A DNA stretch of 39,539 nt from a virus: positions 1 through 39,539 of the IMG/VR virus record IMGVR_UViG_3300009320_000054, one strand, 5' to 3'. The notes under the pieces are model-generated. The model had not been told where the DNA came from. It searched no databases and saw only the letters and a program-made list of their open reading frames with translations. Made by a program: the position numbers and the translations under genes. Of the stretch, positions 1 through 39,539 are shown piece after piece; position 1 is the stretch's first letter, and every line of letters begins with the position of its first letter.

Positions 1-95
1 TTTTCCATTACATTATCTGATGATCCTTTTATAGCACACCCACTTGAAATTAGCACTAATGCCAATACAACCACACATAAAATAACTTTTTTCAT
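1..95 (-). CDS. Start of a small lipoprotein-like exported protein (cut by window edge)
   Basis: Only the first 31 codons are inside the window. They start at an ATG (95-93) and encode a typical signal peptide: two lysines, then a hydrophobic run (VILCVVVLALVLI), then SSGC, which resembles a bacterial lipobox with the cysteine at residue 21. The mature part begins AIKGSSDN. A phage lipoprotein could serve in superinfection exclusion or as a spanin-like lysis protein, but nothing beyond the signal is visible. About 140 non-coding bases separate it from the gene upstream, so it may have its own control. The export signal is clear; the role is unknown. Confidence 0.55.
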   Translation of the reverse strand, partial: MKKVILCVVVLALVLISSGCAIKGSSDNVME

Positions 96-155
96 ACGTT
101 TTTATGTTATTTATTAAAGTTCCCAACAAGCCGTCATCACCCCCTCCAACGATTG

Positions 156-237
156 TCTTTGCCGTCAGGCAAGGGATTGAATGATAACGAACCTGTTAGG
201 GTAAATCACTCCCTTAAGTTATTTGAACCAAGTGATT
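156..237 (-). other. Two hairpins in the gap after the early operon
   Basis: The 96-235 gap holds two possible stem-loops. One has arms TTGCC and GGCAA (159-163 and 168-172, loop GTCA), extendable with G-U pairs to about 156-175. The other has arms 204-210 and 231-237 (AATCACT and AGTGATT, 20-base loop) and overlaps the stop codon of the 122-residue gene. Neither is followed by a U-run on the minus strand, so they are not classical terminators. They may be 3'-end or processing structures. No gene is seen here except a 7-codon ORF behind a purine box, which I do not call. Confidence 0.3.
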
Positions 238-604
238 ATTTATTACGAATTGACATCCATATTTCCTCCAAATTTACAATAATCTTATTCATTACTGTCT
301 CATAAAACATCTCATCATTTCCATTGGCGTATGCTTGACCCAACGCATAAATAGCCCCTCTTAGTTTCTTTGATTTTCCTGTTTTATCTCTACCGATTAT
401 CTTTTTCTGTCCCTGTGTTAGTTCAATAGCGTCTATGAATTTGCCTTTATACTTCATGTCAAATGTCCCGTCTTGGCGGTCTACCTTAGCGACAGAATAA
501 ACATCTATTGTCCCTTTAATATAAATATCTTTTTGAGCGTCTATCTCTTCAAAGAAACATGCACCACCAGTTATGCCAAGCACACGCTCGTTTAATTTAT
601 TCAT
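236..604 (-). CDS. Hypothetical early protein, 122 aa
   Basis: I do not recognise the family. The protein is soluble, mixed alpha/beta and rather charged, with no transmembrane segment. The middle (TFDMKYKGKFIDAIELTQGQKKIIGRDK) looks like beta-strands, followed by a helical C-terminus. The ATG overlaps the stop of the 39-codon gene upstream by the ATGA arrangement (601-604), so the two are translationally coupled. It is the last gene of the early operon, next to the annealing-like and DUF5659-like genes, so a replication or recombination accessory role is possible but unproven. The reading frame and start are well supported; the function is not. Confidence 0.7.
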   Translation of the reverse strand: MNKLNERVLGITGGACFFEEIDAQKDIYIKGTIDVYSVAKVDRQDGTFDMKYKGKFIDAIELTQGQKKIIGRDKTGKSKKLRGAIYALGQAYANGNDEMFYETVMNKIIVNLEEIWMSIRNK

Positions 605-720
605 ACCTCTTGTGTTCTTGGACTAATTAAAGCAGAATTTTTAAGCCCCCCCAAAAACCTAATAGCCATTTGGACATCTTGTGTCTCAAGCTGACCTCCG
701 CTTGTAATAATTTTAATCAT
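601..720 (-). CDS. Small hypothetical protein, 39 aa
   Basis: A short ORF from ATG 720-718 to TGA 603-601. It begins MIKIITSGGQLETQDVQMAI and looks like a small folded domain with no cysteines or membrane segment. Both ends are locked into the operon: its start lies inside the 3' end of the DUF5659-like gene (stop 713) and its TGA overlaps the next ATG as ATGA. That tight packing is the main evidence that it is real. Function unknown. Confidence 0.55.
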   Translation of the reverse strand: MIKIITSGGQLETQDVQMAIRFLGGLKNSALISPRTQEV

Positions 721-952
721 ACTTTTTGAGATTAATAATACGACTCCTTAATAATTGAAACTCATTATAAAACGACAACGCATCTACTTTTAACTTCTTA
801 GTCCAATAATTATTAACTGCTTTATGCAACTCTGGTGTTTCATCAAACACAAACTGTTTCTTTCGCCTATCACCAGTTATACTGACAATATCAAATCCCA
901 AACAACTTAATGCTGTTGCCTCCCCCATTTCACTTGTTAAATATTCACTCAT
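713..952 (-). CDS. DUF5659-like phage protein, 79 aa
   Basis: The shape is that of the small DUF5659-type phage domain: an N-terminal part (residues 10-30) describing a sequence on which the protein looks constant (ALSCLGFDIVSI), a FVFDETPEL segment near residues 34-42, and a C-terminal helix NYWTKKLKVDALSFYNEFQLL. In that family the F-x-F-x-x-T-P-E-L and KVDAL-x-F segments recur, in genes usually sitting in replication or recombination regions. The biochemical role is unknown. It follows the annealing-like gene by one base and overlaps the next small gene by 8. Family assignment is from memory of the motif, not a search. Confidence 0.6.
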   Translation of the reverse strand: MSEYLTSEMGEATALSCLGFDIVSITGDRRKKQFVFDETPELHKAVNNYWTKKLKVDALSFYNEFQLLRSRIINLKKYD

Positions 953-953
953 A

Positions 954-1496
954 TTAAAATGGTTCTTTACCTATCTCTGTAATAGGCAATTCTGTTTTTG
1001 CTGGTTTATTTTTCCAACACACTGCCGAACAATAAGGTTTTCCAATTTTGCTTAACTTCATTGGCGCACCACAATCCGCACAAGTGCCAACCGCTTCTCT
1101 GTTTTGTGCTTTGTTCACTTCATCTACACTTGCAATACTATCCAACACCCCAATCCCCATCATTGCCAATGCCCGACCCACAGCACTGGTTTCAGCATTC
1201 TCTAAAGCAGATGTCTTGTTGATATACCCCTCACCTTCAACTTCCTGTGCATATCCAGTAAAACACCTTGCTACATTTTTACATAACTTAACTTCATTAT
1301 TATCAACAACTTTCACCTCTACTCCGTCAGGATATATTTTTGCTTTGATAATAATTTTGCCGTTTTCATAATTGATTAGTTCAGTCACAATACACCCTTC
1401 GGGATACTTTTCATTAAAATAAAGCACCCTGTCTGACACCAATACATATTTCTTGCCTTTGATGTCAATAGCTTTGTCCTCTAATGTTTTTGACAT
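954..1496 (-). CDS. Single-strand annealing-like protein with C-terminal zinc ribbon
   Basis: Probable phage recombination protein that binds or anneals single-stranded DNA. After an N-terminal IDIKGKKYV strand, the core carries the segment LENAETSAVGRALAMMGIGVLDSIAS, which is typical of Erf/Rad52-like phage annealing proteins (ETSAxGRAL). The C-terminus adds a zinc ribbon, CADCG followed by CSAVC. I use the ATG at 1496 (MSKTLEDKAIDIKG) because homologous domains begin near there. An ATG at 1544 would add 16 residues and lengthen the overlap with the upstream gene to 63 bases. It lies in the early operon with the replication gene. Sequence-family call, moderate certainty. Confidence 0.65.
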   Translation of the reverse strand: MSKTLEDKAIDIKGKKYVLVSDRVLYFNEKYPEGCIVTELINYENGKIIIKAKIYPDGVEVKVVDNNEVKLCKNVARCFTGYAQEVEGEGYINKTSALENAETSAVGRALAMMGIGVLDSIASVDEVNKAQNREAVGTCADCGAPMKLSKIGKPYCSAVCWKNKPAKTELPITEIGKEPF

Positions 1497-1699
1497 ATAA
1501 TTCTTAATGTTAAATCTTCTAACCAACGAATAAAACTCATGCACTCAAACCAACCCTTTCTAAAGCGTTTACTGGATGGAATTGGGATAGCCAAATTTAA
1601 GCCATAATTGCCCCTGACAGCGTTTTTGTGCTTTGAGTGGGGCTTTGTGTTGTTTTGGGTGTATTGTGTCATATGCGCCCATTTTATTGCTTTATTCAT
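1481..1699 (-). CDS. Small basic hypothetical protein, 72 aa
   Basis: The start is taken at ATG 1699-1697, which overlaps the TGA of the upstream gene as ATGA; an earlier non-ATG start in the same frame is less likely. The protein is rich in Lys, Arg, His and Asn (MNKAIKWAHMTQYTQNN at the start, SKRFRKGWFECM in the middle). No family is recognised. Its 3' end overlaps the annealing-like gene by 16 bases or more, so either this ORF or the exact start of the neighbour could be wrong. The coupling at the 5' end is the best support. Confidence 0.45.
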   Translation of the reverse strand: MNKAIKWAHMTQYTQNNTKPHSKHKNAVRGNYGLNLAIPIPSSKRFRKGWFECMSFIRWLEDLTLRIICQKH

Positions 1700-1830
1700 A
1701 TGATTTCGTAAATTGTCTCTTCCCAACTATCCCCTAATAATTTTTCAGGTTCTTCTCCAACAAAATCAATAAACTCCTCTCGGGCTTCTTTTAAATTGTC
1801 ATTATAGATGTCATTAACTGGATGAGACAT
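1696..1830 (-). CDS. Small acidic hypothetical protein, 44 aa
   Basis: The ATG at 1830-1828 lies one base after the stop of the zinc-finger gene (TAATATG junction), and its TGA overlaps the next ATG (ATGA). The product is acidic: MSHPVNDIYNDNLKEA at the start, then helical EEFIDFVGEEPEKLLGDSWEE. The composition and perfect junctions at both ends support a real gene. It could be a small inhibitor or adaptor of a host protein, but this is speculation. Confidence 0.55.
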   Translation of the reverse strand: MSHPVNDIYNDNLKEAREEFIDFVGEEPEKLLGDSWEETIYEII

Positions 1831-1831
1831 A

Positions 1832-2155
1832 TTATAGACCCTTTCCTTGACAATTGTAGCACTCTACCTTTTGCACATCATTGCCATAAAATTGAAAGTT
1901 CAGTGCTGTAATCGGGTGACCACACCGAACACACACAAAAGTGTTTGAGGGAAAATGCCCTAATTCCCCATCTAACAATAAACTCCTGACACGCTTGCTT
2001 AACTGATTCCAACAATCAGTGTTGTGTTCTGCCCAATTACTTGCCCCCACTGGAAGCTGTAATTCGGGAACACCTTCATAATCCCCCACTAATCCTTTTA
2101 ACTTTTCGGCTTGCTTGATTATACTATTAGCAAGCTCGTAAATGGATTGCTCCAT
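1832..2155 (-). CDS. Small protein with C-terminal zinc finger, about 107 aa
   Basis: The N-terminal two thirds is helical (MEQSIYELANSIIKQAEKLKG). The C-terminus has two CxxC pairs, CVRCG and CYNCQG, spaced as in a zinc ribbon. Start chosen at ATG 2155; the same frame is open upstream to a GTG at 2182. The zinc finger suggests nucleic-acid or protein binding, fitting its place in the early operon between the glycosyltransferase and the annealing protein. No specific family is recognised. Confidence 0.6.
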   Translation of the reverse strand: MEQSIYELANSIIKQAEKLKGLVGDYEGVPELQLPVGASNWAEHNTDCWNQLSKRVRSLLLDGELGHFPSNTFVCVRCGHPITALNFQFYGNDVQKVECYNCQGKGL

Positions 2156-2159
2156 ACGT

Positions 2160-2237
2160 TTAGACAAAAAAATAAAAACCACAGAAGAGCTGTCGCTTTT
2201 TTAGGGTTCCATTTAATTGTTGTTTAATAATACTCAT
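2160..2237 (-). CDS. Possible 25-aa peptide between glycosyltransferase and zinc-finger genes
   Basis: This ORF (ATG 2237-2235, TAA 2162-2160) begins MSIIKQQLNGTLKKR and ends in a hydrophobic CGFYFFV tail. It fills an otherwise empty 92-base gap exactly, 10 bases after one stop and 4 bases before the next start. It has no recognisable motif, and chance occurrence is quite possible for so short an ORF. Confidence 0.3.
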   Translation of the reverse strand: MSIIKQQLNGTLKKRQLFCGFYFFV

Positions 2238-2247
2238 ACTTTTAATA

Positions 2248-3105
2248 TTAAAATAATTCTTGTTGATTTCTTTTGTTATAAATTTCCTTCCAATTAAACT
2301 GAACTTCTGTTAACCCCCTTTTGTTGTCAGTATCTAATTTTATTTTGTCGCCCCATTTTTTAATCAAATATTCCGCTGCTTTTTTGCTTTTTTCTTCGTT
2401 CCGATAAAACTGACAACCCCCATCACTACCGCCTGAACCCCCATCGCAAGGAACATATGTATATTTATAACAACAACCATTCATAAATCCTTTTTTTAAT
2501 ATTTGTGCTGTTATGTCATAATCTTCAAACAACAACAAGTTAGAATCATAATTTACTCCATACTCTTTACAAAAAAACGGGCTAATCATATTAAGACACC
2601 AAACCCTGGTATTATATTTCCAATCTCCTTTTTCTTTTCCCCAAAGCCAATTACTTGGTGGTAACTTTTTGTCCCTGCCATATTCAACCAATTCTTTTAA
2701 CATTCCGTCTGTTTGTCCCACGTCAATTTTGACTATCTTTGGGTGTCCGCCTTCTGTTTGCCCTTCACGAACCCTAAATTCTTTAATATCATCGTCCAAC
2801 ATTGCAATATACTCATAATCAGAAAAATTGTCTAATACCCAATTTCTTGTGTTCCCTATTCCTTTGTCATTATTTTTTGTTGGCATACTAACAACATTAC
2901 ATGATTTTCCATAAACATTAAAATATTCTTTAAATTCTTGTTGTTCAACCACTAATGTTATTTCTTGTTTTTTTGAAAACAATTCTGGCGTAGTGATTTT
3001 TCCTGCACGACCTTTTGTGGGTATAACTATTTGCATATTATTTTTTACAATGAATTTCTGTTCTTTTATGACATATTCATCAAGTGTATTTTTTCTGGTT
3101 TTCAT
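2248..3105 (-). CDS. TET-associated (J-base-type) DNA glycosyltransferase
   Basis: Predicted GT-A glycosyltransferase of the TAGT/JGT family, whose members attach sugars to hydroxylated bases in phage or kinetoplastid DNA. Visible motifs, counting from the ATG at 3105: IPTKGR (about 29-33), the metal- and sugar-nucleotide-binding LDDD (103-106), NTRVW (165-169), FEDYD (193-197) and GGCQFYR (229-235), then a C-terminal TEVQFNW segment. All are in the order usual for the family. The protein is 285 aa, normal for it. The ATG follows the radical SAM stop as TAATATG. A TTG 12 bases upstream is a less likely start. The acceptor base and the sugar cannot be read from sequence, and the usual partner, a TET/JBP dioxygenase or base hydroxymethylase, is not in the window. 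Confidence 0.8.
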   Translation of the reverse strand: MKTRKNTLDEYVIKEQKFIVKNNMQIVIPTKGRAGKITTPELFSKKQEITLVVEQQEFKEYFNVYGKSCNVVSMPTKNNDKGIGNTRNWVLDNFSDYEYIAMLDDDIKEFRVREGQTEGGHPKIVKIDVGQTDGMLKELVEYGRDKKLPPSNWLWGKEKGDWKYNTRVWCLNMISPFFCKEYGVNYDSNLLLFEDYDITAQILKKGFMNGCCYKYTYVPCDGGSGGSDGGCQFYRNEEKSKKAAEYLIKKWGDKIKLDTDNKRGLTEVQFNWKEIYNKRNQQELF

Positions 3106-3106
3106 A

Positions 3107-4378
3107 TTATTTGTCAATAAATTTATAAATTATGTTATTGTTTTCATCTAACCTGTCAGGCTTCATTACACCCTCAAAATATTTATATGGACTGTGTGCA
3201 CTTTTGGGATCGTTCCAAGCGTTTCTCATGTAATCATATAATGATTGATTTGCTATTTTTGCTTTTCTCATAATTGAACCAGTGTTAAATCCTGGTGCTC
3301 TTAAAATGTTTATTTTTTTTAACCAATCACCATGTTGTGCTATGTCATCCCAACTTACTTCACCTTTTTCTTTACAAATGTTTATCGCATTTGTAAATTG
3401 ACACAAACTATAATTACTTAAACTGGGCATATTTATGCTTTTTTGTGGTAACCCGCAACAACTACCAGAACAACCTTTTTCTTTGTGGTGAGCGTCACTC
3501 ACGTGAAAATTAATGCCGTGTTTGTCGCACAATTGTTGCATGTTATCAATGTACGGTTTTTTAATATTGTAGTTCAACCTTAAATAACCTATGCCCGTGC
3601 TAACATTTTCGTAAAAATCTAATATATCAAACCCTAATGCTTTACTCATTGTTTCATACTTATCTTTAGCTACATTTTTACTTCTAATTTCTAAACAAAA
3701 AAATTCTGTGCTCAACGCTTTAACCCCTGCTGCATTAGCTTGCCCCAATAAATCGTCAACAGTTTTGTCAGACAATCCTATAATGAATGGACGCAACCTC
3801 AAAATAGTCCAAATACCCATATCAGATAATTTCTTTAAAACTTCCATTCTTCGTTGAGGGCTGGGGCAACCAGCTTCAAAAATTTTCGCCATTTTCTCAT
3901 CCCAAGTAATAATACTCGCTTTATAACTCCAATATTCTCCCATACCCTCAAATAAATCTAAATATTTTTTATCCCTCAACAACAAATCACTTTTGCTGCT
4001 AAAACATATTGGATATTTAATTTCTTTTAAAAATTTCAAAATTTCATACCCTAAACCATCTTGCTCTTCTATTGGGCACAAAGGGTCTGATAAACCACCC
4101 CATTGTAAAGTGATTTTTTGTTTTATTAATTCTTGAAACGGGTTTTTGTGTTCGGGATCAAACAATTTTTTAAATCTTTCTAACGACACAGCTTTATATT
4201 GTTTTTTTAAATAAGCATCTTTACCTGCACCGATAGCCCTTTGAAAAGTTGAAAAACAATACATGCAATTATAACCACAATTAGAAAATTGGTCAAAAGT
4301 CATGGGCATACTACAATCTAATACTTCTCCACTTATCCTTGGGCTAGCATAAAAACCTTTTATCTTATCAAATTTCAT
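3107..4378 (-). CDS. Radical SAM enzyme of the spore-photoproduct-lyase-like family
   Basis: A 423-aa radical SAM enzyme. The [4Fe-4S]-binding CxxxCxxC lies at C34, C38 and C41 (CGYNCMYC). The rest matches SPL-like proteins (COG1533): GGLSDPLCPIEE, FSSKSDLLL, ITTWDE-type strand (IITWDEKMAKIF), GCPSPQRRMEVLKKL, and LRPFIIGLSD. Near residue 300 there is a further cysteine-rich stretch (HHKEKGCSGSCCG) that could bind a second cluster or zinc. SPL itself repairs a thymine dimer by radical chemistry on the thymine methyl group. Here the enzyme is sandwiched between a ParB-like gene (11-base overlap) and a DNA glycosyltransferase (one-base gap), which suggests DNA-base modification rather than spore repair. 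That is inference. Confidence 0.8.
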   Translation of the reverse strand: MKFDKIKGFYASPRISGEVLDCSMPMTFDQFSNCGYNCMYCFSTFQRAIGAGKDAYLKKQYKAVSLERFKKLFDPEHKNPFQELIKQKITLQWGGLSDPLCPIEEQDGLGYEILKFLKEIKYPICFSSKSDLLLRDKKYLDLFEGMGEYWSYKASIITWDEKMAKIFEAGCPSPQRRMEVLKKLSDMGIWTILRLRPFIIGLSDKTVDDLLGQANAAGVKALSTEFFCLEIRSKNVAKDKYETMSKALGFDILDFYENVSTGIGYLRLNYNIKKPYIDNMQQLCDKHGINFHVSDAHHKEKGCSGSCCGLPQKSINMPSLSNYSLCQFTNAINICKEKGEVSWDDIAQHGDWLKKINILRAPGFNTGSIMRKAKIANQSLYDYMRNAWNDPKSAHSPYKYFEGVMKPDRLDENNNIIYKFIDK

Positions 4379-5117
4379 AACCTTGTTTTTTTAATATTTC
4401 TAACAATAAATCAGTGTTAAAATCAACTTTCTTGCTAGTGGCAAAAATGTCTTTAACTTTCTGGTATTGTTTGTCGTCATCAAACCAAAAAGTCAACACT
4501 TGCCTAACACCAGAAATACAACCCTGTATGTCAACTTCATCCAATTTTAAAGATTCTCTGTTATATTCAGCCATTAATAAAAACTGCGTTATTGTTTCGT
4601 CCTTCAATCCTAATTCCAACAAATCATTTTTCAATTGTTTTAGTTTTAATTCTTTTTCAGTGTAATCAATTTCAGCGTGAAAATCAGATAATGTTTTTTT
4701 GTCCCCTATCTCCATTTTGTAATCATCAAACAAGCTTTCCTGCCCTGCCAAAGGTTTAATTAACTCTAATATTTTTTCTCTTTTATATTTGCCCACTGCA
4801 TCATTGTCAGATAAAGCGTATTTTAACCTATCTGCATCATTCCACGCTTCCACGACGCTGACCCAAACCCATAAATTATTTTCCCTTTCTTCCGATTGAG
4901 AACTTTTGTATAATTTTTGTAACACCTTAAAGCGTTGATTTCCGCCCAAAACTTCACCGTCAGGCGTGACCTCTAATGGCTTATAAAGCCCTAACTCAAC
5001 AATTTGTTTTTCTAATCTGCCCAAATCTTTGTCTTCAATAACACGAGGGTTTTTTGGCCACAACCGCATAGCTGTAATTCTTGCTAATGTTTTGCCGTCT
5101 TCAATTTTTGTTTGCAT
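4368..5117 (-). CDS. ParB-like domain protein, 249 aa
   Basis: The N-terminal domain (about residues 12-95) is ParB/Srx-like: ITAMRLWPKNPRVIEDKDL, then LEKQIVELGLYKPLEV, VLGGNQRFKVL. The GGNQR motif matches the GxxR nucleotide-binding signature of ParB and related phage nucleases and ATPases. The remaining 150 residues are helical and acidic with no recognised domain. Phage ParB-like proteins of this kind are often found with DNA-modification genes, where they may guide an enzyme to DNA or use NTPs. The gene overlaps the radical SAM gene by 11 bases and starts 3 bases after the previous stop, so all three are co-translated. Not a plasmid partition protein: no ParA and no parS seen. Confidence 0.75.
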   Translation of the reverse strand: MQTKIEDGKTLARITAMRLWPKNPRVIEDKDLGRLEKQIVELGLYKPLEVTPDGEVLGGNQRFKVLQKLYKSSQSEERENNLWVWVSVVEAWNDADRLKYALSDNDAVGKYKREKILELIKPLAGQESLFDDYKMEIGDKKTLSDFHAEIDYTEKELKLKQLKNDLLELGLKDETITQFLLMAEYNRESLKLDEVDIQGCISGVRQVLTFWFDDDKQYQKVKDIFATSKKVDFNTDLLLEILKKQGYEI

Positions 5118-5120
5118 ACT

Positions 5121-5522
5121 TTAATTATATAATTGTTTAAATTTTAATTGTAATCCTTCTAACAACACTGCGCTATTCTTAGCGTTTTTTCCTTGTTTTT
5201 TTACATAATTGCCCAGCCCTTTGATTATTCCTTTCATAGCTTTTTCCTTATTCATGACATAATCTTTGACACCATAATATTGTTCTTCATAAGCATTGTA
5301 AGTTGGTGCTGGCAACTTTTCTGGATGCCTGTCGTAATATTCTTTCTTTGTTAAAATGTCCCCGAATCTGTGTGTAGAATAAATGCTGCCTTTAATGTTT
5401 ATAAACCTCTGTTTGATGTTCTGTTTAATAAAATCTTTTGTCTTCTGGTCAATCTGCATTGTGGTGTTGTCGGTAAAAACTAAGATGAACTTTTTTTCAA
5501 ATTTTTGTAATTGGGTGGTCAT
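5121..5522 (-). CDS. Hypothetical early protein, 133 aa
   Basis: No family is recognised. The first third looks beta-stranded (KFILVFTDNTTMQIDQKTKDFI), a central segment FINIKGSIYSTHRFGDILTK resembles a small DNA- or nucleotide-binding strand-loop, and the C-terminus is a lysine-rich helix. The ATG overlaps the stop of the replication gene as ATGA, and it sits directly before the ParB-like gene. Position suggests a helper of replication or of the modification set. Confidence 0.65.
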   Translation of the reverse strand: MTTQLQKFEKKFILVFTDNTTMQIDQKTKDFIKQNIKQRFINIKGSIYSTHRFGDILTKKEYYDRHPEKLPAPTYNAYEEQYYGVKDYVMNKEKAMKGIIKGLGNYVKKQGKNAKNSAVLLEGLQLKFKQLYN

Positions 5523-6232
5523 ATAGTTGGTATAGTGCTATCTTCTTTGTCAAAATAAATTTTTAATTCAGCAATCTTGTTTTTCATTTGCAATGGTGTG
5601 GTGACAACTGGCGCATACTTCTCTCCCTGCACGGCAATAACTTTTGTTGCCATGGCGACAACATTCTTAAACCCAAACTTGCCTGACAACCATTGAACAG
5701 CTCCCCTCTGGGTTTTGTTCCCATAATTAATGGAAGGGTTTATCTGATAAAATAAATCAAAAATTTTGTTGGTGTCGCAATCTTCAGGTTGCTTCTTCTC
5801 TTTATTTTCTTTTATTTTACTTTGTTTTACTTTACTTTGTTTTAAAGCATTGCGTTCGGATAGCGTTCGCAATGCGTTCGCATTGCTGTTATTCATCTTA
5901 TTCCAGCGTATATTTGCGCTTTGTCTTGCCTTCTCGCTTTTGCCTTTTCGTTTCCTTAATCGTGCTAGCACAGATTTACTACATATCTTTTTTGATGCTA
6001 TCTTAAATAATTTGTAGTCATTTATTATGCGTTTTATGCGTTCGCATTTCGTTCGCAAGTCAAATGCAATACAGTCATAATCTTCTTCCAAGAACCCGTC
6101 AGCTTCATAAAGTTTTTCTATAATCGCCCAATAAATACCATACCCCCCCCACCCCTCATTCTTGACTAGCTTTAATATCTTTTCGTTATTCCTGGCATTA
6201 TAGTCGTGTGAAAAATAATAAGTTTCTTTCAT
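5519..6232 (-). CDS. Lin1244/DUF4373-type replication protein
   Basis: Starts MKETYYFSHDYNARNNEKILKL, the hallmark of the DUF4373 (Lin1244/Lin1753-like) N-terminal domain found in phage replication-initiation proteins, and continues GGYGIYWAIIEKLYE. The middle (about residues 90-150) is a highly basic linker rich in K, R, S and N; the C-terminus (NYGNKTQRGAVQWLSGKFG) is a small helical domain of the kind seen at the end of phage replication proteins. I place the start at ATG 6232. The frame is open further upstream to a TTG at 6304, but that stretch is the RNA leader, and the domain begins exactly at 6232. First gene of the early operon; expression probably depends on the leader structure at 6239-6348. 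Confidence 0.75.
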   Translation of the reverse strand: MKETYYFSHDYNARNNEKILKLVKNEGWGGYGIYWAIIEKLYEADGFLEEDYDCIAFDLRTKCERIKRIINDYKLFKIASKKICSKSVLARLRKRKGKSEKARQSANIRWNKMNNSNANALRTLSERNALKQSKVKQSKIKENKEKKQPEDCDTNKIFDLFYQINPSINYGNKTQRGAVQWLSGKFGFKNVVAMATKVIAVQGEKYAPVVTTPLQMKNKIAELKIYFDKEDSTIPTI

Positions 6233-6238
6233 ATCTTT

Positions 6239-6348
6239 ATAAAAAACAAAACTCTCTTGCCTGCCTAACAAGTATACATCGTCAAATGCGCACTTGGTTT
6301 GCAAGCAAGAGAGTTCTGGCTTTTATTGACGATGTATTCATTGCGCAT
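6239..6348 (-). promoter_or_regulatory. Leader RNA with interlocking inverted repeats (attenuator or pseudoknot)
   Basis: In transcript order the leader has arm A (6337-6326, ATACATCGTCAA), arm B (6315-6305, AACTCTCTTGC), arm A' (6285-6274) and arm B' (6260-6250). A pairs with A' over 12 perfect base pairs and B with B' over 11. The order A-B-A'-B' means the helices either form an H-type pseudoknot or exclude each other. B' runs directly into a U-rich tract (6249-6241, TTGTTTTTT), so B:B' looks like an intrinsic terminator ending about 10 bases before the replication gene ATG. A 19-codon ORF covers A, B and part of A'. A third palindromic pair, ATGCGCA/TGCGCAT (6286-6292 and 6342-6348), adds further pairing options. 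Structure read directly; regulatory function inferred. Confidence 0.65.
6282..6341 (-). CDS. Leader peptide ORF, 19 codons
   Basis: ATG 6341-6339 to TGA 6284-6282, encoding MNTSSIKARTLLLANQVRI. It starts about 20 bases after the predicted transcription start and has no clear Shine-Dalgarno, so it could be read almost leaderless. Its codons contain arms A and B of the interlocking repeats and its stop lies inside A'. A ribosome on this ORF would therefore decide which helix forms, as in known attenuation leaders. There is no obvious run of one amino acid. Real translation is unproven. Confidence 0.4.
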   Translation of the reverse strand: MNTSSIKARTLLLANQVRI

Positions 6349-6367
6349 ATTTTTATTTTATAACTTA

Positions 6368-6396
6368 ATTATAGCATACTTTTTTAAAAAACACAA
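6368..6396 (-). promoter_or_regulatory. Promoter P1 for the early (replication/modification) operon
   Basis: On the minus strand TTGTGT (6396-6391) is followed by exactly 17 bases and TATAAT (6373-6368), a near-consensus sigma70/sigmaA promoter. Transcription should start near 6361, giving a 130-base leader before the replication gene. The same two hexamers with the same spacing recur at 6679-6707 and 38501-38529, which makes chance unlikely. Confidence 0.75.
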
Positions 6397-6404
6397 ATAG
6401 GTTC

Positions 6405-6413
6405 TGTGGATAA
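6405..6413 (-). promoter_or_regulatory. DnaA-box-like sequence just upstream of P1
   Basis: The minus strand reads TTATCCACA, a perfect match to the bacterial DnaA box TTATNCACA, ending 8 bases before the -35 hexamer of P1. A one-mismatch copy sits at the same place before P2. It may be a DnaA or phage-activator site, or part of a replication origin in this AT-rich gap. Confidence 0.5.
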
Positions 6414-6416
6414 CTC

Positions 6417-6672
6417 AGACAACTCTAAGGGGGAATGAACAATGTTGTCTGTTAAAGACAACCTTCCTGCCAAAAGCCAAGGCGGGTAGCCAATTGTATC
6501 GCTATCTGGGTTAGCCCGTAGCTAACTATTCTTCCCCTATATACAATAGACGCTATCTGACCAACACTTCATCGCTGTGATCTGCTTAGAGCTGAAGCCC
6601 AATAAATTGACCCACTTGGGCAAGCTCCAGCCGCTTAAAAAATTGCCGAAATAAATTCAGCTCTAAACAGAC
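6417..6672 (-). ncRNA. Candidate structured non-coding RNA, about 250 nt
   Basis: The minus-strand transcript from P2 should begin near 6672 and immediately enters a 15-base-pair stem (6670-6656 with 6596-6582, one G-U pair) around a 59-base internal region. Further hairpins follow: arms 6541-6547 and 6493-6499 (ATTGTAT/ATACAAT) enclosing GTTAGC/GCTAAC (6526-6521 with 6515-6510), then GTTGTCT/AGACAAC (6462-6456 with 6450-6444), with a second possible partner at 6423-6417. A nonamer CGCTATCTG is repeated at 6500-6508 and 6551-6559. No ORF of significance is present and the stretch is more GC-rich than its surroundings. It does not match tRNA, tmRNA, RNase P or 6S RNA features I know. Family unknown. 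Confidence 0.55.
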
Positions 6673-6678
6673 TCTTTA

Positions 6679-6707
6679 ATTATAAAATGTATTCAGATAA
6701 AACACAA
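6679..6707 (-). promoter_or_regulatory. Promoter P2 for the structured RNA
   Basis: Minus strand TTGTGT (6707-6702), 17 bases, TATAAT (6684-6679). The predicted start near 6672 falls one or two bases before the 15-base-pair stem of the RNA candidate, which is how a promoter for a structured RNA would be placed. Same architecture as P1 and P3. Confidence 0.7.
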
Positions 6708-6714
6708 ATTATTC

Positions 6715-6723
6715 TGTGGACAA
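6715..6723 (-). promoter_or_regulatory. DnaA-box-like sequence upstream of P2
   Basis: Minus strand TTGTCCACA, one mismatch from the perfect DnaA box seen before P1. Both copies continue into GAA and end 7-8 bases before the -35 hexamer, so the element and its distance from the promoter are conserved between P1 and P2. Confidence 0.4.
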
Positions 6724-6783
6724 CTATTTCTTTTTGGCTTTTTTCTTCTTTTTTCCTTTTTTACACGGCATAAATTTATTCAT
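6724..6783 (-). CDS. Lysine-rich micropeptide, 19 aa
   Basis: ATG 6783-6781 to TAG 6726-6724. The sequence is MNKFMPCKKGKKKKKAKKK, 12 of 19 residues lysine. Its start overlaps the end of the 40-residue membrane protein. Two similar lysine-rich micropeptides lie at 18006-18086 and 36263-36337. The MP-C/Q-xxG-K start resembles the one at 18086 (MPQGKRRKK). Possibly a DNA- or RNA-binding or virion peptide; alternatively an A-rich tract that happens to be open. The recurrence at module ends raises the odds of a real gene. Confidence 0.45.
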   Translation of the reverse strand: MNKFMPCKKGKKKKKAKKK

Positions 6784-6898
6784 TAGCGACTATTAAAATT
6801 AACCCTAGCATAACTACTCCCACTAAAAACAACCACGGAAACAAGAAACACAACCAACCAAAACCAATAATCGCTAAAATTACTCCTAAAATAGGCAT
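6776..6898 (-). CDS. Small membrane protein, 40 aa
   Basis: ATG 6898-6896, stop 6778-6776. Almost the whole chain is hydrophobic: MPILGVILAIIGFGWLCFLF, then PWLFLVGVVMLGLILIVANE, which gives two short membrane helices turning at the central proline. It is the last gene but one of the late operon, 25 bases after the third ejection protein. It could be a pinholin-like or injection-associated membrane protein. The membrane prediction is strong; the function is open. Confidence 0.6.
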   Translation of the reverse strand: MPILGVILAIIGFGWLCFLFPWLFLVGVVMLGLILIVANE

Positions 6899-6923
6899 AC
6901 TTTTATAGTTATTTATTATACTC

Positions 6924-8615
6924 TTAATCTGGCAATTTTTTTGTAATATCTTCAATACTAAATCCTATTTTAGGATTAAAATCATTTATTCGCTCTTTTA
7001 AATAATTTAATCTTTCTAATTGTGTTGTGTTGGTTGTTTTATTTATAACCCTGTCTGTTTCTTTTAATAATTTACCCAATGCTATTCGCAATTTTGGATT
7101 TAATATTAATTTTTTTGTTCCTAATGTTAATAATCCACCTCCCACTAAAATTACTGCTGCTGCTGGTGCGAAGGTTGCTGCTGCGCCAAGCCCCCCAATA
7201 CCAACTGCCGCTGCAACAGCTTGAACAACTTTATTTTTTGTGCCTAAAACTTTGTCAGCATTTTGTAATATCCGTCTAATAGCTGTATCGGCTTCTTTAG
7301 CTGCCTTTGGTTTAATATTGTCCATCGCATTTAGCAAATTATGCTGTTTTTTTAAAGAATTTTTTACTCCTATTTCAGGGGCTTTTTCATCTAAAAATGT
7401 GTTTAAAGTTCTGCGTATTTCATTATTAGCAGTAGTAAAAGCATTTTCAGAAGCTGCATCAAACGCTTTTGGTTTTTGACCCAAAACCCAATTATCATAT
7501 TCCTTTCTTGCTTTTAAAACAGAAGATGCTTTGCCTGGTTTTTTATCTATTAATTGTTCCATTTTTGTCATTAATTTTCCTGCTGTCCTTTCTGCGTCTC
7601 CCACAATAAGAGGGCTTTCAGCTAAGGTATCTTTTGCTGTTAATAATCTGGCTTTCAATTCTTGTTTTGGAAATATAAAATCTTTTTCTGCAACTAAATT
7701 TTCTAATTTTTTTGTTTCACTTGCGACTTCTCTTTGAATAAAATTAAAGTTTTGCTGAAATGTTTTATTAGAAGATATTTCAGGAATATCCAAAACATAT
7801 TTTTCAATCATTGCTTCTTGTGAGGTTGGCGCAATTTCACTTTTTTTTAAAAGTCCTCGCCCAACTTCTGTTGTTCTTGCAACTTGGGCTTCTTTAACTT
7901 TTTTCATCTGTTCAGGTCTAACCAAAGATCTAATGAACTGTTCCCTTTTTCTTTTAATAGCTGTCTTGCCACTTATTTCTAATGCTTCTCCTGCAACACC
8001 ACCTGTTTTCACTCCAGCCCTAACACCCCTAGCGGCACCTCTAATTCCCATTCCTATGGCTCTTTCTACTGGAAACAATGAAGCTATATTTACTACTGAT
8101 TCTAAATCTTTTGCAGCTCTTGGGTTATTTGATTTCCATTTTTCATAAAATTCCATTCCACGCTGCGCAAGCTCTAAAGCTTCTTGCCCTAAACGACTAT
8201 GTAAAACTGCTAATCCTGCTTTTTTAATTGGATCTTCTATGACATCAGGTGTTATAGCTTTAACAACATCTAAGGCATAACCTAGCCCCACTCCTAAAAT
8301 ATCCCATCCAGCACCAGCGACTTGCCCCACAGTTTGTATTCCTGTTTCAATGGGTGTCAATCCCCTAAAACCTGGCTGTGCTGTTTGTTTAAATGTTTCC
8401 CCGATTACTTTGCCTCTTTCTTTTAATTCATTAGCCAAATTTTTTATTCTACTGGTTCGTGTTACTTTACCTGAAAAGTCGTCAGTTTCAACTCTTTCAT
8501 TTAATCCCTCTACAATATGCCCTCTTTTAATTAATTCAGATAAAATCCCCTTATCAGTAGCTCCAGTAGGTTTTTCTGCTAATAAAGTTGCTAATTGTTC
8601 TTTGCTAAAATACAT
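6924..8615 (-). CDS. Putative ejection (internal virion) protein with C-terminal membrane segment, 563 aa
   Basis: Third of three large proteins in the position where P22-like phages encode their DNA-ejection proteins. It is mainly helical and charged, with a small N-terminal domain (MYFSKEQLATLLAEKPTG), glycine-rich GARGVRAGVKTGG near residue 200, a long coiled helical middle, and a hydrophobic glycine/alanine segment near residues 460-500 (AVGIGGLGAAATFAPAAAVILVGGGLL) suited to enter a membrane. The ATG follows the preceding stop as TAATATG. The role in forming a channel across the host envelope is inferred from position and composition. Confidence 0.6.
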   Translation of the reverse strand: MYFSKEQLATLLAEKPTGATDKGILSELIKRGHIVEGLNERVETDDFSGKVTRTSRIKNLANELKERGKVIGETFKQTAQPGFRGLTPIETGIQTVGQVAGAGWDILGVGLGYALDVVKAITPDVIEDPIKKAGLAVLHSRLGQEALELAQRGMEFYEKWKSNNPRAAKDLESVVNIASLFPVERAIGMGIRGAARGVRAGVKTGGVAGEALEISGKTAIKRKREQFIRSLVRPEQMKKVKEAQVARTTEVGRGLLKKSEIAPTSQEAMIEKYVLDIPEISSNKTFQQNFNFIQREVASETKKLENLVAEKDFIFPKQELKARLLTAKDTLAESPLIVGDAERTAGKLMTKMEQLIDKKPGKASSVLKARKEYDNWVLGQKPKAFDAASENAFTTANNEIRRTLNTFLDEKAPEIGVKNSLKKQHNLLNAMDNIKPKAAKEADTAIRRILQNADKVLGTKNKVVQAVAAAVGIGGLGAAATFAPAAAVILVGGGLLTLGTKKLILNPKLRIALGKLLKETDRVINKTTNTTQLERLNYLKERINDFNPKIGFSIEDITKKLPD

Positions 8616-8616
8616 A

Positions 8617-10656
8617 TTATTTAATTTTATATAAATCTTCTAAATAATCTACATAATTTATTTCATCTATTGAACTTTCTAATGTTAAACCAGAATCAGC
8701 AAATAACTCTTCATAATTTTTGATACCCAACATTCTTTTATAAAATGTTTCTTGATTCCTATTAAATACTTTTCTCAAGCTATTTATTTTAGCTTTGTTT
8801 AATTCTGGAGATTTGCCAATTGAAGGAAATATTGCAGTATATTCTTTGGCTTCAGCTTCTGTAAATGCTGCACCTGAAACAGCTTTTCTGTAAGTTTGAA
8901 TAGCAATGGCTATCTCATTGGCTGTTTCAGCTAAATTACTATCACTAGTTTTCTTTAATATTTTTTCTCTAAACTTCTCAAGGTTTCCTGTTAATAGCCC
9001 CGTCTTACCACCATTATCAATAAATTCATTTAATTTCTGTTCAACATAAGCCAAAGATTGTAAAGCATCATCTCTGCCCGACACACTATTTCTTTCAGTC
9101 GTGTCGGCTTTATCCCTAGCTAAAGTCAACATAAAATCTTTTGCTCCCTCCATATCATCATCTTGTAAATATTCATCTAAAGAATTGCGGTTCGCCTCTC
9201 TATTGGCTGCGCTCATTTTAGTTGAAACTTGTTCAAATGCATTCTTGAAAGCTCCTTCAAATTCACCAGACACACCAACATATCTTAATTTGTCATCAAT
9301 ATCATCTATTGTATAATATTCACCTGTTAAAGGATTTGTTTGTTGCATTAAATCTGTGATTGTTTCTATGTTTTCTGACTTTGTGCCAGCCCTTTTACCA
9401 AAGATTTCAACTGATAAACTTTTAGCAGCCAACTGATCTAATGTTGATAACTTTGTTTCAGGTTTTATTCTACCCAAAATGCTATCTGCATATCGTTTTA
9501 ATTGTTCACTTCCAATAGCACCAGGCGTATTATACGCTTGCACACCTTTATATAAACCATATTTGTCAATCATACCCCTTAATCGTTCTGCCACAAACTT
9601 AATAGCAAATTGTGGGTCTGTCGCTTGTTCTTGTGTGATGTGTGGATGTGCATCAAGATTTATCTGCCCTAACCCCCAGCTATTTTCACCAGGATAGCCA
9701 CTTTTAATACCAGGATCCCAAGTGCCAGCTGATTCGTGATCTATAACAGCTGAAATTAAGCTTGCTGGCACACCTGTTTTTTCTGCCATTGCATCAATCA
9801 TCCATTCAAATTCATCAGGGGTTTGTTCAATAACAGCAGCAGATAAATCTGTTAATTCTGGTAAGATAAAAGGTTCAGTATATGTTCCTGTAATTGGATC
9901 ATATTCATATTTTTTACCATCAATATCTACTAATTTAGATTTTTTTACCTTAGATTGTGCATTAGCTAAATACTTTACACCAGTAGCATCATTTTCATTT
10001 AATATGTCCAATAAATCTTGTGGCACTTCTTGTCCTAATTCTGCAATAGTCATCGCTATAACTAAACTATTTTGATAATTCGCTTCTTGTTTTTCGTCAT
10101 ATTCCTTACGCAAATCCTGCAATTCAGTTAAATTATTTAATGCGATTGTAGCTTGATCTGAATAAATCTCATTCGCTCTACTCAAAGCATCCAAAGCTGA
10201 CATTCCTTTGGCCTCTAATTCAGTTGCTCGTTCTTGTAACCCTTGCATTACTCCACTAGGAGCAAGTTGCCCTAAACTTGTAGAAAATAAACCTAACCCC
10301 AATTTCTCTTGTTCAGGCTGAAATTTAGTCGCCAACTTGTCTCTAACAGAATTTAAAAATGTTTTCTGTGTTCCAGGTTGATACGGTTTATATGCCTCTC
10401 TGGCTCCTGCTAATGCTTCCTGACTAATGTCTTGTCCAAAATACATTAAGGGTTTACCTTCGGGAGTGGTTTGTGTGGGTGCTTCAATTTGCTGCTCATC
10501 TGCATGTCCTGTTTGTTGTAATAAATCTTGCGGTATATCTTTTCCATACACCAATTGATGAAACAAATGCCAATCTTCTGATGTTGATGGCATCTTGCCG
10601 TATTGTTTACCAAACTCACCTAATTTTTGTTTTTCTAATTCAATGTTTCGTGCCAT
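8617..10656 (-). CDS. Ejection protein with lytic transglycosylase (SLT) domain, 679 aa
   Basis: Residues of about 285-400 form a goose-lysozyme-like SLT domain: GVPASLISAVIDHESAG, with the likely catalytic glutamate at about 308, then SWGLGQIN and later YNTPGAIG. SLT enzymes cut the glycan chain of peptidoglycan, and in podoviruses such a domain in an internal protein opens the cell wall during DNA entry. Flanking parts are helical and acidic (N-terminal 280 residues; C-terminal 280 residues with TGNLEKFREKIL). Neighbours are two other large helical proteins, joined by TAATATG starts. Because it sits in the virion block, not the lysis block, I favour entry over final lysis. Confidence 0.8.
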   Translation of the reverse strand: MARNIELEKQKLGEFGKQYGKMPSTSEDWHLFHQLVYGKDIPQDLLQQTGHADEQQIEAPTQTTPEGKPLMYFGQDISQEALAGAREAYKPYQPGTQKTFLNSVRDKLATKFQPEQEKLGLGLFSTSLGQLAPSGVMQGLQERATELEAKGMSALDALSRANEIYSDQATIALNNLTELQDLRKEYDEKQEANYQNSLVIAMTIAELGQEVPQDLLDILNENDATGVKYLANAQSKVKKSKLVDIDGKKYEYDPITGTYTEPFILPELTDLSAAVIEQTPDEFEWMIDAMAEKTGVPASLISAVIDHESAGTWDPGIKSGYPGENSWGLGQINLDAHPHITQEQATDPQFAIKFVAERLRGMIDKYGLYKGVQAYNTPGAIGSEQLKRYADSILGRIKPETKLSTLDQLAAKSLSVEIFGKRAGTKSENIETITDLMQQTNPLTGEYYTIDDIDDKLRYVGVSGEFEGAFKNAFEQVSTKMSAANREANRNSLDEYLQDDDMEGAKDFMLTLARDKADTTERNSVSGRDDALQSLAYVEQKLNEFIDNGGKTGLLTGNLEKFREKILKKTSDSNLAETANEIAIAIQTYRKAVSGAAFTEAEAKEYTAIFPSIGKSPELNKAKINSLRKVFNRNQETFYKRMLGIKNYEELFADSGLTLESSIDEINYVDYLEDLYKIK

Positions 10657-10657
10657 A

Positions 10658-12535
10658 TTATTTTAAAATATTACTTAATGGACCCGCAAAAGTTCCTTTG
10701 TATTGTTCTAATCCTTTCTTTTGTGCTTGCAATCCTGAATATACATCTTGTAATGTTCCCTTGTATTGATATTCACCTGTGCCAATTGTTTCAGGTGTGC
10801 CAGCAGGTAAATATTGTTCTAACCCTGTGCCTGCTATTCCTTCTGTGCCTAAATACCTTAAAGCATTTTTAGCTATTTCTTCCATCTTTTTCTGATATTT
10901 TGCTTTAGAACTTTCTGCCATTAACCTACCTTTCATAGGAGCAATACCCTCTATACCCATTTGTTCGGGTGTCATTGTTAATTCTTTTGCTTTACTAGGC
11001 GCAGGCAATCCTTCTGGGGTTGCTTGTGCAAACGCTGACAATGTTCCCAACTGCCTAATAGCTTCTCCTCCAAAAGTCATTCCTTTGGCTTCAAGATCCT
11101 GTTGTGTCTGCCGAATATTTTCAGCCAACATATAGCTTTGTTGCTGTAATTCAAAAACCCTCTGCTCCATTTCATAATTGATTGTCCCAATAACATCATC
11201 TTGTGCCTGTTGAATTAACTGTTTATAGAATGGGTCAACTTGCCCAGTTTTAATTTTTTCTAAAGCATCCAAAATGTCTTGATCAGTAGCATTTGGATCA
11301 TTAACAGCTTCAACAACTAAATCTTCTAATGACTTGGGAGCTTCTTCCGCAACCCCCCCTTCAACATCCCCTGACACGCCCTCTGTGGGGGTTATTTGGG
11401 GTTTTTCACCACTAACTAGGGGTTTGGTTGGTTCAGCTTCTTTTTCGTCAGGTGCACCAGTTTTGCCGTAATCTTTGTATCCCTGATTTTCAACTAAATC
11501 AGTAACCTCTTCCATTGACCTAATCCATTTATTATCTTGGTCAAAATACTTTCCGTCTTTTATATATAGATATTTTTCTTCTAATTGCGGAACCCCCTCT
11601 TTCGGTTTTCCTTTTTCTCCCCCCAATAAGGATGTCCAACCCTCTGCCATACCCTCATATCCACCAATACTTCCAGAAGTTTTTAAAACTTCCTCTAATG
11701 TTTTACCGACCAATCCATCCAATTCTTCTTGTGTTGCTGGTCTATCATATAAATGCCTAGCCATTCCTTGAATAAAATGAATATTTGCTTTAGCTTGTGG
11801 ATTTGCGTGATATTGCTCCATTATTAAATTACCCAATGCAGTGCCTCTAGTGCCTGTTTCATATCCTTTCTCAAATTTTCCTCCTGCTATTTTTAATTTG
11901 TCATCTTTAATAGATGGTTCAGCTAATTCTTCTTCAGCTGCGCCAATCTCTTTGGCTCCATACTTTTTATACATGTCATACATACTAGAATCGCTTGTGA
12001 TTATCTTTCCGTTGTAGATTAAGTCGGGTTTTGTTTGTGGCTGTTGTGTTTGCTGTTTCCACGCCGCCTTTTCTGCTATATCCATTTGTTTAAGTAATGA
12101 TTGTGTATGAGCATATGCCTGTATGTAATCAGTTTGTTTTAATAGTGATGTGTGTTTGGGATCGTCAACAAACTCCTTAATCGTTCCAAACCCTGCCGCC
12201 TCAAAATCCTGCGAACTTTGTTGAATTGGCTTGAAAAGCCCTTCCGACCACTTAACTCCGCTAGGCGAAATATTCCCAAGTGTATTCAACCCAGACCCAA
12301 CCGCTCCCCACATCATAATTTTATCGCCAGAAATAAATGGAGAGCCAGTAGCTTTCCCCTTGTCTGGGTCAGAAAAAACAGGCAAATCCTTGATTGACTT
12401 TAACTTTTTGTCTGCTTTAATCCCTTCCACTTTTCCTAGAAGTTTCCCACTTGAACCATAAACATTCCCCGTTTTAGGATTAAAAAATTTATTTGCTTGT
12501 AAATTTAGTATCTCGGATTTTTTAAATGTTTTCAT
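10658..12535 (-). CDS. Putative ejection (internal virion) protein, 625 aa
   Basis: First of the three large proteins before the SLT protein. No catalytic motif is visible. It starts MKTFKKSEILNLQANKFFNP, contains a proline/glutamate-rich linker around residues 360-400 (PTKPLVSGEKPQITPTEG), and then a long helical region with many glutamines (QQAQDDVIGTINYEMEQRVFELQQQ). The composition, low cysteine content and position match internal virion proteins of P22-like podoviruses, though a tail-associated role is possible. The ATG lies one base after the previous stop. Confidence 0.55.
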   Translation of the reverse strand: MKTFKKSEILNLQANKFFNPKTGNVYGSSGKLLGKVEGIKADKKLKSIKDLPVFSDPDKGKATGSPFISGDKIMMWGAVGSGLNTLGNISPSGVKWSEGLFKPIQQSSQDFEAAGFGTIKEFVDDPKHTSLLKQTDYIQAYAHTQSLLKQMDIAEKAAWKQQTQQPQTKPDLIYNGKIITSDSSMYDMYKKYGAKEIGAAEEELAEPSIKDDKLKIAGGKFEKGYETGTRGTALGNLIMEQYHANPQAKANIHFIQGMARHLYDRPATQEELDGLVGKTLEEVLKTSGSIGGYEGMAEGWTSLLGGEKGKPKEGVPQLEEKYLYIKDGKYFDQDNKWIRSMEEVTDLVENQGYKDYGKTGAPDEKEAEPTKPLVSGEKPQITPTEGVSGDVEGGVAEEAPKSLEDLVVEAVNDPNATDQDILDALEKIKTGQVDPFYKQLIQQAQDDVIGTINYEMEQRVFELQQQSYMLAENIRQTQQDLEAKGMTFGGEAIRQLGTLSAFAQATPEGLPAPSKAKELTMTPEQMGIEGIAPMKGRLMAESSKAKYQKKMEEIAKNALRYLGTEGIAGTGLEQYLPAGTPETIGTGEYQYKGTLQDVYSGLQAQKKGLEQYKGTFAGPLSNILK

Positions 12536-12536
12536 A

Positions 12537-12764
12537 TTATTTATACTTATCTTTTAATTCTTGTAGTTTATTCCCAGTTAAAATTGTCGTCATTTCTATT
12601 TTATCAGCAACTTTTGTTACTTTTTTTAATTTTTTTATTTTACACGATGGACAAAATTTCTTATTTAATAAATGCGGAAAATAATTATTCATATTTTTTT
12701 CATTTGGTTCAAAGTCCTGTTTATATCCACATTCACAAATCCATGTTTTTATTTTAAATTTCAT
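12537..12764 (-). CDS. Small zinc-ribbon protein, 75 aa
   Basis: Two cysteine pairs, C-x-C (WICECGY, about residues 9-11) and CPSC (about 38-41), make a zinc ribbon; the rest is lysine-rich. The ATG overlaps the TGA of the long fibre gene (ATGA, 12761-12764), so it is coupled to it. Small zinc proteins inside late operons can be regulators or virion components; nothing more can be said here. Confidence 0.6.
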   Translation of the reverse strand: MKFKIKTWICECGYKQDFEPNEKNMNNYFPHLLNKKFCPSCKIKKLKKVTKVADKIEMTTILTGNKLQELKDKYK

Positions 12765-15166
12765 AAAGTTTGTGCGAATGCAAAGTCACTATAAAAATAT
12801 AATTGCGTGTCATTAGCCGCAGTGTCAACTGCGCAAAATTTTATATTTGATGTTGTATCATCTGGTAAATTAGTCGTGTTAATTGCTTTTAAAACACCAT
12901 TTACATACAACTTTACAGACGAGCTTGTTTTAACAATTTTATATGAATTATAATTTGCAACTGTAATACCAGTAAATTCTGTTACTGTTTGAGTTGTTCC
13001 GTCAGCAGTGGATAAATAACTTTTAAAATCAAAGCTACCACCATTCCATACACCATAAACATATATTGCTGCATGATCTGCTGTTCTTCCACCATCTGCA
13101 GGTGGAAAATTATTTGATCCATCATCTACCCCAACATAACATGCACTAGAACTATTGCTATTTCCTTGAACACATTTAAAAATTGAACCAAGAGCAAAAT
13201 CTTTACTAGCATCAACAAAAGCATCTGAATATAACAATGATTGAACCCCTCCGTTTGTTTCAATTTCAACAGTTGCATAATTATATACAATAGTTGCTCC
13301 AACCCCCTTACTTTCGCTCATATCACTTGGGTCTCCAACTTTTCTAATGTTAGTAATGTATTGCTCAACAAAAGCAGAATTGCTTTGTTGTAAAGATGTT
13401 CCTCCCCAGTGCATATAATCAGTATCAGGATCACCAACTCGCAACTCATAATCAGCACCGTCTTTACCTATAAACACACCTGTTCCAGTTAATGGAGCAG
13501 TTGCACTACCAATTAAAATCCGTTCAGTATCAGATTCAAGTTTTACATTATTACTATATAAATCAGTTGCGTTCATTGTCCACCCACCCACTGTTCCAGT
13601 ATCAAATACACAATTCTTACCACTCATTGATAGCGTTAAAATAGATGTCGCTGTAATTGTGTTTGTATAAATATCGCCTCCGTCTATTTTGGTTGTATCA
13701 GCACCAGCTGCCCAACCAGCTACATTTGCTGCCGCCAATCCACTTACCAACGCCGTATCAGCTGCCGTATTACTCCCTGTAACATCAGCTCCTGCCTCTG
13801 CTGGTGCATTAGTCAAATTCAAAGCGTCTACATTCGCTTCATCAACAGTAACCAAATCACCTCCATCACTAAAATTCGCGATTCCTGAACTTGTTGCCCC
13901 TACTGTAATTACTCCTGTAATAGTAGCTGATGTTGCCACTAACGCCCCTGCTTCAGTTACATAAAATGGCGCAGACGCTGGCGTTGTATGTCCTGCCCAA
14001 AACCTTATGTCATCACCGCCCGTAACAGCAGAAGACATACCCATTGTACCAGCGGTATCAGTAAGTGAAGTTGCGCCCATAGTAAACCCACCAATTGAAC
14101 CAGTATCAAAAGTGGCGTTTTTACCACTTATATTCATTGTCAAAATCTCTGCACCCGTGATAGTTGTTGCAGCTATCTCATTAGCTGTAACTGTGTTCGC
14201 TACAATCTCTGTTGCTGACACTGACCTAGCCATTATATTCGCTCCGTCTATATTTGCCTCTTCATCACCAAATTTAAAGAAAGTTGCTTCATTTGCTTGA
14301 TTCTCTGCCACTGCAACCAATATCTTATTTAAACCAAAAGCATCTGAACGAGTTGTAGAAGTTTGAAAAACTGTTGTGCTAGCACCTGAATCAAAATAAA
14401 CATATGTTTTAGCTGCCATGTTGCCTGTATTCGCCCCCGTAATAGCAAATGTTTGTCCACTTCCAGTTGTTAATGTTCCACTTGCCCATGCCACTGTATC
14501 AGCGTCAGTAACAGTAAATGCTCCATCATATGTCCAACCTTGAATAGTCAAAATTGACCCAGATTGCAAATCTGTCATTGTAACATTACTTGATAAAGTA
14601 ATAGATTGAAACTTTGCTACACCAGTGTTGAGAATATAAGCAGTAGCATTGTCTGGGTCAGCTGTCCAGTTTGTGTTAGTGCATCCCCACCAAGTATCCG
14701 CTGTAGTATCAACATGAAAACTGTTAGCAGTCGTGTCTTGGTCAGGTATATGAATACTGCCAGCCACCAAAGTTCCAGAAATTACAACCCCTGTTCCCTC
14801 AACATAACTAAAATAATCACCACCACTATCACCAAAATAAACTTTCACTTTATCACTATCACTGTCGTCCATTCCAATTAAAATACCGCCAGTTGCTGTC
14901 CAAGTTGTAGCATCAAATGTTCCTGCCCCAAGATAAACATCACCTTCTGTTGCCGTTACACCCAAAACAATTTCCTGTGAATTAATAGTTCCTGCCCTCA
15001 ACTTATCTACAGTCAATTCAGAAATTTTTTGTCCACTAATACCTGTATCAGGAAACACGCTTTCAGAATCAACTATCTGTGGAATCAATGATGGAAACTC
15101 ATCCAATACTAATCGTTCACCGTTCTCATCAAACCCAAAATCACTTAGTTTTGTAATTCTTGCCAT
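12761..15166 (-). CDS. Long tail fibre or spike protein, 801 aa
   Basis: Rich in Thr, Ser, Ala, Gly and Asp with repeated short beta-strands. Repeating blocks include LTMNISGKNATFDTGSIGGFTMGA and a near copy LTLSMSGKNCVFDTGTVGGW about 160 residues later, typical of trimeric fibre shafts. The N-terminus (MARITKLSDFGFDENGERLVL) is the likely virion anchor. The last 170 residues look like a lectin-type beta-sandwich (YKIVKTSSSVKLYVNGVLKAI), the probable receptor-binding tip. It lies next to the tail hub genes. Its start joins the previous TAG stop as TAGTATG. Host-binding role is inferred. Confidence 0.65.
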   Translation of the reverse strand: MARITKLSDFGFDENGERLVLDEFPSLIPQIVDSESVFPDTGISGQKISELTVDKLRAGTINSQEIVLGVTATEGDVYLGAGTFDATTWTATGGILIGMDDSDSDKVKVYFGDSGGDYFSYVEGTGVVISGTLVAGSIHIPDQDTTANSFHVDTTADTWWGCTNTNWTADPDNATAYILNTGVAKFQSITLSSNVTMTDLQSGSILTIQGWTYDGAFTVTDADTVAWASGTLTTGSGQTFAITGANTGNMAAKTYVYFDSGASTTVFQTSTTRSDAFGLNKILVAVAENQANEATFFKFGDEEANIDGANIMARSVSATEIVANTVTANEIAATTITGAEILTMNISGKNATFDTGSIGGFTMGATSLTDTAGTMGMSSAVTGGDDIRFWAGHTTPASAPFYVTEAGALVATSATITGVITVGATSSGIANFSDGGDLVTVDEANVDALNLTNAPAEAGADVTGSNTAADTALVSGLAAANVAGWAAGADTTKIDGGDIYTNTITATSILTLSMSGKNCVFDTGTVGGWTMNATDLYSNNVKLESDTERILIGSATAPLTGTGVFIGKDGADYELRVGDPDTDYMHWGGTSLQQSNSAFVEQYITNIRKVGDPSDMSESKGVGATIVYNYATVEIETNGGVQSLLYSDAFVDASKDFALGSIFKCVQGNSNSSSACYVGVDDGSNNFPPADGGRTADHAAIYVYGVWNGGSFDFKSYLSTADGTTQTVTEFTGITVANYNSYKIVKTSSSVKLYVNGVLKAINTTNLPDDTTSNIKFCAVDTAANDTQLYFYSDFAFAQTL

Positions 15167-15167
15167 A

Positions 15168-16625
15168 CTACTTTATTCTATCAAATGGTTTTAATAAAAC
15201 ACTGAACCCATAAAAATTAAACGCCTGTTTATCACTATATTCACGCCCCTCAAACTGAATAAAATGCCCCTTACCATTAACTTCAAAATCTTGTATTACA
15301 TTATTTAAAGTTCCAATAGGTTTAAAGTTCATTAACCCCTCGTGATTTTTATCAAATATACGATACCGCAAATTTATTCCATTGCCGTCTTCACAATACG
15401 CTATAATTTTAATTAATTCTTTTTGAATAGTAGGGTCACCAAAATCATATGCTTTAGTTCGCCACCATGCACTTATCGGCTGTCCATCATCTGCATACAC
15501 TGGTGTCGCATCAGTATATTTAGATTTTTTCATTACTTCTCCGTCTGCACATCCATACCACAAAAAGTCTTGACCGCTAGAATAAAATTTAGCCATTATA
15601 CTGATGTCGTCATATAACTCTCGCCACCTCCACATGTTTGTTTGGATATTGTATATAGCCACGCAATTTGAATATGTAATCCCGTTAGCAGAAGTTGAAC
15701 CTAAATACAAATGATATTCTCTGTCAACTATTTCAGCGAACCAACTCGTTGGGGTTGAGTTTCTTAACAGTTCCAAAATATTATTTCCAATCGGCACTGG
15801 TCTGCCGCTTGTTGACATCCACACATTATCTTTATCACCCCAAATCATATATGCTGAATGTGTCTTGATAGTCCTGTGATTAGAACAACCTGTATCCCAC
15901 ACTTTCTTTTTTTGGATTTGGTCATACATGTAAGCACTATACTCCGTAAATACTATTAACCTGTCCCAATTCTGACTTAACCCTTTAATTTCTTCTGAAT
16001 AATCCACATCAAAAAAATCTGTTGCTACTGTCCAACTTATAGTTCCACCGCTGGGCACAGACGAATAATATACTCTATAAGGATAAGTAGTTCCAGTAAT
16101 ATCACAATTTGCTATATACAATCTATCACGATACCGTTTAATAAACTTAGCTCCTGGCATATTAGTCACATTTGTTGTAGCAGAAAATGTTGTTCCTGTT
16201 AAAGAACCAACAGGCAAAAAACCGTCAGTTGCTCCATATCCAACAAAAAAACAATAAGTAATCAAATCTTCCATTTCAACATTAATGCCAGCTTTGTTAG
16301 CCCAAGCTGTTTCTGCTGCAGTAATCTCTGTCCATGCACCACCAGTAGAATAAAATAATTGTGTGTCATCAGAAGTTGAATCATCAATAGTAGCTAACAT
16401 CTTTTGCGTTGAAGCTGTTTGTCTAAAATTATGTAGCCCTGTAATCTCTTTGTCAGCTTGCAATACAGCCCCAATTTGCGAATACCCCAAATCCTTTTTA
16501 AGAACACCCAACTTATAACTTGGATCAATCCCTAAACATATTTGCAATTGATTATCAGCCATTAAAAAAGGGGACACGTTAGTGCTTGGTGGGGTGAGAA
16601 ATTCTTTGTAATGAAATTTAGCCAT
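15168..16625 (-). CDS. Tail hub / DNA-stabilisation-like protein, 485 aa
   Basis: Beta-rich protein with aromatic repeats typical of a propeller: YRDRLYIAN, NWDRLIVFTEYSAYMYD, KDNVWMSTSGRPVPIGN, YNIQTNMWRW, SSGQDFLWYGCADGEV. Such propeller-like packaged-DNA stabilisation proteins (P22 gp10 type) plug the head-tail joint. It comes directly after the 458-residue adaptor candidate and before the fibre, the order expected for hub components. Assignment rests on repeat style and gene order rather than a strict motif. Confidence 0.5.
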   Translation of the reverse strand: MAKFHYKEFLTPPSTNVSPFLMADNQLQICLGIDPSYKLGVLKKDLGYSQIGAVLQADKEITGLHNFRQTASTQKMLATIDDSTSDDTQLFYSTGGAWTEITAAETAWANKAGINVEMEDLITYCFFVGYGATDGFLPVGSLTGTTFSATTNVTNMPGAKFIKRYRDRLYIANCDITGTTYPYRVYYSSVPSGGTISWTVATDFFDVDYSEEIKGLSQNWDRLIVFTEYSAYMYDQIQKKKVWDTGCSNHRTIKTHSAYMIWGDKDNVWMSTSGRPVPIGNNILELLRNSTPTSWFAEIVDREYHLYLGSTSANGITYSNCVAIYNIQTNMWRWRELYDDISIMAKFYSSGQDFLWYGCADGEVMKKSKYTDATPVYADDGQPISAWWRTKAYDFGDPTIQKELIKIIAYCEDGNGINLRYRIFDKNHEGLMNFKPIGTLNNVIQDFEVNGKGHFIQFEGREYSDKQAFNFYGFSVLLKPFDRIK

Positions 16626-16627
16626 AT

Positions 16628-18004
16628 TTATGCTCTTGCACTATCACCTGAATCAAATTTATGATATTTGACATGTTGGCGTGGAGTTAATTTATATCTA
16701 CGGATATTCTGGTTTAACCCGTCTCTGAACAATGCCATCAACCTATCGCCATCAGCTGAATTGCCTTTACGATACTCAATTCGTGCTGCAACAAAGTTTT
16801 CCATAATATTATAAAATGGAATAACAATAGTGTCAGCAATATCGTCTATCCTGCTGATTTCTTTTAAATATTTAATCTTAATCTTATAACCCACATAATC
16901 AGTATCCACGGGGGCGTTCAATTTAATATACCCATCAAAAATTGTGTATTCAGTTGGCTTGTCTGGGGCTACACCTTGCCACACAGAAGCTCCAGCAGTT
17001 TGATTGTTGTCAGTCCCCGTGCAACCGCCCAAAACACCAGTAGTTTCAGTATTAGAAGTATAAACAATGGTGTCTTCTCCAATATACACTGCCCCAGATT
17101 CTCCAAACTCATAACTGTCAGTTAATGTTACGCTAGTATCCCCTGCTGTAATGTTAGATGCCAAAGTAGTTTCATGGACATTTTCAAAATTCTCATCAAA
17201 CTTGTCTGGGTCAACATAGTCCAAAATTGCATCACCAAATCTAACATTCATAATAGCGTCATTACTGTCAATATATTTCATTGTAGAAGACAAACCTGAT
17301 AAAGCATACTTATTTTCATTTTCTGTTGATGTCAATGAAGTTAAATCATCCACTAGCTCAAAGCTCCAATTAACTGGAATCCCGCTCTGTGGGTCTTTAA
17401 TATGCAGAATTTCATCCTGCGCCATGTTAATATCTGATATAACGATTTCTCTGGTGGCGAACTTTGACAATTCTTCCACATTAGCAAGTTGTCTGCCCCG
17501 TTTAGCAATTTCAGACACTGAATTTTGTGCATCTCCTGTATATAACCTAAGTTCAGGGTATTCAGAATAATTTGTGCCGTCATACCATTTATAAGACCAA
17601 TATAATGCACTTGTATTTGGTGCTGTATATAAAGTCGTATATTCTCTGCCAGCATGAATACTTATTGCTGAACCAATAGTTGCTAATGTTCCTGTGGCTG
17701 TAGCTGAATCATAAAATTGCACCTGATTATATTTAACAATCGTAACAGGCGTATCAACATAATGATCATAAATTGTTGCACTTTGTAAATCTATCGTATT
17801 ATCAATAGAAGCATCATTAATTTGAACTATCTCTGCTGTTGGCTCACCAAAGTTCCCCAATAATAAATAATCATCATCAGCATAAACAGAATAGTTATCA
17901 ACAGTTATAGTTGAAACACCACTAGCAGCGTCTGCCGTTAAATGTCCAACTTTTCTGTCTTCTAATAAATCAGAATTAAGGGCTTTAATTGTATATTTTG
18001 CCAT
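16628..18004 (-). CDS. Putative head-tail adaptor or tail protein, 458 aa
   Basis: The first 130 residues are strand-rich with repeats (LTADAASGVSTITVDNYSVY; later LASNITAGDTSVTLTDSYEFG) as in virion adaptors. The middle is helical (AKRGRQLANVEELSKFATREIVISDINMAQDEIL). The C-terminus ENFVAARIEYRKGNSADGDRLMALFRDGL is typical of phage connector proteins that pack against a ring. It sits just before the gp10-like hub, where P22-type phages encode the tail adaptor. I infer a structural role at the neck; I cannot name the family. Confidence 0.5.
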   Translation of the reverse strand: MAKYTIKALNSDLLEDRKVGHLTADAASGVSTITVDNYSVYADDDYLLLGNFGEPTAEIVQINDASIDNTIDLQSATIYDHYVDTPVTIVKYNQVQFYDSATATGTLATIGSAISIHAGREYTTLYTAPNTSALYWSYKWYDGTNYSEYPELRLYTGDAQNSVSEIAKRGRQLANVEELSKFATREIVISDINMAQDEILHIKDPQSGIPVNWSFELVDDLTSLTSTENENKYALSGLSSTMKYIDSNDAIMNVRFGDAILDYVDPDKFDENFENVHETTLASNITAGDTSVTLTDSYEFGESGAVYIGEDTIVYTSNTETTGVLGGCTGTDNNQTAGASVWQGVAPDKPTEYTIFDGYIKLNAPVDTDYVGYKIKIKYLKEISRIDDIADTIVIPFYNIMENFVAARIEYRKGNSADGDRLMALFRDGLNQNIRRYKLTPRQHVKYHKFDSGDSARA

Positions 18005-18005
18005 A

Positions 18006-18086
18006 TTATTTATTCTTTCTTTTACGAGGATGTGTCGGTTTCTTGCCTGTCTTTAAACATTTTTTTCTTCTTTTTCCTTGTGGCAT
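18006..18086 (-). CDS. Lysine/arginine-rich micropeptide, 26 aa
   Basis: ATG 18086-18084, stop TAA 18008-18006, flanked by TAATATG junctions on both sides, which is strong evidence that it is translated. The peptide begins MPQGKRRKKCLKTGKK and ends PRKRKNK; about half its residues are basic. It lies between the holin-like gene and the tail adaptor. Compare the micropeptides at 6724 and 36263. Function unknown; DNA/RNA binding or a membrane-active peptide are possibilities. Confidence 0.55.
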   Translation of the reverse strand: MPQGKRRKKCLKTGKKPTHPRKRKNK

Positions 18087-18087
18087 A

Positions 18088-18297
18088 TTATTTGTCATAT
18101 TTTAAATATCCTGATACAAATTTTTGTAATCCCATTAAAAATCCAGATAACATTGCAATCCCTAATGTGTAAATATAGGTTCTGCCGTTTTCTAAATTAA
18201 CTGGAATTATAGCAAATGCTGAAATAGCGCCTACAATTCCTGCAATTAACGCTCTTTGTATAGCGCGTTTTAATGTTTCTACTGTTGGTGACTTCAT
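18088..18297 (-). CDS. Holin-like protein, 69 aa, two membrane helices
   Basis: A charged N-terminus (MKSPTVETLKRAIQRALI) leads into a first membrane helix (AGIVGAISAFAIIPV), a short turn (NLENGRTY) and a second helix (IYTLGIAMLSGFLMGLQKFV), with a lysine at the end. The size and topology fit small phage holins. The ATG overlaps the stop of the cysteine peptidase (ATGA), so lysis genes are coupled. A second membrane protein of another type lies at 19552-19767; which is holin and which antiholin cannot be decided. Confidence 0.6.
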   Translation of the reverse strand: MKSPTVETLKRAIQRALIAGIVGAISAFAIIPVNLENGRTYIYTLGIAMLSGFLMGLQKFVSGYLKYDK

Positions 18298-19286
18298 ACG
18301 TTTTCCTTTCTTAAGTTAATTTTAGGGAATGAATCCCACACTTCTTTTTTAAGAGCCATTGTTTCATTACTATTGCGCATTAAATATGTTGCTAAAAGTT
18401 TGGCTAAATCACCTACCATAATCTTATTATTAAGCACTAATCCGAAAGCTCCACTTTCTTCTACCTCCTGAACTAATGTGTTATCAGGTATTGTTACAAT
18501 TGGCATAGATTTAATTTCTTCTATATTATATTTTAATACTGCCCAAAATTTATAATTTAATGCTAACTTTTTTTTGTCTTTAGTATAATGATCATAAATA
18601 TAGAAATAATCATCTACTTTATAAATCATGAAAGCATGATTTGCTTGTTTTTCTGTTCTCTGATAAACATTTTTTTTGGGTTTATCCCAAGCATATCCAC
18701 ACACTTGTAATGGACTATAAAGTAATGCTTCCCTGATTACTTTTTCTGTTGGGATAACCCATTCATAATTTATCTTAAACCTATCATTCCATTCGTTTGC
18801 CTTTTCAGCTAAAGCTTTTTTCTTTAATGGAGATACACTAATATAATCTTTAAATTTTGTAACCTCTTCTTTATCCCACCCAAACTCTGTTTCTGACACT
18901 AACCCATATTTATGTGCTGCTTTAACTGGATTAACCATTAAATTTCCTTTATTTGTTGTTCCAGACGAAATAGCCGACCATCTATCGCTACAATCATATT
19001 TTCCTTTATTAAAAATTGAACTTTCTTTTAACCATTTCATGTTCTTTTTGGATATTTCATTATTCATCTGCATACATCCCAACAATGTTTCAACAGTATT
19101 TAAAAATGAATAATTAGTGCAACACATACTATCAAAATATTTGCTGCGCTGTATTTCCAAAAATGGCAAATATTCTGTCCAATTCCTGTCAGGTTCACGC
19201 ACTCCTGACATAATTCCTGTAACATCACCAAATCTCCAATCTTTTATATTTACTTTGTCATCAAGAATCAAACCATGATTTTGCAT
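18294..19286 (-). CDS. Papain-like cysteine peptidase, probable lysis or virion protease, 330 aa
   Basis: Features of the papain (C1A) fold are visible: near residues 50-60 the segment FDSMCCTNYSF corresponds to the catalytic-cysteine helix (C55 or C56); QANHAFMIYKV near 217 supplies the histidine; YFYIYDHYTK near 232 matches the Asn/Asp position. A conserved VCGYAW strand precedes the histidine. It stands between a cysteine-rich protein, two holin-like genes and the tail block. I infer a peptidase acting on cell wall peptide or on host protein at the end of infection; no amidase or lysozyme is found nearby. It might instead cleave virion proteins. A 9-bp hairpin lies just upstream. Confidence 0.6.
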   Translation of the reverse strand: MQNHGLILDDKVNIKDWRFGDVTGIMSGVREPDRNWTEYLPFLEIQRSKYFDSMCCTNYSFLNTVETLLGCMQMNNEISKKNMKWLKESSIFNKGKYDCSDRWSAISSGTTNKGNLMVNPVKAAHKYGLVSETEFGWDKEEVTKFKDYISVSPLKKKALAEKANEWNDRFKINYEWVIPTEKVIREALLYSPLQVCGYAWDKPKKNVYQRTEKQANHAFMIYKVDDYFYIYDHYTKDKKKLALNYKFWAVLKYNIEEIKSMPIVTIPDNTLVQEVEESGAFGLVLNNKIMVGDLAKLLATYLMRNSNETMALKKEVWDSFPKINLRKENV

Positions 19287-19296
19287 ATAGTTTTAT

Positions 19297-19323
19297 GCTT
19301 GTTTTTTTGTGAAGAAAACAAGC
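19297..19323 (-). promoter_or_regulatory. Hairpin upstream of the cysteine peptidase start
   Basis: A perfect 9-bp inverted repeat, GCTTGTTTT (19297-19305) and AAAACAAGC (19315-19323), with a 9-base loop. It ends 11 bases before the ATG at 19286. On the minus strand no U-run follows, so it is more likely a translational or processing element than a terminator. It could delay expression of the lysis peptidase. Confidence 0.4.
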
Positions 19324-19351
19324 TAAAAAACTCCCTGCAATGACATTGGAA

Positions 19352-19555
19352 TCACCCCCGCAATCCTTTCAAACTTCGTATAACACATTCATCGCAGCTT
19401 AATTGATTAGGAAAAATGACCATTTGGCTTGTGCCACAAGAACATCTCAACATAACACCGCAATCTTCGCTTGTCCTACGTTGACACTTAACTACTTTGT
19501 AGCTTAGCTCTTGGCATTTCTCACACCACCGAATACTTCGCATTTTTCTTGTCAT
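19352..19555 (-). CDS. Cysteine-rich zinc-binding protein, 67 aa
   Basis: Seven or more cysteines in CxxC-like pairs: CEKCQ, C in VVKCQRR, CGVMLRCSCG, CDECV. Probably two small zinc sites. The N- and C-termini are basic. The ATG overlaps the previous TGA as ATGA (19552-19555). It is in the lysis block beside the XhlA-like protein. Zinc ribbons of this kind often bind nucleic acid; an alternative is a virion protein. No family named. Confidence 0.6.
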   Translation of the reverse strand: MTRKMRSIRWCEKCQELSYKVVKCQRRTSEDCGVMLRCSCGTSQMVIFPNQLSCDECVIRSLKGLRG

Positions 19556-19767
19556 TTGCCCCCCTTATTGTTTTTGTGTGTTTTATACAAAGTCCAAACT
19601 GATGTGATAAAAGTAGCCGCAATTAACCAAAAGAATCGCATTAACCAAGACACGTCCGTTCTTATCTCTCGTATATCAGCGGCAAGTTGTCCTGTTTCGT
19701 CGTTAAGAATAGCAATATGTTTAGCGTTTTCCTGTGCCATTTGTAAAATTAGCTGTGTAAATTCCAT
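19552..19767 (-). CDS. XhlA-like or holin-like membrane protein, 71 aa
   Basis: An amphipathic/coiled N-terminal half (MEFTQLILQMAQENAKHIAI ... ETGQLAADIREIRTDVSWLM) is followed by one membrane helix (FFWLIAATFITSVWTLY) and a basic cytoplasmic tail (KTHKNNKGGK). This plan, coiled coil then a single helix, is that of XhlA-type phage lysis proteins and other accessory holins. It begins 2 bases after the preceding stop (TAAATATG) and is coupled to the cysteine-rich gene. Confidence 0.55.
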   Translation of the reverse strand: MEFTQLILQMAQENAKHIAILNDETGQLAADIREIRTDVSWLMRFFWLIAATFITSVWTLYKTHKNNKGGK

Positions 19768-19769
19768 AT

Positions 19770-21764
19770 TTATATTGGGCTAAATTTAAAATTACGTATT
19801 GCATCATCTGTGTCTATTTCCAACACATTATAAGCTGATGTTGTGTGTGTCGTGTCAGTTATAGGATTAGTTCCTGACCCCCCTGACGGATCAACAGTTG
19901 TCCAAGTATTTCCCTTGTCAACAGAAATAAAAACTGTAAACACTCCTGCGGCAGTCCGAGTTATTTTTATGCGATACCATTGTCCATTCGTAATGTATCC
20001 TGTTGTTGTTCTAAATAAATCACTTAATGCCCCTGCTGTTCGTTTACGTAAAGCCAATTCTTCTGTTGCGCTTATTTCAATTGCATATCCATTAAAATTA
20101 CTTGATAATGCAAGTGCGTTATTGCTAATAAATTTATATCTCCATGTGTTCCCGTCTGCTCCTTTATAAAAATCCCATTCCCATGTTCCATATGCTTGCA
20201 ACATTGGCAAAAATGAATTTCCTGAAGCTATATTAGTAATTTGTTTTCCTCCGCTTGAAATAATTTCTCTAACAATAACATTATCAATAGAACCATTGAA
20301 ATTCTGTGATTGTAAATATAATGTAGTATCACTTGCACATTGAACTATAAAAGTATATGTCCCTATAGCGTTTTGCAAAGAAGTTGCTCCACCTGCGCCT
20401 ATCAATGCCCGAATATCTCCAGAGGTATATGCTGTAATGTCATAATTAATTTCATACCATTTGCCTATTGTAAGAATACCTGCTTGTGACAAATAACTAC
20501 TTGCTGATACCCCATCACATGTTGCTACACCGCTCGCAATTGTCCAGCCACTCCCTTTTGACCATATTGTATCAGTATCAAATATTCCATTTACAACAAC
20601 ATTTCCGCTATTAAGTTTTTGTAAACTATTGTCTATTTGCCAGGTTCCAGAAGTTGGTATTATCCAACCAGTATTTTCTAATCCGCCTGTTGTCACATTT
20701 CCTGTGCTTTCATTCCAATCTTTACCATTAGCATAATAAATTATTTTGCTTCCTTGACTAATTTTTATCCAATCTATATTCCCAACAAAATCTAAATCTG
20801 CTCGCATTCCTAGCAAACCACTTCCTGCTGCTGTTACACCTTCAGTATAAACACCATTTGCGCTTCTATCTGTTCCCTCTGCTGTGCCAGCTAATGCCGT
20901 TATATTGCCTGCTGAATACCCCGAGATTGAATATTCTATCGTATAAAGATTTCCAATAACCCCTATGTTTTGTGTCAAATCACTATTAGCAGTTTGGCTA
21001 CCATCACTTGACGCTTTACCATTAGATATTGTCCAGCCCGTTCCTTTTGTCCAATGAGAATCTTTTTCAAATTCATTATATGCGGCTAGTTGAGGCAAAC
21101 CTATTGTTTGCGGAATACTATTAAGATGTGCTTCTTGTCGTAATTCTGTATAAAGTTCTGCCACTTCTGTTGGCGATAAAGCTACATTTAATTGCAAAAT
21201 TTCCATTATATTTATCAAAGCTTCGGCTGCATCATATCTTGCAATCTCATAATTACCTGTATTGTCCATATCGTCAGTATCTGCCTGACTCAAATTTGTA
21301 TCATTAACTCCGTTAATATAACAATATCCTGACGTGCCTCTATCACCAACAAGAATAATGTCATACCAAACACCCGCAATTAATGATTGATTACAACTAA
21401 TATTAAATCTTTGATTACCATTTTCTTTTCCATACATTAAAATTTCTCCTGCAGCACTTCTGCGTATATACCATCTATTGTCAGAATCTTGATATTTACT
21501 TAAAAAATATTGATCAGTTCCTGTTTCGTCAAATTTGCCTCTTATCATTATTGTAAAATCATCAGTGCCCAAATCACCATTATTGCCGCAATCAATTAAA
21601 TCATTTGTTCCGTCAAACCATAAATATCTTCCTCTATCAGAATCCTTCCAAATAGGCGCACCAGTAAAAGTGCCGTCTATACCATTACTTGATTGGTCAG
21701 ATGTGCTACCAATACGGTAATCATGATGAAAAACAGTATTAGCTTTGTATTTTTCTTTTATCAT
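19770..21764 (-). CDS. Virion protein with LamG lectin-like domain, 664 aa
   Basis: The first 200 residues form a concanavalin-A/LamG-like sandwich: LWFDGTNDLIDCGNNGDLGTDDFTIMIRGKFDE, then WYDIILVGDRGTSGYCYINGVND and a final LQLNVALSPTEVAELY strand. Two or three carbohydrate-binding-module-like repeats follow (SHWTKGTGWTISNGKASSDG and TIWSKGSGWTIASGVATCDG are near copies about 170 residues apart). The C-terminal part is again sandwich-like (GQWYRIKITRTAAGVFTVFIS). It is likely a surface or fibre protein that binds glycans. The ATG overlaps the previous stop (ATGA). Confidence 0.65.
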   Translation of the reverse strand: MIKEKYKANTVFHHDYRIGSTSDQSSNGIDGTFTGAPIWKDSDRGRYLWFDGTNDLIDCGNNGDLGTDDFTIMIRGKFDETGTDQYFLSKYQDSDNRWYIRRSAAGEILMYGKENGNQRFNISCNQSLIAGVWYDIILVGDRGTSGYCYINGVNDTNLSQADTDDMDNTGNYEIARYDAAEALINIMEILQLNVALSPTEVAELYTELRQEAHLNSIPQTIGLPQLAAYNEFEKDSHWTKGTGWTISNGKASSDGSQTANSDLTQNIGVIGNLYTIEYSISGYSAGNITALAGTAEGTDRSANGVYTEGVTAAGSGLLGMRADLDFVGNIDWIKISQGSKIIYYANGKDWNESTGNVTTGGLENTGWIIPTSGTWQIDNSLQKLNSGNVVVNGIFDTDTIWSKGSGWTIASGVATCDGVSASSYLSQAGILTIGKWYEINYDITAYTSGDIRALIGAGGATSLQNAIGTYTFIVQCASDTTLYLQSQNFNGSIDNVIVREIISSGGKQITNIASGNSFLPMLQAYGTWEWDFYKGADGNTWRYKFISNNALALSSNFNGYAIEISATEELALRKRTAGALSDLFRTTTGYITNGQWYRIKITRTAAGVFTVFISVDKGNTWTTVDPSGGSGTNPITDTTHTTSAYNVLEIDTDDAIRNFKFSPI

Positions 21765-23092
21765 AAATTAAATTGTCTAAATAAATTTTCATGTTGCCAT
21801 TTAATCTGGGTTGGTGTTAATGCAATTTTCCAGAAAAAAGGAAACTTTATATCTCCAATGTATTGGTCTGTAATGTCTCGTTCAGTGCCAATAAAAGCGT
21901 CAACTGTTGCATCTGTAAAAGACGTTGTTGTGTTGGTGACATCCAAAAGACCATCAACATAAATTGAATAAATAGTGTTTGCACCACTAGGACTTAATGT
22001 GCAAATAACCGAATGCCAAGTTCCATCACTAAAATCACCTACCCCATCTGCTCCCGTTGACACTGCGTCATAAAACAACAAAAAATCTGCATTTTGTGCT
22101 TTTAATCCAAATCCTTCATTACTAGAATTTCTAAAATCAAACAAAAATTTATCTGTTGCTTGATCATATTTTGCTAAACAACCAAAAGTATAACTCTCGG
22201 TTCTAGTGACATCAAAAGCATCAGATAATCCAATATAATCACCTCCATCAAAACTTGCGCCATTATTAGGCAACAGGGTTGGATATGTAGATGCAGTTGA
22301 ACCATCACCCCATTTGATTGTGTCAGTGCCAATAATTCCTAAATTCGGGGTAACTTCAGATGTTCCATTATTATAATACAATCTTAATGGCAAGAAAAAT
22401 TCTAATTGCAAAACATCAACTTCCGAAAAAGTAACTTGTGTGAACCTATCCACGACCTCTGCGGCTATGAGTTCTCTGTTATAAATCATTGAAGACAATA
22501 TTATTCCGTTAGCATATAAAGTGTCATCTCTACCAATCTGAACTTTGTGTCCCTGTTTTTCCATTGCTACATATGACCCTGAATTGTTTTCAGCATCAGT
22601 ATCATCTATTTGAGACCCGTTAATATAAATTTTACAACCTGCACTTGTTCCTCCTCCATCGTAAGTAGCAATAATATGTAATACTTGCCCTTCATTTCCT
22701 GTAAGTGCAGTATCATATTTTCTGCCAATATAACAATCCGCCACACTTTCATCAAAACATTGCCAATTTATTTTATCGCTTGAATCAACCAATAATCTCC
22801 ATTCAGCGTCAGTGTTATACACACCTTTAGATATGATTGCAAATTCAGTTGCGTCAGTCATTATAATCCATGCTTCTACACTAAAAGCATTGTCGCTTGC
22901 ACTATCACCGAAACTATATTTCCAATCATCAGCTAAATCTGCATACTGATTTGTTCCATTTAATGTAACCCCATTATCAATTGTTGGCGAATTATAAACA
23001 TCAACACCATTATTTGCTGTGTATTGAGCATTAATAAATAATTCTCTGAATATAATGTCTTCTGCTTTTATACGAGGATATGTTAACCTCAT
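21761..23092 (-). CDS. Virion protein with two LamG lectin-like domains, 443 aa
   Basis: Domain 1 (about residues 40-215): VTLNGTNQYADLADDW, FSVEAWIIM, HIIATYDGG, KIYINGSQID, ILSSMIYNRELIAAEV. Domain 2 (about 270-440): SFDGGDYIGLSDAFDV, SYTFGCLAKYD, WHSVICTLS, SIYVDGLLDV, PFFWKIALTPTQIKW. Both show the classic LamG/pentraxin pattern of strands ending in a short helix. Lectin-like domains on phage particles bind host or environmental polysaccharide. Organised with the following LamG protein, coupled by ATGA at 21761-21764. Confidence 0.7.
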   Translation of the reverse strand: MRLTYPRIKAEDIIFRELFINAQYTANNGVDVYNSPTIDNGVTLNGTNQYADLADDWKYSFGDSASDNAFSVEAWIIMTDATEFAIISKGVYNTDAEWRLLVDSSDKINWQCFDESVADCYIGRKYDTALTGNEGQVLHIIATYDGGGTSAGCKIYINGSQIDDTDAENNSGSYVAMEKQGHKVQIGRDDTLYANGIILSSMIYNRELIAAEVVDRFTQVTFSEVDVLQLEFFLPLRLYYNNGTSEVTPNLGIIGTDTIKWGDGSTASTYPTLLPNNGASFDGGDYIGLSDAFDVTRTESYTFGCLAKYDQATDKFLFDFRNSSNEGFGLKAQNADFLLFYDAVSTGADGVGDFSDGTWHSVICTLSPSGANTIYSIYVDGLLDVTNTTTSFTDATVDAFIGTERDITDQYIGDIKFPFFWKIALTPTQIKWQHENLFRQFNL

Positions 23093-23096
23093 AAGT

Positions 23097-23417
23097 TTAT
23101 TTTATTATTTCTGGTTCTGGTTTTGACCAATTTTTATAAGCTAAAAATTCTTTGTGCAATGATTGAACTTGTTCTTTTGTCAATCCAACCGCAGTAGCAA
23201 TTTGACCAATTCCTTTGCCAATATACTTTTTGTCAATTTCTGCTGGAATAAAATTCATTCCTAACCATTTTAAATATTCATAAACATCTTCAACCTTTTT
23301 TTTGGTTAAACTTGGTTTAGATACTATGGACGTCTCTGTTATTGATGTGTCAGCATCAATAATTCCTTTTGCAATGTATTTGCTTAGAATAGGACAAATT
23401 TTTGTATAATCTTTCAT
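23097..23417 (-). CDS. Small hypothetical protein with HTH-like segment, 106 aa
   Basis: Helical protein. GKGIGQIATAVGLTKEQVQSLHKEF (about residues 68-90) resembles a helix-turn-helix, and a lysine-rich middle precedes it. It lies inside the virion-protein block, so it may instead be a small chaperone or structural adaptor. It starts just after a GC-rich hairpin (23431-23451). No family recognised. Confidence 0.5.
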   Translation of the reverse strand: MKDYTKICPILSKYIAKGIIDADTSITETSIVSKPSLTKKKVEDVYEYLKWLGMNFIPAEIDKKYIGKGIGQIATAVGLTKEQVQSLHKEFLAYKNWSKPEPEIIK

Positions 23418-23430
23418 ATTTTTTTAAAGA

Positions 23431-23451
23431 GGGGCGGCATATAACCGCCCC
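23431..23451 (-). terminator. GC-rich hairpin between structural genes (weak terminator or processing site)
   Basis: A perfect 7-bp stem, GGGGCGG with CCGCCCC, and a 7-base loop, in a very AT-rich context. On the minus strand it is followed by UCUUU and then A-rich sequence, so the U-tract is poor. It lies between the FHDV-repeat protein stop (23461) and the next ATG (23417). It may lower downstream expression or protect a 3' end. Confidence 0.5.
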
Positions 23452-23460
23452 ATTTAGTTA

Positions 23461-24180
23461 TTAAGAAACCGCACCATCAACGGATAAAGGACGCCAAAAA
23501 CAATAAAATGCTATTGTTCCTGCTGTTACAGTGCCTGTTGTAGTAAGAATAATGTCTTGTCCACCTGAAACAATAAAAGGCGCAGCAACAGCAAAGGCTT
23601 CAACAGTAGTTGTAGGTGTTGCGTCTAAATAAATTTCATTTTGAATTAATGCAGTAGCATCAGCAATTTGTGCTATTAAACATGCAGTATCACCTGCTAC
23701 CCCTACTTCAATAGTAATTGCATCACTTGTAGTTAAACTTGTTTTACAAATACCAAAAATAAGCAATTGAACATCGCCCGTAACAGTGAACAAAGAAATT
23801 GGCGTTGCAGCTGTACAATCGGCTGATTTGATTGCCCTTGAACCTATCCCTGAATAAATATTAGTTGACACTTTTGCAAAAATGCTGTTACCTGCGCCTG
23901 TATCTGTTTTATTTCCAATTACATCACGTATTTGTGAATTTGCAACACTATCTGCACTTGGCACATCATGAAACCCGTCAATTGTTGTTAATGCCGCACC
24001 ATTACCTTTTGTAATAGCCACCAAAGAATCTCCACCTGTTGTGTCCGTTTTATTTCCTAAAACATCCCTAGCTTGACTATTAGTAGCCGCATCTTGTGCT
24101 GGCACATCATGGAATCCGTCAATAGTGTCAATTTTGGGTTCAACTGTTCCTTGCAAATATGCTTCTGTTTTTTTTCCCAT
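23461..24180 (-). CDS. Virion protein with two FHDV repeats, 239 aa
   Basis: Residues 19-46 and 66-93 are near copies of one motif: TIDGFHDVP-x-x-D-x-x-x-NSQ-x-RDV-x-GNKTD. The C-terminal 130 residues form an alanine/threonine-rich beta-domain (VTGDVQLLIFGICKT, ITIEVGVAGDTACLIAQI) resembling capsid or fibre accessory domains. The same 27-residue repeat occurs twice in the 765-residue beta-helix protein, so both proteins probably share an assembly partner or a coiled trimer stem. Role: minor virion protein, inferred. Confidence 0.6.
   Translation of the reverse strand: MGKKTEAYLQGTVEPKIDTIDGFHDVPAQDAATNSQARDVLGNKTDTTGGDSLVAITKGNGAALTTIDGFHDVPSADSVANSQIRDVIGNKTDTGAGNSIFAKVSTNIYSGIGSRAIKSADCTAATPISLFTVTGDVQLLIFGICKTSLTTSDAITIEVGVAGDTACLIAQIADATALIQNEIYLDATPTTTVEAFAVAAPFIVSGGQDIILTTTGTVTAGTIAFYCFWRPLSVDGAVS
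23902..23985 (-). repeat. FHDV repeat, copy 2 of the 239-aa protein
   Basis: Encodes TIDGFHDVPSADSVANSQIR and continues DVIGNKTD (residues 66-93). It matches the copy at 24043-24126 in 20 or more of 28 positions and the two copies in the beta-helix protein in the FHDV, N, DV and GNK-D core. Confidence 0.7.
24043..24126 (-). repeat. FHDV repeat, copy 1 of the 239-aa protein
   Basis: Encodes TIDGFHDVPAQDAATNSQAR and continues DVLGNKTD (residues 19-46). Spacing to the second copy is 47 residues start to start, similar to the 51-residue spacing of the pair in the beta-helix protein. Confidence 0.7.
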
Positions 24181-24192
24181 ATTTTTTAGTTA

Positions 24193-26034
24193 TTAAAACA
24201 TTTTCTTTAAATATAATGTCCAAGCACCATCAGTATTAGCACCATCGTTTGCGCGCACAACCTTTATACGAACATATTTAGCTGCTGTTGGTGTATCAAC
24301 CTCTGGAAAAGCACTTGCCGTATAATTGGCTGCGCCTGTCCATTGATTTGTTACATCTTGGTATGTGCAAGAAGCTGCTGCTGTTCCATCGTCCTGATTA
24401 GTAGCTTCTAAGGTGTAAGTATTATCACCTGCTGCTCCATCAGTGTTTTCAATTTGCAAAGAGAAATATCTATACCCATCCATATCCCAGTAATAATAAG
24501 TTGTTCCATCGCCTTGACTAGTAGCTGTTGCAATTGTTTCTTCAGTGTGTTTTGTGTTCAATGGAGCTATTTCATAACTTTTATCAGCCGTTGTGCTTGT
24601 ATCATAAGAATCTGACCGAACCATTAAATGACGGTTAATAGTCATTGCCAAAACTCCAATATCTGTATCGTCTACATTGTCACCAGCTGCGCTATAGTAA
24701 CCGCCCAGCGCAATAACTTTATCTGAAGCAACCGTAAAATTGCTGTCATCTGCATAATCTATTAGTTCTGAAGTTGTCATTAACCTGCCATTAACATCAA
24801 AATGAAATGGCACAGCATCATTGTCTCCATAAGTGTCTAAAGCTGATTTATAAATACCTCCACCAATTAATACGTTTGGAGTGGCACTAATTCCAGCATT
24901 GTCTACTGCGACTTGAACCGCACGCATTTTATGTGTTGCAGTTGCTTCTGAATCAAAACCGTAAATCATTGCAGATGCATTAAGAGAATTGTTTGCTTCA
25001 GTAAATTCTTCAGCAAAAGCAGCGTTCATTACCATTGCGTTTGTGCCGTCACTCAAATTAACTGTTAATGGATTGCTAGTTGAAATGACAGCTGAACCAT
25101 CAGTCAATTCTGCAATAACAGGATTAGTTGCACTCATGTCCGAACCAAGCACACTTGAAAGGTCTGCATAAACACTTCCTTTTGCATTAACCTGTATGCC
25201 ACTATACTTACCGTCACCACCAGACAAATCAGCCAAAGTATCATTTCTAACTACTAACGACATAACACCAGCATCTCCTGAACCATGAGTCGCTCCCTCT
25301 AACAATACTGCCTCTTTAGTTCCAGCGATGTTAATTAAATTAGTATAAATAACACCTTTTGCACTTGTCTTGAGGGGTGTTTTGTCACCCGCTGTTCCAG
25401 CATCAGTAGATAAAGAACCAAGTAACTCATATTCTCCACCCATTCCTAATGGTGGCTCATCAAAAGCCGCATTCTTTGCACTAATTGTAACATTAACAAT
25501 CTTTTCCAAATCTTGACTAGCTGTAATTGAGGTTCCTCCACCCGTAGTTTGTGAAAGCACTTTATAAGCTGCTGTGTCACCTGTTCCAATAGTGGCTTTT
25601 AAACCATACAAAATTCCATTTCTGTAATCCACACAATATTCACCATTAGAATAATTAGCTGTTAATTGAGTTGCTATTTGTTCTAATGTGGCATTCTTAG
25701 GATTTTCAATCGCTGAATAATCACATCTTTGTTCACTTGTTAAAACTGTGCCTGTTGTCCAACTGATAGATGTGTCGCCCTCATTGCCAATCATTCCGCC
25801 CAAAGCATCTAAAATACCTGTGTATTTAAACTTTGCTATAACAACTGTGCCAGCTGCTTGTCCTGCGTCTGCAGTTAATACATTACTATTCCAATAATAT
25901 AAAGCCACAGATTCTCCTGAAATATCATTCACAAACGCTGTGTCAGCTAAAATATCAACTGGAAGCGGTAACCGATTGGAAATATTGTATTGTGCGTCAT
26001 ATCCGCCGAATAACATATTTTTAATTGTCCCCAT
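24193..26034 (-). CDS. Large virion structural protein, 613 aa
   Basis: I use the ATG at 26034 (MGTIKNMLFGGYDAQYNISN); a TTG 42 bases upstream falls inside a hairpin. The protein is rich in Thr, Ala, Asp and Gly. It holds repeated segments of a type common in environmental phage virion proteins: KVIYTNLINIAGTK / KGSVYADLSSVLGSD, and DNAGISATPNVLIGG. The C-terminus (GYRYFSLQIENTDGAAGDNTYTLEAT ... AKYVRIKVVRAND) is a beta-sandwich. Position after the beta-helix and before the FHDV protein suggests a surface or fibre-associated role. Family not named. Confidence 0.55.
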   Translation of the reverse strand: MGTIKNMLFGGYDAQYNISNRLPLPVDILADTAFVNDISGESVALYYWNSNVLTADAGQAAGTVVIAKFKYTGILDALGGMIGNEGDTSISWTTGTVLTSEQRCDYSAIENPKNATLEQIATQLTANYSNGEYCVDYRNGILYGLKATIGTGDTAAYKVLSQTTGGGTSITASQDLEKIVNVTISAKNAAFDEPPLGMGGEYELLGSLSTDAGTAGDKTPLKTSAKGVIYTNLINIAGTKEAVLLEGATHGSGDAGVMSLVVRNDTLADLSGGDGKYSGIQVNAKGSVYADLSSVLGSDMSATNPVIAELTDGSAVISTSNPLTVNLSDGTNAMVMNAAFAEEFTEANNSLNASAMIYGFDSEATATHKMRAVQVAVDNAGISATPNVLIGGGIYKSALDTYGDNDAVPFHFDVNGRLMTTSELIDYADDSNFTVASDKVIALGGYYSAAGDNVDDTDIGVLAMTINRHLMVRSDSYDTSTTADKSYEIAPLNTKHTEETIATATSQGDGTTYYYWDMDGYRYFSLQIENTDGAAGDNTYTLEATNQDDGTAAASCTYQDVTNQWTGAANYTASAFPEVDTPTAAKYVRIKVVRANDGANTDGAWTLYLKKMF

Positions 26035-26035
26035 T

Positions 26036-26074
26036 AGAGAGAGAGTAAGTGTTTCCACTTGCCCCCCCTCTCTC
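26036..26074 (-). promoter_or_regulatory. GNRA-capped hairpin directly before the 613-aa gene
   Basis: On the minus strand GAGAGAG (26074-26068) pairs with CTCTCTC, and an inner AAGTG/CACTT stem (26060-26056 with 26051-26047) closes a GAAA tetraloop. The 3' arm ends about 2 bases before the ATG at 26034. The purine-rich 5' arm (AGAGAGGGGGG) could itself be a Shine-Dalgarno-like site. Such a structure next to a start may control translation of this virion gene. Confidence 0.5.
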
Positions 26075-26086
26075 AAAATGAAGACA

Positions 26087-26320
26087 TTATTTAAGGTAAG
26101 TAGTAAGTCCTGTGTTTACTTCAATATACTCTTTACCATTAATAATAACTTTTCGCTCATTTGGAGCTAATTCAACCTTTTCTTCCTTAGGTTCCGCTAT
26201 CTTAGATTCCTCTGTTTTGGGTACCTCAAGTTCTTCTACTTTGAGTTCTTCCTTAGAGTCAACCTTTGGTTTAGAATCAACCTTTTTAGGACGTCCAGGT
26301 TTTCGTTTTTTTTCTGGCAT
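26087..26320 (-). CDS. Small charged protein with AT-hook-like motif, 77 aa
   Basis: Begins MPEKKRKPGRPKKVDSKPK: the R-K-P-G-R-P-K-K core resembles an AT-hook, a short motif binding the minor groove of AT-rich DNA. The middle is a repetitive, highly charged stretch (KVDSKEELKVEELEVPKTEE). A small beta-like C-terminus (ERKVIINGKEYIEVNTGL) may be the virion- or protein-binding end. It lies between two virion genes, so it may be packaged or bind DNA at maturation. Low-complexity sequence makes homology hard to trust. Confidence 0.55.
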   Translation of the reverse strand: MPEKKRKPGRPKKVDSKPKVDSKEELKVEELEVPKTEESKIAEPKEEKVELAPNERKVIINGKEYIEVNTGLTTYLK

Positions 26321-26341
26321 ATAGATTCTATCTACTGTTTA

Positions 26342-28639
26342 TTATGTTCCTGGGTCAACTAATGTGCCGCCTGTTGCGTCATCTCCAACATAATTACGAA
26401 CAATGCTAGTATTCACATCGTCTTGTGTAATTGGTGTTGCTGAACAACTAGAGAAATAATTAGATCGAATAATACCCATAATTTCGTCTTCTGTCATACC
26501 TGCATTAAACTCAATCGGCACTGCATCATTTCCTCCATCTGGCGGACCAATAAAGTCATTATCACGAATTGTGATTCCATAACTCTTGTTAGATGCCGCT
26601 GGATCTGCAAACAAGAATGCTTTCGCATCACCATCTGCTGATTCCAACTCAAACACATTTCGTTCAGCTAGCATCTTTGGCACACCACCAACACCAATAT
26701 CAACATATACTGCCTGATTAGTAGTAGCAGAACCACCAGTAAACCGACAATTTACAATTGCTAATCCTGTTGTTGCATTTGTTGCATCATCAACATTAAT
26801 AGCAGTTACACCCGAAATATCTATATCAGCAAAATCAAACCAACAATTTTCAAAAACTAAACCATTTACAGCTGTTGTTTGTGCTACATCAACAAGAATA
26901 ACGTGTGTAGTTCCGCCAGCATGAACTGCAAATCCAATATCTTTAAAAGATACACCACTTACATCAACTTCGGCTGTAGTTGTTCCATCATCTGCATCAG
27001 CCAAAATCCAAGCAGTAGGATAACCACCAAATGATGGTTGTTGTGCCACAAATCGTTGGTTAGCTAATGGTGTCATAGCAGCAGCTGAAACATCAATAGA
27101 GTGATCACCAGGACCAAGAACAACTGTTCCCCCTGCACCAGCGGCTGTAATAGCCGCTGCAACTGTAGCTTTTGGGGCTTTTGGATTAAGACCCCCGTTA
27201 GCATCATCACCGCCAGAAACAGCTACAAAAATAACTGTCCCCATTCCATTAACGCCTTGTCCAGCTAACAAATCAAATAAGGAAGCATCAGCCATCTCAG
27301 CATCAGTTCCGATTTTACCCTGAATATTATCAGTCGTTGTTGAATCAACATCTGTTCCAATATCATCTAACCGAGCAACCAAAGTGTCATTAGCAAAATC
27401 ACCTAACGCTGCACCCAAAGTAGCTGTTCCACCTGCATTAACAATTGTTCCTATCACAGTCGTGTCATCTAAAACACCCTTCAAGTAAGCCATCAATGTT
27501 TTAGTTGTTGTTGGTGCGCCAACAGCAGCGTCTGCCTTGTTACCAACAACATCGCTCATTACTGCATTTGTTGCAGCGTCCGCTGTTGCCACATCGTGAA
27601 ATGCGTCAATAGTGTCCAAGCTATCACAAGCATACTTAACATTCGCCACAATTGACTTTGTTGTTCCTGTGGCAGCGGCTGCGTCTGTTTTATTACCGAT
27701 AACATCTGACATAACTGTGTTAGTTGTTGCATCCGCAGTTCCAACATCATGGAAAGCATCAATTACCGCAATAGCACTTGCCATAGCAGACAAATCACCT
27801 GCTGCTAAAGCGTCACCTGAACCACCATTTACATATTGTCCAGCCCCACCATCATGAAATTCTGAATACCAAGTTGAACCACTTACTGTGTCAACAACAG
27901 ATTTAGAAAAATCCGTTGTTCCATGATTATACATGTAACCACTAACATAAGCATCAATTACAGCTGTAGTATGAAATTCAACTACTGCAGTTGAAGCAAG
28001 TCCAAAATAATCAATGTAAATTCTGGTGTTTGTCCCGCCAACTAAACGAACAGCATTAGTGTTTCCACTACCACCAGTGAAACCAACATGTTTAAGCGTA
28101 ATTTTTAAATTATCAGCATCTGCAGTTGTAAGAACAATGTTTGTAAATTCAATAGACGTAGATGCATCCCTAGATTCAATTTCTAATTCACAATCTGCCG
28201 CTGAAATTACGAATGGACTCACTACAGCGTCCTTTGAACATGTTACAATGATATTTTTAACTTTAACACTTGCAGCACTAATAACAAATGTAGCTGCTGT
28301 TTCACTAAATGTTAAAGTAGGTCTATCTGCACCAACACCAAGTCCTATAATTGAAACACCTGCAATATCTGCCGTAATTGCACTTGCAGTAGATAATGTT
28401 TCTGTATGACCTGGCATAACCAAAATATTATCTCCAGCACTTGCTGTGCAAGCATTTATAGCTGCATCAATTGTGGAAAAAAATCTTAATGTTCCATCAG
28501 GGTCTGGGCGAAACAATTGTTCTAACATATTTAAGTTAGCCGTAGAACTATCACCTACAACAAATGTCTTTCCAGACCCTAACTTATCAATGTTTAATGC
28601 TTGTTGCTGCCCGTATCCCGAACTTAAATTATAATTCAT
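26342..28639 (-). CDS. Right-handed beta-helix virion protein with FHDV repeats, 765 aa
   Basis: Two blocks look like parallel beta-helix (pectin-lyase fold): the N-terminal half (DGTLRFFSTIDAAINACTASAGDNILVMPGHTETL, then VSIIGLGVGADRPTLTF, VKVKNIIVTCSKD) and the second half (APKATVAAAITAAGAGGTVVLGPGDHSI, VSFKDIGFAVHAGG, NGLVFENCWFDF, LAIVNCRFTGGS). Between them lie two 27-residue FHDV repeats (27530-27610, 27683-27763) and probably a trimeric stalk. Such proteins are spikes or capsid-associated enzymes that cut or bind polysaccharide. It directly follows the major capsid gene. No catalytic residues can be assigned. Confidence 0.7.
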   Translation of the reverse strand: MNYNLSSGYGQQQALNIDKLGSGKTFVVGDSSTANLNMLEQLFRPDPDGTLRFFSTIDAAINACTASAGDNILVMPGHTETLSTASAITADIAGVSIIGLGVGADRPTLTFSETAATFVISAASVKVKNIIVTCSKDAVVSPFVISAADCELEIESRDASTSIEFTNIVLTTADADNLKITLKHVGFTGGSGNTNAVRLVGGTNTRIYIDYFGLASTAVVEFHTTAVIDAYVSGYMYNHGTTDFSKSVVDTVSGSTWYSEFHDGGAGQYVNGGSGDALAAGDLSAMASAIAVIDAFHDVGTADATTNTVMSDVIGNKTDAAAATGTTKSIVANVKYACDSLDTIDAFHDVATADAATNAVMSDVVGNKADAAVGAPTTTKTLMAYLKGVLDDTTVIGTIVNAGGTATLGAALGDFANDTLVARLDDIGTDVDSTTTDNIQGKIGTDAEMADASLFDLLAGQGVNGMGTVIFVAVSGGDDANGGLNPKAPKATVAAAITAAGAGGTVVLGPGDHSIDVSAAAMTPLANQRFVAQQPSFGGYPTAWILADADDGTTTAEVDVSGVSFKDIGFAVHAGGTTHVILVDVAQTTAVNGLVFENCWFDFADIDISGVTAINVDDATNATTGLAIVNCRFTGGSATTNQAVYVDIGVGGVPKMLAERNVFELESADGDAKAFLFADPAASNKSYGITIRDNDFIGPPDGGNDAVPIEFNAGMTEDEIMGIIRSNYFSSCSATPITQDDVNTSIVRNYVGDDATGGTLVDPGT
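27530..27610 (-). repeat. FHDV repeat, copy 2 of the beta-helix protein
   Basis: Encodes IDAFHDVATADAATNAVMSD followed by VVGNKAD. It is nearly identical to the copy at 27683-27763 and clearly related to the two copies in the 239-residue protein 3.5 kb away. Confidence 0.75.
27683..27763 (-). repeat. FHDV repeat, copy 1 of the beta-helix protein
   Basis: Encodes IDAFHDVGTADATTNTVMSD followed by VIGNKTD. It lies 51 residues before copy 2. Confidence 0.75.
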
Positions 28640-28711
28640 AATCTTTTGTTAATTTCTATGTTTCCACCACCGCCCTAAAAGACATAAAACATAGCTAATA
28701 AAAACCTAACC

Positions 28712-29734
28712 TTATGAGGTAGGCAAACTTCCAATTAAACCTTTACCAGCTAATACTGCAATACCATAAGTCATCCTAGAACCAAAAGTCCAGTTGTCGT
28801 TATGAACATCTTCAGCATTATTACCAGTAGCAGGCGATTTTAGATTATTTGCTTCCCAAATACCCAAATACGCTTGCCAGCTGCCTAAAGCACCGTTGCC
28901 TGTTGCAGCCACAAACCACCAGCGTTTCTTTGTAGAATCGTTTGCTCCAGTAGCAGTGGTAGCTAAATAAGGTAATACAACATGCCGATATGAACCAGCA
29001 TAATAATTCATTACACCAGCATGCGCAGCATCAATGTCTGCTGTGCTTTCAAGCACTTGGCGGATAGCCCGTTTAGTGGTTGGGTCATCGCCTGAAATAA
29101 TTGTGTTAAAATTTAACACTCTTCGTTCACCGAAATTAGAATACACATCAGTGTTCATCAATGATTCAGCACTTTCTAACGCACCCTGTGAAAACACTGG
29201 GTCATTAGTCACCCTATTACGATATGTAGTGGATGAATTTGCTAAAGTGTGTGTTGCATAAACTACTTGTAAACTGTCGCCAGAAGTAATACTTACTGTT
29301 GAACCATCTAAATCTGTGTAACTTGTAGATGAACAGAAAGTTAATCTGTGTGTTAAATCTAACTCTAATCTTTGAGGACAAAAAGTTCCTAGATTAGTCA
29401 ACATTGCAGTAACTTGTGGATACTTATTAAAATTACGCATTTCCCATGTAATTTCAATTTCTACGGCTACACGTTTAGCATTAACTGTTTTAGTATAACC
29501 AACGCCAGCTGAAACTTTGGATGCATCATCACCCTCGTTTTTCAACTTAGCAAAAGTTTCCGTGTCAACTTCATCATAGCGTCTGCTGTCCCCTGAACCA
29601 GCTGGAATATTCTCAACAATAAATAACTGTTGAGCCATTGGCTGGATTTTGTCGTCTAAATACTTGAACTCCTTTGCCACTAGGTCAGTAAATTCGCCCA
29701 GCGTAGCTGTGTTTAATAAACTTGTATAAGCCAT
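28712..29734 (-). CDS. Major capsid protein, 340 aa
   Basis: Size and composition are those of an HK97-fold major capsid protein. N-terminus MAYTSLLNTATLGEFTDLVAK, then an extended arm (SGDSRRYDEVDTETFAKLKNEG), a spine helix with strand patterns (RNRVTNDPVFSQGALESAESLMNT), FNTIISGDDPTTKRAIRQVL, and a C-terminal strand-rich domain (NNAEDVHNDNWTFGSRMTYGIAV). Order after portal, scaffold-like and decoration-like genes is exactly that expected. The fold is inferred from position, size and pattern; no residue-level motif is diagnostic. Confidence 0.75.
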   Translation of the reverse strand: MAYTSLLNTATLGEFTDLVAKEFKYLDDKIQPMAQQLFIVENIPAGSGDSRRYDEVDTETFAKLKNEGDDASKVSAGVGYTKTVNAKRVAVEIEITWEMRNFNKYPQVTAMLTNLGTFCPQRLELDLTHRLTFCSSTSYTDLDGSTVSITSGDSLQVVYATHTLANSSTTYRNRVTNDPVFSQGALESAESLMNTDVYSNFGERRVLNFNTIISGDDPTTKRAIRQVLESTADIDAAHAGVMNYYAGSYRHVVLPYLATTATGANDSTKKRWWFVAATGNGALGSWQAYLGIWEANNLKSPATGNNAEDVHNDNWTFGSRMTYGIAVLAGKGLIGSLPTS

Positions 29735-29740
29735 ATGTTA

Positions 29741-30163
29741 TTATTCCCATGAAGGGTCAGCGTATGCCATGTCTGAGTTGAGTGTGAACCGACCTTTAGC
29801 AGTGCTAATAAATCCAACACAAGTTACTACCTTGTAGGTTGTGCCGCCCTTGTTTACAAGACCAGCCGTGGACATATCAAATTGTGTGCCCACATCGGTT
29901 GTTGCAAGGGTGCCCGTTACATCAGCTTCAAATTCAGCACTTTTGTCCATTGGAATAGCAACTAAACATTCTCGTCCATCAGCAAAATCAGAATCACCAG
30001 AAGTTACCGCCTCCTGAATAATTCCATAATGTTTTGTTGATTGATCTGTTGCAGTTACCAATTCGCCAGAAACTAAAGAAACTAAATCGTTTGCTGTAAA
30101 AGTAATAGAGGCATCTGCCTTGTTTTTCTTTAACAACCATTTTCCTTTAATAGGTCGTAGCAT
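29741..30163 (-). CDS. Head decoration-like protein, 140 aa
   Basis: Small, beta-rich, no cysteine-rich motif: LRPIKGKWLLKKNKADASITF, LVTATDQSTKHYGIIQEAV, KGRFTLNSDMAYA. It is placed immediately before the major capsid gene, the usual location of head stabilising or decoration proteins, and has similar length. The name is inferred from position and fold-like pattern. Confidence 0.5.
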   Translation of the reverse strand: MLRPIKGKWLLKKNKADASITFTANDLVSLVSGELVTATDQSTKHYGIIQEAVTSGDSDFADGRECLVAIPMDKSAEFEADVTGTLATTDVGTQFDMSTAGLVNKGGTTYKVVTCVGFISTAKGRFTLNSDMAYADPSWE

Positions 30164-30229
30164 AACTCTTTAATTAAATAATAAAACTGCATTTCTCTCA
30201 AAATACAACTGCTAAACATCACTTTTTTA

Positions 30230-30281
30230 CGAGGTTTATCCTCGGAAATACTTAGGATTTTTTAACGAGGTTTACTCCTCG
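30230..30281 (-). repeat. Two similar hairpins at the 3' end of the glycosyltransferase gene
   Basis: Hairpin 1 is CGAGG/CCTCG at 30230-30244, hairpin 2 the same stem at 30266-30281; both follow a run of six T on the plus strand. The second overlaps the last codons and stop of the glycosyltransferase gene (stop at 30262). They look like a small duplication. On the minus transcript they are followed by A-rich sequence, not U, so they are not ordinary terminators. They may mark an mRNA 3' end before the capsid genes. Confidence 0.45.
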
Positions 30282-31005
30282 CACATTTTAACTTCTTTCT
30301 CTGAGTTGCCGTCATTTTTATCTTGTTATCAACCACTTGCAACCCATTTTTACTTATATAATTTGCTATTGTTACTGGTCTGGTGTCATGGTGCCCACAC
30401 ACTATTGTTGGGTCACATAATGTTTTTGGTTTAAACTTCCAAAAAAAGAACAAATCTTCGCCCATTCCTTCTGGCAACACTTTGCTTTGTCCTTCATACA
30501 CAAACTTGAAATATGGTGGCTTTTTCTTTTTAAACACCCTTTTTTTAACCATCAATATACCCCCCCCTGATGCCGCTATTTCAAATGGTCTATCTAACGG
30601 GAATGCCATTAATCTGTGAAACTTCTTTTTCTTATCATTAAAATCTGTAAACACCTGCGGATGATAATCTGGTGTCTTATATGTGTATAACCCACTTACC
30701 GCTTCATATGTTGAATTGGCTTCCAAAACTTCTATCATTCTAGGTATTGTATTATCAGGAAAACTCATGTCAGTATCTAAGAAAAGCAATAAATCACATC
30801 CTGCTTCTATTGCTTCGCCCACTACTTCGTTTCGCATTCTATCCAACTGATACCCTCCATTTATAAATAAACTTAATGTATCCTCTCTGTTTTTTTCTTT
30901 AAGCCATTTATAAAAATGGTGCTGCATTCTCCATAAACTCACTAAAAAATATCTTTCAAACTGTGGATAATTGTGTGCTAGACATATCCCTACATTAAAC
31001 GGCAT
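30262..31005 (-). CDS. GT-A glycosyltransferase in the head-gene cluster, 247 aa
   Basis: The N-terminus MPFNVGICLAHNYPQFERYF starts a Rossmann-like fold, and LLLFLDTDMSFP (around residues 72-83) holds a D-x-D metal/UDP-sugar motif (D77, D79). GGGILMVKK and GEDLFFFWK are typical of the acceptor half. C-terminal part is basic (TATQRKKLKCARSKPR). It starts 11 bases inside the methyltransferase gene, so both are co-translated. Located between portal and capsid genes, it may glycosylate a virion protein or a DNA base. Distinct in sequence from the TAGT enzyme at 2248-3105. Confidence 0.65.
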   Translation of the reverse strand: MPFNVGICLAHNYPQFERYFLVSLWRMQHHFYKWLKEKNREDTLSLFINGGYQLDRMRNEVVGEAIEAGCDLLLFLDTDMSFPDNTIPRMIEVLEANSTYEAVSGLYTYKTPDYHPQVFTDFNDKKKKFHRLMAFPLDRPFEIAASGGGILMVKKRVFKKKKPPYFKFVYEGQSKVLPEGMGEDLFFFWKFKPKTLCDPTIVCGHHDTRPVTIANYISKNGLQVVDNKIKMTATQRKKLKCARSKPR

Positions 31006-31507
31006 ACTTTTGTAATATAAAATAATTTATATCTTTGTTGTCTTTATTCATTGTTGCTAATCTAAAATCTTTTTTCCAAATACTTTGATAATCACTCATT
31101 TTAGTGTCTCCTAAATGTTTATAATAACTTTGATCTAAAAACTGCACTGTCTCAGGTGTTATTATTCTTTTATGAGACGGATCGCTAAACGCCCAAATAC
31201 TGTCATGTTTAGGACAACTAGCAACAAACAACCCTTTTGGTTTTAATATTCTCCAATATTCAGTAAACTCTTTAAAAAAGAACTCATAATCCCCCTGACT
31301 ACCCAAATGTTCTAACACATCATAAGCATGGACCTCATCAAACTCTTCATCTTTAAATGGCAATGGATGTTTGTTTAAATCCCACACCACGTCAGGCGCA
31401 CATTTCTTGTTATTATCTAACTTGACAATCTTCCGCTTTTTACTTGGATACACTATCCATTCTACATCATTTGTGTATCCTGCTCCTAACAATAATATTT
31501 TTGACAT
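30995..31507 (-). CDS. Class I SAM-dependent methyltransferase, 170 aa
   Basis: A Methyltransf_11-like fold: SAM motif I is LLLGAGY, followed by VKLDNNKK (acidic loop), WDLNKHPLPFKDEEFDEVHAYDVLEHL (motif II/III), then a helix and YWRILKPKGLFVASCPKH. Start taken at ATG 31507; a TTG 30 bases upstream is possible. Together with the glycosyltransferase it forms a two-gene modification pair in the head operon. Substrate unknown: virion protein, DNA or a sugar are all possible. Confidence 0.65.
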   Translation of the reverse strand: MSKILLLGAGYTNDVEWIVYPSKKRKIVKLDNNKKCAPDVVWDLNKHPLPFKDEEFDEVHAYDVLEHLGSQGDYEFFFKEFTEYWRILKPKGLFVASCPKHDSIWAFSDPSHKRIITPETVQFLDQSYYKHLGDTKMSDYQSIWKKDFRLATMNKDNKDINYFILQKYAV

Positions 31508-31554
31508 ACATAATTTGCTTATCACGCTCCCCGTCAAGGAAGCATGTAAATAAA

Positions 31555-31980
31555 CTATTCCTCTGTTTCTAATTCTTCTTCAACTTCATCTTTTAATAAT
31601 CTGTCCAAATCACCCACTGTTGCCTCATTTCTGTCTTTACCCCACAACTTGTCTTGAACATCACCCAATAACTTATTAAAGTTTTGGTTTAAAAGAAAAT
31701 CTGTTACCTCAATTGGCTGTAATAACAATTTTTTAATATAAGCAATATCTGATAACAAAATGTTCTCCTTTAAATATAACGCTTTAATGTCCTGCACCAA
31801 ATCTTTGTAATATTTTATCAATTCTTCTTGTTTGACATCACCCAACTTCAACCCCTCGTATTCAGCAATCAGTTTTAAAACCTGTTTTGCTACACCTACA
31901 CATCTTTCTTCCCTTAATTTAGTTGGATCTGCACCACCCTTATTAAACCAACTTTCTGCTCTTTTTTTAATTTTTGACAT
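31555..31980 (-). CDS. Hypothetical late protein, 141 aa
   Basis: Helical, charged protein (MSKIKKRAESWFNKGG; QEELIKYYKDLVQDIKALYLKEN) with an acidic tail (EVEEELETEE). It lies between two scaffold-region genes and the methyltransferase. It may be a head-completion or assembly helper. No family recognised. The ATG follows a TAA stop as TAATATG. Confidence 0.6.
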   Translation of the reverse strand: MSKIKKRAESWFNKGGADPTKLREERCVGVAKQVLKLIAEYEGLKLGDVKQEELIKYYKDLVQDIKALYLKENILLSDIAYIKKLLLQPIEVTDFLLNQNFNKLLGDVQDKLWGKDRNEATVGDLDRLLKDEVEEELETEE

Positions 31981-31981
31981 A

Positions 31982-32494
31982 TTAATTCAAATATTCTGTG
32001 TTAATTGCTAAAGTTTCACCATTTGGAAGTTTTACTGTGTAAACCTCCTCCAAAGTTTCAATCTTAACTGGCACTCTTATACCAGTGTTAATTGTTCTAT
32101 ACCCTTCAACATACTTCTTAGTGGTATAACCTTGAAACTCTTTGTGAACCTTTTGTTTTATGCCAACCACTTCACATTCTTCCTGTTCTCGCTCAACACC
32201 TCTGACAAAATCTAAATATTTCATTTCAATGACTTCGTCTTCTTCTTTGCCCTTAACAATAACTTTAATATAATCTACTTGTTCGCCCCGTTTAACCTTA
32301 GTAATCAAAGGCTTTTCCCACCCTATTACTGGTTTTTTTTCAACAAACGAAACCCTAACAAACTTTTTGTCTTCTGCCTCATAATCCTCTGGTGGCATTT
32401 CACCCCGTTTTAAATGCTCAACATCCTTTTTGATGCTCATCAAATCATCGTATGTTTTTTTGTCTAATTTGACGGTATCCTGTTTTTTTTCCAT
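31982..32494 (-). CDS. Hypothetical late protein, 170 aa
   Basis: Starts with a charged helix (MEKKQDTVKLDKKTYDDLMS) and continues as a beta-rich, charged domain (FVRVSFVEKKPVIGWEKPLI; VDYIKVIVKGKEEDEVIEMKY; EEVYTVKLPNGETLAINTEYL). It follows the scaffold candidate via a TAGTATG junction. Its place is common for head-completion or virion proteins; it remains unassigned. Confidence 0.6.
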   Translation of the reverse strand: MEKKQDTVKLDKKTYDDLMSIKKDVEHLKRGEMPPEDYEAEDKKFVRVSFVEKKPVIGWEKPLITKVKRGEQVDYIKVIVKGKEEDEVIEMKYLDFVRGVEREQEECEVVGIKQKVHKEFQGYTTKKYVEGYRTINTGIRVPVKIETLEEVYTVKLPNGETLAINTEYLN

Positions 32495-32495
32495 A

Positions 32496-33071
32496 CTATT
32501 TTTTCTCCTCTTTAGTATAATTAAGACCTATTTCTTTGGCTAGCTGTTGCCCATCCTCACTTTCACTATATGAAGATTCCTTTTTCTTTGGAGCTTCACC
32601 AGTCAACCCTAAAACACGATTCAATGGGCTTGCTTCTTTTTCAGCACTAGACAATTTAACAGCATCTTTCATTTTTTTCTCAATTTGCTCTTTAGTGGTA
32701 GCTTCATCAGCTAATCTGTCATAATGAAACATGACTTTCTTCATTTCTTCTTGGTCTTCACCCACTAATTCCTGTAATAACTCAACTTGAATTTCCTCTA
32801 TTGCTGTTTTGGCTTTCTGTTCCTGCTCAATTTTAATGCGTTCCTGTTCTTGGTTCATTTTTTCCTCTAAATCTTTGTTTTTCTGTTCCAATTCATTGAC
32901 CATGTTACGCACCTGGCTGAAATTGTGGTCTTTATTTTCTAATTTTTGGAGTTGCTCGACCTGCTCTTCCAACTTGCCTTCAAGAACTTGTTTATCTTCT
33001 TCTAGCTTCCTGAAAGCATCTGTTGAAACTGCCTCAACAGGTTTACCGTCTGCGTCAAAGAACTCTGTCAT
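32496..33071 (-). CDS. Scaffold-like coiled-coil protein, 191 aa
   Basis: Almost wholly a charged coiled coil (KLEEDKQVLEGKLEEQVEQL; KNKDLEEKMNQEQERIKIEQ) with an acidic balance and a disordered, Ser/Glu-rich C-terminus (KKKESSYSESEDGQQLAKEI). These are the traits of phage scaffolding proteins. Position between portal and capsid genes fits. No protease gene or fused capsid protease is visible, so removal of scaffold may occur by exit, as in P22. Inference. Confidence 0.65.
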   Translation of the reverse strand: MTEFFDADGKPVEAVSTDAFRKLEEDKQVLEGKLEEQVEQLQKLENKDHNFSQVRNMVNELEQKNKDLEEKMNQEQERIKIEQEQKAKTAIEEIQVELLQELVGEDQEEMKKVMFHYDRLADEATTKEQIEKKMKDAVKLSSAEKEASPLNRVLGLTGEAPKKKESSYSESEDGQQLAKEIGLNYTKEEKK

Positions 33072-33176
33072 AGTTTTTGCTCACGATATGCTCATCATTC
33101 GTTACCTGCAGAATAATGAACTAACAACCATACCGTTGGCGATTATTTTGGGGTGTCCAATTAAAGGGGCTATTTA

Positions 33177-33602
33177 TTAAAAGTAAAATGTTTTGTTCGG
33201 CTCCGTAAAACCACTTTTGTTACTACTAGAACAATAGAGCATACTAGCATCTGTAATATCATTTGTATTACAAATAGTAACCCGATATGTCCCTTTATAC
33301 CAATTAGGATCAGTGTCCGTCACTAACCCTATTGCATGTGTAACGCAAGGCAGATTTAATGGGCTTGCTTGTCTGGCTACCTCTGATTTCTTTTGTCTTT
33401 CCTTAATCTTGTCAAACTTACCAGCTTTTAAATCCTCTAAATCTAATTTCAGTATCCGCAACTCTTCCTCAACCCTCTCCTTTTGTTTCTTTTTAACCTC
33501 AATTGCTGTCAACACTTGTTTAAAATACCCTTTTAATTGTTTAAGTTCCTTCTCATTAACTTCTTTTTGCGCTTCTTTAAACGCTTCGTCTAATTTGGTC
33601 AT
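33177..33602 (-). CDS. Hypothetical late protein with N-terminal coiled coil, 141 aa
   Basis: The first 75 residues form a lysine/glutamate coiled coil (FKEAQKEVNEKELKQLKGYF; EVKKKQKERVEEELRILKLD). The last 60 residues, starting ARQASPLNLPCVTHAIGLVT, look like a separate small beta-domain with a few cysteines (VTICNTND, MLYCSSSNKS). The ATG overlaps the stop of the frameshifted reading frame upstream (ATGA). Possibly a scaffold accessory or head protein. The mixed architecture is unusual. Function unknown. Confidence 0.6.
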   Translation of the reverse strand: MTKLDEAFKEAQKEVNEKELKQLKGYFKQVLTAIEVKKKQKERVEEELRILKLDLEDLKAGKFDKIKERQKKSEVARQASPLNLPCVTHAIGLVTDTDPNWYKGTYRVTICNTNDITDASMLYCSSSNKSGFTEPNKTFYF

Positions 33603-33851
33603 ATATTTGTTCTACCCGCCTCTCTAACGGGATAATGACCCCTAAATTGAACACCCAAAGGAGTATTCTTGCAATCAAATGCCGTATGCCTAGCACCCGA
33701 AATACAAGAACACTCACTTGGGCGGCATACTCTTCTTTTTTCTTACTTTCCAATTACCCGTCTCCTTGTCACGATAACTCTCATAATACACTTTTAAAAA
33801 TGGACTGTAAAAATAATTCTCTCTCACCTTAACTAATCTGTCTGTTGTCAT
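33599..33851 (-). CDS. Small late protein split by a frameshift at a run of six A
   Basis: Two ORFs together look like one gene. Frame 1 (33851 to 33714) starts MTTDRLVKVRENYFYSPFLK and stops soon after GNWKVRKKKSMPPK. A second frame runs from about 33743 to TGA 33601-33599 and gives VCRPSECSCISGARHTAFDC and on to GHYPVREAGRTNI, a well-formed, cysteine-containing sequence with no start codon of its own. Both outer ends fit operon junctions (ATGA at 33848-33851 and at 33599-33602). They join if one base of the A6 run (33736-33741) is skipped. This may be an assembly error, a programmed +1 shift or a mutation. Confidence 0.55.
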
Positions 33852-34252
33852 ATAATTGCATGTTCATCAAACTCTCCTTTTGGTTTCTTTGACTCTTCAT
33901 CTAATGCCTTAACTCTAACTAATTCTTCCTCTATTAACGAAATTCCGTTGATTGTAGCCCTACCAAAACTGACCTCTTCCATATTCCGTGCCTGCTTAAC
34001 TGTGAACATTATCTGTTTAACTTTTAAATCGTTTAACAATAATTTCATCCATTTGTTATCAGCTACACGAGCCATCTCTGTGATGTATTCTTTGGTCTCC
34101 GCTTCATTCAAATTACCCAAAACATTATCTAATTTAACTCCCTCTAATCGTTCACGCACCAAATCAACAACATCTAATTCGTTTTCCCAATCAGCTTCAT
34201 TTAATCTTTTTAAAGTTATACCCCCCAATTTATGTATTAACCAATCTATCAT
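33848..34252 (-). CDS. Hypothetical late protein, 134 aa
   Basis: Helical, acidic protein (MIDWLIHKLGGITLKRLNEA; TKEYITEMARVADNKWMKLL) with no membrane segment or known motif. It follows the portal gene (TAATATG junction) and overlaps the next gene by ATGA. A head-completion or portal-associated role is plausible from position alone. Confidence 0.6.
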   Translation of the reverse strand: MIDWLIHKLGGITLKRLNEADWENELDVVDLVRERLEGVKLDNVLGNLNEAETKEYITEMARVADNKWMKLLLNDLKVKQIMFTVKQARNMEEVSFGRATINGISLIEEELVRVKALDEESKKPKGEFDEHAII

Positions 34253-34253
34253 A

Positions 34254-36245
34254 TTATTTAGCTAATGTATTAACCGATGGCTGTTGCACTTGACTACGCA
34301 TAGGTTGTGTCATGCCCTGTGACAACACACCAGCCCCTTTTGTTGCTTGCCCCTCCATTGCTTGCCCCTCCATTGGTGGCATCATTGCACCCTTAATAAG
34401 CACTTTATCTGGATCCATTTTGTTTTTAATTGCCCATTGTTCTTTTAGGTATTCCATATTAAATGCCTGCGGACCAAACATCTGCAACCCCTGCGCCACA
34501 TTCTGCATAAATAACACCCTGTCTAATTCGTTGCTGTCTTTTTCAGTTGGAGTAATAGTGATAAACCAATTGTAATCCAAACTTTTTAATTCATCTGGGT
34601 TTATATACACTTTCTTCACGTTTTCACCTGTTAATCTTTTAACTAACTCTTCTTCAGCTAACACTTGGTCTGATGTTAACCCCAATTTACCCTCGTCAGT
34701 AGTAAAATCTATTATCTTTTTGCCTGTTTCACCCTCTTCAAATGTAGTGTCAATTGTTTCTGTGCGATAAAACTTCTCTAATTGCCCTTTGACCTCGTTT
34801 AACCTTTCATCCATTGGTTCTGTCCAGTTAGCTAGTATGTTGTGTAACCTTAACCTACTTAACTGACGTTCTAAATTCATTATGCCCACTATAACCAACC
34901 CTAACTTCATCATACCTTGACGCTTTAATTCAACTATTTCTGTGGCTGTCTGTTTACCTGGCAACGCCTGCCCCTCCACCACTGGACTAACACTTTTTTC
35001 ATCTATAATGCCTTTAACAAACTGCACAGCATTAAACTCTGGTGCTGTTACGCCAGGAGTAGGAATCAATGGAACTAAACTTTTCACATCAACATCTGGC
35101 GTTATTGTTCCTGGCAAAAAGATGTTTTTACTTAATACATTACCCGTGCTGTTTGCCATTGGCGGTTTAAACGACTGCTGTGTTTTCAATATCATCAACC
35201 TTAGGAACTCATCATATACTGCTTGATCAACCTTTGTCTTAGCTGGAATACTCTTACTGTATGCAAACAACCCACTGATTGGCTCAATATCACCCTTAGC
35301 AATTGTGTATTCACCTGACGGACTAATAGCTTGTAATGGAAACCCTACTGGCAACATCATCACTCCATTGAGAAATATCTGAAACTCATTGTTCCATTTG
35401 TCCTGATACTTAATAATCTCTACCATATCCTTAGTGTTGTCTAATCCATACCAAGTTACATAATCTGTCTCGTCTTCACTTATCTTAGTTGTCTGATTTA
35501 ATGTGTCACTTACATGCTCCCATCGCTCCCAATCTTGAAACACTGCTTGGATCTCTTCATAGGGAATATAATCCACTATAAATAAAAATGGCTGTTTCTG
35601 TATATGAAACTGCCTTATATTACCTAAATAAACTTTAACACCACTCAATAAATTAGATGTGCACATTCCTTGCACTTTTTCTAACCTCTCTGTCCATTTG
35701 ATAGAATCAATTTTAGCCCCCTCTTTCCATTTTAAATCTTTTAACTCTTTCCGCACATCTTTCCATTCGTCCCATCGCTCCTCAACAAATACTGTCCCTT
35801 GATCTAGTGCCTCCTTATAAATCAATTGCCGTTTAGTGTCATAATCCTCTATCTCACGACTCTTCTTGATTAAATCCTCCATTGTCTCACCTAAACTGTG
35901 TTCAGCTAAATTGTTCCTGTCAAACGCAACAATATTAGGTTCTAAATTATAATTTAATAACGAACTTAACAATGTGTTCTCCTTCTCTAATGTTGTTCCC
36001 GTTACAATACGCACATCCTCATCGTTTTGTTTAGATCTTAAATAACTATTACCTGCTTTAGCATTTGTTTCGTGATAAGTCAGATAATCCATGTCATCAA
36101 ACTCAATGTAATTATCATCACGCTGTGTCTTTGCATATTCCATTCTCTCAATTAAAAAACCTCTATACTTAACCTCTTTTTCATTGTAATCAGGTTGTCT
36201 TAACTCTATTGGTTCTTTTTTGTAGCTTGGCTCTATTGCAGCCAT
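34254..36245 (-). CDS. Portal protein, 663 aa
   Basis: Large portal protein in the P22-like size class. N-terminus MAAIEPSYKKEPIELRQPDY, then DYLTYHETNAKAGNSYL, RIVTGTTLEKENTLLSSLLNY (the usual region before the stem), a long middle including FVEERWDEWKDVRKEL, IRQFHIQKQPFLFIVDYIPYEE and TDYVTWYGLDNT, then VSPVVEGQALPGKQTATEIVELK, typical of the portal crown/stem, and a disordered Gln/Met-rich tail. It comes directly after the terminase large subunit. No fused MuF domain is seen. Identification by size, order and pattern; high confidence. Confidence 0.8.
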   Translation of the reverse strand: MAAIEPSYKKEPIELRQPDYNEKEVKYRGFLIERMEYAKTQRDDNYIEFDDMDYLTYHETNAKAGNSYLRSKQNDEDVRIVTGTTLEKENTLLSSLLNYNLEPNIVAFDRNNLAEHSLGETMEDLIKKSREIEDYDTKRQLIYKEALDQGTVFVEERWDEWKDVRKELKDLKWKEGAKIDSIKWTERLEKVQGMCTSNLLSGVKVYLGNIRQFHIQKQPFLFIVDYIPYEEIQAVFQDWERWEHVSDTLNQTTKISEDETDYVTWYGLDNTKDMVEIIKYQDKWNNEFQIFLNGVMMLPVGFPLQAISPSGEYTIAKGDIEPISGLFAYSKSIPAKTKVDQAVYDEFLRLMILKTQQSFKPPMANSTGNVLSKNIFLPGTITPDVDVKSLVPLIPTPGVTAPEFNAVQFVKGIIDEKSVSPVVEGQALPGKQTATEIVELKRQGMMKLGLVIVGIMNLERQLSRLRLHNILANWTEPMDERLNEVKGQLEKFYRTETIDTTFEEGETGKKIIDFTTDEGKLGLTSDQVLAEEELVKRLTGENVKKVYINPDELKSLDYNWFITITPTEKDSNELDRVLFMQNVAQGLQMFGPQAFNMEYLKEQWAIKNKMDPDKVLIKGAMMPPMEGQAMEGQATKGAGVLSQGMTQPMRSQVQQPSVNTLAK

Positions 36246-36262
36246 AATCCGTTGGCATACGG

Positions 36263-36337
36263 TTAACTTAAACTAAAATTCTTGCGTTTCTTTGGCTTTT
36301 TCTTTTCTCTCTTAGGTTTATTTTTTCCTTTGCTCAT
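36263..36337 (-). CDS. Lysine-rich micropeptide, 24 aa
   Basis: ATG 36337-36335 overlaps the terminase TGA as ATGA; stop TAA 36265-36263. It starts MSKGKNKPKREKKKPKKRKN and ends FSLS; over half the residues are Lys or Arg. Like the micropeptides at 6724 and 18006 it sits between larger genes, here between terminase and portal. The junction argues for translation. Role unknown; nucleic-acid binding is a reasonable guess. Confidence 0.5.
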   Translation of the reverse strand: MSKGKNKPKREKKKPKKRKNFSLS

Positions 36338-37593
36338 ATTACTGAATATTTGTCTACTTCTTGCCTTAATGGCGTTGCTATCGCTGACCCTAACCTTGGT
36401 CTATACCCGATAGCAAAATATCTAAATGCATCCGCTGCATGGGAACTCCAATCATGGTATGGACTGGCTTTAAACTCCCCCCTCTTGTCATCCCACTCTT
36501 TATGATAATGTGCCAAAGCGTCTAATCCAACCGAACACTTATCAGCATCAAACCAACATTGTCTAAATATCCTTCTAACAGCATCTATCCCGTCCTCTAT
36601 GTTCATTTTAGTAACTACCTGAAACCTTATACCTAACTTCCGTGCGACCTCTAACCTGCTTTTACCTGTGCCTAACTCCCTTACTTCAATATCGTGCGGA
36701 GCATAATGTTTGTTGTAAATATACCCTTTGTCTTGCAATATCTTAGCATAATGTTTTAGCCCTTCACCCTGCATTTCATAATAATCTATAAACCTTATTT
36801 CGTTTCTTAACGATTGACTAAACCATATAGCTGTAGAATCTCCTACACCTAAATCCCACCAAGTATCCACTGGAAGTCCTTCCTCATATGGCACCACTGT
36901 AATCCTATTCTCTTCTCTGGCTTGTTGTATTTGTTGGCTGTAATATGCCCCCTTAATAGCTGCTTCAAACGAACAATAAAACTCTTGCTGATACTCGTCT
37001 TCATCCATTATCTTCCTAGCATCTCCTAACTCCTCTAATGGCAACAACATTGAATCATCCACTGTTAATAACATCCCTAACCAATTAGATTCTTTTAAAG
37101 CATGTTCATATAACCTGTAAAAATCGTTCTTACCCTTAGGTGTCCCTATCCATATACCATACCCTTGATGATCAGCTAATGCAGGTCGTATAATCTCTGT
37201 GAATATGTTAGAGGGCTGCTGACTATACTCATCAAAGATAACACCCCATAACGCTAACCCGCGTAACCCATCAGCATTCTCTGCTCCATACAACCTTATA
37301 CGAGCCCCGTTCTTAAAATCTGCCCTCAACTCACTCTCATTAAACACTACCCCATCTATCTTTAAACAACACTTCTTTAACATGTCCCATGCAATATCCT
37401 TTGCCTGTCTATATGTCGGAGCTATATAAGCATACCTACTGTTAGGAGTTCTTAAACAATCTCTTATCAAATGATTGATACTAGCAAATGTTTTCCCCGA
37501 TCTTCTGTGAGCGACTATCACTTTCCACCTCTCCTTGCCCTCGTGTAACTTCTGTGTCCACTTTCTTGGGCTGTATATTGTCACTGTCTTCAT
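36334..37593 (-). CDS. terL: Terminase large subunit (packaging ATPase/nuclease)
   Basis: Drives DNA into the procapsid and cuts it. The ATPase domain has Walker A VAHRRSGKTF and, after YAYIAPTYRQAKDIAWDML, Walker B LWGVIFDEYSQQ. The RNase H-like nuclease domain follows, with DTWWDLGVGDSTAIWF (first acidic residue) and the C-terminal HDWSSHAADAFRYFAIG. I start at ATG 37593 (MKTVTIYSPRKW); a GTG at 37635 is possible. The start lies 113 bases inside the small-subunit gene. Overall about 419 residues, normal for the family. It stops at TGA overlapping the next ATG. Confidence 0.9.
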   Translation of the reverse strand: MKTVTIYSPRKWTQKLHEGKERWKVIVAHRRSGKTFASINHLIRDCLRTPNSRYAYIAPTYRQAKDIAWDMLKKCCLKIDGVVFNESELRADFKNGARIRLYGAENADGLRGLALWGVIFDEYSQQPSNIFTEIIRPALADHQGYGIWIGTPKGKNDFYRLYEHALKESNWLGMLLTVDDSMLLPLEELGDARKIMDEDEYQQEFYCSFEAAIKGAYYSQQIQQAREENRITVVPYEEGLPVDTWWDLGVGDSTAIWFSQSLRNEIRFIDYYEMQGEGLKHYAKILQDKGYIYNKHYAPHDIEVRELGTGKSRLEVARKLGIRFQVVTKMNIEDGIDAVRRIFRQCWFDADKCSVGLDALAHYHKEWDDKRGEFKASPYHDWSSHAADAFRYFAIGYRPRLGSAIATPLRQEVDKYSVI

Positions 37594-37948
37594 ATTTGTT
37601 CCAATTATAAACGCTGACCTTTTCAGTATCTCCACCGCTCAACAATTGATGATTTTTCGTAAGTATATCCACTATCTGTGCAATGTCTCTTGCTTTTGAT
37701 TTACCTAACTTAGCTTCTGTTAAATATGTGATAGCCATTCTCCTTTTGTCGTCTAATTGCTTAACAAAATCTTTTACACCCTCTTTAACTGCATCACTGT
37801 CAATTGCCATTTTAGGGTTCTTACACATTGATTCAGAATATCCTGCTTCTTTCATTAACTCATACCCTGTTTTAGTAGATTTTGTGTTCCCAATATTCGC
37901 CAATAGCAATTGTATTAACTTTTTTTGTTTTTGTGTTGCATCAGGCAT
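37481..37948 (-). CDS. terS: Terminase small subunit, 155 aa
   Basis: Located directly upstream of the large subunit. The N-terminal half (MPDATQKQKKLIQLLLANIG; GYELMKEAGYSESMCKNPKMAI) has a helix-turn-helix pattern used by TerS proteins to bind the packaging site. The middle is a helical oligomerisation domain (DDKRRMAITYLTEAKLGKSKARDI). The C-terminus is polar and probably flexible. Its 3' end overlaps the large-subunit start by 113 bases or more, and it ends in TAG. The 98-residue gene precedes it. Confidence 0.75.
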   Translation of the reverse strand: MPDATQKQKKLIQLLLANIGNTKSTKTGYELMKEAGYSESMCKNPKMAIDSDAVKEGVKDFVKQLDDKRRMAITYLTEAKLGKSKARDIAQIVDILTKNHQLLSGGDTEKVSVYNWNKYEDSDNIQPKKVDTEVTRGQGEVESDSRSQKIGENIC

Positions 37949-37968
37949 ATACTGATATTTATGTAAAT

Positions 37969-38265
37969 TTAGCTTTTTTTCTTAGGACTTTTCTTTTTGA
38001 CTTCACCTACCTTAGCTATTTGTTCAGCTATGTTTTTTGATGGGTCTTCTTTTTGTAAAATAAACTCACCGTCATCACCTAATTTATATTGTTTGTTTGA
38101 ATCTAACCCTAATTCTTTTAATTTGTTGTTTAACCAATTGTTCTTATACTGTGTAACAAAAAACTGCATTGTTTGTGCTTCTACTACTTTTTGTGCTTGC
38201 ACTTGCTCAAACTTTACAATTTGTGTTAATTCGTCTTGCTCTTTTTTTGTTAATCTTTTTGACAT
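37969..38265 (-). CDS. Hypothetical protein before terminase, 98 aa
   Basis: Start at ATG 38265 (MSKRLTKKEQDELTQIVKFE); a TTG 30 bases upstream is less likely. The protein is helical and lysine-rich with a KKKSPKKKS tail. It is the first gene after the late leader RNA. It may assist terminase or bind DNA, but there is no recognised family. Confidence 0.6.
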   Translation of the reverse strand: MSKRLTKKEQDELTQIVKFEQVQAQKVVEAQTMQFFVTQYKNNWLNNKLKELGLDSNKQYKLGDDGEFILQKEDPSKNIAEQIAKVGEVKKKSPKKKS

Positions 38266-38287
38266 ACTTTTTAAGTTAATTTTCTTT

Positions 38288-38417
38288 GGTAGCAACTAAA
38301 CTAAAAGCCCTCACCTTAATACCTGCTATGTCCACATCCAGTCGCAACCAGATGTAACACTGACTAAAGAAATGGTTTTTGTTGTATATTACTTGTCCTC
38401 TTTGTCTAATTGCTACC
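38288..38417 (-). ncRNA. Structured leader RNA of the late operon
   Basis: On the minus transcript GGTAGCAATTAG (38417-38406) can pair with TTAGTTGCTACC (38299-38288) as 12 contiguous base pairs including two G-U pairs, closing a loop of over 100 bases. Inside there is a smaller ACATC/GATGT stem-loop. The closing stem ends 22 bases before the ATG at 38265. No ORF lies within it. Directly upstream lie a terminator, a leader peptide and promoter P3. It may be a packaging, translational or riboregulatory RNA. The structure is read from sequence; the role is inferred. Confidence 0.5.
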
Positions 38418-38446
38418 AAAAAAAACTAATGCAAAAATTACATTAG
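38418..38446 (-). terminator. Intrinsic terminator or attenuator after the leader peptide
   Basis: Minus strand CTAATG (38446-38441), 9-base loop, CATTAG (38431-38426), then eight T (38425-38418). It is AU-rich but has the form of an intrinsic terminator. The TAA of the 12-codon leader lies at the loop start, so translation of the leader would cover the 5' arm. It lies about 50 bases after the predicted P3 start, so it would block the late operon unless overridden. Confidence 0.6.
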
Positions 38447-38476
38447 CCAATTACTAAATTGATTTAAGGATGTCAT
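38438..38476 (-). CDS. Leader peptide ORF, 12 codons
   Basis: MTSLNQFSNWLM, ATG 38476-38474, TAA 38440-38438. It follows a perfect nine-base Shine-Dalgarno match, AAGGAGGTG (38486-38478), but only three bases separate AGGAGG from the ATG, which is unusually close. The ORF runs into the terminator hairpin. As with the leader at 6282-6341 this looks like an attenuation ORF. Whether it is translated is unproven. Confidence 0.4.
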   Translation of the reverse strand: MTSLNQFSNWLM

Positions 38477-38500
38477 ACACCTCCTTGTTTAATTAACTTT

Positions 38501-38529
38501 ATTATAGCTTATTTTTAATAAAAACACAA
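38501..38529 (-). promoter_or_regulatory. Promoter P3 for the late (packaging and virion) operon
   Basis: Minus strand TTGTGT (38529-38524), 17 bases, TATAAT (38506-38501); expected start near 38494. Identical hexamers and spacing to P1 and P2. A DnaA-box-like TTATCCACA lies about 50 bases upstream but in the opposite orientation (38580-38588, inside the gene before). It directs the leader, terminator and terminase genes. Confidence 0.75.
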
Positions 38530-38551
38530 CCCATATTATTTTATTGTAAAT

Positions 38552-38827
38552 TTAGCGTTTTTTACAATGCTTAATATAGTTATCCACAGAATCTTTGATT
38601 TCACAATTCTTTTTCTTTTGTTCTTTAGCCCTATAATACCTGACTAACCTAAATGCTTCCTTGTCTGCCTTGTTGTATAACCCTTTTAAATAAGCATTGT
38701 TGTTTCTTACATGACTGTAACCATATAAAAATATGTGTCGCCTATTACTACGAAACACACTTAGCTTGTGTTTATCAATTTTATATAATAAATTTTTTAA
38801 CCTTTTTTTAGTGGGTCTAACTAGCAT
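38552..38827 (-). CDS. Small basic hypothetical protein, 91 aa
   Basis: Start at ATG 38827 (MLVRPTKKRLKNLLYKIDKH), preceded by a purine box (AGGGGGGTGAT) at a good distance; a GTG 9 bases upstream is alternative. Very basic, with aromatic and Arg/Lys-rich helices (FRSNRRHIFLYGYSHVRNNN; RLVRYYRAKEQKKKNCEI). Overlaps the HNH gene by 11 bases. The composition suggests nucleic-acid binding. No family recognised. Confidence 0.6.
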   Translation of the reverse strand: MLVRPTKKRLKNLLYKIDKHKLSVFRSNRRHIFLYGYSHVRNNNAYLKGLYNKADKEAFRLVRYYRAKEQKKKNCEIKDSVDNYIKHCKKR

Positions 38828-39185
38828 AATAATCACCCCCCTCTAAATAACCTAAAACTTCTTGATATGTGCCACGGAACTGTAATCTAGCTTTTTGTGT
38901 TATGTCTTTTAACCATTCTTTACCCCTCCTGTTTAACATTTCCCCTCTAAACCATTCTGGATTTTGATGAGCTGACCATAATCCCATTGTATGATGTGAT
39001 GCACATAAAACTATTAAATTTGGCAAATACCATCGTAAAGCCCTGTTGCGACGCCCTATATAATGATGAGGGTGTAGCTGACATTCATCGCCACTCTTAC
39101 CACATAATTCACATTGAAACTTTGCTTCTTCTTTGCACATTTTTGCTACTAACTTATCTAACTTCTTTATGTCTGTTTTTTTCAT
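38817..39185 (-). CDS. HNH endonuclease, 122 aa
   Basis: Zinc/metal-dependent nuclease domain: CELCG (C-x-x-C) near residue 26, HPHHYIGRRNRALRWYLPNL (the H-N-H core) and VLCASHH (C-x-x-H). Phages often encode a free HNH nuclease beside the terminase, where it supports DNA cutting for packaging; it could also be a homing nuclease. The ATG lies inside the 3' end of the helix-turn-helix gene. Size and motif are typical of the family. Confidence 0.8.
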   Translation of the reverse strand: MKKTDIKKLDKLVAKMCKEEAKFQCELCGKSGDECQLHPHHYIGRRNRALRWYLPNLIVLCASHHTMGLWSAHQNPEWFRGEMLNRRGKEWLKDITQKARLQFRGTYQEVLGYLEGGDYYAS

Positions 39186-39324
39186 ATATTTTTATTAACT
39201 CATCACCCGTAATTCTTCTTATGCCACCAATCTTAATAGATGCAATCTTATTGCTAGCAATATACCGTTTAACTGTTATTAGCGAAACCTTCAAAAAGTC
39301 AGCGACCTCCTTTGTCGTGTAAAT
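39154..39324 (-). CDS. Helix-turn-helix (excisionase/HTH_17-like) protein without a normal start codon
   Basis: The reading frame encodes YTTKEVADFLKVSLITVKRY and then IKIGGIRRITGDELIKIYEK, a near-perfect small MerR/excisionase-type DNA-binding domain. It ends at TAA 39156-39154, 32 bases inside the HNH gene. No ATG, GTG or suitably placed TTG precedes the domain; an ATT at 39324-39322 is the best candidate start, otherwise a TTG inside the helix-turn-helix. Immediately before it, in the same frame, is a TAA (39336-39334) ending another ORF. It is either ATT-initiated, a read-through fusion or a damaged gene. As a DNA-binding protein beside P3 it may regulate late transcription. Confidence 0.6.
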   Translation of the reverse strand: MYTTKEVADFLKVSLITVKRYIASNKIASIKIGGIRRITGDELIKIYEKNRHKEVR

Positions 39325-39333
39325 TGTAAAATT

Positions 39334-39539
39334 TTACCCACTAGATACCATAATCCAAACAAAATTGTTTTTTTTCCATTTTTCTTCATTAGCAATCACA
39401 AATACATTGTTTCCACTTTCTTTTAAACATACGACACTAATATAGTTAATAAAACCGCTATTACAGCAAATATAATCCCAAACTTCATGCCATCTGCGTA
39501 TCCTTTTAGGTAGTTTTTGTTTGCACGCTTTTTTTGTTT
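39334..39539 (-). CDS. 3' end of an unknown protein (cut by window edge)
   Basis: Open from the right edge to TAA 39336-39334, about 67 codons. The readable part includes KLPKRIRRWHEVWDYI, INYISVVCLKESGNNVF and VIANEEKWKKNNFVWIMVSS, which looks like an alpha/beta protein with regular strands. It is in the same frame as the helix-turn-helix ORF, only one stop codon apart. An overlapping frame (39423-39539) also looks protein-like, so only one of the two is probably real here. Confidence 0.45.
   Translation of the reverse strand, partial: TKKACKQKLPKRIRRWHEVWDYICCNSGFINYISVVCLKESGNNVFVIANEEKWKKNNFVWIMVSSG
39423..39539 (-). CDS. Alternative edge ORF: small membrane protein fragment
   Basis: A second frame, open from the edge to TAA 39425-39423, encodes NKNYLKGYADGMKFG followed by the hydrophobic run IIFAVIAVLLTILVSYV: a cytoplasmic end plus one membrane helix. 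It overlaps the frame above. The style is typical of small phage membrane proteins, so I list it as an alternative; not both are likely. Confidence 0.3.
   Translation of the reverse strand, partial: KQKKRANKNYLKGYADGMKFGIIFAVIAVLLTILVSYV

Follow-up and report, generated by a model that had tools for sequence, protein, structure and literature searches.

A probable transcription attenuator with interleaved helices in the leaders of phage replication initiator genes

We analyzed a 39.5-kb viral DNA record of IMG/VR over its whole length (the window), whose main genes lie on the minus strand, and found that a terminator is placed directly upstream of its replication-initiator gene (rep). Promoter, two interleaved helices, U tract and rep ATG follow each other in this order on one strand. 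Judging from the sequence, the leader is probably an intrinsic-terminator RNA transcription attenuator of the phage replication operon, with antitermination in cis by one helix (B/B′) and possibly feedback in trans. Because phages of two bacterial phyla that look unrelated share this design in different letters, the leader most likely serves as a switch governing whether the replication protein is made.

Results

Anatomy of the leader

The leader helices are located on the minus strand; a TATAAT promoter precedes them, and the rep ATG at 6232-6230 follows (Table 1). A sequence-only reading of this DNA had described two perfect, interleaved inverted repeats of 12 and 11 bp, one of them abutting a U-rich tract like a terminator, and a 19-codon open reading frame (ORF) that covers both 5′ arms and stops in a 3′ arm. 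All of these elements are present. The arms succeed each other on the minus strand as B-T5′-B′-T3′, and the B and T helices are therefore interleaved. The T helix comprises 11 bp, or 15 with an inner extension (TTGC/GCAGG, with one G-U pair), and it has an outer extension, AAAAG/UUUUU. We identified a third helix in addition to those of the earlier reading, C, which pairs 6348-6342 with 6292-6286 and is interleaved with B.

Table 1. Features of the rep leader and neighboring genes in the window
Feature	Sequence	Position (strand)	Remarks
Promoter	TTGTGT-17-TATAAT	6368..6396 (-)	extended TGC before -10; predicted start ~6361
C arm	ATGCGCA	6342..6348 (-)	includes an ATG; pairs with C′
19-codon leader ORF	MNTSSIKARTLLLANQVRI	6282..6341 (-)	spans both 5′ arms; TGA 6284-6282 within B′
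B arm	ATACATCGTCAA	6337-6326 (-)	5′ arm of early helix; pairs with B′, 12 bp, perfect
T5′ terminator arm	AACTCTCTTGCTTGC (core)	6301..6322 (-)	core at 6315-6301; A-tract outside
T5′ 11-bp arm	AACTCTCTTGC	6315-6305 (-)	pairs with GCAAGAGAGTT
5′ side of internal loop and apical stem	AAAC + CAAGT	6292..6300 (-)	same in L141; AAA in L161, L015, L147
C′ arm	TGCGCAT	6286..6292 (-)	apical loop
B′ arm	TTGACGATGTAT	6285-6274 (-)	in apical loop of terminator
3′ side of apical stem and internal loop	ACTTG + TTAG	6265..6273 (-)	same in L141 (ACTTGTTAG)
T3′ terminator arm	GCAGGCAAGAGAGTT	6250..6264 (-)	
T3′ 11-bp arm	GCAAGAGAGTT	6260-6250 (-)	partner of AACTCTCTTGC
U-rich tract	TTGTTTTTTAT	6239-6249 (-)	directly after T3′
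Replication initiator gene		5519..6232 (-)	PF14297 Lin1244_N (2e-11), PHROG 2562 (7e-19)
Downstream early genes, head-to-tail		2248..5522 (-)	unknown, ParB-like, radical-SAM, TAGT glycosyltransferase

The earlier judgment that chance is a very unlikely origin was borne out by dinucleotide shuffling. In 20,000 shuffles, no interleaved pair of perfect helices with 12 and 11 bp, or as few as 10 and 9 bp, arose; pairs with 9 and 8 bp were seen in three. Nowhere else does the window have a site this strong; the runner-up, near 18519-18626, has 9 and 8 bp. The minus-strand leader RNA folds at -44.5 kcal/mol (z = -7.2), a stability equaled by 0 of 200 shuffles. The plus-strand RNA reaches only -34.6 kcal/mol (z = -4.4), since several of the sense-strand pairs are G-U. 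This strand bias is as expected from selection on the structure of the minus-strand RNA.

The predicted transcription start is upstream of all leader arms. A start downstream of 6274, which would have spoken against the sequence-only reading, is not hinted at by the sequence. The minus strand also carries a near-copy of the promoter (6676-6708) and another, similar promoter (38498-38530); with three such promoters in the record, the phage seems to use this type repeatedly. A box, TCCACAGAA-n-ATTTGTGTTTT, is duplicated as well (6402-6411/6388-6398 and 6712-6721/6699-6709), each copy upstream of TTGTGT-17-TATAAT. A perfect DnaA-box-like sequence, TTATCCACA, lies at 6405-6413, inside the first copy. 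On the plus strand, promoter-like sites at 6192 and 6326 score 9/12, and the region totals 27 such sites vs. 18.3 (sd 5.0) expected; we saw no convincing antisense promoter at the rep leader.

Positions 6410-6700 form a noncoding segment of about 280 nt that is strongly structured on both strands (minus strand, -94.6 kcal/mol; z, -3.8). It has its own promoter, near-identical to that of the rep leader, and no match in Rfam; it possibly specifies a second phage RNA.

Among the genes downstream of rep, that of the TET-associated glycosyltransferase (TAGT) adjoins those of the radical-SAM and ParB-like proteins (2248-4378). This neighborhood suggests that the phage DNA is hypermodified, and the tight packing of the TAGT and radical-SAM genes downstream of the leader leads us to infer that the latter might also control DNA modification. 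The minus-strand genes of the window have hardly any Shine-Dalgarno sequences, and many of them start with TATG, often AATATG. No integrase was found in the record, and control of copy number or timing is thus as likely as immunity.

Compensatory changes in related leaders

The leader belongs to no Rfam family at gathering or relaxed thresholds. Membership in the bglG/LicT RAT family (RF03530), also a terminator/antiterminator leader, was rejected: the cmscan match at 6229-6351 (-) scored only 19.9 bits vs. a gathering threshold of 80 (E, 0.92). The rep region showed no DNA similarity to annotated phages. In viral contigs, the pattern AAACCAAGTG-gap-ACTTGTTAGG had no match, and none of the 26 matches to the shorter CAAACCAAG-gap-CTTGTTAGG was a leader.

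The first clear homologue, L141, was found in a groundwater MAG contig (genome G001, ~700 kb) whose phylum appears to be Patescibacteria, to judge by the comparably small size of its sampled genomes. Its promoter is TTGACA-17-TAGACT, and the internal-loop sequences are those of the window (GCAAACCAAGTG ... ACTTGTTAGGCAGG), while the arms differ in sequence. Yet no pair is broken in any of the three helices. Helix B has 4 double changes over 11 positions, helix T has 5 double changes and 1 single change over 15 positions, and helix C has 5 double changes over 7 positions. Two more leaders, L161 and L015, have the spacings of the window with other arm sequences and a single broken pair, in the T stem of L161. 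Both contain (N)AGG/UAGG at the site matching 6265..6273, and in a MAFFT alignment of the four leaders AAA and AGG(C/T)AG are invariant. In a further leader, L147, we rejected ACTGGCT as B, as it overlaps the predicted -10 box; ACTTCAC/GTGAAGT is the likelier choice.

We found no relative closer than L141. Searching viral contigs with the L141 Rep protein yielded none, and the six records with terminase relatives contained no rep domain. PF14297 was present in only two of 380 genomes of the L141 phylum; the second, L146, has related phage genes and no such leader. According to their gene tables, morran, tooticki, snork, elemo, EF62phi, a Porphyromonas phage, a Vibrio phage and plasmid pCT01 have a DUF4373-type rep gene that mostly follows close behind the upstream gene. 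In the portions of the literature available to us, mentions of DUF4373 concern the iron biology of Bacteroidetes.

Tail/loop complementarity is specific to rep leaders

Protein scans of IMG/VR and GTDB genomes provided many PF14297 loci. We screened 190 rep upstream regions, blind to the tail, for a stem of 9 bp or more plus a U tract at most 45 nt from the start codon; we already knew the first examples when we chose these cutoffs. This procedure yielded 22 nonredundant leaders; most of the 190 rep genes lack the leader altogether. An earlier hairpin/duplex test in which the hairpin borders were loose gave too much noise, and we used the stem-defined test instead.

We determined the best helix between the 75-nt tail and the loop of its own hairpin. 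Summed over the 22 leaders, the value was 461.5, as against 309 (sd 14) when tails were permuted among loops. It was never reached in 20,000 or 50,000 trials, with a maximum of 378 in the latter. The excess persists without the window, L141 and L015, the loci that prompted the idea, and also without nine loci. As a control, 731 other terminator-like hairpins of the same loci, a few of which are opposite strands of rep leaders, gave a mean of 14.9 vs. 14.7 after permutation; the mean for rep leaders is 21.0. Thus, the excess is specific to rep leaders and almost absent from other terminator-like hairpins. The sense strand was the more stable in all 22 hairpins by virtue of G-U pairs, an outcome favored by the fact that stems were picked on the sense strand with G-U allowed.

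The sequence-only reading had offered covariation of the arms in related phages as a check on its proposal of an attenuator. The compensated helices of L141 and the tail/loop complementarity of the 22 leaders now support that proposal.

The leaders vary in their details. L093 has CAGTCACACTATCG/CGATGGTGTGACTG interleaved with ACAAGGGGGC/GCCCCCTTGT-TTTTT; the tail/loop helix of L088 has 13 bp with one G-U pair, and that of L023, 8 bp, fills a 9-nt loop. Bacteroidota-type TAnnTTTG promoters are present in several members (L023, L029, L093 and L163), and sigma-70-like ones in others. In L023, L029, L176, L179 and L242, B is within a small 5′ hairpin, so that pairing would be loop to loop; these leaders mostly lack an ORF over T5′ as well, and mechanisms may therefore differ. 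L152, L167 and L101 have the hairpin, with an unconvincing B/B′. Tail/terminator-loop complementarity, ACCACACCAATG/CATTGGTGTGGT, was also noted at L164 (2735-2815) before a different early gene upstream of rep, hinting that the design extends beyond rep genes.

The leader ORF and alternative explanations

The 19-codon ORF of the sequence-only reading does exist, and such ORFs occur over the terminator arm more often than expected; a regulatory role of the peptide is putative. An ORF over T5′ is present in 12 of 17 leaders, vs. 5.5 (sd 1.8) expected, and one reaching through T3′ in 8, vs. 2.2 expected. These counts speak in favor of a ribosome-mediated leader-peptide attenuator, in which translation of the ORF over T5′ decides on readthrough and B/B′ merely gates initiation of the ORF. 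The ATG located right at the end of B in several leaders, and the related short peptides of the window (IKARTLLLANQV) and L141 (IKIRNHFLANQV), fit this explanation too. However, the likeness of the peptides falls on nucleotides conserved for RNA reasons, namely the A tract opposite the U tract and the AAACCAAG loop, so that peptide and RNA conservation are confounded. The conserved IKxR was rejected as a peptide signal, being probably a by-product of the pairing between these tracts. Moreover, L012, L023, L029, L176 and L242 have no such ORF, and that of the window ends before T3′ and lacks a Shine-Dalgarno sequence, as do most genes of this phage. We therefore regard control by the leader peptide as unlikely.

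A structured, pseudoknotted binding site for a protein, such as the initiator or a host factor, could instead control translation or termination. It would explain why the internal loop AAA(C).../(Y)UAGG is kept in the window, L141 and L015, and less strictly in L161 and L147, even though the arms vary. Members with Bacteroidota promoters show no apparent motif of this kind, yet their tail/loop pairing persists, and we deem such a site quite improbable. An element acting at the DNA level, with the inverted repeats in a replication origin or operator, would be in keeping with the adjoining rep gene and the DnaA-box-like sequence; but DnaA-like boxes are no commoner than chance, and strand asymmetry, G-U pairs, a U tract always on the rep-sense side and the lack of sequence conservation make it very hard to sustain. 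Terminators often precede genes, and the hairpin might simply end the upstream operon and be complementary to the tail by chance. We give this almost no credence, as the hairpin is separated from the upstream gene by the promoter, and both the permutations and the 731-hairpin control exclude chance.

Proposed mechanism

We thus favor an attenuator whose setting is determined by RNA pairing, probably in cis and perhaps in trans. In prefix folds of the nascent RNA, B/B′ had a probability above 0.9 in 12 of the 22 leaders, whereas in full-length folds the terminator had a probability of at least 0.79 in 18. Nested folding thus has B/B′ forming early and T at the end, which is how an attenuator would proceed. 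B′ is always in the terminator loop, never in the stem, and B/B′ consequently need not exclude T; antitermination alone would be expected to use the stem. The sequence-only reading had envisaged either a large pseudoknot or mutually exclusive helices. Because the B and T helices share no nucleotides, a pseudoknot, a kissing complex or intermolecular pairing may occur, and nested folding cannot represent pseudoknots. With B′ displayed in the loop and B in a free tail, the leader looks made for recognition, either as a pseudoknot in cis or in trans between a terminated and a nascent leader.

According to this model, transcription would start near 6361, and the C and B arms, made first, would pair with C′ and B′ as these emerge, before T3′ exists. 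Some 15 nt ahead of the rep ATG, T5′/T3′ and the U tract would then constitute an intrinsic terminator, at which we infer that transcription terminates in vivo. Readthrough into rep would be set by how long B/B′, as a putative antiterminator, or a ribosome on the leader ORF delays closure of the terminator. The terminated RNA would present B′ in its loop and B in a free 5′ tail and could thus pair with the next nascent leader. Such pairing in trans would block B/B′ in cis, or initiation of the leader ORF, and favor termination, providing negative feedback on rep similar to that exerted by P4 CI or in pT181. As B ends 0 to 3 nt before the leader-ORF ATG in L156, L163, L043, L088 and L093, pairing at B would in these cases prevent leader translation too, so that the terminator could close.

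Discussion

At the sequence level, the leader has the general attributes of an attenuator, i.e., an upstream promoter and a terminator hairpin with a U tract within the 5′ leader. Plasmid pT181 has a terminator immediately ahead of repC whose formation an antisense RNA promotes and whose 5′ arm pairs with a pre-emptor sequence; pIP501 is similar (PMC5703833). The phage leader resembles those of pT181 and pIP501 (Inc18) in that an intrinsic terminator just upstream of the rep start and a putatively competing upstream sequence would attenuate rep. However, the plasmid signal is a counter-transcribed RNA from the opposite strand, for which the phage leader has no convincing promoter, and B in the 5′ tail pairs with the loop rather than with the terminator 5′ arm.

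The CI RNA of phage P4, a processing product of the leader, brings about termination ahead of the replication genes through pairing with seqA and seqC (PMC4825925). Common to both systems are the leader RNA upstream of replication genes, premature termination, which is predicted here, and the complementarity of a small RNA of that transcript to an upstream leader sequence, which is found here. Nevertheless, CI is processed from the transcript and has two targets, whereas the phage leader has one hairpin with its own U tract directly before rep; the sequences are unrelated, and no integrase was found that would point to lysogeny. The c4 RNA of P1 and P7 has complementary sequences thought to be in RNA loops and aimed at the ribosome-binding region (PMC12197685). 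It shares loop-borne complementarity with the phage leaders but blocks translation of the ant mRNA instead of attenuating rep. The phage leaders thus follow the logic of pT181 and P4, but as they depart from the pT181 pairing with the terminator arm and their trans-acting RNA is only putative, they are members of neither family.

Little is known about early replication control in those phages of Bacteroidota and the candidate phyla radiation that have not been cultivated, and hardly any regulatory RNA is annotated in them. When many unrelated sequences maintain an architecture through compensatory changes, this is direct evidence that RNA structure is under selection, and it identifies the controlled gene. 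More tentatively, the leaders may represent widespread, undescribed self-antisense attenuators, an idea that we put forward with some reservation. A single leader would be both the terminator switch and, after termination, a repressor in trans, through complementarity of its loop and 5′ end and with no separate antisense gene, and its specificity would diversify freely between phages of Patescibacteria-like and Bacteroidota-like hosts. If so, each phage would be blind to the repressor of the others, which would amount to RNA-coded heteroimmunity or incompatibility. Action of the RNA in trans, if it occurs, would make the loop sequence a code for superinfection specificity that can be read from metagenomes.
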